From the NCBI GenBank assembly GCA_005239175.1, contig SOPS01000001.1:310001-374000 (forward strand): a stretch of 64,000 nucleotides of DNA, written 5' to 3'. Origin of the DNA: a halophilic archaeon SHRA6. GTDB lineage: Archaea; Halobacteriota; Halobacteria; Halobacteriales; Haloferacaceae. The position numbers and the translations under genes were made by a program. Positions 1 through 64,000 of the stretch are shown here, one piece after another; within the stretch, counting starts at the first letter, position 1; each line of letters starts with the position of its first letter. The notes under the pieces were generated by a model. The model was given only the letters and a program-made list of their open reading frames with translations. It had not been told where the DNA came from and did not search any database.

Positions 1-178
1 TGCAGTCCAGGGCTTTTCCGCATCGGCCGCGGACGGGACGCCGATGCCAGCACACCCACGGATGAACGACGTATGGGAACCCACCGAAGACGCGATTTCC
101 AACGCGTTGACGGGAGAGATGTCTCTCGAAGATGCGCTCGCAGAGGCCGAAGAGCGCGTCCGTGACAACTGGGAGTAA
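1..178 (+). CDS. Sugar ABC transporter substrate-binding protein (C-terminal end only)
   Basis: Only the last 58 codons are in the window; the reading frame is open from base 2 to the TAA at 176-178. The visible end (…PMPAHPRMNDVWEPTEDAI… then …DNWE) is typical of family 1 extracellular sugar-binding proteins, whose C-terminal helices carry a PxxP/W segment and an acidic amphipathic helix. The stop codon shares its last A with the ATG of the first permease, so the three genes are one operon. The binding protein would capture a sugar or oligosaccharide outside the membrane and deliver it to the two permeases. The substrate cannot be told from this fragment. Confidence 0.8.
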   Translation, partial: AVQGFSASAADGTPMPAHPRMNDVWEPTEDAISNALTGEMSLEDALAEAEERVRDNWE

Positions 179-1143
179 TGGCGACCAGCGACGTCACCCG
201 TCGGGTCGCCGCGATCGAACCGCCGCGGTGGGTGAGTGACAACGTCGGGCTGTTTTTAGTGTTACCGGGACTGTTTTTCTTCCTGTCGTTCGTGGCGATC
301 CCGCTTGTGTATCTGATCGGGCTCTCTGTGACGGACGCGACGCTCGGGACGATGTTTCGCGACGCACCCGGGTTGTGGGGCACGGTCTTCGGCGAGGCGC
401 AGTTCGTTGGAGTCGAAAACTACGCCTCGCTTCTGGCTGATTCACAGTTCTACCGATCGTTCGGAATCACGTGGCTGTTCGTCGCCACGAGCGTCGTCGG
501 CAAGGTGCTGCTCGGTGTCGGATTGGCGATGTCGTTGACGCATTCGTGGGTCCGCGGCAAGCGCGCGATGCGTGCGCTCGTCATCCTCCCGATGGGACTA
601 CCCGCAATCTTCACGATCACCGTGTGGCGCGGCGTGTTCTCCTCGGCGCAGTTCGGACTCGCAAATCAAATGCTCGGCGCACTCGGCATCGGATCGATCG
701 CGTGGTTCAACAGCCGGTGGCTCGCGTTTGCGACGTACAACGTCGCCGAGATGTGGCTCGCATATCCGTTCATGGTCATTATCACCGTCAGTGCGCTCCA
801 GAACGTCCCCACGGAGCTACACGAGGCCGCGAAGGTCGACGGCGCGGGCTTCTTCCATCGTTTCTGGCATGTTACCGTCCCGGCGATCAAGCGGCCGGTG
901 CTGTTTGCGTCGATCCTCACCGCCGCCGCGTCGTTCCAGCAGTTTTTGATCCCGTTCATCTTCAACCGGGGCGGACCGGCGCGGGCGAACGAGCTCATGC
1001 TCCTGTATGGCTACCGTGAGGCGTTCACCTCTGGCGAGATCGGCGAGGGGTCAGCAATCATGCTGACCGCGGTCGCCATCATCGGCCTGTTCATGATCGT
1101 TGCCGCAACGAAAGGCGAACTCGCGGAGGGTGCACACGGATGA
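178..1143 (+). CDS. Sugar ABC transporter permease, MalF/UgpA type
   Basis: A 321-residue inner-membrane protein with about six hydrophobic segments (near residues 24-49, 97-119, 132-151, 187-208, 241-262, 292-311). Between the fourth and fifth lies the cytoplasmic coupling (EAA) loop, with E216-A217-A218, DGA at 221-223 and P235, which docks onto the ATPase. This is the binding-protein-dependent permease family (BPD_transp_1) that forms a heterodimeric channel with the next gene. The ATG overlaps the upstream stop codon by one base and the 3' end overlaps the next ORF by 4 bases, so translation is probably coupled. No ATPase gene is visible on this side. Sugar uptake is inferred from family; the substrate is unknown. 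Confidence 0.9.
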   Translation: MATSDVTRRVAAIEPPRWVSDNVGLFLVLPGLFFFLSFVAIPLVYLIGLSVTDATLGTMFRDAPGLWGTVFGEAQFVGVENYASLLADSQFYRSFGITWLFVATSVVGKVLLGVGLAMSLTHSWVRGKRAMRALVILPMGLPAIFTITVWRGVFSSAQFGLANQMLGALGIGSIAWFNSRWLAFATYNVAEMWLAYPFMVIITVSALQNVPTELHEAAKVDGAGFFHRFWHVTVPAIKRPVLFASILTAAASFQQFLIPFIFNRGGPARANELMLLYGYREAFTSGEIGEGSAIMLTAVAIIGLFMIVAATKGELAEGAHG

Positions 1144-2255
1144 CGCTGCTTTCGTCTATCGCCCAGAAGATACGGGCGGATCTCCGGGCGATTCCGGAGG
1201 CGATCGCCGACTGGGGCAAAAAATCGCGGTACAAGATCGATCTGTATCGGCGCGGCAAGATCGGGGCACTCCAACTCATCGCCCCGGTACTCGCGACAGC
1301 AGGCGCACTCGTGCTCGTCACCGCACTGTTGTTCCCGGTGTACTGGATCGCGCTGGCGGCGCTGTCGGGCGACGGCGGCTCGCTGTACTCCGCAAGTGGA
1401 TTCAAGCTACTCCCAGATGGATTCAATCCGGCGCTGCTCGTGACAGAGGGCGATCTCTGGATGGGGATGGATCTCTCCGCGTTCGTGTGGGTGATTGGGG
1501 ACCTCGTAATCCCGAGCCTTCGGATCAGCATTCCGCTGACGGGGCTTAGTATCGTCACGAACGAGATCGTACTGTTCGAGGCCGCAAACTACGGCGTCGA
1601 CAACCCCTCAGAGTTCACCCACTACGCGTGGAACTCGCTGACGGTCGCGATTCCGACAGTGATCCTGGCGATGGCGGTTGTGGTGCCGGCGTCGTACGCG
1701 CTTTCGCGGCGTGAGTTCCTCATGCGAAAGAAGGTGCTGTACGGCTACATCCTCTTCACACAGGTCGGCGGCGGACTTGGACTCGCGATGCTCATCGCCG
1801 TTTTCGCGATCTTCGCGGAGTTCGGGCTGACGAACGACAAGTTCGCGCTGGCGGTCTACTACGCGGCGATGGCGGTGCCGTTCAACACCTGGCTGTTGAA
1901 GACGTTCATGGACTCGATCCCGGCGTCCTACGAGGAGGCCGCGGTGATGGATGGCGCGCCGCCGTGGCGGGTGGTCTGGGAGATCATCCTCCCGCTGTCG
2001 AAAGCCGGCCTCGCGGCTGTGTTCATCTTCGTGTTCCTCACGGGGTGGATGGAGTTCATCGTCGCCCAGACCGTGTTGCGGCCCGAAAACTACACACTGC
2101 CGGTTGGGCTGTTCGCGTTGATCGACGAATACACCGTGCCGTGGGCACGGTTTTCGGCATTTGCGCTGACGTTTGCCGCGCCGCTGATGTTCATCTATCT
2201 CTTTGCTCAGCGGTACATCGAGTCGGGGCTGTCCTTCGGCGGAATGGAAGGATAG
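1140..2255 (+). CDS. Sugar ABC transporter permease, MalG/UgpE type
   Basis: A 371-residue partner permease overlapping the upstream permease by ATGA. The EAA loop is clear (EEAAVMDGAPPWRVVW, residues 265-280). The first membrane segment is near 45-75 and the next near 163-190. The roughly 85 residues between them are longer than in most MalG proteins (about 280-300 residues in total), giving an enlarged external loop that could contact the binding protein. The N-terminal 40 residues are cytoplasmic and basic. Together with the MalF-type subunit it forms the translocation pore. The gene ends the visible operon; the following 176 bp precede the ribosomal gene. Confidence 0.9.
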   Translation: MTLLSSIAQKIRADLRAIPEAIADWGKKSRYKIDLYRRGKIGALQLIAPVLATAGALVLVTALLFPVYWIALAALSGDGGSLYSASGFKLLPDGFNPALLVTEGDLWMGMDLSAFVWVIGDLVIPSLRISIPLTGLSIVTNEIVLFEAANYGVDNPSEFTHYAWNSLTVAIPTVILAMAVVVPASYALSRREFLMRKKVLYGYILFTQVGGGLGLAMLIAVFAIFAEFGLTNDKFALAVYYAAMAVPFNTWLLKTFMDSIPASYEEAAVMDGAPPWRVVWEIILPLSKAGLAAVFIFVFLTGWMEFIVAQTVLRPENYTLPVGLFALIDEYTVPWARFSAFALTFAAPLMFIYLFAQRYIESGLSFGGMEG

Positions 2256-2431
2256 GCGGCTCGATGTGTGTGTTTCGGGCACAACGGGCCAACGGCTTTC
2301 GAAGCCCTTAATTGACCCACGAGGGTAGCTCATACAACTCGCTGGTGTGCGGGCTTCCAGTGGGCACCCGAACAGTCGGGACGATATGTGGCGGTTGAAC
2401 CGCTGAATCACCAATCGCCCGCGGTGAAACA

Positions 2432-3022
2432 ATGGCACGAAGCTTCTACTCACACATCAAGGAGGCGTGGCGAAACCCGAAGGACGGGAAACTCGCCGAA
2501 CTGCAGTGGCAACGAAAACAGGAGTGGCGCAAGCAGGGCGCGATCGAGCGGATCGATCGCCCGACCCGGCTTGACAAAGCTCGCGAACTCGGCTACAAGG
2601 CCAAACAGGGCGTCATCGTCGCTCGCGTGTCCGTCCGCAAAGGCGGCGCGCGCAAAGAGCGCTTTACCGCCGGCCGGCGATCGAAGCGCCAGGGCGTCAA
2701 CCGGATCGGTCGCCGCAAGTCGATCCAGCGGATCGCCGAAGAGCGCGCGACGCGCAAGTACCCGAACCTCCGCGTGCTGAACTCCTACTGGGTCGGCGAG
2801 GACGGCTCCCAGAAGTGGCACGAGGTCATCCTGGTGGATCCGAACCACGGGGCGATCAAAAACGACGACGATCTCTCGTGGATCTGCGAGAGCCAACACA
2901 CCGATCGTGCGCTCCGTGGGCTGACGAGCGCGGGCACAAAAGGTCGCGGCATGCGAAAGCGCGGCAAAGGGACCGAGCACGTGCGGCCCTCTGTCAACGC
3001 GAACAGCAACCGCGGCAAATAA
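2432..3022 (+). CDS. rpl15e: 50S ribosomal protein L15e
   Basis: A 196-residue basic protein, the eukaryote/archaea-specific L15e of the large ribosomal subunit, which binds 23S rRNA. Diagnostic segments are the N-terminal MARSFYSHIKEAW, the RPTRLDKARELGYKAKQG stretch near residue 45, and the HVRPSVNANSNRG tail, all conserved in the family. Length is normal. It is a single gene between the sugar transporter and the transducer, and a T-tract follows its stop codon. A TATA-like stretch (cttaattgac) lies near 2306-2316, which would imply a leader of about 95 nt; this is not certain. Confidence 0.97.
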   Translation: MARSFYSHIKEAWRNPKDGKLAELQWQRKQEWRKQGAIERIDRPTRLDKARELGYKAKQGVIVARVSVRKGGARKERFTAGRRSKRQGVNRIGRRKSIQRIAEERATRKYPNLRVLNSYWVGEDGSQKWHEVILVDPNHGAIKNDDDLSWICESQHTDRALRGLTSAGTKGRGMRKRGKGTEHVRPSVNANSNRGK

Positions 3023-3030
3023 CGCGTCTC

Positions 3031-3046
3031 GAAACTCTCGTTTTTT
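3031..3046 (+). terminator. T-tract terminator after rpl15e
   Basis: Six T residues at 3041-3046, about 20 nt after the L15e stop codon and with no clear hairpin. Oligo-T alone is the usual archaeal termination signal. Confidence 0.5.
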
Positions 3047-3130
3047 GTCGACCAACGCCCTAGCGACGCAATTATCAGAGCTCGAGAATTGCGGCCGTGG
3101 ATTTAGTATTCGACAGAAGAACGTCTGCGC

Positions 3131-4801
3131 ATGCAGTCATCGCTTCGGGACGGATACGAGTCCTTGCTGTGGAAAACGATGGACATACTCGGGGTGACAG
3201 AATCTGTCGAGCGGAAGATCCTCGTCGCGGTCGGCATTCAATTCAGCGTGTCGATCGGGATGTTCCTCGCGCCGCTCGTGGTTTCGGGCACCACGCTCTT
3301 AGTAACGCAAGGCGGGCTCTTTTTCGCGGCCGGTGTCGCGTTCGTCAATACGACGCTGATCGCCCGCCGCGATCTGGTCACTCCCCTCGACCGTATCGCG
3401 GCTGCGATGGATTCGATGGCTCGCGGGCACGTCGACACCGATCCCATCGAAACCAGCCAGCGCGACGAGGTTGGGGCGCTCGCCCAGTCGTTCAACGGCC
3501 TCCAGTCGTATCTGCGGACGGTCGGCGGACAGGCCGACGCGCTCGCCGAACAGTCATTCGACGATCCGGTGCTCGAGGAGCCGGTGCCGGGACCGTTCGG
3601 GGAATCGATCGAAACGATGGCCGAACGGTTGGAAGCACACACCACCGAACTCAAAGCTCGCTCTGAACGGCTCGAAGGGCTCGTCGCTGCCTTCGAGTCT
3701 TCGACAGCGGCGGCTGGCGATGGTGATCTGACAGCGACGATCGAGGCCGATCTCGGCGACGACGAGACGTACCGACAGGTGATCGACGGCTACAATGAGC
3801 TACTGGGCCGCCTCGGGGGATCGATCGGCGACGCCAGCCGGTTCGGCCGGACCGTCGCGGCGTCGGCCGACGACGTAGCCGATCGCGTGGGTGAACTCGA
3901 TCGCGCGGGCACGGAGATCGCCACGGCGACAGATGACATCGCCGCGGGAGCTGAAACGCAGCGCAACCGGCTCGAATCGGTGTCTTCGGAGGTGAACACC
4001 CTCTCGGCGACCGTCGAGGAGATCGCCGCAACCGCTGATGCCACAAGCGACACCGCGACGACCGCAAACGAGATTGCTCGGACGGGACAGTCAGAAGCAA
4101 CCGAGACGCTTGCGGATCTCTCTGCGATCGAGTCAGGCATTGAAGACGTGTCTGCGTCCGTCGAGGCGCTGAGCGAGCGGATCGACGAGGTCGACGAGAT
4201 CGTCGCGCTGATCGAAGAGATCGCCGAGGAAACGAACCTGCTCGCGCTCAACGCGTCCATTGAAGCCGCCCGCGCCGACGGCGGCGACGGCTTTGCGGTT
4301 GTCGCAGATGAGGTCAAATCGCTCGCCGAGGAGGCTCGCGAATCCGCCGAGGAGATCGCGACACTGCTGTCTGAGATACAGCGGCGTTCCGACGAGTCGG
4401 TTTCGGAGGTCCAGACCACAAAAGACAGCGTCGCCGAGAGTATCGACTCCGTCGAGTCGTCGTTGGAACGATTCGACGAACTCGCCGCTGTCGTGACCGA
4501 CGTGACCAACAGCGTCCACGAGATTAGCGACGCGACCGATCAGCAGGCGCGATCGGCCGAAGACGTCGCAACGCTCGTCGAGGAAGTGACCGAGATCAGC
4601 TACTCGACGGCCGACGACGCTGAGGCCGCTGCAGCGGCTGCAGAGGAGCAGACCACCGCGCTGTCTGGTGTCGCCGAAACCGTCGAGGAGCTCTCAGCTG
4701 GCGCGACAGAGTTGGCCACGATGTTGGAACGCTACCAGACGCCCGAGGCTGACGGGAACGCGGCGGTCGAAGCGACCGGGTCGGTCCCGACCGCAGACTG
4801 A
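3131..4801 (+). CDS. Methyl-accepting (Htr-type) transducer with a short two-helix membrane anchor
   Basis: A 556-residue chemotaxis or phototaxis transducer. Two hydrophobic helices (about 30-50 and 56-78) are joined by only a few residues, so no extracellular ligand domain exists. A HAMP domain follows (about 79-130), then a second HAMP-like segment (about 170-225) and a long coiled coil. The coiled-coil tip (about 360-400, core EETNLLALNASIEAARA) is the conserved CheA/CheW-binding hairpin. Methylatable Glu/Gln pairs flank it. This layout resembles HtrI, which takes its signal from sensory rhodopsin I inside the membrane, but no rhodopsin gene is adjacent. A TATA-like box (atttagtatt, 3101-3110) sits about 25 nt before the ATG. 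Confidence 0.93.
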   Translation: MQSSLRDGYESLLWKTMDILGVTESVERKILVAVGIQFSVSIGMFLAPLVVSGTTLLVTQGGLFFAAGVAFVNTTLIARRDLVTPLDRIAAAMDSMARGHVDTDPIETSQRDEVGALAQSFNGLQSYLRTVGGQADALAEQSFDDPVLEEPVPGPFGESIETMAERLEAHTTELKARSERLEGLVAAFESSTAAAGDGDLTATIEADLGDDETYRQVIDGYNELLGRLGGSIGDASRFGRTVAASADDVADRVGELDRAGTEIATATDDIAAGAETQRNRLESVSSEVNTLSATVEEIAATADATSDTATTANEIARTGQSEATETLADLSAIESGIEDVSASVEALSERIDEVDEIVALIEEIAEETNLLALNASIEAARADGGDGFAVVADEVKSLAEEARESAEEIATLLSEIQRRSDESVSEVQTTKDSVAESIDSVESSLERFDELAAVVTDVTNSVHEISDATDQQARSAEDVATLVEEVTEISYSTADDAEAAAAAAEEQTTALSGVAETVEELSAGATELATMLERYQTPEADGNAAVEATGSVPTAD

Positions 4802-4870
4802 GACTGTTCGCAGGATCGAGCCCACAGCGGCCGGCGAAGGCTTATTTCCAGCCCTGTCGAACCAGACGGT

Positions 4871-5683
4871 ATGACACTCTCACTCGATTCGACACAGCTC
4901 GATCGATACTCCAGACATATCATCATGGACGAGGTCGGACCCGAGGGCCAAGCGCGGCTGCTGTCGGGATCGGCGCTCGTCATCGGCGCGGGCGGACTGG
5001 GCGCGCCGGTAATTCAGTATCTCGCGGCGGCGGGAGTCGGAACGATCGGGATCGTCGACGACGACGTCGTTGAACGGTCGAATCTCCAGCGGCAGATAAT
5101 TCACACTGACGCGAACATCGGCGTCCCAAAGGTCGACAGCGCGGCGGCGTTCGTCGAAGGGCTCAATCCCGACGTGACCGTCGAGACCTACGAGACCCGC
5201 CTAACGGCCGACAACGTCGAGTCGTTGTTCGAGGGCTACGACGTGATCGTCGACGCCTCTGATAACTTTCCGACCCGGTATCTCGTCAACGACGCGGCGC
5301 GGCTCGCGGGTGTGCCGGTGAGCCACGGTGCGATCTACAAATTCGAGGGACAGGTGACGACGCTCTCTCCCGGCGGGCCGTGTTATCGGTGTCTGTTCCG
5401 CGAGCCGCCTGAACCCGGTTCAGTGCCGGACTGTGCGACTACTGGGGTGTTAGGAGTGTTGCCCGGGACCGTCGGATGCATTCAGGCAACAGAGACGGTG
5501 AAGTTGCTGTTGGACAACGGCGAACCGCTCGTCGGCCGGCTGCTGTTTTACGACGCCATGGACATGACGTTCGAGACGATCGACTACCAGGCGAACCCCT
5601 CGTGTCCGGTCTGTGGCGATGACCCGATCGAGTCGATCGAGGGGATCGAGTACGAGGGCGGCTGTCAGGTTCGCGCTAACTGA
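4871..5683 (+). CDS. ubaA: SAMP-activating enzyme E1 (UbaA), ThiF/MoeB/HesA family
   Basis: A 270-residue adenylyltransferase that activates the C-terminal glycine of ubiquitin-like SAMP proteins, both for protein conjugation and for sulfur transfer to tRNA thiouridine and molybdopterin. Visible are the nucleotide loop GAGGLGAPV (39-47), the ERSNLQRQ adenylation motif (69-76), the catalytic cysteine at residue 188 (PDCATTG) and two zinc CxxC pairs at C171/C174 and C245/C248. The cysteine position and total length match Haloferax UbaA. A desampylase of the JAMM family and a rhodanese lie 29 kb away in this window. It appears to be transcribed alone. Confidence 0.95.
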   Translation: MTLSLDSTQLDRYSRHIIMDEVGPEGQARLLSGSALVIGAGGLGAPVIQYLAAAGVGTIGIVDDDVVERSNLQRQIIHTDANIGVPKVDSAAAFVEGLNPDVTVETYETRLTADNVESLFEGYDVIVDASDNFPTRYLVNDAARLAGVPVSHGAIYKFEGQVTTLSPGGPCYRCLFREPPEPGSVPDCATTGVLGVLPGTVGCIQATETVKLLLDNGEPLVGRLLFYDAMDMTFETIDYQANPSCPVCGDDPIESIEGIEYEGGCQVRAN

Positions 5684-5780
5684 TCTATCTCTCGGTTGAT
5701 CGTCGCTGCGCACAAAACAACCGATTGTGCGATTGTTTCGGTTCACGGACGTTTTTCAAATCGGTGGCCGAGTAGCGTAT

Positions 5781-6254
5781 ATGGACGGGCTCGCGGAGCT
5801 GTTAAACGACACACCATTCGTCTCTGAGATGGGAATCGAAGTACTCGAAGCAGCCGACGGGGTGGCGACCGGTCGGCTCGAGCTGGCTGAACGACACTCG
5901 TCGGTTCCGGGCGGCGGCGTCGCCCACGGCGGGGTCACGTACGCGCTCGCGGATACCGTCGGCGGCGCGGCGGCAATCTCGCTGGCGGGCGAACCAACGC
6001 CGACGATCGACATGCGGATCGACTACCTCGCACCCGCAAAAAGCGACCTCCGAGCGGAGGCGACAGTCGTTCGTGCCGGTGGAACCGTGACAACCGTCTC
6101 GATTCGGATTACCGACGCAGACGACACGCACGTCGCCGACGCACAGGGGACGTTCAAATCCGCGGGCGGAGCAAAAACCTCGGTGTGGGGAACGCCAACC
6201 GACGCTGAATCGGCCGATCGAACCGAAGACAACTCCCGGCAGGACAGAGGGTGA
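5781..6254 (+). CDS. PaaI-family hotdog-fold thioesterase
   Basis: A 157-residue hotdog protein, probably hydrolysing acyl-CoA or aryl-CoA thioesters in the cytoplasm. The core hotdog helix motif GGGVAHGGVTYALADTVGGA is typical of PaaI/YdiI thioesterases, with the His-Gly-Gly segment at the active site. The reading frame is open further upstream (to 5727), but the ATG at 5781 (MDGLAELLND) is preferred because homologues begin there and an AT-rich stretch (tttttcaaat) lies about 25-30 nt upstream. The last roughly 25 residues are a polar tail not needed for the fold. The physiological substrate is unknown. Confidence 0.85.
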   Translation: MDGLAELLNDTPFVSEMGIEVLEAADGVATGRLELAERHSSVPGGGVAHGGVTYALADTVGGAAAISLAGEPTPTIDMRIDYLAPAKSDLRAEATVVRAGGTVTTVSIRITDADDTHVADAQGTFKSAGGAKTSVWGTPTDAESADRTEDNSRQDRG

Positions 6255-6292
6255 TGCTAAAGGTTATTACTTTTAGGGTGTCTTGTTAATAT

Positions 6293-6775
6293 ATGACTGT
6301 TGTCAGCGTCTCGATGCCTGAGGAACTTCTCGAACGGATCGATCGCTTCGCGGACGAACACGGCTACACCGGCCGCAGCGAAGTGGTCCGAGAGTCCGCA
6401 CGGAACTTGCTCGGCGAGTTCGAGGACAAACGTCTCGAGGATCGAGACCTGATCGCGATCGTGACGGTGTTGTTCAACTACGAGACGACGAGCGTCGAAG
6501 AGCGGATGATCCGGCTTCGACACGAACACGAGGGACTTGTCGTCTCGAACTTCCACAGCCACGTCGGGAATCACTACTGTATGGAGCTTTTTGTCCTCGA
6601 AGGCGAACTCGAGGATATCTCGACGTTTGTCGGAAAAGTACGGGCAACCCAAGAGACACTGACAGTCGATTACTCCGTGATGCCGGTCGATGATTTCGGG
6701 CCGTTTGCGTCCGAGACGAACGGCACGCACGCCCAAGATCACGATACTGCAGACCGATCGACGCAAACGGAGTGA
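6293..6775 (+). CDS. nikR: Nickel-responsive regulator NikR (ribbon-helix-helix)
   Basis: A 160-residue repressor. Residues 1-45 form a ribbon-helix-helix DNA-binding domain ([19 protein letters not shown]), and residues 55-135 form the ACT-like nickel-sensing domain. The four high-affinity nickel ligands of E. coli NikR (H76, H87, H89, C95) are found at matching spacing as H77, H88, H90 and C96. The C-terminal 25 residues are a variable acidic tail. No nickel transporter or urease gene is nearby, so its targets must lie elsewhere or include its own promoter. AT-rich sequence (ttattacttttag) precedes the ATG. Confidence 0.9.
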
Positions 6776-6781
6776 GCCCGA

Positions 6782-7630
6782 TCACGATCGGACTTCGGCT
6801 GACTCGTCCGAGTCAGTCGATGAGCGACCAATGAACGAGCCAGTCTTCACGTAGCGCCGAGCGCCCTCAACTGAGACGACCGCGAGGACCAATCCGGCTA
6901 ACACGTCGAGCAGCCAGTGGATACCGAGATACATTGTCGAGATAAAGACGCTAACCGCCAGCACTGTCGAGACCCACAGCCAGATGGGGTACTCACGACG
7001 GGTGTGAAACGCCAACAGCGCAACAGTCGCCGACAGGGATGTGTGCAGCGAGGGGAACACGTTCGTCGGCACGTTGACCGATCGCGTGAGAAACTGAAAC
7101 TGTGGATACGTATCGAACAGCAATGATTCGACGAGACCAGGGCCGAACGAGTTGCGTGGCCCGTACGCAATGAACAGCAGATAACAGAGCAGTCCGAGAC
7201 CGTAATTCAGCGTATACGCAAGAACTAGGCTCCGAAAGTGCGTCTGATCCGACAGTGAGAGGTACGCCAGAAACGGGAATATCAGCAAGAACGCGTATCC
7301 GAACACGTAGATATACGAAAAGTACGCAGTGAGAAGTGGCGTCGCAAATGACTGGATGTAGATGACGACACCGCCTTCGATCTGTCTAATGAGCGGTGTG
7401 ACGTTCCAGCCGAACACCCACGAGAGGTTCTGTGTCGCGTCGCGAATCAAGCCATTGGTGACGAGCACGACGAGAAGGACAGCGATGAGCCGCTTCGAAT
7501 CGAGCAGTCGCGGGATAGCTTCACTGCGCAGTTCGAGCAGCCGCGCAGGCCCGATGAACGCGATCGACGCAACGAGACACGCCGAGACGATGAAGATCGC
7601 GACCTCTGTGAGTACCGATAGCAATCCCAT
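6782..7630 (-). CDS. PAP2-superfamily membrane phosphatase/phosphotransferase
   Basis: A 282-residue membrane protein. The start is placed at 7630 (MGLLSVLTEV), because sequence upstream of it in this frame lies inside the preceding gene. About six membrane helices are visible. The PAP2 catalytic signature is present as PSLHTSLSA and, further on, YLGIHWLLDVLAG, giving the two histidines and the aspartate. The N-terminal KxxxxxxRP part of the signature is weak, as in the Aur1/inositolphosphotransferase-like branch. It is likely to act on a lipid or polyprenyl phosphate at the outer face. Its ATG overlaps the TGA of the upstream peptide-binding lipoprotein, an unusual operon partner. Confidence 0.85.
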   Translation of the reverse strand: MGLLSVLTEVAIFIVSACLVASIAFIGPARLLELRSEAIPRLLDSKRLIAVLLVVLVTNGLIRDATQNLSWVFGWNVTPLIRQIEGGVVIYIQSFATPLLTAYFSYIYVFGYAFLLIFPFLAYLSLSDQTHFRSLVLAYTLNYGLGLLCYLLFIAYGPRNSFGPGLVESLLFDTYPQFQFLTRSVNVPTNVFPSLHTSLSATVALLAFHTRREYPIWLWVSTVLAVSVFISTMYLGIHWLLDVLAGLVLAVVSVEGARRYVKTGSFIGRSSTDSDESAEVRS

Positions 7631-9423
7631 CAGCGATTCCTCACGACGAGTTCGTCCTCGTCGTTGTACTGGAAGCCGTGTTCGGTGAACTGTTCTCTGG
7701 CCATCGTGACGTTTAGCTCGCCAGACCCGTCGTCGAAGAACGGAACAGTGGGGTCGCGTCCATCCCACTCGAGCGACGGCGCGAGCCACTCGGTCCCGGC
7801 AAGCGGGCTTGCGATCGGCTCACCGAAGCCGTCGGTCACGTCCTCGACGAGCGCGTCTTTGTCGATCAGCTGTGCGACAGTGCGTCGAAAGTGTGGATTG
7901 CCGAGCGGAGCCCGACGCGTATTGAATCCCAGGTGGTAGAACGCATGTGATTGGCTGGTGATGAGATTCAACGCCGACTCGTCGTTGATTCGCTCGATGA
8001 CGCCTGGACCGAGCGTCGAAAGTGTTGCGTCCGCGTCGCCGATCGAGACAATCTCGATCGTACTGCTGTCTGTGCCCGCCAACTGGATCTCAAGACGATC
8101 AAAGGCGGGGCCGGACGCGTACGGCTCGGGGATTTCTGTGTCGCGGCCGTCAACGAGGAAGTAGTCCTCAAACAGTTCGAAGGCGGCGCGTTCGCCATCA
8201 GTTGCGGATTCGAACTGAAGCGGACCGCTTCCAACGGGCTCAGGATTGTTCCACACAACTGCTTCCGTCGTTTCGCTGTTTACTTCAATCCCGGCGATCG
8301 TCGCAGGCCCGGTCTTCTCCGTCCAGATGTGCTCGGGGAGCAGCGGGACGGTGAGCGCAATTGGCGCGATTTCTCGGCTCACGTCCTCGAAAGAGATCGT
8401 AGCCGTGCTGTCGGATTCGACGACGACCTCAGAGACGAGCGAGGAGCGGCCACGGAATTTTGGTGTCGGAATCGGATCCTCAGCGTTCCCGAGAGAGGTA
8501 TCTGTGAGAAACCGGTAGGTAAACGCGATATCTTCGGCAGTGATCGCGGTCCCGTCGTGCCACGAGAGGTCCGGACGAACCCTGACGATCGCTTCGACCC
8601 CGTCGTCACTTCGTTCCCAGTCAACAGATTCGGCGAGCCATGGAATCAGTTCGTCGCCGTCGCGCCTGGTGAGCGGATCGTAGAGCAATCCAATGATCGC
8701 ACCGTGTCGTCGGAACTCCGCGGCGATCGGGTTCCGGTTGACGGTGATCCGTTGGTCTGTGCTCGACAGCCGGAGGGTGTCGGCTGTGTCCGCAACGCGT
8801 TCGAGTCCTAATAGCCCAAGCGGAGCGGTTGGCCAGACGGGATCCCATCCATCGAATCGGTCGGTCCGAACCGCTGTCAGCTGGTCGATGAGTGCGATCG
8901 GAACGAACGGGCCAGTCCGTGCGACGTGCGCTTGGAGGTCCCGAACGGTCTCTCGGCGCCGACCACCCGTCTGTGTGCGCTGAGACTCAAGCAGATCGTT
9001 GCACTCGAGATTCGTGAACCCGAATGGATTTTGCCAGCCGGGTTCGGTGTCGAACTTCGAGTGCAACAGCGGGTACAGCGCATCGGGGTCAAATTCGAAC
9101 TGTTCGGGAAACTGACCGACGTAGATGTCGAAGTTGTGGTTGATGAGAACCTGTCGGTAGAACTCCTCTGGTTCAAGCGGCGTGAGTTGGGCGGCGACTC
9201 CAACCGATTTCAGCGCCTCAACGAGGCGGTTTGCGGTCGCGAGTCCGAATGGATCTGCATCACCGGGGATTGTTTTGACGTCAAGTGAGAGCTGTTCGGG
9301 GCGATCGCGGCCAGCGATGTTTCGCGCCTGACGGACGCAGCCAGCGCTCGCGAGTGCGCCGAACGCACCACCGGCTGCGAGGAGCGATCGACGAGTCGGC
9401 GTGGAGGACAGTACACTCGGCAT
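7630..9423 (-). CDS. Peptide/solute-binding lipoprotein, ABC family 5 (DppA/OppA-like)
   Basis: A 597-residue secreted binding protein. The N-terminus has a twin-arginine motif (R11-R12 in TRRSLL), a hydrophobic stretch and a lipobox ending at C29 (ASAGC), so it is exported folded by Tat and lipid-anchored. The family 5 solute-binding domain fills the rest (WHDGTAITAEDIAFTYRFL and similar segments), as in oligopeptide- or nickel-binding proteins. No permease or ATPase genes accompany it; the only operon partner is the PAP2 enzyme. It could serve a transporter encoded elsewhere. A TATA box at 9451-9460 lies about 30 nt before the start. Confidence 0.9.
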   Translation of the reverse strand: MPSVLSSTPTRRSLLAAGGAFGALASAGCVRQARNIAGRDRPEQLSLDVKTIPGDADPFGLATANRLVEALKSVGVAAQLTPLEPEEFYRQVLINHNFDIYVGQFPEQFEFDPDALYPLLHSKFDTEPGWQNPFGFTNLECNDLLESQRTQTGGRRRETVRDLQAHVARTGPFVPIALIDQLTAVRTDRFDGWDPVWPTAPLGLLGLERVADTADTLRLSSTDQRITVNRNPIAAEFRRHGAIIGLLYDPLTRRDGDELIPWLAESVDWERSDDGVEAIVRVRPDLSWHDGTAITAEDIAFTYRFLTDTSLGNAEDPIPTPKFRGRSSLVSEVVVESDSTATISFEDVSREIAPIALTVPLLPEHIWTEKTGPATIAGIEVNSETTEAVVWNNPEPVGSGPLQFESATDGERAAFELFEDYFLVDGRDTEIPEPYASGPAFDRLEIQLAGTDSSTIEIVSIGDADATLSTLGPGVIERINDESALNLITSQSHAFYHLGFNTRRAPLGNPHFRRTVAQLIDKDALVEDVTDGFGEPIASPLAGTEWLAPSLEWDGRDPTVPFFDDGSGELNVTMAREQFTEHGFQYNDEDELVVRNR

Positions 9424-9450
9424 TCGTTGTCTCTGTAGAGTATTGGGTAC

Positions 9451-9460
9451 TACATATAAC
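9451..9460 (-). promoter_or_regulatory. TATA box of the peptide-binding lipoprotein operon
   Basis: On the minus strand the sequence reads GTTATATGTA, about 28-37 nt upstream of the ATG at 9423. That spacing gives a leaderless or very short-leader mRNA. Confidence 0.6.
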
Positions 9461-9509
9461 AGTACTGCGATCGGCCGTCAGATGTCGGCGTCACTAAGAA
9501 CGCTGGTGG

Positions 9510-10184
9510 TTAGCGACCTTCGACGAGTCGGCGGAGTTGTTCTGGTGGCACAGCCCCCCGAGCGGCGTATCCGTCGTAGGCGAACGTCGGAACGCCAGTA
9601 ATCCCATGGCGCTGAGCTTCGGTGAATCGCTGTCTGACTTCCTCACGGAGCGTTTCGTCGTCCAGTGCCGATCGAACGTCCTCGGCGTCAACGCCAGCGT
9701 CGGTCGCGAGTTCGACTAACAACTCGGTATCGCCGATGTCGCGGCCCTCCTCCCACAGCGCCGCAAAAATGGCCTCGTCGAAGGCGAGCCATGTCTCGTA
9801 GTCGTCGTGTTCGTGCACGTAATAAGAGGCGATCTGGGCCGGTAGTGAGTCGATGTCGGTTGCGATGTCGAGGTCCATCTCGACGTCATATTTCTCTGCG
9901 AGGCGGCGGACGTTTTCTTTCGCTTGCTCGAAGTACGCGTCGTCTTTGCCGTCGTCGACCGAGTGATCGATCGTTCCGTCCGGACGGCGCTTCTGACTGC
10001 GAAGATCGAACGGATGCCACTCGATCTGGAGTTCGTCTTCGCGTGTCTCCTGATACTGGTCGAGGGATGTCCGACCCAAATAACAGAATGGGCAGACGTA
10101 ATCGGAGTAGACGGTGATCGACGCTGGGCCCGTGTCAGCCGAGCCGTCCGTCGCCGTAGATGAATCGTTTTGATTGTGGCTCAT
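9510..10184 (-). CDS. DsbA-family (FrnE-like) thiol oxidoreductase
   Basis: A 224-residue thioredoxin-fold protein. The start at 10184 (MSHNQN) is chosen over an upstream in-frame ATG because the extra 51 residues do not resemble any domain and overlap the promoter gap to thiD. The active site is C31-P-F-C34 (SDYVCPFCYLGR), and the cis-proline loop is ITGVPTFAYDG. The all-helical insert between them is characteristic of FrnE/2-hydroxychromene isomerase-type DsbA proteins. No signal peptide is seen, so it is cytoplasmic and probably reduces or isomerises disulfides. It is divergent from thiD, about 160 bp apart. Confidence 0.9.
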   Translation of the reverse strand: MSHNQNDSSTATDGSADTGPASITVYSDYVCPFCYLGRTSLDQYQETREDELQIEWHPFDLRSQKRRPDGTIDHSVDDGKDDAYFEQAKENVRRLAEKYDVEMDLDIATDIDSLPAQIASYYVHEHDDYETWLAFDEAIFAALWEEGRDIGDTELLVELATDAGVDAEDVRSALDDETLREEVRQRFTEAQRHGITGVPTFAYDGYAARGAVPPEQLRRLVEGR

Positions 10185-10343
10185 GGTAGTCTGAAGTCGT
10201 TCGACAGGGAAGAACGTACGGTGGTTTTCGTGCCAGCCTGCACAGCCGGTCACGCCCAACCAACTGACGCTATCGAGAGCAGCGACGATCACGTCAACAG
10301 CGCGATCGACATACGTATGATTATCCAGTAGTATCACCTACGT

Positions 10344-11162
10344 ATGATCTCGTACGAACCACGATCGCCGCCGGTCGCGGCGACGATCGCTGGCAGTGAC
10401 AGCGGTGGCGGCGCAGGCATTCAGGCGGATCTGAAGACGATGGCGGCCCACGGCGTCTTCGGCACCTCGATCGTGACCGCAGTGACCGCACAGAATACCG
10501 GTGGAGTCGAAGGGTCGTATCCGCTCGACCCCGAGCAAGTCCGAGCCCAGTACAAGGCTGTTGTCGATGATTTCGATGTGGGCGCGATGAAGACCGGCAT
10601 GCTCGCGACCGCGCCGATCGTCGAGACTGTCACCGACTCAATTCGCTCATTCGAGGGGCCAGTCGTCGTCGATCCGGTGATGATCGCCGCGACGGGCGAT
10701 CGACTGTTGAGCGAGGCCGCCGAAGACGCCTACGGCGAACTCATCGCCGAGTCGACGCTCGTGACCCCGAACGCGGACGAGGCGGCAGCACTGACCGAAA
10801 TGAGCATCGAAACGACGGCGGATGCAGCGGCTGCAGGGCGAGCGCTCGTCGATCGCGGGGCGGATGCAGCGCTCGTGAAGGGCGGTCACATCGACGGCGA
10901 AACTGTCGTCGACACACTGGTGCGTCGCGCACACGCTGAAGTTACAGTCGATCGGTTCAAACACGAGCGCGTCGATACTGACGCAACCCATGGTTCGGGA
11001 TGTACGCTTTCGAGTGCGATCGCGGCGCGGCTGGCGCGGGGAGACGATCTCGGCTCGGCGGTCGAAGCAAGCGTTGCGTTCATGGGCCGTGCGGTCCGCT
11101 ACGGCGTCAACGTCGGTAGCGGCCCCGGAGCGGTGAACCCCCTCGTCGACATTGGAGAGTGA
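10344..11162 (+). CDS. thiD: Hydroxymethylpyrimidine/phosphomethylpyrimidine kinase
   Basis: A 272-residue ribokinase-family enzyme that phosphorylates HMP and then HMP-phosphate for thiamine synthesis. Typical motifs are AGSDSGGGAGIQADLK near residue 17, the MKTGML segment, VVVDPVMIA, TPNADEAA and the anion-hole DATHGSGCT near residue 212. In many archaea ThiD is fused to a ThiN domain; here the protein ends after the kinase domain. It stands alone, convergent with the CPBP protease gene (17 bp apart). Confidence 0.96.
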   Translation: MISYEPRSPPVAATIAGSDSGGGAGIQADLKTMAAHGVFGTSIVTAVTAQNTGGVEGSYPLDPEQVRAQYKAVVDDFDVGAMKTGMLATAPIVETVTDSIRSFEGPVVVDPVMIAATGDRLLSEAAEDAYGELIAESTLVTPNADEAAALTEMSIETTADAAAAGRALVDRGADAALVKGGHIDGETVVDTLVRRAHAEVTVDRFKHERVDTDATHGSGCTLSSAIAARLARGDDLGSAVEASVAFMGRAVRYGVNVGSGPGAVNPLVDIGE

Positions 11163-11179
11163 CGTCAGAAAGAGTGACG

Positions 11180-12025
11180 TCAGATCGAGAACGGATCGGC
11201 CCCGAATCCTTCGTGAACCACGAACTCGAGCGCATTGACGATGTAGTGTGCGACGAAGACCGCCACGAGGCTGTCGGTAACGATGAACAGCCACGCTAAC
11301 GCGAATCCGAGTGTGCCCGTGACCGCGATTCCGGCTTTGCCCTGAACACCGTGGCCAAGTCCGAACGCAACTGAGGAGCCGATCGCCAAAAGCCACGGTG
11401 AGACCCCGAATCCGGTGTGCATTGCCCCGATCAACACACCGCGGAACAACAGCTCTTCGAATCCCGCGATGACCGGAAGCACGACGACGAGGAGAACGAC
11501 CCAGCCGCCGATCGACTCCGGTGCAAGCAGCGTTCGAAGCCGTTCAGACCCAGAAACGCCCCACTCGCGGGCATGGCTCGCGCCCATCTCATTGAGCACG
11601 TAGAGCACGACGCCCGTTGTCGCCCCGAGTGCGAGCGCACTCGGTGAGAGGCTCTCGGGGGCGATGCCGATCGCCGATAGCGGGACTGCCGCGAGCCAGA
11701 TGGCCGCAACGAGCAACCCAGCGAACAGCCCGTGCGTGAACAGCACGTTTGCGAGCAACAACCACGATGGAATGTGCTCAGTCCCAGAGGCGACCGTCTC
11801 CTCCGGTAACGGGGGCTCGGTTGCAGCGGGATCTTCAGAGGACGACTCGAGCGGGGCTGGCTCAGATCGATTATCCGCGATCGAGGTCGACTCAGATCGA
11901 TCGTCCGCGATCGTCGGCGTCAGTTCTTCACTGCGGGTAACCGCTGGGCTCGAAGCACGCGCTAAGCCAAGCAACAAAACCAAAAGAACGAGCGAGACGG
12001 CAGTAAACGCCGTCCACGCTGTCAT
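11180..12025 (-). CDS. CPBP-family intramembrane metalloprotease
   Basis: A 281-residue membrane protein of the CAAX-protease/bacteriocin-processing (Abi) family. The conserved catalytic elements are E190-E191-x-x-x-R195 (FEELLFRG), H225 in FGLGHG and H260 in FVAHYIVNA, which lie in membrane helices and bind zinc. After a first helix (about 5-25) there is a long acidic Ser/Glu-rich linker (about 30-85) that contains a perfect-length 10-residue duplication. Its start is 3 bp after the lonB stop, so it is co-transcribed with the membrane protease LonB, suggesting a shared role in membrane protein quality control. Confidence 0.9.
   Translation of the reverse strand: MTAWTAFTAVSLVLLVLLLGLARASSPAVTRSEELTPTIADDRSESTSIADNRSEPAPLESSSEDPAATEPPLPEETVASGTEHIPSWLLLANVLFTHGLFAGLLVAAIWLAAVPLSAIGIAPESLSPSALALGATTGVVLYVLNEMGASHAREWGVSGSERLRTLLAPESIGGWVVLLVVVLPVIAGFEELLFRGVLIGAMHTGFGVSPWLLAIGSSVAFGLGHGVQGKAGIAVTGTLGFALAWLFIVTDSLVAVFVAHYIVNALEFVVHEGFGADPFSI
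11861..11920. repeat. In-frame 30-bp tandem duplication in the CPBP linker
   Basis: Two 30-bp units (11861-11890 and 11891-11920) share ctcagatcgat and tccgcgatcg. They encode two near-identical 10-residue acidic segments (ADDRSES/ADNRSEP) in the extramembrane linker. Because the unit is a multiple of three, the frame is kept. Confidence 0.75.
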
Positions 12026-12028
12026 CGT

Positions 12029-14239
12029 CTACTGCGGACTCGGACTCTTCGGGCCGGCGACGGCCTGGTTGTCCGCGAGCGCAGAGCCGGTGATGCTTTT
12101 CAGCCGCGAGACGAGCGAGTCCTTGTCGCCCTCGCTTTCGAGCGCGATGTCGAGTACCTCGCTGATATGGCTGACCGGCCGAATGTCGACCATCTCATCG
12201 TACTCGTCTTCGATCATCACGTCCTGTTCGTTCGCCTTCGGGATGATGACCGTATCACAGCCGGCCTTCGCAGCGGCCTCGATCTTGTGAGTCACCCCAC
12301 CGACGGGGAGCACGTCGCCGCGGACCGACAGCGAGCCGGTCATCGCCAGCGATTGGCGCACGCCGACGTTCTCAAGCGCGGAGATGACCGCCGTGGCGAC
12401 GGTGATCGACGCGGAGTCGCCGTCGACACCCTGCTGGCCGGTCTGAACGAACTGGATGTGGACGTCCTTTTCGGCCAGATCCTGATCGGAGAACTTCTTG
12501 ATAATTGCCGAGACGTTCTGGACAGACTCTTCGGCCATCTCTTTGAGTTGGCCAGTGGCAATCACCTGTCCGGGCCCCTGCGATGGCGTGACCTCCGCCA
12601 TCACAGGCAGCATGATGCCCGAATCCTCGCCCATCACGGCCAGCCCGTTGACCCGGCCAACCTCGTAGCCGTCCGAGACCTGCAGTTCGTAGTCCTTGCG
12701 GCGCTCGATGAACTCGTCGGCCAGTTGCTGTTCGATCGACCGCGAGCGCTGTTTTGCCTGCAGCACGTGATCGCGAGTGGTGTATTCCGAACCCTCGCCG
12801 CGAGCGATGTCGCCGGCAACCCGAACCAGCCCACCGAGGTTCCGGAAGTGAAGCGTCAGGTGACCCTTCCGACCAGCCCGGCGCTTGGCTTCGAGGATAA
12901 CCTCCTCGATCGCTTCGGCTTTGAACTCCGGCAGCCGACCGTCGTTTGAGACCTCTTGGGCAACGAACCGCGCGTACTTGCGGCGCATATCGGGGGTGTC
13001 GTCGATCGTGTCGTCCATGTACACCTCGTAGCCGTATCCCTTGATCCGGCTGCGCAGTGCCGGGTGCATGTTCTCCATGGCGTCAAGGTTCCCGGCTGCG
13101 ATCATGATGAAGTCCGTCGGGACCGGTTCGGTCTGGACCATCGCACCCGAGGAGCGCTCGCTCTGGCCGGTGATCGAGAACTCGCCCTCCTGGATGGCAG
13201 TCATGAGGTGCTGCTGGCTGCGGATGTCGAGGGTGTTGATCTCGTCGATAAACAACACACCCTTGTTGGCTTTGTGGATCGCACCGGCCTCGACGCGGTC
13301 GTGGCTCGGCGTCTCCATCCCACCGGACTGGAAGGGGTCGTGGCGGACGTCACCGAGCAGCGCACCCGCGTGCGCGCCGGTCGCGTCGCGGAACGGCGCG
13401 GACTTGGTGTCGGCGTTGTTCACGAGCAGGTTCGGCACCATCGCGTCGCCGCCACGGGAGGCGTAGCGGAACGCGAGGTAGATGATACCCGCCGCGAGGA
13501 TGCCAAGGAGGATCTGCCCGGCGATGATGAGCGCGTAGCCGAGCACCACCGCGATGATGATCCACATGAGGAACGTCCGCATCTGGTTGCGCTTTCTGGC
13601 CTCCTCTTTGTGGGCCTCGACGATCTGTTCGCCCTTGCCCGCAGGCACCGTCCGGACTTTCGGCTTGTTGCCGTCGTCAGGGTTGTGGTAGACGAGAACG
13701 TCCTGCAGTTCCTCTTTGGGGAGCAGTTCGGTCATCGCCTTTGCGAGCATCGACTTCCCGGTTCCGGGCGAGCCGATCATCATCACGTGGCGGCGCTGCT
13801 TTGCGGCCTTGATGATGACGTCGCGTGCGTGTTCCTGGCCAATCACCTGATCGACGAGCCGATCGGGGATGTCGATTCCTTCGGTCGAATCGATCTTGAG
13901 GCCGCCAAGGAGGTCGTCCTCGTCGATCTCGTCGGCAATCTCGGCGTTCACTTCGACGTCGCTGCCGAGGTCTTCGATCGAGGGGAGGTCCTTGTCGGCT
14001 TCGTCTTCGGCTGCACTGTCGGACGCTTGTTCGCTGTCCGCAACAGCACCATTCTCTTGGACCGGTTCGAAGAGTTCGTCGTCGGTATCGGCCTGGTCGG
14101 GCTCGGATGCCGACGGCTCGTGGGACCCGTCCGTGTCGGTGCGCTCAGTGCGGCCCGATGGGTCGTCCGAACCGTCAGCGAGATCCGACGAACGCCCGTC
14201 TTCCGTCGGGCTGTCGTCGTTATCGGTTTGGTTACTCAT
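12029..14239 (-). CDS. lonB: Membrane-anchored ATP-dependent protease LonB
   Basis: A 736-residue archaeal Lon-B protease. After a very acidic, Asp/Ser-rich N-terminus (1-115) comes the AAA+ module with Walker A GSPGTGKS (156-163). It is interrupted by two membrane helices (about 222-258), followed by Walker B VLFIDEIN (328-335). The C-terminal protease domain has the Ser-Lys dyad, S609 (GDSAS) and K652 (VTHK). It degrades unfolded and regulatory proteins at the cytoplasmic face of the membrane; in Haloferax it controls carotenoid levels through phytoene synthase turnover. TATA-like sequence lies about 20-30 nt upstream (near 14259-14266). Confidence 0.97.
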
Positions 14240-14376
14240 AGAATCTTTTCGCTACCTAAAATAACGTGCTGTCGACTGATATACTTTCTCCCCCTTGCCG
14301 AGTTTGCCGTTTTGGTGTAAAATGCCGTTAGCAGCGCTCTACGTCCGATTAAGCAGGTCAGTCACGACTCGCGGGG

Positions 14377-14386
14377 TTTATAAATA
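14377..14386 (+). promoter_or_regulatory. TATA box for nadM
   Basis: The sequence tttataaata is centred about 25 nt before the nadM ATG, so the transcript should be leaderless. A GC-rich stretch (gcgggg) lies directly upstream. Confidence 0.75.
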
Positions 14387-14405
14387 ATCCGTTTGAATTA
14401 CCCGT

Positions 14406-14921
14406 ATGCGTGGGTTCTACATCGGCCGGTTCCAGCCGTACCACAACGGCCACCATCACATGGTCGAGGAGATCGCCAAACAAGTCGACGAACTCGTGCT
14501 CGGAATCGGCAGCGCGGGCGACTCACACTCCCCGCGGAATCCGTTCACCGCCGGCGAGCGGGTGATGATGCTGACCAAATCAGTTGCGGAGTTTGATATG
14601 ACGACGTACGTCGTCCCGATCGAGGATCTGGAACGAAACTCCGTGTGGGTCAGTCACGTCGAGAGCATGTCGCCGGCGTTCGACGTTGCCTTCTCGAACA
14701 ATCCGCTCGTCGTCCAGCTGTTCAATGAAGCTGGCGTCGAGGTGCGTCAGTCGCCAATGTTTAGGCGAGAAGTGCTCGAGGGCACCGAACTTCGCCAGCG
14801 AATGATCGAGGGAGACGAATGGCGCGACCTCGTTCCCGAGCCGGTAATCGACGTGATTGACGAGATCGACGGCATCGAGCGAATTCAGCGAGTGAGCGAC
14901 ACCGACGCAGACACTGTATGA
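14406..14921 (+). CDS. nadM: Nicotinamide-nucleotide adenylyltransferase (archaeal type)
   Basis: A 171-residue enzyme that joins NMN (or NaMN) to ATP to make NAD. The nucleotidylyltransferase signature GRFQPYHNGH (residues 7-16) gives the HxGH active site at H13-H16. The second signature, EGTELRQRM near residue 125, corresponds to the usual ISxTxxR motif. Length is normal for archaeal NadM. The 3' end overlaps the SAM-hydrolase gene by 4 bases (ATGA), so the two are translationally coupled, linking NAD and SAM/adenosine metabolism. Confidence 0.95.
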   Translation: MRGFYIGRFQPYHNGHHHMVEEIAKQVDELVLGIGSAGDSHSPRNPFTAGERVMMLTKSVAEFDMTTYVVPIEDLERNSVWVSHVESMSPAFDVAFSNNPLVVQLFNEAGVEVRQSPMFRREVLEGTELRQRMIEGDEWRDLVPEPVIDVIDEIDGIERIQRVSDTDADTV

Positions 14922-15688
14922 TCACCATTGCCTCCGATTTTGGCTCGGTGTATCCGGCCGCGATGAAAGGGGTGATTCTACAGGAGACCGACGCGAGGCT
15001 CGTCGATATCGCGCACGATCTCCCACGTCAGGACCCACGGGGAGCGGCGTTTTGGCTTCGATTCGCGCTTGTTGAGTTCCCGCCGGCGGTCCACCTTGCG
15101 GTCGTCGATCCAGGCGTAGGGACCGATCGCCGGCCGATCGTTCTCCGTGCGGGCGAGCACGCGCTCGCCGGTCCTGACAACGGGTCGCTCGTACCAGCCG
15201 CGCGGGCCCTCTCCGAGGGCGCGATCGACGCGTACGAGATCGAGATTCCAGATCCAGCCTCCGCGACATTCCACGGCCGAGATGTGTTCGCGCCCGCGGC
15301 GGCGTGGGTGCACGAGCAGGGTGTCGATGCGATCGAATCGATCGACCAACTCTCGGCGATTGAGAGCTACGTCGATCTCACACTCCCTGACCCCGACATT
15401 TCGGGCACACGGATCGAGGGGGAGATTCTCGTTGTTGACGGATTCGGGAACGCGATCACGAACATTCCGGGATCGGCAATTGAGGGAATCGGTCGCTGTC
15501 TCGTCAACGGCGAAGCGATTCCGGTCGTCGAGACGTTCGAAGCGGTCGATCGCGGTTCAGCGCTCGTCACTGTCGGAAGCCACGGCTACGTCGAGTTGGA
15601 CGTAAACCACGGTCGCGGCGATGAACGCTTCGGGATCGAAGCAGGTGATTCGATCGAGCTGACGCTCGCTGAGGAGAACGAGCGATAA
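14918..15688 (+). CDS. SAM hydroxide adenosyltransferase (SAM hydrolase, DUF62 family)
   Basis: A 256-residue member of the fluorinase/chlorinase-like family that hydrolyses S-adenosylmethionine to adenosine and methionine using hydroxide. Visible signatures are the N-terminal TIASDFGS, AVVDPGVGTDRRPI near residue 65, LAGPDNGSLVPA near 90, and FHGRDVFAPAAAW near 125. The C-terminal beta-barrel domain includes VDGFGNAITNIP. The gene overlaps nadM by ATGA. A use in clearing excess SAM or supplying adenosine is inferred from the family, not shown here. Confidence 0.92.
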   Translation: MITIASDFGSVYPAAMKGVILQETDARLVDIAHDLPRQDPRGAAFWLRFALVEFPPAVHLAVVDPGVGTDRRPIVLRAGEHALAGPDNGSLVPAARALSEGAIDAYEIEIPDPASATFHGRDVFAPAAAWVHEQGVDAIESIDQLSAIESYVDLTLPDPDISGTRIEGEILVVDGFGNAITNIPGSAIEGIGRCLVNGEAIPVVETFEAVDRGSALVTVGSHGYVELDVNHGRGDERFGIEAGDSIELTLAEENER

Positions 15689-15712
15689 AATTGGAGTGGG
15701 CGAGAAGCCGCG

Positions 15713-17278
15713 TTATTCGGCAGCGATCACGTCGTCGATCCGGAGAATCATCGTCGCGGATTCGGTGGCAGACTCGATCGCCTCGCGTTTGACCGCAGCA
15801 GGGTCGAGGATGCCCGCCTCGATCGGGTTGCCGATCTCACCGTGTTGTCCGGTTGCGATAACGCCCGCAATGCCATCGCTGTCGTAGCGGGCACGGAGGT
15901 CGACGAGCGCGTCGATCGGATCCATGCCGGTGTTCTCCGCCAGCGTTCGCGGCAGCGCGTCGACCGCGTCGGCGAACGCCTCGATTGCGAGCTGTTTGCG
16001 GCCTGCGACACCAGCAGAGCTGCTACGGACGTGTTCAGCGATCGCGACCTCGGTCGCGCCCGCGCCGGGAACGACGCCGCCGTCTTCGAGCGAGTCGATG
16101 ACAACGTCGATCGCGTCGTTGAGCGCGCGTTCGAGCTCGTCGACAACGTGTTCGGAGCTGCCCCGGACGAACAGCGTGACGTTCTTTGCGTCGCTGCCGC
16201 CCTCGATGAACGTGAGATCGTCGTCGCCGAACGTCTCGACGGAGATCGAATCTGCTGAACCGAGATCGGACGCTTCGATGTCCTCGAGCGTGCCGAGGCG
16301 CTTCGCGCCGGTCGCGCCTGCAAGCGCTTTTGCGTCTTTGGATTTGACACTCTTGAACGCGAGAATGCCCGCATCTGCAAGGTAGCCGGCAACGCGGTCT
16401 TCGATCTTTTTCGTACAGAACAGCACGTCGACGCCAGCCTCCGAGAGGGCCTTCGCGTAGCCGCGAAGCTCGCCCTCTTCGGCTTCGATCGCCGCGTTGA
16501 GCTGATCGACAGAGGTGATGTTGTACTCGGCGTCAGCCTCGCCGGTCCGGACATCGAGTTTCGAGTCCAGAATGGCGACGGTCGCGTCTTCGACCGATCG
16601 CGGCATGTTGTCGCTGACAGGCTCTTTGTCAATAATAACGCCTTCGACGAGCTCCGTTGCACTCGTCGATGCGCCGGTACGGGTGTGGATGCGGATCTGC
16701 TCGCGTGGGGCGTCCGCGCCGGCGACCTGCTGGACCGCGCTGACGACCTGCTTGGCGAGGACATCGGCGGTCACGTCGCCGGTTCCCTTGCCCGTCATGC
16801 TCGATTCGGCGACCTGTTCGAGGACCTCGTCGTCAAGATCGACATCGAGAACCTGACTGTCGATCGCCTCCTGGGCGATTCGAGCAGCCTCGTAGTAGCC
16901 TTCGACAATGACTGTGGGGTGAATATCTTGTTCGAGGAGATCCTCGGCCTGCGCCAATAGTTCGCCGGCGAGCACGGCAGCGGTCGTGGTGCCGTCGCCG
17001 ACCTCGACCTCCTGAGTCTCTGCGACCTCGACGATCATCTGTGCGGCGGGGTGTTCGATGTCCATCTCGTTGAGGATCGTCGCGCCGTCATTCGTGATGA
17101 CGACGTCCCCAGACGAGTCGACGAGCATCTTGTCCATCCCGCGCGGACCGAGCGTGGTTCGTACCGAGTTCGCGACGGCTCGTCCGGCCCGAATATTCGA
17201 GTCTTGGGCCTCCTGGCCGCGCGTTCGTTGACTACCCTCCGAGAGGATGAACAGTGGTTGCTGCATTCGTGATGCCAT
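15713..17278 (-). CDS. Thermosome subunit (group II chaperonin, Cct3-like)
   Basis: A 521-residue archaeal chaperonin subunit that folds proteins in an ATP-driven double ring. N-terminal [32 protein letters not shown] and the phosphate-binding GDGTTTAA (residues 92-99) are all present, and the apical and ATPase segments follow in normal order. The chain ends directly after [10 protein letters not shown], so it lacks the Gly/Met-rich acidic tail found on many haloarchaeal Cct subunits; this short form resembles Haloferax Cct3. A second ATG four codons in is also possible. A strong TATA box lies at 17315-17322. Confidence 0.96.
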
Positions 17279-17314
17279 GATGAGTAACCTCGTTAGGGAG
17301 ATGGTTTGCGGTTC

Positions 17315-17322
17315 TATATAAA
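17315..17322 (-). promoter_or_regulatory. TATA box of the thermosome gene
   Basis: On the minus strand the sequence TTTATATAG lies about 37 nt before the ATG, giving a leader of roughly 10 nt. This is a close match to the haloarchaeal TATA consensus. Confidence 0.75.
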
Positions 17323-17456
17323 CATTTCTAATTCTGGGTGCAGAAATCGCCAGACTCCGGCACGATACGGTGTATCACACACCAGCGCAATGAGGTACCG
17401 ATTGGGCCGATACCAAGCCGTGAAACCCATGTATCCCGCCTGTATGGGTACACACG

Positions 17457-18284
17457 ATGTTGGAGCTCGAACACGGCTTTCGCATCGTTGATGTGCACGC
17501 GCACCTCGACGCTGATGCGGTTGCCGTAGCGGTACACGGCCGGGATATCACACCCGAACGGCTAGAACGAGAGCTCCATCAGGCAGGGATCGTCCGATCG
17601 GTCGTCGCGCCAAGTCCCAGCCCTCCCGAGGAGGGATACCTCCGAGCTAACAACGCCGTCGCCCGACTGAGCGTCGATCGCCCGTTTCTCGCGTTCGCTC
17701 GACTGAACGGCCCCAGACGGCCCGTTGTTGGGACGGGGGCACGACTCCGAAACACCGTCGCTCGGCCAGAAGATCACCACACGAAGCCGGATGACGTCGA
17801 ACAGTATGCCTACGACGATCGGTTTCACGGATTCGTCGTCGACCCCGCTGCCGACGGGATACCAACGCCCGCGGTGGTGGAGACGTTACGGCAGGTCAAA
17901 GCGCCCGTGCTGGCGTTTGCGCGCCCGGAGAGTCCGCCAAGCGCGATCGTCGATGCCCTGTTGCCGGCGCCGCATCCGGTGGTGGTGACTGGCTTTGGGG
18001 GCTACCCGATGGACCGCGATCGAATGGAGCAGTCGATCGAACTGCTCGGAGAGTTCGATTCGTTGTACCTCGATACGTGGGCAGTTCGGTACCGCGATCT
18101 ACTGAAACGTGGACTGTTGGAACACCCCGATCGAATTCTGTTTGGCAGCGGAACACCGGAGATCCATCCAAACGTCGCCGTCATGGAAATCCTCACGCTC
18201 AACGTCTCCGAAGACGCGATGCACCGCGTGTTCGATAAAAATCCGAGACGTGTGATACCTGGACTCGGCCCCGGGACCGTGTGA
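17457..18284 (+). CDS. Amidohydrolase-family protein (TIM-barrel metal hydrolase)
   Basis: A 275-residue protein resembling amidohydrolase-2/ACMSD-like enzymes. The N-terminal metal motif is DVHAHLD near residue 13, and the C-terminal block has the typical HPDRILFGSGTPEIHP near 225, followed by the usual ending helix with LNVSEDAMHRVFDKNPRRV. The first part of the barrel is GC-rich and rather divergent. The substrate cannot be predicted; members act on cyclic amides, decarboxylated intermediates and similar compounds. It is divergent from the thermosome, with about 180 bp between them. Confidence 0.8.
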   Translation: MLELEHGFRIVDVHAHLDADAVAVAVHGRDITPERLERELHQAGIVRSVVAPSPSPPEEGYLRANNAVARLSVDRPFLAFARLNGPRRPVVGTGARLRNTVARPEDHHTKPDDVEQYAYDDRFHGFVVDPAADGIPTPAVVETLRQVKAPVLAFARPESPPSAIVDALLPAPHPVVVTGFGGYPMDRDRMEQSIELLGEFDSLYLDTWAVRYRDLLKRGLLEHPDRILFGSGTPEIHPNVAVMEILTLNVSEDAMHRVFDKNPRRVIPGLGPGTV

Positions 18285-18335
18285 TCGCGGCCGTCGTTTT
18301 GTTGGTCAGTTGGTGATCAGCCAGTAGCCTGGCGG

Positions 18336-19247
18336 TCACTCAGTCGACAACTCGACGCCCCGCCAGTCGTATCGCGCGACCGCTCGATCGGCCCGTTTGG
18401 AAATACCGTGCGGGTTTCGGGTTTGGGATCGATCGCGAGCGCGGGCAACCAAGCCGTCTGAGAATCCCGTTGTCATGCCACCCAGTACCCGCCAGCCGGT
18501 TCCGAACCATGCGGTCGGGCGGTTGTCCCCGCGGAGAACGTCGCGGGCGGCCGCGAGACTATCGCTGCTGGCGTGCGATACTGTTCGGCGAAGTACAGTC
18601 GGGCGAATACCGTAGTTCTTCGCGAGTCGATACGCAAGTGCACGATACTTCCACCCCCAATCACGCTCTGGCGGGGACGCACCCGGCGCAGGCGTGACCG
18701 CCATCGCAGGCTCGTAGGCGATACGTTCGTCCATCCCTGCGAGGCGGTGAGACAGATCTCGCGAGCCCCCGGTCGCGAGGTACTCGTCGTAGCCATCCGC
18801 TGCGAGAAGCGTGTCTGCGTCGAAGGCGACGTTGCCGCGCTCGATGTAAACGACCTCTCGGCCGGCGATCGACCGTCGTTCAGGCTCATTCGTCGCGGAA
18901 TCCGCTTCGGCTGTGACCGGTCCAGTGACCACGGTCGCCTCCCCGAGGCCGGCTTCGATACCTGCAAGCCAGCGAGGTGTGACCCTGAGATCGTATCCCA
19001 AAAGCGCAATCACGTCGCCGGATGCAACCTCAATGCCGGCGTTTCGGGCGACGTTGACCGTTCGATCGGAGATTTCGACGAGCACGTCGACGTCGTCTCG
19101 ATCGCGGATCATCCCGGTCGTCCCGTCTGCGGAGGGGCCGTTGACAACGATCGTCTCAGCATCAGGCGCGACAGCGGTCAACGCGTCGAGGCACCCGGCG
19201 AGTTGGTCGCGGCCGTTGAGCGTCGGGACGACCACCGACAGATCCAT
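18336..19247 (-). CDS. Glycosyltransferase family 2 protein
   Basis: A 303-residue GT-A-fold transferase. The N-terminus (LSVVVPTLNGRDQLAGCLDAL) is the nucleotide-sugar-binding start of GT2 enzymes. NVARNAGIEVASGDVIALLGYD near residue 67 carries the donor-binding acidic region (YD in place of a classic DxD). No long C-terminal membrane anchor is evident, so it is cytoplasmic or peripheral. It probably adds a sugar to a glycan or lipid. Its end faces the amidohydrolase gene. The acceptor is unknown. Confidence 0.85.
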   Translation of the reverse strand: MDLSVVVPTLNGRDQLAGCLDALTAVAPDAETIVVNGPSADGTTGMIRDRDDVDVLVEISDRTVNVARNAGIEVASGDVIALLGYDLRVTPRWLAGIEAGLGEATVVTGPVTAEADSATNEPERRSIAGREVVYIERGNVAFDADTLLAADGYDEYLATGGSRDLSHRLAGMDERIAYEPAMAVTPAPGASPPERDWGWKYRALAYRLAKNYGIRPTVLRRTVSHASSDSLAAARDVLRGDNRPTAWFGTGWRVLGGMTTGFSDGLVARARDRSQTRNPHGISKRADRAVARYDWRGVELSTE

Positions 19248-19339
19248 AGTTGGTACTCGACGAGCGACTACATAAAAGGCCGGATGGCAGACGGCGGGTC
19301 AGTCAACGCCGTCAACCAGCGGCTGCAACTGAATTTCCC

Positions 19340-19612
19340 TCAGGTGTTGAGGTAGTACACCTGTTTGCGGGCGTCTTTGAAGCTGTACCGCGAGCCGATG
19401 AGCCCAGATTCGTCGAGGCGGTTCAACGCGTACCGGACAGTGCGATCCGGTAACAACGATTCCTCGGCGAGTTGGCCCTGTGAGAGTGGCGCATCGGTTT
19501 CGAGTACTTTTGCGACGAGCTTGGCGCTCGGTGGGAGTTCGCGGAGTCGGTCACGGAACTCCGATTCTGAGAGGTGTTCCTGGCGATTCGCCTCGACTGG
19601 ACTAGTGCTCAT
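19340..19612 (-). CDS. Winged helix-turn-helix transcriptional regulator (MarR/TrmB-like)
   Basis: A 90-residue DNA-binding protein consisting of one winged HTH domain. LPPSAKLVAKVLETDAPLSQ forms the first helices, LAEESLLPDRTVRYALNRL the recognition helix region, and LIGSRYSFKDARKQVYYL the wing. No ligand-binding domain follows. Small MarR-like proteins of this kind are abundant in haloarchaea and often regulate neighbours. The promoter region it shares with the divergent methyltransferase is very AT-rich and may hold its operator. Confidence 0.85.
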   Translation of the reverse strand: MSTSPVEANRQEHLSESEFRDRLRELPPSAKLVAKVLETDAPLSQGQLAEESLLPDRTVRYALNRLDESGLIGSRYSFKDARKQVYYLNT

Positions 19613-19808
19613 ACTATCCGTGAGTCAGAGCTACATGGTAAAGGTTAGCTACATATAGGCCCAACAGATCAATATAATATAATGTGCTAATATCACACTA
19701 AATTTGTATGGTAGATCATGATAATAGTACCCAACGCGTGTCAACCGTCTATTAGAATTGGGAGTCATCAGTACGGTTTTACTCCTTGGGCGTGCAGAAC
19801 GTGATACC
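19613..19808. promoter_or_regulatory. AT-rich divergent promoter region
   Basis: This 196-bp gap between the HTH regulator and the methyltransferase is far more AT-rich than its surroundings and holds several possible TATA elements for both strands (acatatagg near 19651, atataatataatg near 19673-19685, gttttac near 19775). It probably contains both promoters and a binding site for the adjacent regulator; no perfect operator palindrome was found. Confidence 0.5.
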
Positions 19809-20516
19809 GTGAAAGGAAAGGAGTGGTATCAGGCCGACGAGGTCGCCGAGGAGTACGACAATAAGCGATTCTCGGAGGGCGGACGGCTGATCGACCATCG
19901 TGAGAAGGCCGCGGTTCTATCGGCGCTCGGCCCCGTCGAGGGCAAGCAGATCCTCGAAGTCGCCTGTGGAACGGGCCGATTCACCGTCATGCTCGCCGAT
20001 CGCGGCGCTGACATTGTCGGGTTAGACATCTCGCCGGCGATGATGGCAAAAGGACGACAAAAGGCCCAGGACGCCGGTGTCGCCGACCATGTCGAGTTCA
20101 TGCGCGGCGACGCCGCGCGCTTGCCGTTTCCGGACGATCACTTCGACGCCGTGTTTGCGATGCGGTTTTTCCACCTGGCAGATACCCCCGTGACCTTCCT
20201 CCGAGAGCTGCGCCGTGTCTCGAAGTCACAGGTGTTTTTCGACACCTTTCGGCGGCCAAGCTCCCGGGTACTGTACAACTGGCTGTTGCCGATGGGTTCG
20301 CGGCTCTACTCGAACCGAGACGTCGAGAGTCTCTTAGCCGACGCAGAGTTACGGCTCGAAAACGCAAGCTACGACTTCGTGTTGCCGTACGGGTTTTATC
20401 GGAGCCTGCCGGGATCGATCGCGCGGCCGTTTCGCTCTGTCGACACCGCAATCGGGGAGACAGAACTCGGCGACTCAATTGCGTCGGTCTCGTATTGGGA
20501 CACTCGCGTCGAGTGA
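19809..20516 (+). CDS. Class I SAM-dependent methyltransferase
   Basis: A 235-residue methyltransferase. The GTG at 19809 (VKGKEWYQADEVAEEYD) is taken as the start because the frame upstream has only a TTG (19758) and homologues begin at this YD-containing segment. Motif I is ILEVACGTGRF, followed by D in GLDIS, motif II near AARLPFPDDHFDAVFA and the post-II helix. This is the Methyltransf_11/UbiE-like fold, acting on a small molecule, quinone or lipid. The substrate is not evident from the neighbours. Confidence 0.85.
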   Translation: MKGKEWYQADEVAEEYDNKRFSEGGRLIDHREKAAVLSALGPVEGKQILEVACGTGRFTVMLADRGADIVGLDISPAMMAKGRQKAQDAGVADHVEFMRGDAARLPFPDDHFDAVFAMRFFHLADTPVTFLRELRRVSKSQVFFDTFRRPSSRVLYNWLLPMGSRLYSNRDVESLLADAELRLENASYDFVLPYGFYRSLPGSIARPFRSVDTAIGETELGDSIASVSYWDTRVE

Positions 20517-20537
20517 GGAGGGTGTTTCGTCGAAACG

Positions 20538-20942
20538 CTATATTTCTTCGTCGACGATTTCGCCGACCGCAAAGTTCGATTTGACCTCTGTAACCTCAAT
20601 TTTGACCCGTTCGCCGACCTCCGCGTCGGGAACGATGATCACGTAGCCGCGTTCGACGCGGGCGATCCCGTCGCCTTGTTTGCCGAGGTCTTCGATTTCG
20701 ACGTATCGGAACTCACCGGGCTCGACCGGCGGCTGTGGGCCGTCAGTCGGGGTGTGTCCCTCGCTCGGGACATCTGTATGTGAGTCCGGCGTCGCCTGCG
20801 AGATAAGCGCCACGCGGTACGTTTTGCCGGCTTCGATCGAGCCGGTTTCAATCTCACGACGTGGGATTTTGACCGTGTAGGAGTCCCCATCGTCAGTCAC
20901 TTCCGCGCTAAACAGACAGAGGAGTCGATCCGAGATTTCCAT
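20538..20942 (-). CDS. TRAM-domain protein (putative RNA-binding/chaperone)
   Basis: A 134-residue protein. The start at 20942 (MEISDRLLCLFSAEV) is chosen because this is the conserved N-terminus of haloarchaeal relatives; the longer frame upstream is unlike them. The N-terminal part is a small beta-rich domain. After a Pro/Gly/His-rich linker, the C-terminal 60 residues form a TRAM domain (YVEIEDLGKQGDGIARVERG … AEVGERVKIEV), a fold that binds RNA. Free-standing archaeal TRAM proteins act as RNA chaperones. Confidence 0.9.
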   Translation of the reverse strand: MEISDRLLCLFSAEVTDDGDSYTVKIPRREIETGSIEAGKTYRVALISQATPDSHTDVPSEGHTPTDGPQPPVEPGEFRYVEIEDLGKQGDGIARVERGYVIIVPDAEVGERVKIEVTEVKSNFAVGEIVDEEI

Positions 20943-20997
20943 AGGACGTACCCAAACATATGTGGCGATACTCATAGAATTACCGCCCGATCGCGGC

Positions 20998-21714
20998 TCA
21001 ATCGGGATCGATCGGGGTGCCATCGGGTCGCTTTGGGCCCTCCGAGTCGTAAACAACGATTGACTCGTCGCCAACGCGAGTGTACGAGTCGCGGACGCCG
21101 ATCGCCTCGGTCAACTCCCGAATTGCCCGTGTTTTCAGCGCCGCAGCGAGCGCCTCGGCGTCCGATCGCGAGATGTCGCGGCCAAGTCCCTCACACTCGT
21201 GGGCGCGAACGTGCCCGACCTCGTCGACCGCCTCGCCCATCGGCTGGCTGGTGCCGCCGAGAGCGACGCTGAACGGGTATGTCTGACAGATCAGCGGTCG
21301 GTCCTCGTGGATCGAGCACGCGCCTACGCCGTCAGTCTCGGTGTAGAAGGTGCAGTCGCCACAGCCGTCGGTCGATAGTGCCCACTCGAACGTCTCGCCC
21401 GTCTGCGTGCCGTCTGTCTCCGAGAGCCCGTACGGCATCGGCCTCGCAACGTCGCGCCAGTCGTAGCCAGTCACGTCCTGAATATCTCTGATTTCGTCGG
21501 GGAACACCGTCGCGGTGTGAGGCTCCCGGTCGCCGTCGTGGCAGGCGTCCCCGGCGTCGTCTTCGGCCGTCGAGTCGTTCTCGGTTGGTTCGTCGTAGCC
21601 CTTACAACACGCGCCACAGCGGGTGCACTCGAAGCCGATCGACTCGATCGCATCTGCGAGGTCCGATACCGACAGCTCACGGGCGCGGTCGAGTTCGGCC
21701 TCAAGCGATTCCAT
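20998..21714 (-). CDS. YkgJ-family cysteine-cluster protein
   Basis: A 238-residue protein with the conserved cysteine arrangement of the YkgJ/Zn-or-Fe-S cluster family: CTRCGACC near residue 34, CGDCTFY near 118, and CSIHEDRPLICQTYP near 132. These cysteines probably bind a metal or Fe-S cluster. The biochemical role of the family is not established. It lies between the TRAM and MBL genes on the same strand, with short gaps, and may be co-transcribed with them. Confidence 0.88.
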   Translation of the reverse strand: MESLEAELDRARELSVSDLADAIESIGFECTRCGACCKGYDEPTENDSTAEDDAGDACHDGDREPHTATVFPDEIRDIQDVTGYDWRDVARPMPYGLSETDGTQTGETFEWALSTDGCGDCTFYTETDGVGACSIHEDRPLICQTYPFSVALGGTSQPMGEAVDEVGHVRAHECEGLGRDISRSDAEALAAALKTRAIRELTEAIGVRDSYTRVGDESIVVYDSEGPKRPDGTPIDPD

Positions 21715-21768
21715 ACAGTCGTTCGCGGACGGAGTGACAAAACCCCGTCGGCAGTGAGCAAACAGCCG

Positions 21769-22548
21769 TCACAGCACGTCAGCGCTCGAGCCGTCCCACA
21801 CGAGTTGTCTCTCCGCAGCCAGCTTCTCGAGGTGAGCGATCGTGCTCAGGCGGGCGAGATCGCGGACGCCAGAGAGATCCTTGTCGTAGGCCGCCTCGAC
21901 GATCGCATCGGGATCACGCGCGCCGTCAGCGACTGCCTCGTAGATTCGGCGCTCGCGATCGAGGCGATGCCGGATCAGCCGCTCGATCGTCCCAGCCGGG
22001 TCGGTAATTGGCTCGCCGTGTCCAGGGTACAACACGTCCGGATCGCGGTCGGCAAGCAGTCTGAGCGACCGGAGATACACGGCCATATCAGCGCCCTGTC
22101 CTCCAACGAAGACACTTCCCGGTTCGATCGCCAGGTCGCCGCAGAAAATCGCGGTCTGTTCTTCCTCAAGTTCGTAGGCCACGTGATCGGGCGCGTGTCC
22201 GGGCGTGGTGATCGCCGTGAGCGGTCCGATCCGATCGCCGTCTCGAAATGTCGACCCGGGATAGAGGTCGATCGCCGCTGCAAGCGCATTCTCGGCGCCG
22301 TGGAGCGCCCAGATATCCGCATCAGTCTGCATCCCGTACGCCACGACGCCGCCGAGATGATCTGGGTGGGTGTGCGTCAACACGATGTGTGCTGGGGGAG
22401 TGTCGACGATCGCCGTATCGAGCGCAGGGGTGCGACCGGCAGGATCGACGAGAATCGGTTCGTCGCCGTGGACCAGGTACGTGTTCGTCTTGCCAGTTGG
22501 GACTGATCCGTCAACAGGGACCGGAAATCGATCGACTCGATCGCTCAT
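21769..22548 (-). CDS. MBL-fold metallo-hydrolase
   Basis: A 259-residue metallo-beta-lactamase-fold hydrolase. The metal site is H59-x-H61-x-D63-H64 (THTHPDHLGG), with further ligands in TTPGHAPDH and LYPGHGEP. A C-terminal helical region (EAAYDKDLSGVRDLARLSTIAHLEKL) resembles that of LACTB2-like nucleases/thioesterases. Its ATG overlaps the stop codon of the radical SAM gene by one base, a close coupling that suggests a shared pathway. The substrate is unknown. Confidence 0.9.
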   Translation of the reverse strand: MSDRVDRFPVPVDGSVPTGKTNTYLVHGDEPILVDPAGRTPALDTAIVDTPPAHIVLTHTHPDHLGGVVAYGMQTDADIWALHGAENALAAAIDLYPGSTFRDGDRIGPLTAITTPGHAPDHVAYELEEEQTAIFCGDLAIEPGSVFVGGQGADMAVYLRSLRLLADRDPDVLYPGHGEPITDPAGTIERLIRHRLDRERRIYEAVADGARDPDAIVEAAYDKDLSGVRDLARLSTIAHLEKLAAERQLVWDGSSADVL

Positions 22549-24293
22549 TAGTCAGCATCTCCGGCGTCAACCAGGCGACCGTCCACGCCGGCGAACGCCG
22601 AGAGGTCAACCGTTCCGTCGAGTGCGTCGCTAAGATCCGCCGTTGAGGCGTAGGGCCGTCCAACAATGAGGTCGCCGGCGCGCTGGCGACCGATCTCCGG
22701 CAACGCGGTGAGTTCGGCCATCGACGCGGCGTTAAAATCGAACGGATACGGGACTGCGGTGACCGATCGGTAGCCGTGATCGACGATCGCAACGTCGATC
22801 ACCGATCCAAGCGGGCGCTCGCCCGGAAGACCGACGAGAAGCGGATACGTCCCGAGTTGGCGGCCGAATGTCCGGCCGTCCTGGTGATACTCCAGATGCA
22901 CGTCCGGGAGGACGGTCCCGACGGGCGCGAGTCGTTTGAGCATGGGCTGGTCGATTTCTTCTCGAATCTCGCGTTTGTAGGATTTGAAGCGCTGTTTGTG
23001 CTCGTCTGCGATCGCCGCGCCCGTTTCAGACATCTCGGTCCCCGAAAACGCCATTACCTGCCGGATGTTGATCCGTCTGACCATCAGCCCGGCGTCATAC
23101 ACTCGCTGGAGGAACCGCTTGTTGTGTTCAAACGTCTCCAGGGATTCACCTTTCAATCCGTGGAGGAGGTTGATGCCAGGAAGGAGCTTCGGCAGGCGGT
23201 TCGCGGCGTCAGGGCCGTGGGTTGGCGCGTCCGCAGGGTCCTCGCCGGGTCGCCAGCCGGCTTCCTCGTTGACGACTTTGATCGCCTCGAAACACTCGTC
23301 AGCCGTAACGTTGAGGTTGTTCTCTTCCTGGACGATCGGATCGGCCGATTCAAGTCCGAATGCCGCCGTGTCGCCGGGGGTGTTGTGTTCGGCGATGATC
23401 CGGATGCACTCGCGGCTCTCCTCGGGCCAGCGGGCGATCGTGATCGGGTTCATGTTATCGAGGTGGAGCGTCCCGATATCCGGAACCGCCTCGCGGATCC
23501 CGCCGTAGAGCTCTCTGAGTGCGTCTGGGTTCGGCGCCTCGCCGTCGCCGCCGAACGCGAGGATGTCGGCCTGTCGGCCCAATCGGAAATGGTTCGCGCC
23601 GCGATCGGCGAGTGCAGCGACCTCCGAGACGACTGAGTCGGCCGTTCGGAAGGCAGGATTCCCGTACAGCGGCTCTGTACAGAACGAACAGCGGTACGCA
23701 CAGCCCCGGGAGGTCTCCATCTCACAGATGAGATGGTCGGGGTGATTCGGATGCTGTTCGACGACGAACGCGCCCGCAGTCGCCCAGCGATCGAGTTCGG
23801 CGTTATCACGCATCCGGTTGTTGAACCCCTCGAGCCCACTTTCGATGAGATCGAAGGCGGCGGCCTCAACGTCGCCCTTTGCGACGAAGTCGTAATCGAG
23901 ATCCTTGCGCTCGGTTTCGATGCCGCCGGCGTTCTCTTCGCCGACGCCGAAGCGGACCGGTCCGCCCATGAGCGCGACGCCGTCGGCCGTCCACGCCAGC
24001 TCTTTGACCTCGTCGGGTTCTGCTGGTGTGCCGCCGACGTACTTGCCGGGGACGGTCATACCCCCGACGTAGATGAACAGGTCTGCGTCAGCAACGTCAC
24101 CGCGTTTGTGTCGATCCTCGCGGAGTTCGTCGATCGTGTGATACGTGATCTGCGACTCGGGAACACCGGCGTCGACGAGCGCGCCCGCGGTGACCCGCGG
24201 GTACGTCGAAATGTACGGCGGCACGCCGAAGTGCGCCGGCTCGTCTACGTACCCGTCGACGATCGTGACCGTGAGATCTGACGGGTCTGTCAT
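22548..24293 (-). CDS. Radical SAM protein with C-terminal helix-hairpin-helix (COG1031-like)
   Basis: A 581-residue Fe-S enzyme. Residues 1-130 form a Rossmann-like, B12-binding-type domain (TVTIVDGYVDEP …). The radical SAM cluster motif is CAYRCSFC (CxxxCxxC) near residue 196, followed by the barrel. Near the end, MAELTALPEIGRQRAGDLIVGRPY is a helix-hairpin-helix nucleic-acid-binding motif. This is the uncharacterised archaeal COG1031 type, perhaps a tRNA- or DNA-modifying enzyme. It is the first gene of a pair with the MBL hydrolase. Confidence 0.9.
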   Translation of the reverse strand: MTDPSDLTVTIVDGYVDEPAHFGVPPYISTYPRVTAGALVDAGVPESQITYHTIDELREDRHKRGDVADADLFIYVGGMTVPGKYVGGTPAEPDEVKELAWTADGVALMGGPVRFGVGEENAGGIETERKDLDYDFVAKGDVEAAAFDLIESGLEGFNNRMRDNAELDRWATAGAFVVEQHPNHPDHLICEMETSRGCAYRCSFCTEPLYGNPAFRTADSVVSEVAALADRGANHFRLGRQADILAFGGDGEAPNPDALRELYGGIREAVPDIGTLHLDNMNPITIARWPEESRECIRIIAEHNTPGDTAAFGLESADPIVQEENNLNVTADECFEAIKVVNEEAGWRPGEDPADAPTHGPDAANRLPKLLPGINLLHGLKGESLETFEHNKRFLQRVYDAGLMVRRINIRQVMAFSGTEMSETGAAIADEHKQRFKSYKREIREEIDQPMLKRLAPVGTVLPDVHLEYHQDGRTFGRQLGTYPLLVGLPGERPLGSVIDVAIVDHGYRSVTAVPYPFDFNAASMAELTALPEIGRQRAGDLIVGRPYASTADLSDALDGTVDLSAFAGVDGRLVDAGDAD

Positions 24294-24398
24294 GGGCGTT
24301 GGTTGCGCGGGAAGACGGTAAAGTCGTGCGGATCAGTCGAAGCGTCGACTGGATCGTGCTCCACGCGATTTAAGACGCTCCCGGTCGAATGGTTCGGT

Positions 24399-24557
24399 AT
24401 GCCTTCGACGAAGGAAATCAAGTGTCTCAGCGACGACTGTGAGTTGGATATGTTCGAGAATCATTACACCTACGATGTCCCCGAAGAGCACAGCGTAGAC
24501 GACCTCTCGTGCCCGTACTGTGGCCGAACCGACAGCCTCGAACTCATCGAACTATGA
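24399..24557 (+). CDS. Small zinc-binding protein (haloarchaeal, DUF7559-like)
   Basis: A 52-residue microprotein starting at the ATG at 24399 (MPSTKEIKCLS). Two cysteine pairs, C9xxxxxC15 (CLSDDC) and CPYC near residue 39, would bind one zinc ion. The rest is acidic. Its stop codon overlaps the start of the Hsp20-like gene (ATGA at 24554-24557), so the two are translated together. No biochemical function is known; many haloarchaeal zinc microproteins of this size have roles in stress or motility. Confidence 0.8.
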   Translation: MPSTKEIKCLSDDCELDMFENHYTYDVPEEHSVDDLSCPYCGRTDSLELIEL

Positions 24558-25018
24558 ACGGGTTCGCAGAATACGGCCGATCGGCCGTCAAGGCAGTGTT
24601 ATCGCGGGTCGGTCGCGGTCTCGGACAGGTCCAAGAGCGGCGACCGCTTGCGTACGACCTGCTGGAAACCGACGAAGAGTACCTCGTCGTCTTTGACGCG
24701 CCGGGAGTCGAGCCTGAAGACGTCCAGGTCGAATTCGCCGACACAACCGTCGAGGTTCGGCTCGATCGGTTCCGTGACTTCTATGATGGCTTCGAGATGC
24801 GCTTTCCCGGCCGTGGGCTCCGGCTGTCCGGCTCAGTTACCCTCCCAGAAGATGCGAGCGTGACTGGGGTTGATACAGACGCTGCGGCGACACTCACCCG
24901 ATCGGGGACGCTGCAGGTCACCATCCCAAAATCATCAACTGCACAGACTGTTGAAGTCGAAGCCGAGCCCGAGACCGAGGCAGAGCCCACAGACGAATCG
25001 GAATCTGCGGACGAATAG
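24554..25018 (+). CDS. Hsp20/alpha-crystallin-like small heat-shock protein
   Basis: A 154-residue protein whose ATG lies inside the stop of the preceding zinc microprotein. The central region from about 35 to 120 reads as an alpha-crystallin domain (YDLLETDEEYLVVFDAPGVEPEDV, a beta strand/loop start, then GTLQVTIPK near the end). The C-terminal roughly 30 residues are Glu/Pro-rich. Small heat-shock proteins hold unfolded proteins without ATP. Compared with typical members, the canonical GVL motif is replaced by GTLQVTIPK. Confidence 0.85.
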   Translation: MNGFAEYGRSAVKAVLSRVGRGLGQVQERRPLAYDLLETDEEYLVVFDAPGVEPEDVQVEFADTTVEVRLDRFRDFYDGFEMRFPGRGLRLSGSVTLPEDASVTGVDTDAAATLTRSGTLQVTIPKSSTAQTVEVEAEPETEAEPTDESESADE

Positions 25019-25035
25019 CTGCCCACACGCTTTTT

Positions 25036-25644
25036 TCACACGGGGAAGTCAGCGTCAGGATCGACGACTCGATCGGCCTTCGGCGGGAGCGACCATTCGG
25101 TCACGAGTTCCAGCAGTTGAACGAGCATTTCTCCAGTCGCGCCCCAAACAGTATAACCGTCGACGCGGAAAAAGTGGATCCGAATGTCGCCGTAGGATGG
25201 ATGTTCTCGGCGTTCGGACTCGTAGTTGTCCAAATCAGTGAGCTCACCGACAGAGAGCAACACGACTTCAGCGACCTCCGCTTCGTTGGGAACAAACGGT
25301 TGATCTGGAACAGTTGCAACGAAGGGCCGGACTGCGTAGCCAGTGGACGTCTCGATTTCGTCGAGTTGGCCGACAAATGAGACGGTTTTGGGAGCCAGCC
25401 GAACCTCCTCGTAGGCCTCTCTGAGCGCGGTGTCGCGGAGATCATCGTCGATCGGTTCGCGGCCCCCACCGGGGAAGCTCATCTGCCCAGGGTGTTCTCC
25501 GAGGTGTTCGGCCCGCTTCGTGAAAAGCAGGTGCGGCTCTCCGCTGCGGTCGACGATTGGTGCGAGCACAGCCGCCTGTTTGCGTGGATTGTCGATCGTC
25601 CGCGGACGATGCTCGCGCAGCGGCGTAAGATCCAGCGTGTACAC
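25036..25644 (-). CDS. Nudix hydrolase, CoA pyrophosphatase type
   Basis: A 202-residue Nudix enzyme. The Nudix box spans about residues 58-80 (SFPGGGREPIDDDLRDTALR then EAYEEVRL), with the REAYEE metal-binding helix. The preceding LLFTKRAEHLGEHPGQMSFPGG matches the NuCoA signature of CoA-diphosphatases, which cleave CoA to 3',5'-ADP and 4'-phosphopantetheine. The gene is convergent with the Hsp20 gene; a T-run (25030-25035) lies between them. Confidence 0.9.
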   Translation of the reverse strand: MYTLDLTPLREHRPRTIDNPRKQAAVLAPIVDRSGEPHLLFTKRAEHLGEHPGQMSFPGGGREPIDDDLRDTALREAYEEVRLAPKTVSFVGQLDEIETSTGYAVRPFVATVPDQPFVPNEAEVAEVVLLSVGELTDLDNYESERREHPSYGDIRIHFFRVDGYTVWGATGEMLVQLLELVTEWSLPPKADRVVDPDADFPV

Positions 25645-25715
25645 GTCCTTGCTCGCTGCTACGGCGTTCTTGGATAAAAATCCGATCGGATTTTGTACGC
25701 ACTGGCTGGGAAACG

Positions 25716-26819
25716 TTACTGGACAGCGGGGGATGCGTCCGCGAGATCGGCTGATGCAGCGGTACGAACATCGTCGGGGTCGATCGGCGCATCAGTCCAC
25801 GCGGGGAGACGATCGTCGCCCATTGGCGGCGCGATGGCGTCGGCGTACTGCTCGACCTGTTCGAGTTCCCCAGTCCGATCGTACTCAAATCCGTTGAACG
25901 CAGCATCGAGCGCGTACTGGTCGACGAACTCCCCAGCGACTGCACGATAGCGACCGGGAAGTGTCTCGAAATCAGGGTCGACACCATGCTCTGTGAGCGT
26001 CTGAAAGAGGGTCTGACCGACAGATCGGCTCATATCAGACAGGCCAGTCGGCCCCTCGACCGAGCGGTGTTCGTGTTCGTAGCTTCCAAGATCGACCTGT
26101 GCGGTTCGATCGAATCCCGCGTGTGGAAAGACCTCGCCGAGCGTTCCCACTTCGAGTCCCCACGATCGGGGAATCCGAACGTGTTCGAGCAGCTCCGACG
26201 TCGCGGCAAACTCCCCAGCGAGTGCGTACCGGAACGCGCCGAAGTACTGGAGGATCTCGGCGTCGTGAGTGTCCGAAAGCGCCCGAATGATCGGCGCGTA
26301 GAACAGCCGAAACAGCCGACCGTAGAGGCGGTTGTTCTCGATTCGGGCGTAGTAGCCCTTCGAGAATGTGTACCCGTGTGCCAAGGGGAACACGAGCCGC
26401 GGGACGTATGTCGCATCGTACGTCTTCGTGTCCGCATCGTGGACGGCGACGAACTCTGAGTCGAGGGCGAGACCGAGGGCGAGCCACAGATCGCGGCCTT
26501 TGCCCCGATCGCCGTCGAGTCCGTTGTTGGCGAGCAGCGCCGAGACCGCTGGTCCGCTACACCAGAGCAGTTCAACGTCGAGATCGAACCCCGCGAGCCA
26601 GGAACGAAAGGATCCAACCGAGTCAGCGTTGGTTCTGAGGGGGACGATGACGCGTTCGGGTGAGACGCGTTCGAGTTCTGTGAACATACGGATCGCTGCT
26701 GGGGACTCAAACTCGCGTTGAGTCATCGGCACGACGACGGCAGTTCGATCGACGGGCGCAGGCTGGCAGGCCGTCGAAAACGAGTGGAGCGTAGAAATTC
26801 GCTCTTGGACGTACTCCAT
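25716..26819 (-). CDS. Glucosyl-3-phosphoglycerate synthase-like glycosyltransferase (GT81-like)
   Basis: A 367-residue GT-A glycosyltransferase. Donor-binding elements are VVVPMTQRE near residue 29, GKGRDLWLALGLA near 105 and the DxD motif in VHDADTKTY near 128. Further conserved blocks (RLVFPLAHGYTFSKGYYAR and WGLEVGTLGEVF) are those of glucosyl- or mannosyl-3-phosphoglycerate synthases, which make precursors of charged compatible solutes. A role in osmolyte or polysaccharide synthesis is plausible for a halophile, but the product is inferred. Confidence 0.75.
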   Translation of the reverse strand: MEYVQERISTLHSFSTACQPAPVDRTAVVVPMTQREFESPAAIRMFTELERVSPERVIVPLRTNADSVGSFRSWLAGFDLDVELLWCSGPAVSALLANNGLDGDRGKGRDLWLALGLALDSEFVAVHDADTKTYDATYVPRLVFPLAHGYTFSKGYYARIENNRLYGRLFRLFYAPIIRALSDTHDAEILQYFGAFRYALAGEFAATSELLEHVRIPRSWGLEVGTLGEVFPHAGFDRTAQVDLGSYEHEHRSVEGPTGLSDMSRSVGQTLFQTLTEHGVDPDFETLPGRYRAVAGEFVDQYALDAAFNGFEYDRTGELEQVEQYADAIAPPMGDDRLPAWTDAPIDPDDVRTAASADLADASPAVQ

Positions 26820-26902
26820 TTACCACGTTTAGGGGAGATTCACGCAAATATGTCTCGGTGGTAATCAAGGCTGAGAGTGCAGCGATTCGGGAAACGACTT
26901 GC

Positions 26903-28072
26903 TCAGGCGCTCGACTCCCCGGGGAGGTAGCCGGCCCGATCGATCGCGAACAGGCCGAGGCCCATGAGGATGAGCACGGCTGCCGCCGTACCGAACACCG
27001 CGTCATAGGTATAGCCGGCCTCGATCACGTACCCGGTTGCTGAGGAGCCCGCTGCCTGAACGAGCATGGCGATCGAACTGAACATGGCGTACGCGCTTCC
27101 CCGCGTGGTGTCGGGAAGCGTGTCGAGAAGGTAGGTATCGACTGCCGGGAACGCCGTGTGGATCACGAAGCCGATGAGCGCGGTCATGATGATGATCGCA
27201 GGAAGTGAGCCAACAAGAGTGAGCACGAGCAGACACGTCGAAAAGGCGAGAACGATCCCGATGAGATACGGGACGTGCGGGAGTCGATCGGCGAAGTCCC
27301 CGCCAAAAAAGAACGCCGGAACGCCGGCGGCGAACACGAGCGTTAGCATCGTCGCGGCCATACCCGAAGAGAGCCCTTTCGCCTCCATGTACAGCTCGTA
27401 AAAGTTGAACACGCCTTGCCAGACGAATCCGATCACGCCGACCAACACGACCGCAGTGACGATGATCCGCCACTCGGTCTTCGCCGCGCCGAGGAGGTCT
27501 CGATCGGCCGTCCCCGCAGCCGGGAGGTCAGTCCGACGGGCAGCAAACCAGGTGTAGGCCGTGATAATCGCGCTCGCAGCGGCGATCGCCCAGAGCGAAA
27601 GCCGCCAGTCGACAAGCAGCGTCACCGCGACGAACGGCGCAGCGATGACCGCGGCAACCTGGCTTGCGGTCCCGTGAATGCCCATCGCGCGACCGACGCG
27701 TTTAGGATACAGCTCGCTGAGCAGTGGATTCGCGGAGACGAAATAGACCCCCGAGGCCAGCCCCATGAGGAAGGCACCGATCATGAGCTGGACGACAGTC
27801 ACAGCGGTCGCAGCGATCGCCGAGGCGATCGTGAGGATGACCCCTGATGCCAACACCACGTGGTGTCGAGGGACCTTGGTGAGAATCCAGCCCGTCGGGA
27901 GCCGAAGGGACGCGCTGCCGACCCACGCGAGCGTCACGATAAGTCCAGCAGTCCCTTCGCCGATTGCAAACTGGTCGATGAAGACACTCAGGAGGGGCGC
28001 GAAGACGATTCTGGCGAGGTTGACGAGAAAGACCAACCCACAGAGCGAGCCAAAGAGCCGTGTACGTCCCAC
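26903..28072 (-). CDS. Major facilitator superfamily transporter
   Basis: A 389-residue membrane protein with about twelve hydrophobic helices. The signature of MFS loop 2-3 is visible as WVGSASLRLPTGWILTKVPRHH, and there is a matching loop in the second half (FFFGGDFADRLPH). A long central loop separates the halves. It is likely a proton-coupled exporter or importer of a small molecule; the substrate is unknown. It lies between the glycosyltransferase and a divergent zinc microprotein gene. Confidence 0.9.
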   Translation of the reverse strand: MGRTRLFGSLCGLVFLVNLARIVFAPLLSVFIDQFAIGEGTAGLIVTLAWVGSASLRLPTGWILTKVPRHHVVLASGVILTIASAIAATAVTVVQLMIGAFLMGLASGVYFVSANPLLSELYPKRVGRAMGIHGTASQVAAVIAAPFVAVTLLVDWRLSLWAIAAASAIITAYTWFAARRTDLPAAGTADRDLLGAAKTEWRIIVTAVVLVGVIGFVWQGVFNFYELYMEAKGLSSGMAATMLTLVFAAGVPAFFFGGDFADRLPHVPYLIGIVLAFSTCLLVLTLVGSLPAIIIMTALIGFVIHTAFPAVDTYLLDTLPDTTRGSAYAMFSSIAMLVQAAGSSATGYVIEAGYTYDAVFGTAAAVLILMGLGLFAIDRAGYLPGESSA

Positions 28073-28199
28073 AGCGAGCGTATCCGTCGGGACGGTTCAA
28101 ACGTTCCGAAACGTGCTCGACAGCCGCGAGAATCAGGCGTCAGACGAATGGCTGCCGGAGTACAGGGTCTTTTTGAGAGTCCGAACCGAACCGCCGGGT

Positions 28200-28370
28200 A
28201 TGGACTCGACTCGGAAGGGACTCAGGAAGGGCGATCTGTACAAGGACAACTACGAGCGGCTGAAATGCAGCACGTGTGAGAAGACGCTGAAAAAAAAGAA
28301 CGACCCAGATGAGGTCTTTTCAGTCCGAACGTGCCCGGAGTGCGGCATGGAGTGGAAAGAGCTCAGGTAA
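28200..28370 (+). CDS. Zinc-finger microprotein (HVO_0758-like)
   Basis: A 56-residue basic protein. Two CxxC pairs (CSTC at 23-26 and CPEC at 45-48) form a zinc ribbon. The sequence begins MDSTRKGLRKGDLYKDNYE and ends EWKELR, as in the haloarchaeal HVO_0758-type zinc microproteins. The ATG at 28200 is the start; longer frames upstream overlap the MFS gene. A tandem-repeat array starts 30 bp after its stop codon. Confidence 0.82.
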   Translation: MDSTRKGLRKGDLYKDNYERLKCSTCEKTLKKKNDPDEVFSVRTCPECGMEWKELR

Positions 28371-28400
28371 CACACCGCGAGCGACGAACAAACGCGAGTG

Positions 28401-28554
28401 ATGTGGATTGTTTGGACGCGATACCGCGATAATGCGGATTTTGGGGCGTGATACCGCGGTAATGCGGATTTTGGGGCGTGGTACCGCAGCGGTGCGGATT
28501 GTTTGGATGCGGTACCGCAGTGGTGTGGGTTATTGAGGGCGTAGTACCGCGATG
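28401..28554. repeat. Tandem array of five 30-31-bp units
   Basis: Five degenerate units (28401-28431, 28432-28461, 28462-28491, 28492-28522, 28523-28554) share the core tgYggatt … gcgtgRtaccgc. Each junction can form a short hairpin (CCGC/GCGG); unit 2 contains the palindrome taccgcggta. The array fills most of the 320-bp gap between the zinc-finger gene and the DHH gene and contains no convincing gene. The rest of the gap, before 28691, is ordinary promoter-like sequence. Confidence 0.85.
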
Positions 28555-28690
28555 TGACGGCCGATCGCGATCGAAACCGAACGAAGAGAATCCCTCGAGT
28601 GGTCTGATTTTCTATCTGCACTGTTGACAGTACAGTATCCGGACCAGTTCGGACAAAGTTCTTAACGGATGACCTTGAGTATGGAACTGT

Positions 28691-29875
28691 ATGGGCACCG
28701 CTGTCAGCGCTGGGGAGCGTTACGCTGAGGTAACTGAACTTGTTCGGTCGGAGCCCGGGCTCGTCGCGATCGCGGTCGCAGTTATACTGGGACTCCTCGC
28801 GATAGCGTACCTCGTCGCTCGGTGGCGGCGGCCAAAGGGGAAACGCTTCGCGAGGCTGATCGGCGAGCGCGACGAGATCGCGATCCTCATGCACCCGAAC
28901 CCCGACCCTGATGCGATGTCGGCTGCGATGGGAGTGGCCGCACTCGCCGAACAGTTCGACACTGAGAGCACGATCCAGTACGCTGGACAGATCCGTCATC
29001 AAGAAAACAGGGCGTTCCAGACGGTGTTGGACCTCGAGTTCGATCCGATCGACCACGTGACCGACCTCGCCGCCGAAGACGTTGTACTGGTCGATCACAA
29101 CGAGCCACGGGGCTTCACCGGCGCAGACGGCGTGTTGCCGATCGCAGTGGTCGACCATCATCCGGGTGACGGCACCGGCGAATTCTTCACCGACGTTCGG
29201 ACTGACTACGGAGCGTCTGCGAGTATCATCGCGGAGTATTTCAGGGATATTGGCGCGACCCCAGTTCCGGCCGATCGACACGCGAGTGAAACCAGATCGA
29301 AGTACACCCTCCCCTCGGCAGTGGCGACCGGGCTGCTCTGTGGGATCCTCACCGACACAAACCGACTGACGATCGGCGCGACCGCCGCAGACTTCGACGC
29401 GGCCGCGTACCTCTATCCGGGCGTCGACGACGACAGGCTCGATCGAATCACGAACCCCGCGGTCGATGCGGAAGTGCTCGAGGTGAAAGCCCGAGCGATC
29501 GCCGGCCGGAAGATTCGAGGCTCCTTTGCGGTGTGCGACGTCGGCTCGATCAACAACGCGGACGCGATTCCACAGGCGGCTGACGAACTCATTCGGCTCG
29601 AAGGCGTGACTGCGGTAGTCATCTGCGGGGAACGCGACGGAACGCTTCACATCTCCGGGCGCTCACGAGACGATCGGGTGCACATGGGTCGGGCGCTTGA
29701 GAACGCGGTCGAACATGTCCCGAACGCCGGTGCTGGTGGTCATGCCCGCATGGGTGGCGGGACGATACAACTGCAGCCGGGATTACCCGACGGCGGGGAG
29801 ACCTCACCAGAGTCACAGTTTTCCAGAGAGTCGTTCACCGATCGGCTGTTCAGGAGCCTTGCCGGCGACGTCTGA
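28691..29875 (+). CDS. Membrane-anchored DHH-family phosphoesterase
   Basis: A 394-residue protein. An N-terminal membrane helix (about 20-40, VAVILGLLAIAYLVARW) is followed by a basic stretch and the DHH catalytic domain: HPNPDPDAM near residue 75, VLVDHNEPRG near 134, and VVDHHPGD near 153 (the DHH motif). The C-terminal DHHA1 domain ends in GAGGHARMGGG, the substrate-binding GGGH variant. Relatives are nano-RNases (NrnA) and cyclic-di-AMP phosphodiesterases (GdpP-like). A membrane location and one-helix anchor suggest signalling or RNA turnover at the membrane. Confidence 0.9.
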   Translation: MGTAVSAGERYAEVTELVRSEPGLVAIAVAVILGLLAIAYLVARWRRPKGKRFARLIGERDEIAILMHPNPDPDAMSAAMGVAALAEQFDTESTIQYAGQIRHQENRAFQTVLDLEFDPIDHVTDLAAEDVVLVDHNEPRGFTGADGVLPIAVVDHHPGDGTGEFFTDVRTDYGASASIIAEYFRDIGATPVPADRHASETRSKYTLPSAVATGLLCGILTDTNRLTIGATAADFDAAAYLYPGVDDDRLDRITNPAVDAEVLEVKARAIAGRKIRGSFAVCDVGSINNADAIPQAADELIRLEGVTAVVICGERDGTLHISGRSRDDRVHMGRALENAVEHVPNAGAGGHARMGGGTIQLQPGLPDGGETSPESQFSRESFTDRLFRSLAGDV

Positions 29876-29913
29876 TCCGTATCCTTTTGCGCGCTCCGAA
29901 CCGATCGAATGCT

Positions 29914-31017
29914 ATGGGAACCGCGGATGGCACCTGGCGGTACCGCGATCGTTTCGGCGGCTCGTACGGGCGAACATTCTTCCGGCGGTACCCGCCTGGG
30001 GTCTGTTCGAGCATTGGGCTCGGGACGTATCTCGGCCCGGCGACCGACGAGCGCGACGAAGCGTACGTCGACGCAATAGTCGAGGGGCTCGAACACGGGA
30101 TCAACGTCGTCGACACAGCGATTAACTACCGCAACCAGCGCAGCGAACGGGCGGTCGGCAAGGCGATCGAGCGGGCCGAGATCGACCGCGAGTCGATCGT
30201 GGTTTCGACGAAAGGGGGATTTCTGCCATTCGACGGCGAGCGGCCAGCAGACCCAGGCCAGTACATCCGCGAGACGTTCATCGACAGCGGGCGAGTCGAT
30301 CCAGCTGGACTGGTTCGAGGCAGCCATTGCATCGAGCCAGCGTTCATTGACGACCAACTGGACGCGTCGCTCGCGAACCTCGACGTAGAGACGATCGACT
30401 GCTACTACGTGCACAACCCCGAGACACAGCTGCTCGAACGCGATCCAGCGGCGGTGTATGACACGCTCGAATCGACGTTCGAACGGCTCGAACGGCGACG
30501 GGCAACCGGCGATATCCGTCAGTATGGCCTTGCGACGTGGCACGCGTTTCGAACCCCTTCATCTGACGATCGGCATCTCTCACTAGCGCGGCTGCTCGAT
30601 CTTGCGGGCTCGGCGGCCGATCGGGTCGGCACAGTCGAACACGGGCTGACGACAATCCAGCTCCCGTTCAACGTTCATATGGCGGACGCGTTTACCCAGA
30701 AGTGCCAGACGGTGACTGCGGCGGACGGAACCACACGATCGGTGAGCGCGCTCGAATTTGCCCACGAACACGGGCTGTTTGTCTTTACAAGCGCGAGTAT
30801 CGGACAGGGTGAGCTATCGGAGGGGCTTCCAGCAGACATCGCGGAAACAGTGGCCGGCGACACCGCAACCCAGCGGGCGATCAACTTCGCTCGAAGCGCA
30901 CCGGGGGTGACCTGTTCGCTCGTCGGGACCGGCTCGCGATCTCATCTCGCAGAGAACGCCGCAGCCGGGACGTTCGATCCGTTAGGTGCGAGTGCGTTCG
31001 ACGCGGTGTTCGAGTGA
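29914..31017 (+). CDS. Aldo/keto reductase
   Basis: A 367-residue oxidoreductase beginning at the ATG at 29914 (MGTADG). The TIM-barrel tetrad is visible: D and Y in [15 protein letters not shown] in VVSTKGGF and H in YYVHNPE. Compared with typical members of about 280-330 residues it has extra segments near residues 110-130 and 255-275. It probably reduces an aldehyde or ketone with NAD(P)H. It lies about 40 bp after the DHH gene on the same strand and may be co-transcribed with methylglyoxal synthase. Confidence 0.88.
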
Positions 31018-31096
31018 GCCCGGCCATGACCGCCTGTGGTTTCGGGCCGTCGCGGGGGGAACGTTGATACGTTGGGACGTGAGATATCGGGGCGAA

Positions 31097-31471
31097 ATGA
31101 GCTATCGGATCGCATTGATCGCTCACGATCGGAAAAAAGACGATTTGATTGCGTTCGCACAGGCCCACGAGGACACGCTGACCGAGGCAGATCTGCTCGC
31201 GACGGGAACAACCGGAAAGCGGCTGATGGAAGCGACATCCCTGTCGATCGAACGGAAAGAATCGGGACCGTTGGGTGGTGATCTCCAGATCGGTGCAGAG
31301 GTCGCCGACGGAATCTGCGATGCGATTATCTTCCTCCGAGATCCACTTCGCGCACAACCACACGAGCCCGACATTTCGGCGCTGTTGCGGATTTGTGACG
31401 TTCACGACGTGCCGCTGGCGACGAACGTCGCCTCGGCGAACCATGTGTTGGCTGGGCTGTACGCCGACTGA
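31097..31471 (+). CDS. mgsA: Methylglyoxal synthase
   Basis: A 124-residue enzyme that converts dihydroxyacetone phosphate to methylglyoxal and phosphate. The family signature is complete: [10 protein letters not shown] with H10, GTTGKRL (37-43), GPLGGD with the catalytic base D62, RDP (81-83) and PHEPD (88-92). The ATG at 31097 (MSYRIAL) matches the usual start. An aldo/keto reductase is directly upstream, and such enzymes can detoxify methylglyoxal. Confidence 0.95.
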
Positions 31472-31512
31472 GACCGCAGATTATCAGCGGTGAGTTTCAC
31501 ATCACAGCAATT

Positions 31513-32076
31513 ATGTTGTGTGACATGATCCGCTCATGTATGCAAGCGGTTTCGTCTGCTGTTGCGATCGGATTCGCGATCGTACTCGTCGCCTCACTGG
31601 CAATGCCGGTCGGGGCCGCGATGGGGATCGATCGCGACACGGCACTGAACAGCCACAACAGCGTCGGAACCGAACGGGTCGGGCCAGCACCCCAACAGCA
31701 ACCGCCCGTCCGCGCGTGCTTTCCCGGTGAGGGCTACGAGTTGACGATCGGTTCAGAAGGTCCGCAAATCGACGCGATCGTCCACTATTCGCTGTTTACG
31801 AACCTCGGTGCACCGGGATCAGTTGGGATCGAGTTGGCCGGCACCACTGGCAGCGAGTACATCATCACGCTCCGGACCGGCGTGTTGTTCGAGGGCGTTG
31901 GGGACGCACAATCGTTCATCGCAGATCCCGTCTCGCAGTTCGCGGTCGCCTTCGATTTCGACTTCTCGCTGCCAATGTTAGGAGGCGCCACGGGCGGAGA
32001 CTTTGACTACGACAGCGACGAAGCGCCGATCGATCGACCGATCGGTGATGCAGTCTGTGAGTCCACTGCTGGCTGA
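31513..32076 (+). CDS. Secreted hypothetical protein
   Basis: A 187-residue protein I do not recognise with certainty. The first 35 residues hold a hydrophobic signal segment (VAIGFAIVLVASLAMPVGAAMG) of Sec type, so it is exported or membrane-attached. The mature part is acidic with Gly-rich stretches (ARGGGATGGDFDYDSDEAPI-like tail) and two Cys residues, one near 73 and one near the end. Starts at the first ATG or at codon 5 (MIRSCMQ) are equally possible. It resembles haloarchaea-only secreted families (DUF7332-like). Confidence 0.65.
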   Translation: MLCDMIRSCMQAVSSAVAIGFAIVLVASLAMPVGAAMGIDRDTALNSHNSVGTERVGPAPQQQPPVRACFPGEGYELTIGSEGPQIDAIVHYSLFTNLGAPGSVGIELAGTTGSEYIITLRTGVLFEGVGDAQSFIADPVSQFAVAFDFDFSLPMLGGATGGDFDYDSDEAPIDRPIGDAVCESTAG

Positions 32077-32094
32077 TACTCGGTGATAACTGCG

Positions 32095-32520
32095 CTACCG
32101 TTCGACAGTGAGCGTGGCAGTGAGCGGCGCCCCGTTCGAGAGCGCAGCGACTAGATCGCGATTGAGGTCCGCGGCAGCTTTGTCCGTCCCAACGGCAATC
32201 GTTCGGTCGTCCACATAGTCGCTCGTGCGCGCGACTGCGCTGCGATCGCCCTCGAACGTGAGCTCGGGATCACCCCGACCGATGATTGTCTCCGTGTGGC
32301 CGTCGGCTTCGAGCGTAATCTGTATCGTTGCGTTCGCGTGCGCACACGCTCGTTTGAACTCGTCGGCGAACGTACTGGGCGTTCGATCCGCCTCGATCGC
32401 CAGAATACAGTCGCCAGCAGGAGTAAGCCAGTCGTCGCTCGTGAGTTCGAGTGTACTTGTGTGTTGGGCTGAGACGTGTTCGTGGCCCCGTGCACGAATT
32501 GTCTCCGAGAGATCGCTCAT
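32095..32520 (-). CDS. DUF371 domain protein
   Basis: A 141-residue protein covering one full DUF371 domain. Segments such as ARGHEHVSAQHTSTLELTSD and GDCILAIEADRTPS are the conserved features. The domain is archaeal and of unknown biochemical role; its compact beta-rich pattern suggests a binding function. It is convergent with the secreted protein gene (18 bp apart). Confidence 0.88.
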   Translation of the reverse strand: MSDLSETIRARGHEHVSAQHTSTLELTSDDWLTPAGDCILAIEADRTPSTFADEFKRACAHANATIQITLEADGHTETIIGRGDPELTFEGDRSAVARTSDYVDDRTIAVGTDKAAADLNRDLVAALSNGAPLTATLTVER

Positions 32521-32596
32521 GTGGAGCCGTCGACCCTCGCCGCTGAAAGCGCTAGCGGATCGCCGGGGCCAAGATCACGGGTCGAAGCCGGCAAAG

Positions 32597-32752
32597 CTAC
32601 TCTCGCGAGACCGTGATCGTCACCGCGCCGCACGTACATTCGTACACCCGCCGCGTCCCGACAGGGGTCGTCAGAGCCAAGCGAAACGCCGGCTCACCGA
32701 GCACGCGATCGCAGTCTGGCGCATCGCAGACGAGTTCGATCTCCTCGAGCAT
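32597..32752 (-). CDS. Small zinc-ribbon-like protein
   Basis: A 51-residue acidic protein beginning at the ATG at 32752 (MLEEIELVCDAPDC). The cysteine pattern CDAPDC and CTCGA could bind zinc. A longer frame upstream overlaps likely promoter sequence. The start is about 75 bp upstream of the DUF371 start on the same strand, so the two may be co-transcribed. No function is known. Confidence 0.65.
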   Translation of the reverse strand: MLEEIELVCDAPDCDRVLGEPAFRLALTTPVGTRRVYECTCGAVTITVSRE

Positions 32753-32843
32753 GAATATACAGAGGGCTGTCGGACATATCAACCCGCGCCAACCGCTCGG
32801 TGAAAGTGAAAGTAAACGGCGCTCAACCGAGGGAATTGGGCCG

Positions 32844-33091
32844 CGATTTATATACCAACGGCAAAAACATGGTACCAGCTAACATGCCGAATTCGGGAGG
32901 TATGGTACCTGTATGCACCCGAATTCTCACCGATATATTTATATGTAGCTGGCGGGTATGTGCAGGTACCAGAGCGCCTCCGGCGCTGGTGGCATCGCAC
33001 GCAGAATGATCGGGAATTATTATCCACGGAAGATTGCGTACCGACAAGCCACTGCCACGCGCGGAGCGGTGATGGTATCGAGGTTCAAATC
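32844..33091 (+). promoter_or_regulatory. Two-TATA leader region upstream of the coiled-coil gene
   Basis: TATA-like boxes occur at 32846-32854 (atttatata) and 32934-32944 (tatatttatat). Each is followed 17-21 nt later by the same octamer GGTACCAG (32871-32878 and 32965-32972); a third GGTACC is at 32914-32919. Two gaattc-containing inverted elements (ccgaattcggg and cccgaattc) lie between. From the second TATA the leader to the ATG would be over 120 nt and contains a stable hairpin (GCGCC-tcc-GGCGC, 32975-32987). The 339-bp gap therefore looks like a promoter plus structured leader or a small RNA; no ORF there looks real. Confidence 0.55.
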
Positions 33092-34003
33092 ATGAGTATT
33101 GCTGAGGAATTCAACATCGAAGAGCTCGAAGAGTCAGACAACGTAGACCTTACAGACGAACAGCTAGAAGACGGATCGAAGGGGCAGCTTATCAAGCGTG
33201 CCGGCCAGCTTCGAGACCGACGAAACGAACTTAACCAGATGGCCTCTGAGCGGGCCTCTAAACGAGACGACCTGAACGCGAAAACCCGCGAGAAGGTCGA
33301 CAAGGCCCAAGAGCACCGCGAAGAGCGCGATTCGCTCAACGAGCAGGTCCAAGAGCACAAAGAAAAGCGCAACGAGCTGAACGCGAAGGCCAACAAGCTG
33401 TTCGACAAAGTCGAATCGATGAAGGAGGATCTCGAGCTCAACGACGGCAAGTCGATCGAAGAGCTCAAAGAGGAGATCCAAGCGCTCGAATTTCGACAGC
33501 AGACCGAGGTTCTCTCCGCAGAGGACGAACGAGAGCTGATCGAAAAGATCGAAGACAAGCGCGAAGAGCTCGCCGAGAAAAAAGACAAGGTCGAAGACGG
33601 CGGCGAACTCGAAGAGCTCGTCGAGGAGGCAGAAGAGGTACGATCGGAAGCCTCGAAACACCACCAGAAGGTGACTGAGCTGGCCGACAAGGCTCAAGAG
33701 CACCACAACCAGATGATCGAGGCCTACCGTGAGGCCGACGACGTCCGCGACCGTGCCGACGAGATGCACGAGCTGTTCGTGCAGGCACAGGAAGCGGCCG
33801 ATCGCCACCACGAGGACTTCGTCCGCGTTCAAAAGCGACTCCGCGAACTGGACAAACAGGAGGAGAAAGAGCGCAAGGACGAGCGCGCCGAAAAGCGCGA
33901 AGAAGAGAAGGCCGAGGCCGAGGAGATCTACCAGAAGTTCAAGGAAGGCGAGACCCTCGATACCGAGGATCTGATGAAGCTCCAGAAGACCGGCCTTCTA
34001 TAA
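33092..34003 (+). CDS. Conserved archaeal coiled-coil protein (COG1340-like)
   Basis: A 303-residue, highly charged protein, almost wholly alpha-helical coiled coil from residue about 30 to 275, rich in Lys, Glu and Arg with heptad spacing (QLIKRAGQLRDRRNELNQMA and similar). The start MSIAEEFN at 33092 is chosen over an in-frame ATG at 32960, whose extension lies in the leader. COG1340 proteins are near-universal in archaea; a ribosome- or RNA-associated role has been suggested but not shown. It is followed by a strong terminator. Confidence 0.88.
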   Translation: MSIAEEFNIEELEESDNVDLTDEQLEDGSKGQLIKRAGQLRDRRNELNQMASERASKRDDLNAKTREKVDKAQEHREERDSLNEQVQEHKEKRNELNAKANKLFDKVESMKEDLELNDGKSIEELKEEIQALEFRQQTEVLSAEDERELIEKIEDKREELAEKKDKVEDGGELEELVEEAEEVRSEASKHHQKVTELADKAQEHHNQMIEAYREADDVRDRADEMHELFVQAQEAADRHHEDFVRVQKRLRELDKQEEKERKDERAEKREEEKAEAEEIYQKFKEGETLDTEDLMKLQKTGLL

Positions 34004-34005
34004 CC

Positions 34006-34025
34006 ACACCGCTCCGGTGTTTTTT
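34006..34025 (+). terminator. Hairpin plus T-tract terminator
   Basis: A perfect 6-bp stem (acaccg/cggtgt, loop ctc) is followed directly by a run of Ts (six including the stem's last base), two bases after the coiled-coil stop codon. This looks like an intrinsic terminator, which is uncommon in archaea in so clear a form. Confidence 0.75.
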
Positions 34026-34062
34026 CGAATTTGTTTAGCACAATCGACCCGTACCTGCGGGT

Positions 34063-34482
34063 GTGATCCAGTTTAGCCGATCGGCGTACGACGAGGTCGT
34101 CTACCAGGCGTACAACGGCGGCGACGAGGAGATCTGCGGCGTGTTAGCCGGCGAGTACGACGCAGACCACAGCCGTGTGACGGAAACACACGTGGCTGAG
34201 AACGTCGCCGAAACACCCCAGACGAGATACGTAATGGACCCAGAGGAGCAGTTCGAGATCATCGAAACGATCGAGGACGCCGGGTCGGAGATTGTCGGCT
34301 TCTATCACTCCCATCCGGCCGGTCCGACGAATCCAAGCGAAACGGACGCCGATCGGGCGACGTGGCCGAAGTATTCGTACGTCATCTGTGCGCTCGATGG
34401 CTACCCGTTCGTTGGCTCATGGCGTTGGCGGGCCGACGAGGAAGCCTTCGAACAGGAGACGATCGCGATCGAACAAAACTAG
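34063..34482 (+). CDS. JAMM/Mov34 metalloprotease (desampylase-like)
   Basis: A 139-residue zinc isopeptidase beginning with GTG. The JAMM motif is complete: E23, then H82-x-H84 followed seven residues later by S92 and D95 (YHSHPAGPTNPSETD). Size and sequence fit Haloferax HvJAMM1, which cleaves ubiquitin-like SAMP proteins from targets. A rhodanese gene follows 65 bp later, and ubaA, the SAMP E1, lies in the same window. Confidence 0.93.
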   Translation: MIQFSRSAYDEVVYQAYNGGDEEICGVLAGEYDADHSRVTETHVAENVAETPQTRYVMDPEEQFEIIETIEDAGSEIVGFYHSHPAGPTNPSETDADRATWPKYSYVICALDGYPFVGSWRWRADEEAFEQETIAIEQN

Positions 34483-34547
34483 CTGCAACCGACACAGATA
34501 GCATTTATGAAGTGTCTGGAAGCCATTCTGTGGAAACAGCGACGATA

Positions 34548-34865
34548 ATGAAGGAAGTTACACCAGCGGAGGTCAAAGAACGAATCGAGTCCGGAGACAT
34601 CCAGGTTGTCGACATTCGATCGCCCGCGGAATTCAAGCGGGGGCACATTCCAGGAGCTATCAACATCCCGATGATGGAGCTTCCCGTGCGCGTTTCAGAA
34701 GTCGACTGGGGCGATGAGATCGTCTGTGCGTGTCCGATCGGACAGTCCTCGATTCAAGCCGCCCGCCTGCTCGCGAGCTTCGAAGGCGTACCAGACGATG
34801 CGAGCGTTGCAAGTATGGAAGGCGGATACGAGGCCTGGGACTACGAACTCGAACGCGAGTCCTAA
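34548..34865 (+). CDS. Rhodanese-like sulfurtransferase
   Basis: A 105-residue single-domain rhodanese. The N-terminal blocks VVDIRSPAEFKRGHIPGAIN and the catalytic loop C62-P-I-G-Q-S-S (with C60 nearby) are clear. It would carry a persulfide and donate sulfur, plausibly in tRNA thiolation or cofactor synthesis. Its own TATA-like box (gcatttatga, 34501-34510) lies upstream, so it may be transcribed separately from the JAMM gene. Confidence 0.9.
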   Translation: MKEVTPAEVKERIESGDIQVVDIRSPAEFKRGHIPGAINIPMMELPVRVSEVDWGDEIVCACPIGQSSIQAARLLASFEGVPDDASVASMEGGYEAWDYELERES

Positions 34866-35072
34866 ACCGTCTCGTTTTGATTTTTCTGCAGCGTAGGTTC
34901 AAACAGATTGTTTACACACACCGCTGAGCACACAGTATTTCCTAACTCGAGGTTGGGAAACGAAGCGTCCATCCGGTGGATATTTTTTACTTGCCGTTCG
35001 AGTAGCAGCAGTAAACGCACAGGTGGCCACGTACGGGATGGCTTTTTATTTCGTGGGGTGCTTCGGGGGACT

Positions 35073-36170
35073 GTGACCACGTTGGTTCTCTGTGTCGATC
35101 GAACGAATGACATCGCCGGCAAGACGAGCGTGCAGTTTCCCGTCGCCGGCTGGGAGGCAGTTCGTTCGCTCATCACGGAGATCGGACTCGCAGACCCCGA
35201 GAGCTCTGCGGTTAATTGCCTGCTCGAGGCGCTTCGCGTGACAAGAGAGCTTCGTGATGAAAACGAGTCAACCGTCGTCGCCGTGGTATCCAGCGGCGGT
35301 GACTCGCTCGTGAGAGCCGATCGCTCGCTTGCGGACCAACTCGATACCCTCATCGATCGATACAACCCCGACACTGCGATCATCGTCACCGACAGCGCAC
35401 AGGACGAGCGAGTAGTGCCGGTGATCGAAAGCCGGCTGCCGGTCGACGGCGTCGATCGAGTCGTCGTTCGGCAGGCACGAGACATCGAATCGACGTACTA
35501 TCTGCTCAAGCAGTTCCTCGCAGACGAAGAGCTCCGGACCACGGTCCTCGTGCCGCTCGGTGTGGGGCTGTTGTTGCTGCCGGTTTTGTTGACCCAGTTT
35601 ACGCCGGCGGTTGCGCTTGCAGCGCTCGCCGCACTGCTCGGAGCAGGGCTGTTGTACAAGGGGTTGGGTATCGATACAATCGTGGAAACGGTTCCCGAGC
35701 GCACCCAAGAGGCGCTGTACTCCGGACAGGTGTCGGTCGTGACGTACGTCGTCGCTGGCGGACTTGCGCTCGTCGGGATGTTTATCGGCGCACTTGCTGT
35801 GTCGGAGCCGGTGGACGGGAATACGGTATTACTCCCGACGATGCAGTTCGTTCACAGCAGTGTGCCGTGGCTTGCGGCCGCCGGCGTTACCGCCAGCGCG
35901 GGTCGGCTCCTCGACGAGTCGATAACGGGCGGGGAAAACCTGACCCAGTACCTCAATCTGCCGGTCGGGATCGTCGCAGTTGGCGTCGTTGTCCGCGGGT
36001 TTTCCGGATACTTCCTCGATCGTGGAATAGCCGTCGCAGGGTTCGCCCTGAACGCCGGCCAACGACTTGCTGCGTTTGTTGTGCTGGGATTGCTAATCAG
36101 CATTGTGGGGATTCGTGTCGTGATGTCGATCGAAGACGCCGTCGAACTCACTGCAAAAGAGAGCCGCTGA
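35073..36170 (+). CDS. DUF373 membrane protein
   Basis: A 365-residue protein starting with GTG at 35073 (VTTLVLCVDRTND). The first 140 residues form a soluble nucleotide-like fold (LVLCVDRTNDIAGK and IIVTDSAQDERVVPVIES). The remainder has about eight membrane helices. This architecture is the archaeal DUF373 (COG2237) family, of unknown function. A TATA-like box (ttttta, near 35042) lies upstream. Confidence 0.9.
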   Translation: MTTLVLCVDRTNDIAGKTSVQFPVAGWEAVRSLITEIGLADPESSAVNCLLEALRVTRELRDENESTVVAVVSSGGDSLVRADRSLADQLDTLIDRYNPDTAIIVTDSAQDERVVPVIESRLPVDGVDRVVVRQARDIESTYYLLKQFLADEELRTTVLVPLGVGLLLLPVLLTQFTPAVALAALAALLGAGLLYKGLGIDTIVETVPERTQEALYSGQVSVVTYVVAGGLALVGMFIGALAVSEPVDGNTVLLPTMQFVHSSVPWLAAAGVTASAGRLLDESITGGENLTQYLNLPVGIVAVGVVVRGFSGYFLDRGIAVAGFALNAGQRLAAFVVLGLLISIVGIRVVMSIEDAVELTAKESR

Positions 36171-36212
36171 TCGTCGAATCGGTCACCAGTAGTGAAGAGC
36201 GTTCGTGACCGA

Positions 36213-36404
36213 TCAGTTCATCGCGCGGTGTTCGCCGTATTTCACACCCAGCCCGAGCATGATCGCGCCGAAAATCGCCATCGACGGGGCGACCATCATG
36301 AGAACGGTACCGGTGGTCATAACACCAGATCCGGCGAGGCCGCCGACACCGATCGCGATGATAACTGCAAACAGTACGAGTGTAGTGACGCCGTTGAACT
36401 CCAT
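36213..36404 (-). CDS. Small membrane protein
   Basis: A 63-residue protein with two hydrophobic segments (about 7-25 and 32-52) separated by a short turn and ending in a basic, His-containing tail. I do not recognise a family with certainty. Small two-helix proteins of this size occur widely in haloarchaea next to membrane genes. Its end is 43 bp from the DUF373 stop codon, on the other strand. Confidence 0.6.
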   Translation of the reverse strand: MEFNGVTTLVLFAVIIAIGVGGLAGSGVMTTGTVLMMVAPSMAIFGAIMLGLGVKYGEHRAMN

Positions 36405-36480
36405 ACGATCAGTATGAGTTCCCCAAAAGTAATCCCGTCGATCGAAAGCCTAGAGAACAACCGGGAGTCGATGGTAGCGA

Positions 36481-37242
36481 TCAGTCGTCTTTCGGCCGAA
36501 TCAGGTTCGCGAGTGCAACCAACAGGCCGAGACCCCACCCCAGCGGGACTGAGATTGCGAGCCACATCAAGACGTATCCGAGTCCAGGGAGCCCGAGATC
36601 TTCCCCAAACGTATCGAGGTTGCCCGTCGCGTGGATGTACTCGTTGATTCCTCCGATGCTGAGCGGGTTCGCGAGAATCCATACCGCGAGATCGTAGCTC
36701 GCTGGCAGAATAATACTCCCGAGCGGTTCATACGAGATTGCCGCAACCACCGGCGGGAGGAACAACGCTGTCATTGCGGCGGGATACGCCAACAGCACCG
36801 ACGTGCCCCGGCCGCCGATACGGCTGAAAAAGACCGCCAAACCTGCGGCGACCGTTGCGACCGCACTGGCAGCCAACACTGCCATGAAACCATCAAACGG
36901 GAGCCGGATACGGGCGAGGAGCGTAAGCCCTCCCCAGACAACCACAGATACGAGAAGAACACCGATAATCCCGAGACGCGTAGCTGCGGAGTCAAACTTC
37001 CCAGCGTAGAATCTCGTCGCAAACCCGATCAATAACAGCGGATAGCCGATGACGACAAGCGGGAGGCCGATCGCGGCCCAGCCATAGTATCCGATCTTTT
37101 CTGGCAGCGTTTCCGGCATCCACTTTCCAAGCACTCTGCTCGGGTTCAACTGACGCGGAAATAGGATCTCCATCCACGTTTCGTGGAGACGGATGATGTC
37201 GATCCAGATCGCGCCAAACAACCCCGGTGACCCACTTGACAT
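36481..37242 (-). CDS. Hypothetical multi-pass membrane protein
   Basis: A 253-residue protein with about six membrane helices, including strongly hydrophobic stretches GLPLVVIGYPLLLIGFATRF, VVWGGLTLLARI and LAVFFSR. The N-terminal 45 residues are amphipathic and Arg-rich (SRVLGKWMPETLPEKIG). No known domain was recognised; Yip1-like proteins have a similar look. It is followed on the same strand by the small membrane protein. Confidence 0.7.
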   Translation of the reverse strand: MSSGSPGLFGAIWIDIIRLHETWMEILFPRQLNPSRVLGKWMPETLPEKIGYYGWAAIGLPLVVIGYPLLLIGFATRFYAGKFDSAATRLGIIGVLLVSVVVWGGLTLLARIRLPFDGFMAVLAASAVATVAAGLAVFFSRIGGRGTSVLLAYPAAMTALFLPPVVAAISYEPLGSIILPASYDLAVWILANPLSIGGINEYIHATGNLDTFGEDLGLPGLGYVLMWLAISVPLGWGLGLLVALANLIRPKDD

Positions 37243-37327
37243 TGTTGAGTACTGTTGGCCGGGGGGATGTGAACTTTGTGACTTTTCCGCTCAGGTGGCC
37301 AACTGCTCGAGTGCGCGAAGTCAGCGC

Positions 37328-38167
37328 CTACTGGTTCCACGGTCCGAACGACGGGTCAACACGCCGATCGGTCCGATCGATCGCGTCGATCCGAGCAACC
37401 TCCTCGTCGGTGAGCTCGAGGGCGACCGATTGCCAGTTGTCGAGGATATGTTCCTCGCCGGTCGCCTTTGGAATGGCCGTGACGCCCTTCTCACGGAGCC
37501 ACGCGAGGCTGACCTGTGCAGCCGAGACATCGTGTGCCTCTGCGATCTCGGTCAGTTCGGGGACGTTAAACACCTCACCGCGGGCCAGCGGCGAGTACGC
37601 GACGACCTTGATATCGTGTGCGGCGCTCGCCTCGCGGACGGCGTCCTGGGGCAACAGCGGGTGACACTCGACCTGATTTGCGAAGATCGGCGCGTCGCTC
37701 AGTTCGACAGCGGTCTCGATGTCCTCGGGCTCGAAGTTGCTGATCCCGATTCGATCGATCTTGCCGGCGTCGTACAGTTCGTTGAACGCGCGAAGGGTTG
37801 ATTCGGGCTCGTATTCGCGGGCTGGCCAGTGGACGTACAGCAGGTCGACCGAGTCGACGCCGAGCCGATCGAGACTCGCCTCAGCAGTTTCGAGGACGTC
37901 CTCGTAGGCGAGGTTGTCGATCCACACCTTCGTCGCGAGGAAGACATCCTCTCGATCGACGTCCGCCTGTGCAATTCCCTCGCCGACGGCTGCTTCGTTG
38001 CCGTACGCCTGGGCGGTGTCGATGTGACGATACCCTGCGTTCAGCGCGGTTTTGACGCTCTCGACACACGCGTCGGGATCGTCGTTTTGCCACGTCCCGA
38101 GCCCGAGCATTGGCATCCCGTTGGCTCGTGGACAATCAGTCGCAGCAGGCAGCTGTGTTGAATCCAT
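37328..38167 (-). CDS. Aldo/keto reductase (AKR3/5-like)
   Basis: A 279-residue oxidoreductase starting at 38167 (MDSTQLPAATD). Catalytic tetrad: D and Y in HIDTAQAYGNE, K in LATKVW and H in LYVHWP. Other family landmarks are GISNFEPEDIE and VAYSPLARG. Length is normal. It likely reduces aldehydes or ketones with NADPH (2,5-diketogluconate reductase-like). It is unrelated in detail to the aldo/keto reductase at 29914. Confidence 0.92.
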   Translation of the reverse strand: MDSTQLPAATDCPRANGMPMLGLGTWQNDDPDACVESVKTALNAGYRHIDTAQAYGNEAAVGEGIAQADVDREDVFLATKVWIDNLAYEDVLETAEASLDRLGVDSVDLLYVHWPAREYEPESTLRAFNELYDAGKIDRIGISNFEPEDIETAVELSDAPIFANQVECHPLLPQDAVREASAAHDIKVVAYSPLARGEVFNVPELTEIAEAHDVSAAQVSLAWLREKGVTAIPKATGEEHILDNWQSVALELTDEEVARIDAIDRTDRRVDPSFGPWNQ

Positions 38168-38453
38168 ACTCGATAATACACGGCGACGACTCAAAAGAAG
38201 ATGGAAAGCGGCCGAGGCGATGGCTTTTCGGGCGGATCGGTTCTCATACGTTACCGCCTCTGTCTGGTGGTCCAGTCGATACCAGTCAGCACGCAGCTCG
38301 TATCGGGTTCGATGACGGTGGCCTACGCCGACGGTAGTCGATCGTCGCTGCGAAATCGACTCTTAATGTTGACGAAAACATAACTCCAGCGGCGAACCCA
38401 CCCCAATGAGAAAACGCATAAACTTGATATCCGCTGTGAACGGGCTCATAAAT

Positions 38454-38906
38454 ATGAGCAAATCAAAGAATCTACCCCAATTCTCGATTACAGCCACGGG
38501 CAACACCGAGACAAAAACGACCGTCTCGGTACGCGATTTCGAATTCGTGGTCGATGAACCCGCCGCCCTTGGGGGAACAAACGAAGGGCCGAACCCAGTC
38601 GAGTATCTGCTCGGCGCGTGGGCCGGTTGTATCAACGTCGTCGCCCAGAAGGTCTGTGACGAACACGGCGTTGAACTTGCCGGACTCGACATCGAGGTCG
38701 AAGGTGATCTCGATCCCCAGAAGTTCCTCGGGATGGCCGACGAGCCCCGCGCGGGATTCCAAGAGATTCGCGTTGAGCTGGCTATGGAGACTGACACCGA
38801 CGACGAGACGCTCAAGACTATCCTCGAAGCGGTCGAAGCCCGCTGTCCGGTCGGCGACAACATCATGAACCCGACGCCGACAGACGTCACCATCGACGCC
38901 GTCTGA
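38454..38906 (+). CDS. OsmC/Ohr-family protein
   Basis: A 150-residue peroxiredoxin-like protein. The start MSKSKN at 38454 is preferred because a TATA-like stretch (cataaactt, near 38417-38425) lies about 30 nt upstream. The two redox cysteines of OsmC/Ohr are C51 (WAGCINVV) and the C-terminal ARCPVGDNI. The family reduces organic hydroperoxides in the cytoplasm. The preceding 286 bp contain no recognisable gene. Confidence 0.9.
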   Translation: MSKSKNLPQFSITATGNTETKTTVSVRDFEFVVDEPAALGGTNEGPNPVEYLLGAWAGCINVVAQKVCDEHGVELAGLDIEVEGDLDPQKFLGMADEPRAGFQEIRVELAMETDTDDETLKTILEAVEARCPVGDNIMNPTPTDVTIDAV

Positions 38907-38934
38907 TCTTCTCAGCTGTGCAACCCGTACCTCG

Positions 38935-38940
38935 TTTTTT
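38935..38940 (+). terminator. T-tract terminator after the OsmC gene
   Basis: A run of six Ts about 30 nt after the stop codon, without a clear stem, consistent with archaeal oligo-T termination. Confidence 0.45.
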
Positions 38941-39144
38941 ATCCGAGAGCGCGATCAGTTCAGACGTTCGGTAGTTCGATCGACGAGCGCAGCCACGCCG
39001 AGATCCAGATAGATTGAGTGATCAAAAACGCACCCGCGAACCGGAGTATCCGCGAGGGGAATGTTGCCTCCGGTGGTACAGGTACGGCCGAAATCACGCA
39101 CGCGAAGGAAGTCAAAGATTACAACTAAACAGGATCACCGGTTC

Positions 39145-40176
39145 TCACGCGGAATCAGACCCTTCTGTCTCTTCGGATAGGTTGAGTTCCGAAACGAGGC
39201 GAGCGGTGATGACTTGTTCGACAATATTGAGTAGCTCTTCGTCATCAGATGTGTAATCTTTAAAGATACCCAGCGAGATTTCAGCGCCCGCCGCATCGTG
39301 GTGGCCGCCACCACTTCCGACATCTTTGAACGCTTCGTGCAAGATATCGCCGACGTGGACCCGTGGATCGGGCGATCGGGCGCTGATGTGAATCGCGTTC
39401 CTGACGAGTCCGAAGACGATGGCCGTTTGGACGCCCTCTAACCGAACGAGGTAATCGACGGCCTGCGGGAGCGAATCCCGCTCTGTCGTCCGGCCAACGT
39501 GAGAGATAAGCACCGACGCATTCGTCCGTCGGTTATCGATCGCCGTCGAGATTGCGTCGAGTGTTCCCCCAGAGACCGACGGCGTTGAAAATTGCCGGAT
39601 CATCTCTTGGTCTGCGTGATCGTGAAGGAATCCTGCTGCATCATATTCTGCGGGGCTCGCTCCGCGGAGGAAATCGAGTGTATCCGAACGAATGGCAAAC
39701 AGGAGTGCCGTCGCAAGCTCTGTATTGAGATCAACATCGAGGTCGCGAATATACTCTGTCAAGATCGTCGCCGCGGCCCCGAGTTCCTCACGGTGATCGA
39801 CGAATCGGGCATCAATATCCTCAGCAGGGTGGTGGTCGATCACAATATCTACGGCGGTATCCGCTGGAACCTGATTGTTTCTCCCGGGGGTCGAATGATC
39901 GACAAACGCCAACAACGAGTCCGAGGGGCGATCTTTGACTGTTGCATGTTCGAACGGCTTGAGATCGATATTGAGCAGATTGACAAAGGCCCGGTTTTGT
40001 TGATGAGAGATATCGCCACTGTAGAAAATATTACGTTCATCGATACCAGCGGCAGCCGAAATCCGACCCAGCGCGAGCGCGCTCGCAAGACAATCCGGAT
40101 CGGGATTATTGTGACAGATGATGTTGATCTCACTGCTTTCACTGAGCAGCTTCTGGAGTTGCTGTGGCAGGCTCAT
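39145..40176 (-). CDS. DHH-family phosphoesterase (NrnA-like)
   Basis: A 343-residue cytoplasmic DHH protein. DHH motifs are HNNPDPDCLASAL near residue 22, FVDHSTPGR near 91 and IDHHPAE near 113; the DHHA1 substrate loop is GSGGGHHDAAGAE near 288. Family members degrade short RNAs or dephosphorylate PAP. Its codon usage is visibly more AT-rich than its neighbours (many codons ending in A or T), and the flanking gaps are AT-rich too, suggesting recent acquisition or different selection. No membrane helix is present, unlike the DHH protein at 28691. Confidence 0.9.
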   Translation of the reverse strand: MSLPQQLQKLLSESSEINIICHNNPDPDCLASALALGRISAAAGIDERNIFYSGDISHQQNRAFVNLLNIDLKPFEHATVKDRPSDSLLAFVDHSTPGRNNQVPADTAVDIVIDHHPAEDIDARFVDHREELGAAATILTEYIRDLDVDLNTELATALLFAIRSDTLDFLRGASPAEYDAAGFLHDHADQEMIRQFSTPSVSGGTLDAISTAIDNRRTNASVLISHVGRTTERDSLPQAVDYLVRLEGVQTAIVFGLVRNAIHISARSPDPRVHVGDILHEAFKDVGSGGGHHDAAGAEISLGIFKDYTSDDEELLNIVEQVITARLVSELNLSEETEGSDSA

Positions 40177-40340
40177 TATTTGGAGCTATAACCTCGACAC
40201 AAATAGGAATGGAGGCATTATCGAACCCATGCCCGGTGTCTCACGCAGTAGACAACAGTTTCAGCGGCTGACGAGAGTGGTACCGTGGCACGATCGCGGC
40301 GACGTGTTGCCGGCTGAGGGGTAAATAAGGGCGGACGAGA

Positions 40341-41588
40341 CTATCGCCAGCTCGATCGATTCGCGATCCGCTCTTTGGCGTACTGCGCCAAGAACGGGAT
40401 GTCCGAAAGGTGCAGCAGCTTCCGCAGCGCGGGGAGGTTGCCGCCGTTTATTTCTGACAGTGAGTCGAAGCCGAGCCGGTCGAGATCCGCCATAAGCGTA
40501 TCATAGCGCTCATTCGGCGCGAGATACAGCAGTTGGGTCATCGTCAGCCGCGATCGCATCTTCGGCGCCACGTTTTGGTGCCACAGCGTATCGTAGGTTT
40601 CCATCGCTGCCGCAGAGATATCTGGCTTTTTCGGTGTGAGGCATTTGTCGACGGTGATTGCGGCTGCCCGCCCAGAGCGCATTCCCTTGTGGATTCCCTC
40701 ACCCCACAGCGGATCGATCGTCGGAACAGTGTCGCCGACCGCCATGAAGCGATCGGTGCTGAGCTTCGCGGGCATCTGGATGTGCGCGGAGCCGCGGTGT
40801 TGTTTGCCTTCGATCTTCGCAGCGTTGTCGAACCGCGGATCACTCTCAAGCCAGTACTCAAGGTAATCATCGACGGTCATCCCCGCCTTCGCGTACTCCT
40901 GATGGCGGTTGTTCTGGATGTAACAAAGTCCGACCTTTGCGGTGTCCTCGCCGGTGTGGAAGATCCACGAGTACCCGCCCGGTGCGAGTTCGTGGTCAAG
41001 CCGCAGCATCATCGCGTCGTGGAGGTCTGCGTAGCGAGGATGGTCGATCTCGATCCCCTCCATCTCGTACTCGATGCCGATCGCCTGATTTTCTCGTTTC
41101 AGGTCACAGACGTCAAGCGCCTTCGCCAGGGGTGCAGCCGGGCCAGTTGCGTCAATCACGATGTCGGCATAGACCTCCTCGTCGCCGTTGTATCGGACAC
41201 CACAGATCTCCTCGCCGTCCATGATCGGCCGAGAGACCCGCGAATCAAACCAGTACGTTGCGCCTTTGTGCTGGCCATCCTCAACGAGAAACCGTTTGAA
41301 ATCCGCAAACTCCAACACTGCACCGGGTTGGGGCTGCACGAAGTGGTTGTTCGGCGATTCGAGCACGACGCTGTCGGTGAACTGCATCACCACTTCGTCG
41401 GGAATCCCGAACGACGCCATCATGGAGGGAAAGGTCCCCGCGGTGGACTTGTTGCTCTGTCTCGGGAATTCCTCTTCGGGCTCAGTTTCGAGCACGACGA
41501 CGTCATATCCCCGGGCTGCGATGTCCCGCGCACACTGTGCTCCCGCGGGACCCGCCCCGGCGACTATCACGTCGAAACGATCGGACAT
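40341..41588 (-). CDS. Geranylgeranyl reductase-family flavoprotein
   Basis: A 415-residue FAD-dependent reductase. The N-terminal dinucleotide fold is VIVAGAGPAGAQCARDIA, and the FAD-contact region has FMAVGDTVPTIDPLWGEGIHKG near 290. This family saturates geranylgeranyl chains of archaeal membrane lipids or menaquinone. Other features (YSWIFHTG) match digeranylgeranylglycerophospholipid reductases. It lies downstream of korB on the same strand. Confidence 0.88.
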   Translation of the reverse strand: MSDRFDVIVAGAGPAGAQCARDIAARGYDVVVLETEPEEEFPRQSNKSTAGTFPSMMASFGIPDEVVMQFTDSVVLESPNNHFVQPQPGAVLEFADFKRFLVEDGQHKGATYWFDSRVSRPIMDGEEICGVRYNGDEEVYADIVIDATGPAAPLAKALDVCDLKRENQAIGIEYEMEGIEIDHPRYADLHDAMMLRLDHELAPGGYSWIFHTGEDTAKVGLCYIQNNRHQEYAKAGMTVDDYLEYWLESDPRFDNAAKIEGKQHRGSAHIQMPAKLSTDRFMAVGDTVPTIDPLWGEGIHKGMRSGRAAAITVDKCLTPKKPDISAAAMETYDTLWHQNVAPKMRSRLTMTQLLYLAPNERYDTLMADLDRLGFDSLSEINGGNLPALRKLLHLSDIPFLAQYAKERIANRSSWR

Positions 41589-41695
41589 ATACTCGAAGGT
41601 ATGGCCTCGGGATAATGAGTGTTTCCGAAGTCACCCGATACGGCCGAATTCCGACCGAAAACACAGGTCAGATACCGATGGCGAAGAATGCTCGC

Positions 41696-42559
41696 TCAGT
41701 AGAACTCTCGAACCAAATCCATCGCGTCTTCGGGCGCACCGTCGCCAATCTCGGTCATGTCTTCGGTGACGCCATGGGCCTCACCGTACGACACTGCGTT
41801 CTCGTCGCGGTACATCACGCCCTGATACTCTTTTTCGGAGTCGAGAATGACCGATTTGGCCGCCTCGTAGTCGGTCGGGTCGTGGCCCTCGTCTTTGAGG
41901 TCGACCAGCGAGTCGCGGAAGTAGTCGTAGGTGTCGACGTCGTTGAACGTCACACAGGGGCTGAACACGTTGACAAAGCCGAAGCCGTCGTGTTCGATCG
42001 CCTCCTGGACGATCTCGGCGTGTCTGAGCGCGTCCGAGGAGAACGACTGTGCGATGAAGCTCGCACCCGAGGCGAGCGCCAGCGCGAGTGGGTTCACCGG
42101 CGACTGTTTTGGCCCCTCCGGGGAGGTCGAGGTCTCGAAGTCCGATCGAGACGTCGGTGAAGCCTGTCCCTTTGTGAGGCCGTAGATCCGGTTATCCATG
42201 ACGACGTACGTCATGTCGATATTTCGCCGAACCGCGTGGATGAAGTGGCCCGCGCCGATCGAGTAGCCGTCACCGTCTCCGCCGGCGACCATCACCTCGA
42301 GATCGGGGTTTGCGAGCTTCACGCCCGTTCCGACCGGCAGCGCGCGGCCGTGGACGCCGTGAAGCGCGTAGCTGTGCATGTACGTCCCGATTTTCCCCGA
42401 ACAGCCGATCCCGGCGACAATGAAGGTGTTGTCTGGATCGTTACCCGTGTTCGCGAGGGCTTTCATCATTCCGTTCATCGTCCCGAAGTCGCCGCATCCG
42501 GGACACCACGTCGGCTGTTTGTCCGATTTGAAATCGGTGAATCTAACGTTCGAGCTCAT
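41696..42559 (-). CDS. korB: 2-oxoacid:ferredoxin oxidoreductase, beta subunit
   Basis: A 287-residue TPP-binding subunit. The start at 42559 (MSSNVRF) is preferred to a longer frame that overlaps korA. Features: CPGCG near residue 16 and later Cys ligands for a 4Fe-4S cluster (GCSGK, SPC), and the TPP/magnesium motif GGDGDGYSIGAG then NRIYGLTKGQ. It oxidatively decarboxylates a 2-oxoacid to acyl-CoA and reduces ferredoxin. Its ATG overlaps the korA stop by ATGA. Confidence 0.94.
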   Translation of the reverse strand: MSSNVRFTDFKSDKQPTWCPGCGDFGTMNGMMKALANTGNDPDNTFIVAGIGCSGKIGTYMHSYALHGVHGRALPVGTGVKLANPDLEVMVAGGDGDGYSIGAGHFIHAVRRNIDMTYVVMDNRIYGLTKGQASPTSRSDFETSTSPEGPKQSPVNPLALALASGASFIAQSFSSDALRHAEIVQEAIEHDGFGFVNVFSPCVTFNDVDTYDYFRDSLVDLKDEGHDPTDYEAAKSVILDSEKEYQGVMYRDENAVSYGEAHGVTEDMTEIGDGAPEDAMDLVREFY

Positions 42560-44325
42560 TGGCTGACCTCCGCGGGTGCTGTGTCCGCGAGTGTGTCGGT
42601 AATTCTCTCTGCGAGTTCGTCGGCCTTGAACCGCACGCCGTTGTACTTGTTGATGCGATCGAGGCGACGGAGTGCGTCGTGTTCGAGGACGTTGGCGAAC
42701 TGGCCGGTGTTGTTGCATTCGACGACGATCACGTTCTCGGCGGCGTTGATCTCCGCGGAGAGATCCGGTCGCGGGAAGATGTACGGCACCGAGATGACGT
42801 GCACGTCGATCCCGTCGGCTTCGAGGAGTTCAAGCGCCTCGACGAGCGCACCCTCGTTCGAGCCCCACGAGACGACGAGGTTGTCCGCGCCGGGGGTCCC
42901 GTACTCGCGGTAGTCGAAGGACTCGCGTTCGATCGCAGTCTCGACCTTCCGGTTGCGCTTGTCGACCTGCTCGACGCGCATCTGGGTGTCTTCTGTTCGT
43001 CGGCCGAGTTCGTCGTGCTCGAGACCGGTTGACATGTGTGCGCCCTTGGCGGTCCCGGGTTTCGAGCGCGGACTGACTCCGTCATCTGTGATCGCGTGGG
43101 TTCGGAAGTGACCGGACTCGTCGAGCCACTCGTCGATCTCGTCTTCGTCGACGAGTTTGCCGCGGTCGATCTCGACAGCGTCCATGTCGAACGCCTCCGG
43201 TTCGAACGTCTGTTCGGTAACCGCAAGCGCGAGGTCGGCGGTGAGGTACACCGGGATGTTGTACTTCTCGGCGAGGTTGAACGCCTCGACAGTCTTCCAG
43301 AAGCACTCGTCGATCGTCGTTGGCGCGAGGACGAACCGGGGGACCTCGCCGTGGCCGCCGTAGAGCATCTGGTTGAGATCGCCCTGTTCCTGTTTGGTCG
43401 GCATTCCGGTCGAGGGTCCCGATCGCATCACGTCGACGATGACGAGCGGTGTCTCGCTGGTGGCGACGAGCCCAAACGTTTCTGTCATGAGGTCGATGCC
43501 AGGCCCGGAGGTGGCGGTCATCGATCGTGCGCCTGCGCGGGCGGCGCCGAGGGCCATGTTGATCGCCGAGAGTTCGTCTTCGGCCTGCACGACGTGGCCG
43601 CCGTAGCGCTCGATCCGGCCGACGAGGTACTCCATGACGTTGGTTGCGGGCGTGATCGGATACCCGGCGTAGAACCGGCAGCCTGCGGCGAGCGCGCCCA
43701 TGCCGATCGCCTCGTCGCCGTTGAGCAGCACGTAGTCGCTGTCGGTTGTCTCCAGGCTGTAGTCGAACTCGTGGTCGTACTCGTCGGTGACGTAGTCACG
43801 GCCGAGACGAGCGGCCTGTTTGTTGTTGTCGACGAGCTTCTGGCCCTTGTTGCCGAAGCGTTTCTGCAGCGCCGAATCGAGGTTCTCGATCGGGAAGTCG
43901 GTAACTGCACACGCCGCGCCGAGTGCGACGACGTTGCGCATGATTGCGCCGCCGGCGTCCTCAGCGAGCGATTTCAACGGGACGTCCAGCCCGATCATCC
44001 CGTCTGGAATTTCGACGTTCTGCATCGTCGTCCGATCGCCGTCGTAGACGATTACTGATCCCTCGTGCAGTTCCGAGAGGTTCTCCTCGATCGTGCGCGG
44101 GGTGAGCGCGATCAACACGTCAAGTCGGTCCACGACGCTCTGGACCTGCTCGACCGACGTGCGGATTTTGTACGCCGTGTATCCACCGCGGATACGTGAC
44201 GCGAAATCCTTCGACGTAAACACGTGTCTCCCAGCCCGAGAGAGCGCCTGAGCGAAGATCTTCCCCGTGGAATCGATTCCATCGCCGGCTTCGCCACCGA
44301 TGGCCCAATTGAAGTCCGCAGGCAT
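42556..44325 (-). CDS. korA: 2-oxoacid:ferredoxin oxidoreductase, alpha subunit (gamma-alpha fusion)
   Basis: A 589-residue subunit made of a gamma domain (residues 1-190, beginning IGGEAGDGIDSTGKIFAQAL) fused to the alpha domain (about 200-589, with YPITPATNVMEYL and TATSGPGIDLMTE). It binds CoA and part of the 2-oxoacid. Together with korB it forms an alpha2beta2 enzyme typical of haloarchaea, acting on pyruvate or 2-oxoglutarate. Upstream is a 524-bp gap with repeats. Confidence 0.94.
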   Translation of the reverse strand: MPADFNWAIGGEAGDGIDSTGKIFAQALSRAGRHVFTSKDFASRIRGGYTAYKIRTSVEQVQSVVDRLDVLIALTPRTIEENLSELHEGSVIVYDGDRTTMQNVEIPDGMIGLDVPLKSLAEDAGGAIMRNVVALGAACAVTDFPIENLDSALQKRFGNKGQKLVDNNKQAARLGRDYVTDEYDHEFDYSLETTDSDYVLLNGDEAIGMGALAAGCRFYAGYPITPATNVMEYLVGRIERYGGHVVQAEDELSAINMALGAARAGARSMTATSGPGIDLMTETFGLVATSETPLVIVDVMRSGPSTGMPTKQEQGDLNQMLYGGHGEVPRFVLAPTTIDECFWKTVEAFNLAEKYNIPVYLTADLALAVTEQTFEPEAFDMDAVEIDRGKLVDEDEIDEWLDESGHFRTHAITDDGVSPRSKPGTAKGAHMSTGLEHDELGRRTEDTQMRVEQVDKRNRKVETAIERESFDYREYGTPGADNLVVSWGSNEGALVEALELLEADGIDVHVISVPYIFPRPDLSAEINAAENVIVVECNNTGQFANVLEHDALRRLDRINKYNGVRFKADELAERITDTLADTAPAEVSQ

Positions 44326-44498
44326 ATGCTATCGTCCGAACCTTCCGGTGGACAAATCAAAAGCCTTCTGAAAGGCCACCTAGACGATTTTTATGACGAT
44401 TCGAAATATTTGCCGTATGATTGCCACGAATGTGGGATTTTATTGGCTGTCCCGGCGGTATAGTTATTGGTTTTTTCGTCAGCGAGGCTACGATCGGC

Positions 44499-44682
44499 GG
44501 TATCCGAACAAATCGGCAGGCGGTATCCGAACAAATCGGCAGGCGGTATCCGAACAAATCAGCAGACAGTATCCAACTAAATCGGCAGGCGGTATCCGAA
44601 CAAATCAGCAGACAGTATCCAACCAAATCAGCAGGCGATACCCGAACAAATCAGCAGACAGTATCCAACCAAATCAGCAGCA
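44499..44682. repeat. Tandem array of eight 23-bp units
   Basis: Eight consecutive 23-bp units (44499-44682) with consensus ggtatccRaacaaatcRgcag plus two variable bases. There are two alternating variants (ggcggt- and acagt-starting), suggesting unequal duplications. There are no spacers, so it is not CRISPR. The array sits in the 524-bp gap between korA and the divergent flavin reductase gene; apart from this array, another short one and promoter-like sequence near 44384-44396, nothing was seen in the gap. Confidence 0.9.
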
Positions 44683-44750
44683 TCGAGCCGGTACCAACAG
44701 GGCTTGAAAACGCAGTGAGATCGGTGATTACAGGATTCAGGCACGAGAGA

Positions 44751-44820
44751 GTTCGATCGGAAACAACGCGACGAAGTTTGATCGGAAACAACGCGACAGA
44801 ACTCGATCGGAAACAAACAG
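44751..44820. repeat. Short tandem array of about 25-26-bp units
   Basis: Two full units and a partial third (44751-44775, 44776-44801, 44802-44820) share gatcggaaacaacgcgac. It lies 30 bp upstream of the flavin reductase gene and 69 bp after the 23-bp array, from which it differs completely in sequence. Confidence 0.8.
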
Positions 44821-44849
44821 CCTTTGATCGGCCAGCGCCAGGGTAGTGT

Positions 44850-45488
44850 ATGGACGCAACAGTCACGGTCCGATCGACGGCCGAGGTCGGCCCGGACACG
44901 GTCGCGATCGAGTTCGATTCGCCGGACGGCTTCGAGGCCGAACCCGGCCAGTTCGTCAAGCTCACCGGAACCGTCGACGGCGAGTCGTACTCACGGTTTT
45001 ATACGCTTTCTTCGCCTGACGTGATCGAGAGCTTCGAGGTGACAGTCGGGATCGACGAGGCGGAGGGCGGACCGTTTTCGGTGCACCTGGGTTCCCTGTC
45101 GGCAGGCGATACCCTGGAGATGACGGGCCCCTTCGGGAACAACTACTACGAGGGCGAATCCCGCGTGGTCGTGCTCGCAGGCGGACCGGGGATCGGTCCG
45201 GCCGTCGGGATCGGCGAGCGCGCGCTCGCAGAGGGCAAAACGGTCGCGGTCGTCTACGCAGACGACGAACCCGCCCACGAGGCCCGCCTGGCCGAACTTG
45301 AAGCCACCGGCGCGACCGTCTACGTGGTCTCAGGAGCGATCGAGGACGCCGTTGCAGCAACGCTCTCCGAGGAACCCGACGAGCAGGTGTTCGTCTACGG
45401 CTTCGGGTCGTTCGTCGAGGAAGCCGAGGCGGCGATCGAAGCTGCTGGCGGCGATCCCGCAGAAGCGAAGGTCGAAAACTTCGGGTAG
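44850..45488 (+). CDS. FAD-dependent oxidoreductase (ferredoxin reductase-like)
   Basis: A 212-residue two-domain reductase. FAD motif SRFYTLSSP (RxYT type) near residue 48; NAD(P) domain motif GGPGIGPAVG near 110, with VFVYGFGSFVEEAE near the end. It moves electrons between NAD(P)H and a flavin or iron-sulfur carrier. It is divergent from korA, which makes a ferredoxin-linked role worth considering. Confidence 0.88.
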   Translation: MDATVTVRSTAEVGPDTVAIEFDSPDGFEAEPGQFVKLTGTVDGESYSRFYTLSSPDVIESFEVTVGIDEAEGGPFSVHLGSLSAGDTLEMTGPFGNNYYEGESRVVVLAGGPGIGPAVGIGERALAEGKTVAVVYADDEPAHEARLAELEATGATVYVVSGAIEDAVAATLSEEPDEQVFVYGFGSFVEEAEAAIEAAGGDPAEAKVENFG

Positions 45489-45562
45489 CTCGATCGTCCG
45501 GACGTCCCGTCCCGAGTGGCCCACCCGGAATCCTTAATGATTAGTCCGGCAAAACTTGCGGC

Positions 45563-47263
45563 ATGTACGACCCCGACGAGCTCGATCGGATCCGTGAGGC
45601 GAAAGCCGAGTGGGACGAAACAACTCTCGGACCGACGCTGGAGCGGTTCGGGGAGCGAAAAGAACGGTTTGCAACGGTCTCGAATCTTGAGGTCGATCGG
45701 CTTTATACCCCGACAGACGTCGCCGAGTTGGACTACCTCGAGGATCTCGGCTTCCCGGGTGAGGAACCGTACACCCGTGGGGTCTACCCAACGATGCACC
45801 GCGGGCGGACGTGGACGATGCGGCAGTTCGCCGGCTTTGGGACCGCCGAGGAGACGAACGATCGGTTTCACTACCTGATCGAAAACGGACAGACCGGGCT
45901 CTCGACGGCGTTCGACATGCCGTCGCTCATGGGGAAAGACTCAGACGATCCTCTCTCGGACGGCGAGGTCGGCAAAGAGGGCGTCGCGGTCGACACCTTG
46001 CGGGACATGGAGATCCTCTTTGAGGGGATTGACGTCGGCGAGGTATCAACCTCCTTTACCATCAATCCGAGTGCGCCGGTCATCTACGCGATGTACGTCG
46101 CACTCGCGGATAAGAAGGGTGTCCCTCGTGAGGACATCCGCGGTACCCTCCAGAATGACATGCTCAAAGAGTTCATCGCCCAAAAGGAGTGGGTCATCCC
46201 CCCGGAGCCGTCGCTCTCACTCGTCACCGACGTGATCGAGTTCGCCGCCGCCGAAACCCCGAATTTCAAGCCGATCTCGGTGTCGGGATACCACATCCGT
46301 GAGGCGGGTTCGACGGCGATCCAGGAGCTCGCGTTCACGCTCGCGGACGGCTTCGCATATGTCGAGGACGCGATCGACCGTGGGCTGGATGTTGACGAAT
46401 TCGCGCCACAGCTGTCCTTTTTTTTCAATTCGCACAACTCGATCTTCGAGGAGGTCGCGAAGTTCCGCGCGGCGCGGCGGATCTACGCGCAGGTCATGGA
46501 CGAGTGGTACGACGCCGACGATCCGCGATCGAAGCAGCTGAAGTTCCACACCCAGACTGCCGGCCAGTCACTGACCGCCCAGCAGCCGCTGAACAACATT
46601 GTCCGGGTGACGATCCAAGCGCTCGCGGGCGTCTTGGGCGGGACCCAGTCACTGCACACGAACTCCTTTGACGAGGCGCTCGCGTTACCCTCCGAGGAGG
46701 CCGTTCGAGTCTCACTTCGGACCCAACAGATCATCGCCGAGGAGTCCGGCGCAGCCGACTCGATCGATCCGCTGGGTGGGAGCTTCATGATTGAGTCGCT
46801 CACTGACGAGACCGAACAGAAGGCGATGGCATATATCGAGGAGATCAAATCGATGGGCGACGGCTCAGTCCGCGACGGCGTGCTCGCCGGGATCGAGGAA
46901 GGCTACTTCCACCGGGAGATCCAAGACGCCGCCTACGAGTATCAATCGCGGGTCGAGGCCGGCAAGGAGACCGTCGTGGGAGTGAACAAATACACGATCG
47001 AGGAGGACACCAGTCCGGACCTTCTGCACATCGACGAGACGACACAGGACAGACAGCTCGATCGACTCGAATCGGTGAAAGCCGATCGCGACGACGCGGC
47101 CGTCGATCGGGCGCTAAGTGATCTTGCGGCGGCGATCGATGCGGGCGAAAACGTCATGCCAGCTATGGTCGAAGCGGTCAAAGCGTACGCGACAATGGGT
47201 GAGATTATGGATATATTCGAGGCGACCCACGGCAGCTACCAGGAGATGGTGCGGATCACGTAG
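45563..47263 (+). CDS. mcmA: Methylmalonyl-CoA mutase, large (catalytic) subunit
   Basis: A 566-residue B12-dependent mutase that interconverts methylmalonyl-CoA and succinyl-CoA. Substrate-binding blocks are GVYPTMHRGRTWTMRQFAGF near residue 73 and SVSGYHIREAGSTA near 240; HTQTAGQSLTAQQPLNN near 330 and GTQSLHTNSFDEALALP near 360 follow. The cobalamin-binding domain is absent and must come from a separate small subunit. A gene fossil follows immediately downstream. Confidence 0.96.
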   Translation: MYDPDELDRIREAKAEWDETTLGPTLERFGERKERFATVSNLEVDRLYTPTDVAELDYLEDLGFPGEEPYTRGVYPTMHRGRTWTMRQFAGFGTAEETNDRFHYLIENGQTGLSTAFDMPSLMGKDSDDPLSDGEVGKEGVAVDTLRDMEILFEGIDVGEVSTSFTINPSAPVIYAMYVALADKKGVPREDIRGTLQNDMLKEFIAQKEWVIPPEPSLSLVTDVIEFAAAETPNFKPISVSGYHIREAGSTAIQELAFTLADGFAYVEDAIDRGLDVDEFAPQLSFFFNSHNSIFEEVAKFRAARRIYAQVMDEWYDADDPRSKQLKFHTQTAGQSLTAQQPLNNIVRVTIQALAGVLGGTQSLHTNSFDEALALPSEEAVRVSLRTQQIIAEESGAADSIDPLGGSFMIESLTDETEQKAMAYIEEIKSMGDGSVRDGVLAGIEEGYFHREIQDAAYEYQSRVEAGKETVVGVNKYTIEEDTSPDLLHIDETTQDRQLDRLESVKADRDDAAVDRALSDLAAAIDAGENVMPAMVEAVKAYATMGEIMDIFEATHGSYQEMVRIT

Positions 47264-47450
47264 CTGCCGAAATCTCTCGGCTGCGGTCGAAGCCGGTACC
47301 GCTGCGAGTCCTGTCGCGAGACCGACGACGTTGTCCGGAAAAATCATGCGTCGCCTCCTCGAAGGCATGATGTGGCAACGAGTTCGGCGACACCAGCGCA
47401 CACAGGAACCGCGAGATCGTCGGAACGATCACTTCGACAAACGGAAACGC
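47264..47450 (+). pseudogene. Remnant of an acyl/acetyl-CoA synthetase C-terminus
   Basis: Directly after mcmA, the sequence encodes SGKIMRRLLEGM (from 47334), the signature end of AMP-forming acyl-CoA synthetases. After a frameshift it continues in the +1 frame from 47374 as GNEFGDTSAHRNREIVGTI. The intact acs at 48876 has SGKIMRRLLENIANGEELGNTSTLRNPDVV at the matching place. The upstream part is deleted or scrambled. It is therefore a decayed second synthetase gene, not a functional one. Confidence 0.75.
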
Positions 47451-47496
47451 GTCGTGCAGCTAGTCCGTCGATCGATCGAACGTCGAGAGGGTACCC

Positions 47497-48687
47497 GTGA
47501 GTAGCAAACGCGAGCCGACCCCACCCAGCGAGCGGATCGTCAGCATTGATGTGCTCCGCGGGTTCGCCCTCCTCGGCATCCTGTTGATCAACGTGTGGGT
47601 GTTCGCGATGCCGGAGGTGACGCTGTCGAATCCCACGGTGTACGGTGACTTTAGCGGAGCCAACTACGCCGCGTGGCTCGGGAGCCACGTCCTCGCAGAA
47701 GGGAAGATGATCTCCATCTTCACGCTGCTTTTCGGCGCCGGCGTGTTGCTTTTCACCGAGAACAAACCCGGAGACGCTACCGGGCTGTTCCAGCGGCGCA
47801 ACGCGTGGTTGCTCGTGATCGGGCTGGCACACGCGTACCTACTTTGGTACGGCGATATCCTCGTCACCTACGCGCTGTGTGGATTCGCGGTGGTGTACAT
47901 CCGCGAGTGGCCCGCCCGGACCCAGATCGGCGTCGGGATTGCGCTGCTTGCGATCATTTCCGTCTCTGAGCTGGCGGTGGCGGTATCAGTCGGGGAAGAC
48001 GCGATCCGCGCCCAGTGGGAGCCGACAGCGGCCGCGATCCAATCGGAGGTCGAGACGTACCGATCGGGCTGGCTCGCGCAGATGGACCACCGCGTCCCGA
48101 CCTCGTTTCGCCGGCAGACGAGTGGCTTCATCGGCTACTCGGCGTGGCGGGTTGGCGGGCTCATGTCGATCGGTACGGGGCTGTACAAATCCGGGGTATT
48201 GACAAACGAGCGATCGGCTCAGGAGTACCGCAGGCTGGCGCTCGCAAGTGGAACCGCCGGGTTCGCGATGGTTCTCGCCGGCGTGTGGTACATCACGGCT
48301 GCCGACTGGGGTGCCGGCGCAGCGCTGTACTTCCGACAGTTCAACCACTGGGGAAGCTTGCTGGTTGCGCTCTGTTACGTGGCGGGCGTCATGCTGTTTT
48401 GTCGCCGCTGGGGAGACGGACCTGTCGCGGGAGCCTTCGCGGCGGTCGGCCGAACCGCCCTGTCGAACTACCTGCTCCAGACCGTGTTGGCGACATCGAT
48501 CTTTTACGGCCACGGGCTCGGGCTGTTCGGCTCGGTGAGTCGCGTTGAGATGCTCGGCGTCGTGGTTGCGATCTGGGCGGTGCAGGTCCCGCTGTCGGTG
48601 GTGTGGCTTCGGTACTTCCGCTTTGGACCGATCGAGTGGCTCTGGCGGACCGCGACCTACGGGGAGCAACAGCCGCTTCGCAAGTAG
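47497..48687 (+). CDS. DUF418 (YeiB-type) membrane protein
   Basis: A 396-residue protein starting with GTG. The N-terminus RIVSIDVLRGFALLGILLIN is the hallmark of the DUF418/acyltransferase-3-like membrane family. About ten membrane helices follow, and the DUF418 core is in the C-terminal half (FRQFNHWGSLLVALCYVAGV, GRTALSNYLLQT). It may be an acyltransferase or exporter of unknown substrate. It lies between mcmA and acs; the fossil synthetase occupies the gap before it. Confidence 0.88.
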   Translation: MSSKREPTPPSERIVSIDVLRGFALLGILLINVWVFAMPEVTLSNPTVYGDFSGANYAAWLGSHVLAEGKMISIFTLLFGAGVLLFTENKPGDATGLFQRRNAWLLVIGLAHAYLLWYGDILVTYALCGFAVVYIREWPARTQIGVGIALLAIISVSELAVAVSVGEDAIRAQWEPTAAAIQSEVETYRSGWLAQMDHRVPTSFRRQTSGFIGYSAWRVGGLMSIGTGLYKSGVLTNERSAQEYRRLALASGTAGFAMVLAGVWYITAADWGAGAALYFRQFNHWGSLLVALCYVAGVMLFCRRWGDGPVAGAFAAVGRTALSNYLLQTVLATSIFYGHGLGLFGSVSRVEMLGVVVAIWAVQVPLSVVWLRYFRFGPIEWLWRTATYGEQQPLRK

Positions 48688-48840
48688 CGGGATCGGTTTG
48701 TGAGCGCCGCGTCACGTCTCGTACTCGCTCGCTGATGGCCGAACGGTTGTTTCGTCGAGACCGTACCGTCGGAGTGCGGTTGTAGCCACACAGGGAGACC
48801 CACGACGTTTTGTCTCACACTTTTTATCATTAACACCCCC

Positions 48841-48868
48841 GTTTATTATGACCTACTAATTGTATTAG
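48841..48868 (+). promoter_or_regulatory. Promoter region of acs with an inverted repeat
   Basis: A TATA-like box (gtttattatg, 48841-48850) lies about 26-35 nt before the acs ATG. Between them is the perfect inverted repeat CTAAT-TGT-ATTAG (48856-48868), which could be an operator placed to block transcription initiation. Confidence 0.5.
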
Positions 48869-48875
48869 GATACCC

Positions 48876-50855
48876 ATGACAGATGACGACGGAGAACTCG
48901 AAGCGCGGTTGGCCGAAGGGGAGTCGTTTGAGCCGCCCGCATCGTTCGTTGAGCAGGCGAACGCCGCTGATCCAGCGATATATGAGGAGTTTGAAGAGAA
49001 CTGGCCAGACTGTTGGGAACAGGCAGCTGACCTCATCGATTGGTACGAAGACTACGACGAGGTGTTAGACGACAGTAACGCCCCGTTCTATGAGTGGTTC
49101 GTCAACGGCAAGACGAACGCCTCGTACAACTGCCTCGATCGGCACCTCGAAGAGCGAGGCGACGAAGTTGCCCTCCAGTGGGTTGGGGAACCGGTCGACG
49201 AGGCGGACCGATCGTTCACCTACGAGGAACTCCACGAGGAGGTAAACGAGTTCGCGGCAGGGCTCCGTGAGCTTGGTGTCGAGGAGGACGATGTCGTTAC
49301 GATGTACATGCCGATGGTTCCCGAGTTGGCGATCGCGCTGTTGGCGTGTGCGCGCATCGGCGCGCCTCACAGCGTCGTCTTCGCGGGCTTTTCGGCGGAC
49401 GCACTTGCGACACGAATGAACGCCGCGGAGTCGGAGTACCTGCTCACCTGTGACGGCTACTACCGCCGGGGCGACCCCCTCGATCACCTCTCGAAAGCGA
49501 ACAAGGGGCTCGACGGGGTCGACCACGAGGTCTCGACGATCGTCGTCGATCGGCTGGGCGAGGACGGCTTCGGCCACGGCCTCAGCGAGGATCAGACTGC
49601 ATACGCCGATCTCCTCGCAGCCAACGAGGGGGCGACGGTCGAGCCAGTCGAGCGCGACGCTGAGGACATGCTGTTTTTGATGTACACCTCGGGGACGACG
49701 GGCAAGCCGAAGGGCGTTAAACACACGACTGGTGGTTATCTCTCGTGGGCTGCGTGGACCGCACAGAACGTCCTCGACATCAAGCCCGAAGACACCTACT
49801 TCTGTTCGGCCGACATCGGCTGGATCACGGGCCACTCCTACATTGTCTACGGCCCGCTCGCGCTCGGGACGACGACGATGATGTACGAGGGAACCCCAGA
49901 CTATCCGGACAAAGATCGACTCTGGGAGATCATCGAAGAGTACGAGGCAACCCAGTTGTACACCGCGCCGACAGCGATTCGGGCATTCATGAAGTGGGGG
50001 AAATCCTATCCAGCGGAGCACGACCTCTCCTCACTCCGGCTGCTCGGGACGGTCGGCGAGCCGATCAATCCCCGCGCCTGGAAGTGGTACTACACCCACA
50101 TCGGCGACGAGGAGTGTCCGATCGTCGATACGTGGTGGCAGACCGAAACCGGCGGCATGATGATAACGACGCTGCCAGGGCTTAAAACCATGAAACCAGG
50201 GGCGGCGGGGCCGCCTCTACCGGGCGTAGACGTACGGATCGTCAACGCCGCTGGCGAGGAAGTCGATCCCGGTCAAGCAGGGTACCTCACCGTTCAAAAA
50301 CCGTGGCCGGGAATGCTGCGGACGCTGTATAAAAACGACGATCGGTTCATCGATGAGTACTGGCGAGAGTATTCGGATCCGGACGCTGACGAGTGGGTGT
50401 ACTTCCCCGAAGACGGCGCAAAGATCGACCACGACGGCTACATCACCGTCCTCGGGCGCGTCGACGACGTCATCAACGTCTCCGGACACCGCCTTGGCAC
50501 GATGGAGATCGAATCGGCGATCGTTGGCGTTGAGGGCGTCGCCGAGGCCGCCGTGGTCGGCGGCAGCCACGACATCAAAGGTGAGGCCGTCTACGCCTAC
50601 GTCATCACTGAAGAGGGATACGAAGAGAACGAAGAACTCCGCCAGCGGATCATCGACGGCGTGAACGAGGCGATCGGGCCGATCGCAAAGCCCGAATCCG
50701 TCGTGTTCACGCCAGAGCTGCCGAAAACGCGATCGGGCAAGATCATGCGGCGGCTACTCGAAAACATTGCCAACGGGGAAGAACTCGGGAATACGAGCAC
50801 GCTGCGGAACCCAGACGTCGTCGAGGACATCCAGGCGAGAGCACAAAACGACTGA
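48876..50855 (+). CDS. acs: Acetate-CoA ligase (AMP-forming acetyl-CoA synthetase)
   Basis: A 659-residue enzyme that converts acetate, ATP and CoA to acetyl-CoA. Motifs: YTSGTTGKPKGVKHT (AMP-binding) near residue 268; TVGEPINPRAWKWY, DTWWQTETGGMM and the C-terminal TRSGKIMRRLL with the catalytic and acetylation-target lysine K622. Length is typical. An acyl-CoA synthetase remnant lies 1.4 kb upstream, so this may be the surviving copy. Confidence 0.96.
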   Translation: MTDDDGELEARLAEGESFEPPASFVEQANAADPAIYEEFEENWPDCWEQAADLIDWYEDYDEVLDDSNAPFYEWFVNGKTNASYNCLDRHLEERGDEVALQWVGEPVDEADRSFTYEELHEEVNEFAAGLRELGVEEDDVVTMYMPMVPELAIALLACARIGAPHSVVFAGFSADALATRMNAAESEYLLTCDGYYRRGDPLDHLSKANKGLDGVDHEVSTIVVDRLGEDGFGHGLSEDQTAYADLLAANEGATVEPVERDAEDMLFLMYTSGTTGKPKGVKHTTGGYLSWAAWTAQNVLDIKPEDTYFCSADIGWITGHSYIVYGPLALGTTTMMYEGTPDYPDKDRLWEIIEEYEATQLYTAPTAIRAFMKWGKSYPAEHDLSSLRLLGTVGEPINPRAWKWYYTHIGDEECPIVDTWWQTETGGMMITTLPGLKTMKPGAAGPPLPGVDVRIVNAAGEEVDPGQAGYLTVQKPWPGMLRTLYKNDDRFIDEYWREYSDPDADEWVYFPEDGAKIDHDGYITVLGRVDDVINVSGHRLGTMEIESAIVGVEGVAEAAVVGGSHDIKGEAVYAYVITEEGYEENEELRQRIIDGVNEAIGPIAKPESVVFTPELPKTRSGKIMRRLLENIANGEELGNTSTLRNPDVVEDIQARAQND

Positions 50856-50939
50856 TACTGGGACGGTTCGTCGGAGGCGTGCTATCTTTTTGTCGCAGTA
50901 GGCCTCCCGAAGTGATGTTTGTACCCCCACGCGGACCAG

Positions 50940-51203
50940 TTACGGTTCGGTGTCAGGATTAACCCACGTGTGGAGACAGCGTTCATCACAAAGGTATCGG
51001 GCCGCCTCTTGATCGTCGTCAGGTGAGAGTCGTAGTCGGACAACGATGTGTTGCTCCGAGAGTCGTAGATGACTCCCACAGTTTGCACACGGCTCGATCG
51101 ACTCGCCGCGTTGGTCCCACAGCCGATGGTAGTTGATACGGCGGATTTGCGCTGGTTCGTCGAACCCTGGCGGGGTCGTTCCGGTGTAGTCCGAAAGGGA
51201 CAT
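50940..51203 (-). CDS. Small haloarchaeal zinc-binding protein
   Basis: An 87-residue protein with CANC near residue 39 and CDERC near 72 that can bind one zinc, probably as a treble-clef finger. The N-terminal part is Pro/Gly-rich. The function is unknown. An A-tract (reading ttaaaaaaacc on the minus strand) lies about 10-20 nt upstream of its start, and the gene is convergent with acs. Confidence 0.75.
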   Translation of the reverse strand: MSLSDYTGTTPPGFDEPAQIRRINYHRLWDQRGESIEPCANCGSHLRLSEQHIVVRLRLSPDDDQEAARYLCDERCLHTWVNPDTEP

Positions 51204-51337
51204 ACCGGTTTTTTTAATCCGTTTCTACCTAAGTATTTTCAACTTTTTGATATTTAGACGGACAGACTCCTACCACCCGACCGTCATGCGAACGTATGTC
51301 ACAAGTGATGTCGCAACGACCGACAGATAGTTAGACC

Positions 51338-51793
51338 TCACCTACCGGAGAGGTCGTCATTGTCGGTCTGTTTGACCAGGAAAACGGGGATTTCAGTCTG
51401 TTTAATTACGGTCTCGGCCACGCTACCCAACAGTAGTCGATCGAGCCCCGATCGGCCGTTGGTGCCCATCACGATGACGTCGGCGTCCTCCCCCTCGGCG
51501 TATTCAACGATCGTCTCCGCCGGAATGCCCTCGCGGATGACGGTTTTGGAGTCAATGTCTGCTGCAGCGGCTTTCTCAGCGACCATCGAGGTCGCCCGTT
51601 CACCCTCGGCAGTCAGCGCCTCACGGATCTGTTCGGAGCCGAGTTCGGGCGCCATTCGGCCGAGTCGTTCGTGGTCGACGACGTAGAGGATGTCGAGATC
51701 GGCGCCGTGTCGCTCAGCGAGATCCAGCGCGTGTTCGAACGCGGCGATCGCGGCGTCGCTGCCGTCCGTTGGAAGGAGAATTCGATCGTACAC
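51338..51793 (-). CDS. Universal stress protein (UspA family)
   Basis: A 151-residue UspA-fold protein. N-terminal ILLPTDGSDAA and C-terminal ATP-binding motif MGTNGRSGLDRLLLGSVAETV are complete, so it is likely of the ATP-binding type. Such proteins act as stress regulators or chaperone-like factors. It stands alone. Confidence 0.93.
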   Translation of the reverse strand: MYDRILLPTDGSDAAIAAFEHALDLAERHGADLDILYVVDHERLGRMAPELGSEQIREALTAEGERATSMVAEKAAAADIDSKTVIREGIPAETIVEYAEGEDADVIVMGTNGRSGLDRLLLGSVAETVIKQTEIPVFLVKQTDNDDLSGR

Positions 51794-51939
51794 AATCGGA
51801 GATTACACACCAGAGAAATTGAATCCGACGGTCTGTTCTCAGTGGCTGGCAACCGCTCAAGACTGACGATCGCTAGAGTCGTCTACCAGCCCGAGCAGCC
51901 GATCCCAATACATTTGTTCACATACGACAATAATACGGT

Positions 51940-52380
51940 ATGGGTGTCGCCTACGCCGCCGTCGAGGCGGCTAACCTCCTCGCAATCGTGGTGTTAGTGG
52001 GGGCAACAATATCGATGGTACTCGTCGTGCTTCCGGTGGTCCGTCGGGGAATCGTTTCGACGGCCGTTGTCCGATCGATCGGCCGGCGCTTTGCCGGCGT
52101 TACTGCCGTGTCGGGGACCGGAGTGCTCCTCACAGAGGCGTATCTCACGTCGACACAGCACACACTGTCGTCGCTCGTGACGACGATGTCTGGTCGCCTC
52201 GTGCTGGCGTCGATGCTACTTTGGGTCGTCCTCGTCGCCTGCGTGACGGTCGGAACCGGCCGGTTCGCAAAAGCGGTGGCGATCGGCGAGACAGAAGCCG
52301 CTGCCGCACGGAGTCGGCGCTGGTACGAGATCTCAGCGATCGTGGGCGCGGCAAGCATCGCGTTGACTGGGTTGTTTTGA
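51940..52380 (+). CDS. Small CopD-like membrane protein
   Basis: A 146-residue protein with four membrane helices (about 9-29, 47-65, 84-106, 125-145). It resembles short CopD-like or DUF-type haloarchaeal transport proteins, but has few conserved residues. It is near the thioredoxin gene, which is convergent. Function is uncertain. Confidence 0.65.
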   Translation: MGVAYAAVEAANLLAIVVLVGATISMVLVVLPVVRRGIVSTAVVRSIGRRFAGVTAVSGTGVLLTEAYLTSTQHTLSSLVTTMSGRLVLASMLLWVVLVACVTVGTGRFAKAVAIGETEAAAARSRRWYEISAIVGAASIALTGLF

Positions 52381-52411
52381 GCCGAGTCCACAGCTCGCCG
52401 CAGTCGACGTT

Positions 52412-52837
52412 TCAGGTGTACTTCCCAAGAAGCTGTTCGAACTGTGATTTCGGCTGTGCGCCGACAATCCGCTCTGTTGGAGAGCCCGCGGCGAACAACA
52501 CGAGGTTCGGAACGCCCTGCACGCCATACTGGGCTGCGAGACGCTGATGTTGGTCGATGTCGACTTTCGCGATCGCCGCGTCGGTTTCAGCAGCCAGTTC
52601 TTCCAGCGTCGGCTCGAGCATCTTGCACGGACCACACCACTCCGCAAAGAAATCAACGAGTACGACATCGTGGGTATTCGTGACTTCAGCGAGGTGATCG
52701 GGGCCGTTGATGTGAATCGGCGTATCGGGGGAATCAGCGCTTTGACTCTCGTCTTCGCCGGATTCGTCGGCGAGTTGGGCCGCTAGCTGTTCGCGTTTTT
52801 GTTCGCGGATCGCGTCGAGGTCGTCTGAACGACTCAT
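52412..52837 (-). CDS. trxA: Thioredoxin with an acidic N-terminal extension
   Basis: A 141-residue thioredoxin; the active site is W67-C68-G-P-C71, followed by the cis-proline loop GVPNLVLF. Residues 1-45 form an acidic, coiled segment (MSRSDDLDAIREQKREQLAA) not present in standard thioredoxins. The start is set at 52837; the in-frame extension further upstream is repeat sequence and not part of the protein. Confidence 0.93.
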   Translation of the reverse strand: MSRSDDLDAIREQKREQLAAQLADESGEDESQSADSPDTPIHINGPDHLAEVTNTHDVVLVDFFAEWCGPCKMLEPTLEELAAETDAAIAKVDIDQHQRLAAQYGVQGVPNLVLFAAGSPTERIVGAQPKSQFEQLLGKYT

Positions 52838-52937
52838 AGAGGGTGATACGGTATGAAGAGAGATAAGTATTGTCCAAGTTGTGCACAACTGCTGGAAAAC
52901 CGCCGGGGTGGAAAACCAGCGATCAGCGGGCAGTCCA

Positions 52938-53063
52938 CAGTCCGCCAGCACCGGAGGCGGTGTCAAGGAGTGCAGCCTACAGTCCGCCAGCTCTGGAGGC
53001 AGTGTCAAGGAGTGCAGCCTACAGTCCGCCAGCACCGGAAGCGGTGTCAGGGAGTGCAGCCGC
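52938..53063. repeat. Three 42-bp tandem units derived from the end of the VOC gene
   Basis: Units at 52938-52979, 52980-53021 and 53022-53063 (three complete copies, a few substitutions). Read on the minus strand, each unit is the last 13 codons of the VOC gene plus, for the two units ending it, a TAG stop codon. The first unit (53022-53063) is inside the gene. The unit is exactly 14 codons, so the array looks like slippage duplications of the gene's own 3' end. Confidence 0.9.
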
Positions 53064-53654
53064 TTCGACCGGGAGCCCGAGTTCTTCAAGCGCAGCTTTC
53101 AGGTGTTCGCCTTTTGCGTACTCAGAGCCGTCCGCGACGCGCTTTTGATGTGCAAGCGCGAGTACCTCGCCGCGGCGATCGTCGGGAATCTCGTATTTGT
53201 CCGTCGAGAGTTCGATCACGAAGCCGTTGTGGTCGGTCGTGTACAGCGAGTAGAAGATCCCGCGGTTGAATTCGTTGAACCGGTAGCCGTTGTCACGAAG
53301 GCCCTGTTTGACCTCCTCAAGTCGTTCGGGTTCGAAGCTGAAGGAGATGTGGTGGACGCCGCCCAAGGGCGTGCGCTGGGGCGATCGGTTCGACTGTCTG
53401 CCGTCCTCGACGAAGAACGTGATAATCCGGCCGTCGCCAGCGTCGAAAAACAAGTGCGTCACGTTCGGCGCGTCGAGGTTCGGCTGTTTGAGCACGAGCG
53501 ACAGCCCGAGGATGTCGCGGTAGAACTCGATCGTGTCCTCGGCGTTGCTGCCGACGAGCGTCACGTGGTCAACGCCAGTAACGCCGACAGCGCTCTCTGG
53601 GTTTTCGGCGGTGATCGGGGCGTCTAACTGATCGGCTGGAGTTTGATTGCTCAT
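53019..53654 (-). CDS. VOC/glyoxalase-family protein
   Basis: A 211-residue vicinal-oxygen-chelate protein with two beta-alpha-beta-beta-beta modules (VTGVDHVTLVGSNAEDTIEFY … VHHISFSF … FVIELS). The metal-binding residues H30, H99 and the final Glu are visible. Candidates are dioxygenases or glyoxalase-like enzymes. The last 13 codons and stop are the unit of the adjacent tandem array, so the C-terminal AALPDTASGAGGL is probably not essential. Transcribed from a TATA box at 53678-53685. Confidence 0.9.
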   Translation of the reverse strand: MSNQTPADQLDAPITAENPESAVGVTGVDHVTLVGSNAEDTIEFYRDILGLSLVLKQPNLDAPNVTHLFFDAGDGRIITFFVEDGRQSNRSPQRTPLGGVHHISFSFEPERLEEVKQGLRDNGYRFNEFNRGIFYSLYTTDHNGFVIELSTDKYEIPDDRRGEVLALAHQKRVADGSEYAKGEHLKAALEELGLPVEAAALPDTASGAGGL

Positions 53655-53677
53655 ACGCGGTATACGTGTTCAACGCC

Positions 53678-53685
53678 TATATATT
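53678..53685 (-). promoter_or_regulatory. TATA box of the VOC gene
   Basis: The sequence tatatatt lies about 24-31 nt upstream of the ATG (53654), consistent with a leaderless transcript. Confidence 0.65.
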
Positions 53686-53769
53686 CGGCAGCGACGATCG
53701 CGTGACCACGTGACATCGGTGTCCGGTGATGGGTGTACACACTGAGCGTGGGCGATCCGCTGAGAGAGA

Positions 53770-55083
53770 TCAGCGGTCTGGGGTCTGGCGATCGTACGCC
53801 CCCTCCTTCCGCAGCCGTCCGGCCCGTTCGAGCACCGCCGGGGTCCGACAGATTCCAGGCTCGCCAGCGGCCTGCGGCACGACGCAGTTATTACAGTTCT
53901 CACAGACGACAGCGGTATCTCCGTCGGCGTCTGCGGCGAGCAGACGGGCGGGTAGCTCCGGTTCGGCGTAGAACGGCCGTCCAAGCCCAACCATGTCGCA
54001 ATCAGTCCCCAGGAGTCGATCGATCGTCCCACGCGTCCGGATCCCGCCCTCTGCGAGGACAGGCATATCGACCTGGCGGCGCACCCGACGACACAGTCCA
54101 GCGTTCCACGCGGGCTCAAAGTCGTAAACGAATGACTCCACACGATTTGCGGCAGCGACAAGTGCGGCTCGCAGCCGTCCGCCGAAGGCGTCGGCGTACC
54201 CCGCCTCGAAGCGATCGTCGCGCCACCCTCGGCCCGGATACTCGCCTTTGATGATACTCATATCCCAAAAGACCGAGCCCGTGACCGGGACAACCGCGTC
54301 GTAGCCGATCGCGTCGAGCCGCCCACAGATGCCGATCGCCGCGGCAGCGTCGAGGCGGCGACGGATGATGGGCGGGGCAGCTTCCTCGGCAGGGACCTTT
54401 GTCATGATTGGGACCGATCCGGCCTGCGATCGGATCTCGTCGTAAACGAGTTCAAGGAACCGAACACCGTCGGCAAACTCGTCGTCGCGGCGGTTGTAAA
54501 ACGGCGAGAGGAACTGGTGAATGATCCCCATGTTCGCGCCAGCGAGGTGGATAATATCGTAGCCGGCGTCGACCGCATAGCCGGCTGCACGGCCGAAATC
54601 CGCCGCCAGTTCGTAAACCTCGGCAGTCGTCATGACGTGTGGATCGTAGCTGAGAAATCCCGTCTTTGCGATCGCCCGCAGTAGTGCCGGCGGCTCTGAG
54701 ACTGCAAGCTGAGAGAGCTCGGGGGTACGCTCGCGGAAGCCCGCGTGCCAGGTCTCCATGCTCCGCAGCCCGCCGTGTTCGAGTTGGATTGCGATTGACG
54801 CGCCGTGGTCGTGGATCCGATCGGTGAGCGTCTGCAGGTCCGCAACGAAGTCTGGATCGTCAACGTAGGTCATTCCCGGCGCGGCACAGCCGCCAGGCGA
54901 GCGGACGATTGTCGCACCCTGACAGACCAGCCCCGCGCCGGCGGCCGCCGCTGGCTCGAGGTCGGCGATGAGGGTCTCGATCGTGTCTGGCCCGTTGCCC
55001 GCACATTCTAGGAGTGGGGCACGATACAGCCGATTTCGGACCGTGTGGCCGCCGATATCGATCGGCTGGTGCAGCGTCGCCAT
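53770..55083 (-). CDS. Old Yellow Enzyme-type NADH:flavin oxidoreductase
   Basis: A 437-residue FMN enzyme. The N-terminal barrel has RNRLYRAPLLECAG, AGLVCQGATIV and the QLEHGGLRS segment; the C-terminal part has MVGLGRPFYAEPELP and a four-cysteine cluster motif (CENCNNC near residue 400 and a later C in GICRTP) that would bind a 4Fe-4S cluster, as in 2,4-dienoyl-CoA or enoate reductases. There is no separate NADPH domain, so it is shorter than the bacterial dienoyl-CoA reductase. It is divergent from the aspartoacylase-like gene (54 bp apart). Confidence 0.88.
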   Translation of the reverse strand: MATLHQPIDIGGHTVRNRLYRAPLLECAGNGPDTIETLIADLEPAAAAGAGLVCQGATIVRSPGGCAAPGMTYVDDPDFVADLQTLTDRIHDHGASIAIQLEHGGLRSMETWHAGFRERTPELSQLAVSEPPALLRAIAKTGFLSYDPHVMTTAEVYELAADFGRAAGYAVDAGYDIIHLAGANMGIIHQFLSPFYNRRDDEFADGVRFLELVYDEIRSQAGSVPIMTKVPAEEAAPPIIRRRLDAAAAIGICGRLDAIGYDAVVPVTGSVFWDMSIIKGEYPGRGWRDDRFEAGYADAFGGRLRAALVAAANRVESFVYDFEPAWNAGLCRRVRRQVDMPVLAEGGIRTRGTIDRLLGTDCDMVGLGRPFYAEPELPARLLAADADGDTAVVCENCNNCVVPQAAGEPGICRTPAVLERAGRLRKEGAYDRQTPDR

Positions 55084-55137
55084 CGACCGGATTTACAGCG
55101 GCCATACGTTTATCCGTTATTCGTCCGAGAGCCCGGT

Positions 55138-56166
55138 ATGGCGAATCAAGCGCCGTTCCGCTACGACGCGGAGGTTGATCCCGGCGATACCCGACACGTT
55201 CGGTGTGAGATCAGCGAAACGTACCTCGGCGATCCGATCGAAATCCCTGTAACGATTATCAACGGCGAACACGACGGGCCAGTTGTCTACATTTCTGCGG
55301 CGTTACACGGCGACGAACTCAACGGAGTGAAGGTCGTCCAGGAAGTCGCAGACCGGTACGAACCGACAGACATCCATGGGACGCTCGTGTGCCTGCACGT
55401 CTGTAACGTCCCCGGCTACCTCGCCCAACAGCGCTACATTCCGATCTACGATCTGGATTTGAACCGATCGTTCCCCGGAAAGGCCGGCGCGAACACCGCA
55501 GAACGGATGGCAAACGCGCTCTACTCAACGTTCATTTCCCAGTGTGATCTCGGAATCGACCTGCACACCTCGACGCGAAATCGGACGACAATGTATCACG
55601 TCCGCGCAGACATGGAGAACCCAGCCGTTGAGCGGCTGTCGCGATCGTTCGGCTCGAACCTCGTCCTCTCTGGAGAGGCGGACGGATCGAGTCTGCGATC
55701 AGTCGCCACAAATGACGGAATCCCCACGATCACCGTCGAGATGGGGCGGGCCCACCGGTTCCAGCCGGCGTTGATCGATCGCGCACTGGCAGGGATCGAA
55801 AGCGTGTTTGCAGAGTACGAAATCGTTCCCGAGGCGACTGTCTCGTGGCCCGGCTGGACGAAGATCATCAATTCGTCCGACGAGAAGACGTGGCTCCGCG
55901 CGGACACCGGCGGACTCGTAGAGATGACCTACGAGCACCCACTCGTCTACCAAGGGGAGACGATCTGCCGGATTACGAATCATTTCAAGACCCGCGAGAA
56001 AGTCGTCACCGCGCCATTCACCGGCCTCATCGTCGGAGTGTTACAGAACCCGGTCGCGGCACCGGGGCACCCGCTCTGTCACTTCGTGAGCGTGGACGAG
56101 ACGACCGCCGCCGAAATCGAACGCGAGATCGAATCCGGCGAGTTCTCCGAGGACGCGTGGATCTAG
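55138..56166 (+). CDS. Succinylglutamate desuccinylase/aspartoacylase-family zinc hydrolase
   Basis: A 342-residue M14-like hydrolase starting at 55138 (MANQAPF). The zinc motif is H57-G-D-E60 (LHGDELNG), with a second His in GIDLHTST and catalytic acid in VEMGRAHRF. Relatives cleave N-acyl amino acids or small amide-bound acyl groups. The C-terminal 60 residues form the beta domain. A TATA-like box (cgtttatccg, near 55107-55116) lies about 22-31 nt upstream in the short divergent gap. Confidence 0.88.
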   Translation: MANQAPFRYDAEVDPGDTRHVRCEISETYLGDPIEIPVTIINGEHDGPVVYISAALHGDELNGVKVVQEVADRYEPTDIHGTLVCLHVCNVPGYLAQQRYIPIYDLDLNRSFPGKAGANTAERMANALYSTFISQCDLGIDLHTSTRNRTTMYHVRADMENPAVERLSRSFGSNLVLSGEADGSSLRSVATNDGIPTITVEMGRAHRFQPALIDRALAGIESVFAEYEIVPEATVSWPGWTKIINSSDEKTWLRADTGGLVEMTYEHPLVYQGETICRITNHFKTREKVVTAPFTGLIVGVLQNPVAAPGHPLCHFVSVDETTAAEIEREIESGEFSEDAWI

Positions 56167-56174
56167 GCGCAACG

Positions 56175-56417
56175 TCAGAGGTGCAGTTCGAGGCTGTCGG
56201 GTCGTTCGCTGCCTGGTTCGGTCCCCAACTGCTCGTGGCTATGATGAAAGAATCGAAGCTTCGCTCCCGTCTCTTCGGCGATCGGGTCGAAACACACCCG
56301 CTGGTAGCGAGCATTGTCGAGGAGATTGACCATCACGCCAGATTCGTGCTGTGAGACTGACTCGTAGGGACACGCACAGACCGGACACCGATCGGGACGC
56401 TTGTCGGGCACCTCCAT
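56175..56417 (-). CDS. Small Cys/His-rich protein
   Basis: An 80-residue protein with CPVCACPY near the N-terminus (residues 11-18), one more Cys near 42 and several His residues, suggesting zinc binding. I do not recognise the family. Its stop is 8 bp from the aspartoacylase-like gene. Confidence 0.65.
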   Translation of the reverse strand: MEVPDKRPDRCPVCACPYESVSQHESGVMVNLLDNARYQRVCFDPIAEETGAKLRFFHHSHEQLGTEPGSERPDSLELHL

Positions 56418-56536
56418 ACGTACACAGAGGATTTAGCCAGACAAAAGCGTACAGTTGACGAGCGGACAGGCAAAAGAGAGGGAGTCGCCGACGGGGGCTG
56501 CTCGTTCGAGTTGTCGTCGAATCAAGCGTGTGTCGA

Positions 56537-57262
56537 TCAGACCGCAGGCTGTTCAGTCGGGGTGTGACCGTCCTGCATCGTGGTCTCAGGACGGACATCC
56601 GCCCAGGTGTGCCCGATAACGTAGTACGCAGCGACAACCGTATAAAACGACACGAATGCCGCAGCGATGAAGCCGGCAACTGGGATTGCACTGACGAGTC
56701 CACTAACGATACCGCCAGCAACGAGGACTACCGTCGCGGTAAGCCAGCCGATCGCGTACGTTCGATCGACGAGCGCCGGCCACAGCGTCCGGATCGCGAA
56801 GCCGTCACGGATTCGGCCGGTGTCAGCGTAGCGGGCGATCGCGGCCGGGGAGATGTACATCCCGGCCAGCGCGATGACGACGCCGAAGAGGCTGAGAATA
56901 ACGACAACGCCAAACCCAACAACGCCCGAAAGCGTCGCCAGTCGTGGGGGAAGCGATGAGGCCGACAGGACAGACACCGCCGCGATCGCGGCCGCGATTG
57001 TCAGGATGAGCGCGGGCAATACGAGGTACACAAAGACGATGACCGACGCCTTTGCGCCGTCGACAGTGGTATCGACCCATGCCTCAAACGCCGGTGGCTC
57101 GTCGTTACCGTTCGAGGTACGGCGGATAACCTCGAGGATGTACCCGGTCACGGTGAACACCGGGAGCAAAAGCGGTGAAAGGATGAGCAACAGGCCCCCG
57201 ATGAGTATCGTTTTGACGGGGTCTGTGGACGATCGAAGGTATTGAAGTGACTCGTTGAACAT
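56537..57262 (-). CDS. DUF4013 membrane protein
   Basis: A 241-residue protein with about six hydrophobic helices. N-terminal pattern LIGGLLLILSPLLLPVFTVTGYI and ARRTSNGNDEPPAFEAWVD-like linker are typical of the DUF4013 family (the conserved GYxxxxxR and PxFxxW). The function is unknown. A TATA-like box (57293-57303, tatttaaataa) lies about 31-41 nt upstream. Confidence 0.85.
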   Translation of the reverse strand: MFNESLQYLRSSTDPVKTILIGGLLLILSPLLLPVFTVTGYILEVIRRTSNGNDEPPAFEAWVDTTVDGAKASVIVFVYLVLPALILTIAAAIAAVSVLSASSLPPRLATLSGVVGFGVVVILSLFGVVIALAGMYISPAAIARYADTGRIRDGFAIRTLWPALVDRTYAIGWLTATVVLVAGGIVSGLVSAIPVAGFIAAAFVSFYTVVAAYYVIGHTWADVRPETTMQDGHTPTEQPAV

Positions 57263-57352
57263 GGTGAATCGAAGATACTGACGCGTTGTGACTATTTAAA
57301 TAAGTGCGTGGCTCGTGAGCGCGCGCAGAGAACTGTTAACGATGATGTGTCA

Positions 57353-57412
57353 TCGTATCAGAAGTCACGAGTGGCAGTCGTATCAGAAGTCACGAGTGGC
57401 AGTCGTATCAGA
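57353..57412. repeat. 25-bp tandem array overlapping the SDR stop codon
   Basis: Two complete 25-bp units (57353-57377, 57378-57402) and 10 bases of a third (57403-57412), core tcgtatcagaagtcacgag. The third, partial copy contains the stop codon of the SDR gene on the minus strand; the copies lie downstream of it. As with the VOC gene, the array begins at the gene end. Confidence 0.85.
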
Positions 57413-58247
57413 ACCCGCCTTCGCGATCGAACATCTCCGCCGAGAGCGGTGCAGGATCACCCTCGGTGACGTTGTACCGCGAAAAATCAGTCACACCGGC
57501 GGCCTCGAGGATGTCTTCGACGTACTCGGCGTTGCCAGTGTACTCCGCGGGGTCCTTCGAGAGCATCGTAAGCACCGCGTCAGAGACGATTTCGGGCGTT
57601 CGCCAGTCGTCTTCGGTTCCCAGCCCGAAGTACCGCGTGGCGCGGGTGTCGATCGCTGTCTTCGGCCAGAAGGTGTTACAGCCGATGTCATGCGCTGCGA
57701 GCTCGTCGGCCAACGAGAGCGTGAGAAATGACATCCCGAGCTTCGACCAGGCGTAGGGGGCCAATCCCGGCGCGCGATCGACCGTCACCGGCGGCGCGTT
57801 CGTCAAAATCCAGCCCTCGTCGGAATCGGTCAGGTGCGGGATAAATGCCCGGGAAACGAGGTACGTGCCGCGGACGTTGACATCGGTAAGCAGATCGAAG
57901 CGCTTCGGCGGAAGGTCTGCGACGTTCGCAAGCTGGATGGCACTCGCGTTGTTGATGACGATGTCGACACCGCCAAACCGCTCGATCGTCTGCTCGGCGG
58001 CCGTCTCTACCGCCTCTGGATCGCGGACATCCAGTTGAACTGCAAGCGACTCAACGCCGCGCTCCTCACAGGCGGCGGCTGTCTTGTGAATCGTCCCCTC
58101 GAGATCGCTGTCGGTGTCGTCGACAGTCTTGCCGGTCGAGACAACGTTGCACCCAGCTTCTGCGAGCGCGAGGGCAATCGATTTGCCGATGCCGCGGGTG
58201 GTACCCGTAATAAATGCCGTACGACCTGTGAGATCCGGTGTGTCCAT
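57408..58247 (-). CDS. Short-chain dehydrogenase/reductase (HSDL2-like)
   Basis: A 279-residue SDR starting at 58247 (MDTPDLTGRTAFITG). Motifs: TGTTRGIG (cofactor), NNAS (near residue 95) and catalytic YAWSK near 165. The extra region NTFWPKTAIDTRATRY and its C-terminal end resemble HSDL2-like SDRs. NADP(H)-linked oxidoreductase of unknown substrate. The stop codon lies inside a short tandem repeat. Confidence 0.9.
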   Translation of the reverse strand: MDTPDLTGRTAFITGTTRGIGKSIALALAEAGCNVVSTGKTVDDTDSDLEGTIHKTAAACEERGVESLAVQLDVRDPEAVETAAEQTIERFGGVDIVINNASAIQLANVADLPPKRFDLLTDVNVRGTYLVSRAFIPHLTDSDEGWILTNAPPVTVDRAPGLAPYAWSKLGMSFLTLSLADELAAHDIGCNTFWPKTAIDTRATRYFGLGTEDDWRTPEIVSDAVLTMLSKDPAEYTGNAEYVEDILEAAGVTDFSRYNVTEGDPAPLSAEMFDREGGF

Positions 58248-58400
58248 GGGCCCACCACGATGGCCGATGTAAAAACTGTACGGGTGTGGATTGTTTATTA
58301 CATTTCGTCGGGTGTGGGTAGTACATCCGTTCGATCGTTCCATACCGAGCGACAGTGGATACCAGATATAAGTGGCTACTCGTGAAAGCGGGATGCATAG

Positions 58401-59360
58401 ATGTGTTCGCGGCTCAACGCTGATCCAGAATCGATACGGCAAACGATCGATTCGGTCACGTTACCAGCCTGGTTCGAGCCGGTGTTCGATCGATACGAAC
58501 GAACGGTTGGGGACCGCGATCGATTACTCTGGAAGTGGCTGTACCACATTATCCCGACTTTTCAGCTTTCGTCAGTATCGGAGAGATACGCCGAGTCCGC
58601 ACGGAACGCGAACTTCGGGATGTCTGTATACATGACGATTCTCGATGATATCACCGAACGACATTGCAATCGGCCCCTGTTTGAGGAAGGAAGGCAGATT
58701 CCGTTTTCGAACACTCCCGCTCGGACATCGACCGACGACACCGAGAGTGAAGTCCTCGCACTGCTCGATCGCGTATGGGAGCAAACCGAGTCGTTCCTCA
58801 CAGAGGGCCCGCGGGCAGATGAGTTCCGTGAGATTCTGGAGTTCGACCTTCGACAGTCACTCAACACGATGGAGTATACCCGGCTCGTAAGCGCTGATCC
58901 ACGGATCGCAAGCCCTCAATCGATCGATCGCCACGACGTGTACAACATGCTGTTGTTCATCTACACGGACATTGATCTCGCGTTCTCGCCGGGGTTCGAT
59001 CGAGACGAGCTTGCGGCGTTTCGAGATCTGGTGTGGGACGCACAACGGCTCGCGCGAATCAGCAACTGGGTGACGACATGGGAACGAGAGGTTCGTGAGG
59101 GCGATTACACGTCGAAGGTGGTGCTGCGCGCGATCGAACGAGAGGTCGTACCGATCGAAACGCTTGAGAAGGCCCCACAGGAGGCTATCGAACGCATCCG
59201 TAAATCGGACATCGAGTCCGAACTGCTCGCCGAGTGGGATCGTCGGTACGACACACTTCGATCGAGCGAACCCACCGTATCGACGGTCGATACAGCAGCG
59301 TTCATTGAGGGAATGCGGTACATCCGGGCGGTCGATCAGGCGCTAGAAGGACAGAAGTGA
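58401..59360 (+). CDS. Putative class I terpene synthase
   Basis: A 319-residue, mostly alpha-helical protein without a named close relative recognised by me. The class I terpenoid cyclase elements are nevertheless complete: an aspartate-rich D82-D-x-x-E86 (LDDITERH), an NSE/DTE-type motif N222-x-x-x-T226-x-x-x-E230 (NWVTTWERE), and an Arg (R177) 45 residues before N222, matching the pyrophosphate-sensor position; RRY (281-283) and MRY (305-307) could serve as the C-terminal RY. The expected job is cyclising or ionising an isoprenyl diphosphate. A TATA-like gatataagt lies near 58363-58371, giving a short leader. A PAS histidine kinase follows on the same strand. Confidence 0.7.
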   Translation: MCSRLNADPESIRQTIDSVTLPAWFEPVFDRYERTVGDRDRLLWKWLYHIIPTFQLSSVSERYAESARNANFGMSVYMTILDDITERHCNRPLFEEGRQIPFSNTPARTSTDDTESEVLALLDRVWEQTESFLTEGPRADEFREILEFDLRQSLNTMEYTRLVSADPRIASPQSIDRHDVYNMLLFIYTDIDLAFSPGFDRDELAAFRDLVWDAQRLARISNWVTTWEREVREGDYTSKVVLRAIEREVVPIETLEKAPQEAIERIRKSDIESELLAEWDRRYDTLRSSEPTVSTVDTAAFIEGMRYIRAVDQALEGQK

Positions 59361-59542
59361 GAGAGAGAGGATCTTGACCTACTGCCCTAAGCCAGCAACT
59401 GGTCCGGAGGGTTCGATCGACGATCGTCGATGAGTATGTGTGCACTGTCAACGGCCACGGGATCAAGCCCAGAAATGCGCTGGCGGTGATCTCTGTAGAC
59501 CCAGTAATTAATATACACCTCCGGCATAACGTTGTTATATAA

Positions 59543-60574
59543 ATGCCGGGGGAGAATCGGAACGTATACCGAGACGTTTTCCAGTCGATTCAAAACCCCG
59601 CATTGATCATCGATCCGAACTTTGTCGTTCAGGATGCAAATACCGCCGCGGTTACGTTTCTCGATTATCCCACAAAAGAGGCGATATGTGGGACCTCAGT
59701 TGCGTCGATGCTCTACGATCCAGACGTGATAGAGGAGGTCAGTGAGGCGATTACTTCCGGAGAGCCGTGGGAAGGACGAACCGAACTCGTGACCCACGAC
59801 GGAGAGGTTATTGCTGGACGCGGATCCGCGGTGCCGATCACCGACAATGGGGAACTTATCTGTATCGCTGGGCTGTTCGTCGATCGAACGAGCCACGAGC
59901 GGTACACCCGATCGCTCAATATTTTAAACCGCGTGCTGCGGCACAATATCCGAAACGAGGTCAACATCATTCAGGGAAACCTGAGTATGATTGACGAGGA
60001 ATGCCTCTCGGAGCCAGACATCGCCCGGCTCAGATCGGTGAAAAAACGGTTGAATACGATCGTCGACCGCGCGCATACCGCCCGGCGGTTAGAGGAGCTA
60101 CTGGATTTCAAAGACGACCAAATCGAGGCCACAGTTCGGATCGACGAACTGCTCTGTGAGGCGATCGCTGAAGCCGCCGCTGAGTATCCATCGGCACGGT
60201 TCGTGTTCCCAGAATCGTTTGGGGCACGCTACGCGACCGCAAACCGCACAGCGGTGCGGGCATTCGAGGCAGTGTTAGAAAACGCCGTCGAACACAACGA
60301 CGCCGAAGAGCCGACCGTCTGGATCGATATCACCGAAACAGACGATTCGGTCACCGTAGAAATTGAAGACAACGGTCCGGGGATCGAGCCCGAACGGGAG
60401 GATATCGTGTTCGGCCGCGAGGAGACTGACCAACTCAACCACGGCGACGGGATTAGCCTGTTTTTTGTCGATCAACTATTCAGGATATACGGCGGCAGCG
60501 TCCGGGTCGAAGAACGCGAGGAAGGCGGTGCGCGATTTTGTCTGCGGTTTCCAAAATCAGGAGACGCCGAGTAG
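59543..60574 (+). CDS. PAS-domain sensor histidine kinase
   Basis: A 343-residue kinase. Residues about 8-115 form a PAS domain, followed by a HisKA-like dimerisation helix with the phospho-acceptor H134 (LRHNIRNEVN), and a HATPase domain with N-box VLENAVEHND, G1 DNGPGI and GDGISLFFVDQL. There is no membrane helix, so it is cytoplasmic. No response regulator gene is nearby. The typical haloarchaeal N-box is intact. Confidence 0.9.
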   Translation: MPGENRNVYRDVFQSIQNPALIIDPNFVVQDANTAAVTFLDYPTKEAICGTSVASMLYDPDVIEEVSEAITSGEPWEGRTELVTHDGEVIAGRGSAVPITDNGELICIAGLFVDRTSHERYTRSLNILNRVLRHNIRNEVNIIQGNLSMIDEECLSEPDIARLRSVKKRLNTIVDRAHTARRLEELLDFKDDQIEATVRIDELLCEAIAEAAAEYPSARFVFPESFGARYATANRTAVRAFEAVLENAVEHNDAEEPTVWIDITETDDSVTVEIEDNGPGIEPEREDIVFGREETDQLNHGDGISLFFVDQLFRIYGGSVRVEEREEGGARFCLRFPKSGDAE

Positions 60575-60576
60575 AA

Positions 60577-60867
60577 CTACTCCGATCGATTTGACTCCCA
60601 CAGGCGAATCCACGCCGCCAGCGGCGCCCGAGTACCGTCAATAGTCACCCGGACAGTGCCGTCGAACCGCCAGCGTGCTCGCGGCGGGTCCTCGCCAAAG
60701 CGGGCTGGAACGTCGATCGACAGTTCCTCGGCAGTCAGCTGGATCGCTTCGGATCGATCGACACCCTCGTCTATAAGCCGGTCCATAACTGACAGCCACG
60801 ATTCATCGGAATCGTCTGTTGGATGCTCAAGCATGTCGGGTGCTGGTGGGTCCGTTCGTCCGCTCAT
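60577..60867 (-). CDS. Hypothetical protein, paralogue of the 61314 product
   Basis: A 96-residue protein; the start at 60867 (MSGRTDPP) is preferred over a longer frame. The segment SIDVPARFGEDPPRARWRFDG resembles the segment EIDVPSKVGENPEYAHWRVDG of the protein at 61314, so the two are paralogues with a shared roughly 20-residue core, beginning V-P and ending RWRFDG/HWRVDG. An N-terminal helix (WLSVMDRLIDEGVDRSEAIQL) precedes it. Function unknown; third gene of a minus-strand cluster. Confidence 0.65.
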   Translation of the reverse strand: MSGRTDPPAPDMLEHPTDDSDESWLSVMDRLIDEGVDRSEAIQLTAEELSIDVPARFGEDPPRARWRFDGTVRVTIDGTRAPLAAWIRLWESNRSE

Positions 60868-60953
60868 ACGTGGACATCGGAGCGCAACTACCTTACTCCA
60901 CCGGCGATTCCCAGTCAATGCGACACCGTGTCGTCGGTCGATCCTCCACGCAG

Positions 60954-61304
60954 TTATCCGAGACTTCGGAGCGTCGCTTTGAGGATTCCGATCGGCAGAA
61001 CAGTCACGTCATCAGCGCGGACGATCGACCGAACCGAACTGTCAGCCGGGAGCCCGTCCAACTGAGCAACTGGGGCGCGTCGAACCTGGAGTTCGAGGCG
61101 TGGAACCATCGAAAACGGGTCCCGATCGGACGGGACAGCGAGGGCGAAAAGCGATCGAATCCGCTCGAGGAGAGAGCTGAGCTGCGAAAGCGAGCGAAAT
61201 GAGGGGGCGTTGAGTACGACTCGATCATCCTCCGACCAGACCGAAAACGACGTATCGTCGGTTTCGAGTTCAAGCGAAACGTCGATCGAGAGGGTGGATG
61301 GCAC
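60954..61304 (-). CDS. Hypothetical protein in a three-gene cluster
   Basis: A 116-residue protein with no recognised motif, rich in Ser, Leu and Val with beta-rich hydrophobic segments (SIDVSLELETDD, FSVWSEDDRVVLNAP). It starts 9 bp after the upstream gene (61314) ends and lies 86 bp before the third. Both flanking genes share a common core, whereas this one does not. It may be their partner subunit. Confidence 0.6.
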   Translation of the reverse strand: MPSTLSIDVSLELETDDTSFSVWSEDDRVVLNAPSFRSLSQLSSLLERIRSLFALAVPSDRDPFSMVPRLELQVRRAPVAQLDGLPADSSVRSIVRADDVTVLPIGILKATLRSLG

Positions 61305-61313
61305 GATTCGGGG

Positions 61314-61544
61314 TCAGTCGTCGCGTTCTTTCGTTCCGATAGTGAGCGATCCATCAACGCGCCAGTGTGCGTACTCGGGATTCTCACCGACCTTGCTCGG
61401 CACGTCGATTTCCATGTCCTCGAACTCGTAGGTAATCTCCGCACCGCGGCCGGTGAGTCGATCGTACAACGCGATCGCAAGCTCAGGCCACGTTTGCGCC
61501 CCTGATTCGTCGTCGTACCGACCGGTGGGACCTCCCTGTGTCAT
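61314..61544 (-). CDS. Hypothetical haloarchaeal protein (first gene of a small operon)
   Basis: A 76-residue protein; the start at 61544 (MTQGGPTG) is chosen because AT-rich promoter sequence (agattaagc, minus strand, near 61567-61575) lies about 25-30 nt upstream. It contains LAIALYDRLTGRGAEITYEF then MEIDVPSKVGENPEYAHWRV. The VPxKxGExP-type block recurs in the third gene of the cluster. Function unknown. Confidence 0.6.
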   Translation of the reverse strand: MTQGGPTGRYDDESGAQTWPELAIALYDRLTGRGAEITYEFEDMEIDVPSKVGENPEYAHWRVDGSLTIGTKERDD

Positions 61545-61660
61545 ATTCTGTTGTTCGGTCGCCAACCGCTTAATCTTCCGGATCGGTTCTGGGCTGTGCA
61601 TGCGTCGGTGGTGAGTGTGATGACATTAACAATTAACCCACCGGCGGATAGAGCGTCAGT

Positions 61661-62158
61661 ATGACCGAAATTCATCCCGATCAGCGCGTTGCCGTGTTGG
61701 CTGACTCCCAAAACCTCTATCATACCGCACAGAGCATGTATTCGCGGAATATCGACTACTCCTCGCTGTTGGAAAAGGCAGTCGCGGATCGATCGCTCGT
61801 GCGAGCGATCGCGTACGTTATTCGTGCAGACTCACCCGAGGAGGAGAAGTTCTTCGAGGCACTCGTGGATATCGGCTTCGAGACAAAGATCAAGGCGATC
61901 AAGACATTCGGCGACGGCTCGAAGAAGGCCGACTGGGACGTCGGAATGAGCCTCGACGCGGTGACCCTCGCGAGCCACGTTGACACGGTTGTCCTGTGTA
62001 CCGGAGACGGCGACTTCTCGCGGCTGTGTTCACATCTCAGACACGAAGGGGTCCGTGTCGAGGTGATGAGCTTTGGCTCCTCGACTGCCGAGGAGTTGAT
62101 CGAGGCGACCGACACGTTCATCGATCTCGCCGAGCGCGAAGATACCTTCCTGCTTTGA
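61661..62158 (+). CDS. NYN-domain RNase-like protein
   Basis: A 165-residue NYN (PIN-like) nuclease of the LabA/MARF type. Acidic metal ligands D15 (LADSQNLY), D91/D93 (ADWDVGMSLD with D99) and D116/D118 (TGDGDFS) form the expected catalytic triad or tetrad. It probably cleaves RNA. Promoter-like attaacaattaacc lies about 25-35 nt upstream. A small membrane protein gene follows just 2 bp later. Confidence 0.9.
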   Translation: MTEIHPDQRVAVLADSQNLYHTAQSMYSRNIDYSSLLEKAVADRSLVRAIAYVIRADSPEEEKFFEALVDIGFETKIKAIKTFGDGSKKADWDVGMSLDAVTLASHVDTVVLCTGDGDFSRLCSHLRHEGVRVEVMSFGSSTAEELIEATDTFIDLAEREDTFLL

Positions 62159-62160
62159 GG

Positions 62161-62361
62161 ATGTCCGACAGCACCACCTCGGAGTCCGAGCCGTTTCCGG
62201 TCGAAATACTGGCTGTGCCGTTCATTGTTGGAATGGCCGTCGGAATCGCCTTCGGCCGTGTCGCATTTCAGAGCACGCTCGTCGGTTTCGCGATCGGGGT
62301 GGCCCTGTTTGGGCTGCTCGCGATCGTCCGTGTTCGGCTGCTGCCAGTTCAGTCGAACTAA
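62161..62361 (+). CDS. Small two-helix membrane protein
   Basis: A 66-residue protein starting 2 bp after the NYN stop codon. Two hydrophobic segments (about 18-34 and 40-58) and an acidic N-terminus. I do not recognise a family. It is a possible membrane tether or partner of the NYN nuclease, given the tight spacing. Confidence 0.7.
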   Translation: MSDSTTSESEPFPVEILAVPFIVGMAVGIAFGRVAFQSTLVGFAIGVALFGLLAIVRVRLLPVQSN

Positions 62362-62427
62362 AACAAGAGGACGATCGCTACGGGTTCGTGACGCAACCGA
62401 TTTGTACGACTACGCGGTATCGCGTGC

Positions 62428-62907
62428 ATGAGCAACCTCGCCGATGAGACCGCCCTCGATCCGCTCCGAACGATCGCGGACTACCAGTTCGGCTCGGCCG
62501 CGGGCCCGGCGCTGTTTCCGGCCGACGAGCCGATCGAGATCCGTCGATCGAGCGGCGGCCGTCCACGACAGGTGCTCGTTTCCGGTACCCGCGTGGTCTC
62601 CTATGGGACCGACGGCCGATTCAGACTGGGCTACGAGGGCGGCAAACGACTCCAGGCCGCGCTGGACCCACCGGCCTACCGGGTTGTCGTCGGCGACGAA
62701 TCTGCTCCCTTCGTCCGAGACGGAAAGAACGTCTTTGCGAAGTTCGTCACCGAGGTCGATCCGGCGATCCGCCCCGGCGACGAGGTGCTGGTCGAACATC
62801 ACACCGGCTCGCTGTTGGGCGTTGGCCGCGCGGAGCTATCAGCCGAGGGAATCGCCGACTTCGAGTCGGGGATGGCCGTTAAGGTGCGGGACGGAACTCC
62901 GGAGTGA
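62428..62907 (+). CDS. PUA-domain RNA-binding protein
   Basis: A 159-residue protein. Residues about 75-150 form a PUA domain (VVVGDESAPFVRDGKNVFAKFV and the GRAELSAEGI end), the RNA-binding module of pseudouridine synthases and archaeosine transglycosylases. The N-terminal half (FGSAAGPALFPADEPIEIRRSS) is similar to the linker in ArcTGT-related proteins. No catalytic domain is fused, so it may act as a stand-alone tRNA/rRNA-binding factor. Confidence 0.85.
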   Translation: MSNLADETALDPLRTIADYQFGSAAGPALFPADEPIEIRRSSGGRPRQVLVSGTRVVSYGTDGRFRLGYEGGKRLQAALDPPAYRVVVGDESAPFVRDGKNVFAKFVTEVDPAIRPGDEVLVEHHTGSLLGVGRAELSAEGIADFESGMAVKVRDGTPE

Positions 62908-62933
62908 ATTATAATCCGATAACAGCTACTGGG

Positions 62934-63407
62934 TCACCGAACCGCAACGATCTCGACGTCAAGGACGAGCGTTCGCCCGGCGAGTTCGTGGTTGAAATCA
63001 ACCTCGACGACGTCCTCACGGATCGCCGTCACGTCTCCGTGCATTCCGTTTTCGGCGTGGACGTGCAGCCCGATTTCCGGCGGTTCGCCGACCATCCCCT
63101 CGAAGGTTTCGCGATCGTACTCACGGATTTTCTCGGGGTCGAACTCGCCGTAGGCCTCCTCGGGTTCGATTTCGATCGTTGCTTCCTCCCCGGCAGCGAG
63201 CCCGATGATTGCCTCCTCGAGTCCCTCGATCACCGCCCCCTCGCCGACGACGAACGACAGCGGAGTATAATCGTCTGGATCGCGTCCCTGTGCCTCTGCG
63301 AGCCCTGACTCGGCCGCGACCTCCCACTGGGAGGTCCCGAAGACGGTGCCGTCGGGGAAGCGGCCGGTATACTCGACGACCACGTGGTCGCCCGGTTCGA
63401 TGCTCAT
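62934..63407 (-). CDS. FKBP-type peptidyl-prolyl isomerase (SlyD-like)
   Basis: A 157-residue prolyl isomerase of the SlyD-like FKBP type. Diagnostic segments: VVVEYTGRFPDGTVFGTS near residue 8, LSFVVGEGAVIEGLEEAIIG near 50 and the inserted-flap region LAAGEEATIEIEPEEAYGEFDP near 75. It helps folding and may have chaperone activity. Convergent with the PUA gene. Confidence 0.94.
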   Translation of the reverse strand: MSIEPGDHVVVEYTGRFPDGTVFGTSQWEVAAESGLAEAQGRDPDDYTPLSFVVGEGAVIEGLEEAIIGLAAGEEATIEIEPEEAYGEFDPEKIREYDRETFEGMVGEPPEIGLHVHAENGMHGDVTAIREDVVEVDFNHELAGRTLVLDVEIVAVR

Positions 63408-63516
63408 AGAGGCCGTTCTGTGCGATCGGGGTAAGGTTCGTCGATTGTGGCGACTTGCGGAGAGTTACACACTCCGGCAGGGAGACGGGGATCAGTCCAG
63501 TTCCACGCCGCTTTTG

Positions 63517-63807
63517 CTAATCGTCCCCCGGTTTGTAGGCCCCGGGACGTTTTTCAATAGTATAAATCCATACCGTTTGGTCAGTCTGAGTTGCCTTACA
63601 ACCGAGCCGAAACGCACCGATTCGGAGTTTTGAGTGGGGCACACCAGTAAGCGGCTCCAGGTAGTCGATCGGATCGCGTCACTGGTCGGTAACGATCTCA
63701 TCGAGCTTTGAGACAATACGCTCCTGTTCGTGCGACTGGAGCTTCTCGTACGCCCGTTTTGCAGGCTCGGTGAACTTCCAATCCCACTTGTCGTCACTCG
63801 CTGGCAT
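63517..63807 (-). pseudogene. RelE-family toxin interrupted by an in-frame TGA
   Basis: From the ATG at 63807 the frame encodes 42 residues (MPASDDKWDWKFTEPAKRAY…), then TGA at 63679-63681, then continues in the same frame as RDPIDYLEPLTGVPHSKLRI and on to TAG at 63517. Including both parts the protein would be 95 residues, normal for RelE, and the C-terminal blocks (PHSKLRIGAFRLGCK, YTIEKRPGAY) are intact. Haloarchaeal relatives have a Trp where the TGA is, so TGG-to-TGA is the simple explanation. The toxin is inactive unless the stop is read through. It overlaps the antitoxin end by 14 bp. Confidence 0.8.
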
Positions 63808-64000
63808 CCGTATCTTCGTTCAAACCTGCTCGAATCTCGTCGCTGCTGTAGGTTCGCCCCTCGCCGGTCGCCAGTTGGTGTTCGCTGGCGACGATGTCCT
63901 TCCACCCTTTGCGCGAGAACGATGGATGCTTGATAGCATCCCGGAGCGCCCATCGAATAAACTCGCTTCGGGACGGGAAGTTTTCCGCCCGCCACGTCGC
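63794..64000 (-). CDS. Antitoxin of the RelE-type pair (5' end outside window)
   Basis: The last 68 codons are visible, ending at TGA 63794-63796. The segment FPSRSEFIRWALRDAIKHP is a ribbon-helix-helix (CopG/ParD-like) DNA-binding element, followed by the GWKDIVASEHQLATGEGRTY linker typical of haloarchaeal antitoxins. It would repress its own operon and neutralise the toxin; the partner toxin gene is broken. Confidence 0.8.
   Translation of the reverse strand, partial: ATWRAENFPSRSEFIRWALRDAIKHPSFSRKGWKDIVASEHQLATGEGRTYSSDEIRAGLNEDTDASE

Follow-up and report, generated by a model that had tools for sequence, protein, structure and literature searches.

A divergent candidate class I terpene synthase family of haloarchaea in the recurrent company of sensory and regulatory genes

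Class I terpene synthases have few sequence features in common, two of which are the DDxxD/E and NSE/DTE motifs, and the coordination of the substrate diphosphate by these enzymes involves basic residues as well (PMC10563020). Bacterial-type representatives with known structures, such as pentalenene synthase (1PS1), Sat1646 (7E4N) and Stt4548 (7E4M), belong to the family PF19086. Terpenoid biosynthesis in archaea is the topic of a preprint (Samusevich et al., bioRxiv 10.1101/2024.01.29.577750) that is known here through its citation in PMC12797696, and haloarchaeal 'terpene clusters' have been reported from genome mining; in the passages of the latter report that were consulted, the family considered below is not described as being among them (PMC8600319). 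Since archaeal terpene synthases are already the subject of a preprint, this family should be viewed as a variant and not as a new kind; judged by its motifs and homology, it is a predicted class I terpene synthase family whose association with sensory genes is unusual.

Haloarchaeal proteins with class I motifs are also encoded on plasmids of Actinarchaeum halophilum (L187:3494-4885) and Halocatena marina (L188:3467-4906). However, these synthases are Streptomyces-like (24-28% identity to pentalenene synthase), are extended at their N-termini, are followed by a polyprenyl synthetase gene, and fall outside the family studied here. They are annotated as 'hypothetical' or 'SRPBCC' proteins, and the same canonical Streptomyces-like type is present at three further sites in haloarchaeal genomes (G290:C3, G319:C28/C56).

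The window, i.e., the entire stretch of 64,000 nucleotides from the haloarchaeon SHRA6 that was analysed, contains the candidate gene at positions 58401..59360 of the plus strand. Starting with an ATG codon, it encodes a protein of 319 amino acids, the size of a single alpha-domain. This open reading frame and the residues D82, D83, E86, R177, N222, T226 and E230 were all found where a previous sequence-only reading of the DNA had placed them. A TATA-like element (AGATATAAG; 58364..58372, plus strand), recognised by direct reading of the DNA about 33 bases 5' of the ATG, would resemble the promoters of leaderless haloarchaeal transcripts. The nearest relative of the window protein is a homologue from Halalkalirubrum salinum (L032; 75% identity), and comparison of the two genes (dN 0.15, dS 0.84) reveals purifying selection. 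Together with the TATA-like element, this marks the window reading frame as a real, conserved protein-coding gene. An AlphaFold2 model computed from just these two sequences is all-helical, with a pLDDT of 41 that makes it uninformative about the fold. The divergently oriented gene for an SDR oxidoreductase (57408..58247, minus strand) adjoins the candidate gene only within the genus; it is probably unrelated, and we did not include it in the proposed system.

When the window protein alone was compared with PF19086 (Terpene_syn_C_2), it scored 15.8 bits, a value below the gathering cut-off of 23.7 bits, and single-sequence searches against NCBIfam and the PDB yielded nothing. Because these searches were weak, we built family profiles, one with 56 members (A1) and a broader one from 53 sequences (A3). 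PF19086 matched 32 of the 56 members of the former at E<0.01 (best value 1.5e-8), and it exceeded its cut-off in 50 of 394 haloarchaeal genomes, nearly always at loci of the window-gene family, and in none of 14 control genomes. The search against the terpene synthase HMM that had been suggested as a check thus gave a divided answer, with the window protein itself under the cut-off and many of its relatives over it. In the PDB, all matches of profile A3 were terpene synthases, with weak E-values of 0.068 to 1.1, while profile A1 retrieved Sat1646 first and cytochrome b562 next.

As a reference, we assembled a profile of 15 canonical class I terpene synthases, made up of pentalenene synthase (a sequence identical to that of 1PS1) and further enzymes collected from annotated plasmids with it as the query. 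Alignment of the 56-member profile to this reference with hhalign gave a probability of 89% and an E-value of 2.3e-6 over 219 columns. The score of this match (52.4) can be compared with maxima of 27.5 among 100 column shuffles and 38.0 among 100 block shuffles of the 56-member profile, and with 14.8 for its reversal. In this alignment, D82-D83 fall on D80-D81 of pentalenene synthase and N222-T226-R229-E230 on its N219-S223-K226-E227. As far as homology and motif conservation go, the designation as a divergent candidate class I terpene synthase, made originally from the window letters, is supported: it now draws on a profile-profile match, on motifs in register, on PF19086 calls for relatives and on conserved metal-binding residues.

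The conservation of these residues was counted over 96 family members, some of them just 18-20% identical to the window protein. The first metal motif, D82-D83-x-x-E86 (58644..58658, plus strand), aligns with the DDLFD sequence of pentalenene synthase. Position 83 is an aspartate in all 96 proteins, position 82 is an aspartate in 91 and an asparagine in five, and position 86 is occupied by glutamate (72/96) or aspartate (24/96) and by no other residue; hence, the motif occurs as DDxxE (72/96), DDxxD (19/96) or NDxxD (5/96). The second motif, N222-x3-T226-x2-R229-E230 (59064..59090, plus strand), is of the NSE/DTE type. Both N222 and E230 are invariant (96/96), and with threonine at position 226 in 94 proteins and serine in two, its forms are NxxxTxxxE (94/96) and NxxxSxxxE (2/96). 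The basic residue ahead of the final glutamate, which corresponds to the lysine K226 of pentalenene synthase, is an arginine in 94 members and a lysine in two. Poor conservation of D82, D83, N222 and E230 among homologues had been named beforehand as an outcome that would speak against a terpene synthase; all four positions held up over the 96 members.

Two other marks to which the initial reading had drawn attention fared less well. R177 (58929..58931, plus strand) is located 45 residues before N222, where the diphosphate-sensor arginine would be expected (about 46 residues ahead of the NSE motif). Aligned with an RR pair of pentalenene synthase, it is indeed present in the window protein, but only 39 of the 96 homologues have an arginine at this position. 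The late RY pairs R282-Y283 and R306-Y307 both occur in the window protein as well; however, they are not conserved across the family, and at positions 306-307 arginine is found in 17 of the 96 proteins, with E and T the commonest residues. Due to this poor conservation, we discarded the late RY pairs as evidence for the family and give R177 little weight. In the 15-enzyme reference set, on the other hand, the C-terminal RY is (nearly) invariant; this pair is a typical feature of the bacterial enzymes rather than a definitive one of class I.

The family possesses a signature block of its own, Q-x-x-A-R-I-S/G-N-W-x-x-T-W-E-R-E-x-x-E-G-D (Q215..D235; 59043..59105, plus strand), in which W227 and D235 are invariant (96/96) and R219 (90/96), W223 (90/96) and E233 (94/96) are nearly so. 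At W223, a tryptophan replaces the aspartate of the usual 'ND' that follows the metal-binding asparagine. Collectively, the family shares with the bacterial-type PF19086 enzymes the order, spacing and identity of the metal motifs, the basic residue before the final glutamate, its size and helical make-up, and profile homology. It differs from them in overall identity (about 10-12%), in having 'NW' in place of 'ND' and threonine in place of serine, in lacking a conserved sensor arginine and C-terminal RY pair, and in its own invariant W46, D192, W227 and D235; R39 is another invariant mark peculiar to the family. The small clade to which the window protein belongs deviates from the rest of the family at K71, G239 and H312.

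Taken as a whole, we consider it likely that the window protein is a divergent single-domain archaeal class I terpene synthase, and one that is probably tied to signal transduction. We infer its catalysis, substrate, product and direction of control. By homology, D82, D83 and E86 together with N222, T226 and E230 would bind three Mg2+ ions, and R229 and, in the window protein, R177 would hold the diphosphate of farnesyl diphosphate (FPP), geranylgeranyl diphosphate (GGPP) or a C25 homologue. A Mg2+-dependent ionisation of the prenyl diphosphate would then be followed by cyclisation or capture, and the released product would be a hydrocarbon or an alcohol with a cyclised or rearranged skeleton. 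Of these diphosphates, FPP and GGPP would be supplied by the two prenyl diphosphate synthases of the PF00348 type that the genome encodes. Speaking against this reading are the PF19086 score of the window protein below the cut-off, the poorly conserved sensor arginine, the missing C-terminal RY pair of the bacterial enzymes and the lack of a conserved tailoring gene in the neighbourhood.

A variant of this chemistry, in which the fold and metal site were kept and cyclisation was lost, would produce a linear allylic alcohol of the linalool or geranyllinalool type or would amount to mere ionisation and hydrolysis. Several observations would suit a non-cyclising enzyme: the family retains its metal ligands but conserves neither the sensor arginine nor the RY pair, the NSE motif carries a tryptophan for its aspartate in 90 of the 96 proteins, and the family genes lack a conserved neighbour for a tailoring enzyme (P450, methyltransferase). 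Nevertheless, nothing in the sequences points to a loss of cyclisation as such, and the ionisation chemistry would still be that of a class I terpene synthase. We hold this variant to be unlikely.

Directly downstream of the candidate gene lies the gene for a PAS-HisKA-like-HATPase histidine kinase (59543..60574, plus strand; 343 amino acids; Pfam PAS and HATPase_c). Among 394 haloarchaeal genomes, all kinases with at least 42% identity to it (42-81%) adjoin a member of the synthase family (genomes G006, G163, G165, G248 and G297), and more adjacent pairs are found at 36-45% identity (G043, G044, G164 and two further genomes of the genus Salinigranum). The order of the two genes varies, with co-oriented, divergent and convergent arrangements; other kinase matches within the same genome reach at best 30% identity. 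At 35-40% identity, members of this kinase group also sit away from a synthase gene, so that the link is not an exclusive one. The window kinase is not a random neighbour of the synthase gene, and the suggestion that the kinase next door could be its regulator has gained from this repeated adjacency in several genera. Separately, we noted a decayed synthase fragment with a stop codon beside a fragment of the same type of kinase (G042:C36; L093:8097-8372), which looks as if both genes were being lost together.

Other branches of the family keep other company. In one clade, 25 members are found near PAS-GAF-BAT-HTH_10 regulators, often together with a HalOD1 protein, and in a third clade eight members lie directly 5' of a gene for a winged-helix-type regulator; on one Halorussus plasmid, the synthase and regulator genes share four bases. 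When these three partner labels were placed on the family tree, three changes were needed in total versus a mean of 16 after shuffling; hence, the clades keep their regulator partners. About half of the loci, whole clades included, have no such regulator neighbour. In haloarchaea, Bat sits beside the bop/brp genes, and the BAT-type regulators near the 25 family members recall this arrangement, except that their neighbour is a terpene synthase gene instead of opsin or phytoene synthase genes. The expression or activity of the synthase is probably tied to signalling, in the case of the window gene through the PAS histidine kinase encoded next to it and elsewhere through BAT-HTH_10 or winged-helix regulators.

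The genome that contains the window carries a second copy of the family, 33% identical to the window protein. This paralogue (L038:8434-9948, plus strand; at G000:C2 near 1073311-1074276) is a single open reading frame of 505 amino acids that joins a receiver domain (E-value 8.3e-17; its characteristic D, D, T and K are present) and a HalX domain (8.1e-7) to a terpene synthase domain, and it passes the PF19086 cut-off (23.9-24.7 bits versus 23.7). The fusion is a single case, and most family members have no fused domain; it is also the sole hint at phosphotransfer to a partner that would act on the synthase or its gene. Several homologues are preceded by long open frames that gave the appearance of further fusions; we attribute them to frame noise in GC-rich DNA, and only that at L038 is real.

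Could the synthase fold have been recruited as a sensor or regulatory domain that takes up an isoprenoid diphosphate as its input, or delivers a two-component output, without turnover? The receiver-HalX-synthase protein would fit such a role, as would the recurrent presence of PAS kinases, BAT-HTH_10 regulators, HalOD1 or winged-helix genes near the family members. However, a domain that merely binds its ligand would not need the Mg2+ ligands, all of which are kept over 96 sequences, and most members stand alone and unfused. We regard a role without turnover as improbable.

Prenyl diphosphate synthases, phytoene/squalene synthases and terpene synthases adopt the same isoprenoid synthase fold, and haloarchaea use the former two groups heavily. 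On these grounds, the window protein might be a relative of those enzymes in lipid or carotenoid synthesis, a reading that we judge to be very improbable. Its 56-member profile showed no homology with hhalign to the GGPP-synthase-type protein (PF00348; E 0.77, 18 columns) or to the phytoene-synthase-type protein (PF00494; E 0.16, 35 columns) encoded separately in the same genome, and its second motif is an N-T-E motif and not a second aspartate-rich one. Hardly credible is a coincidental motif match in an unrelated all-helical protein: the single-sequence searches were indeed weak, but the shuffling and reversal controls, the PF19086 calls over the cut-off and the invariant motif residues contradict it.

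The favoured candidate class I terpene synthases are widespread. With the window protein as the query, homologues were detected in 50 of the 171 genomes of its taxonomic family, and the 56-member profile found the family in 121 of 394 haloarchaeal species and 40 of 86 genera; members are also present in other classes of the same phylum, including methanogens. A scan of viral contigs for relatives of the window protein found none. On annotated haloarchaeal plasmids, six of six homologues are labelled 'hypothetical protein'. About a third of the sampled haloarchaeal species therefore carry a gene of an almost unannotated family, and its homology and regulator company suggest that many salt-loving archaea make a terpene under the control of signals. 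If the family makes terpenes, archaea would have native terpenoids other than their lipids and carotenoids, and the frequent company of sensor genes, together with the one receiver-synthase fusion, turns stimulus and product into directly testable questions in a tractable haloarchaeon. More tentatively, and with less than even confidence, we suggest that the Halobacteriota (haloarchaea and some methanogens) possess an old terpene synthase lineage distinct from enzymes recently imported from bacteria, that PAS kinases, BAT regulators or a fused receiver switch the output of this lineage, and that its terpenoid acts as a signal or as a product of stress.

Several minor observations were made along the way. 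The Methanosarcina-type homologues (L147:7968-8915, L151-L155), with 18-20% identity to the window protein, retain the DDxxD and NxxxTxxxE motifs, but they carry additional residues behind the first of these and have no C-terminal block. One genome encodes two family members in tandem (G341:C14; L160:6551-8933). Cobalamin genes near one family clade look like plain synteny inside one genus and were set aside. On a Halobellus limi plasmid (L180:6991-9280), genes for a SAM-dependent methyltransferase and a prenyltransferase/squalene oxidase repeat protein are positioned just 3' of the terpene synthase gene, and in Micromonospora (L184) a prenyltransferase/squalene oxidase repeat protein likewise follows a Sat1646-like gene. 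Elsewhere in the window (53770-56166), the gene for an OYE-type flavin oxidoreductase is oriented divergently from that of an AstE/AspA-type (DoeB-like) deacylase, an arrangement of ordinary metabolism.
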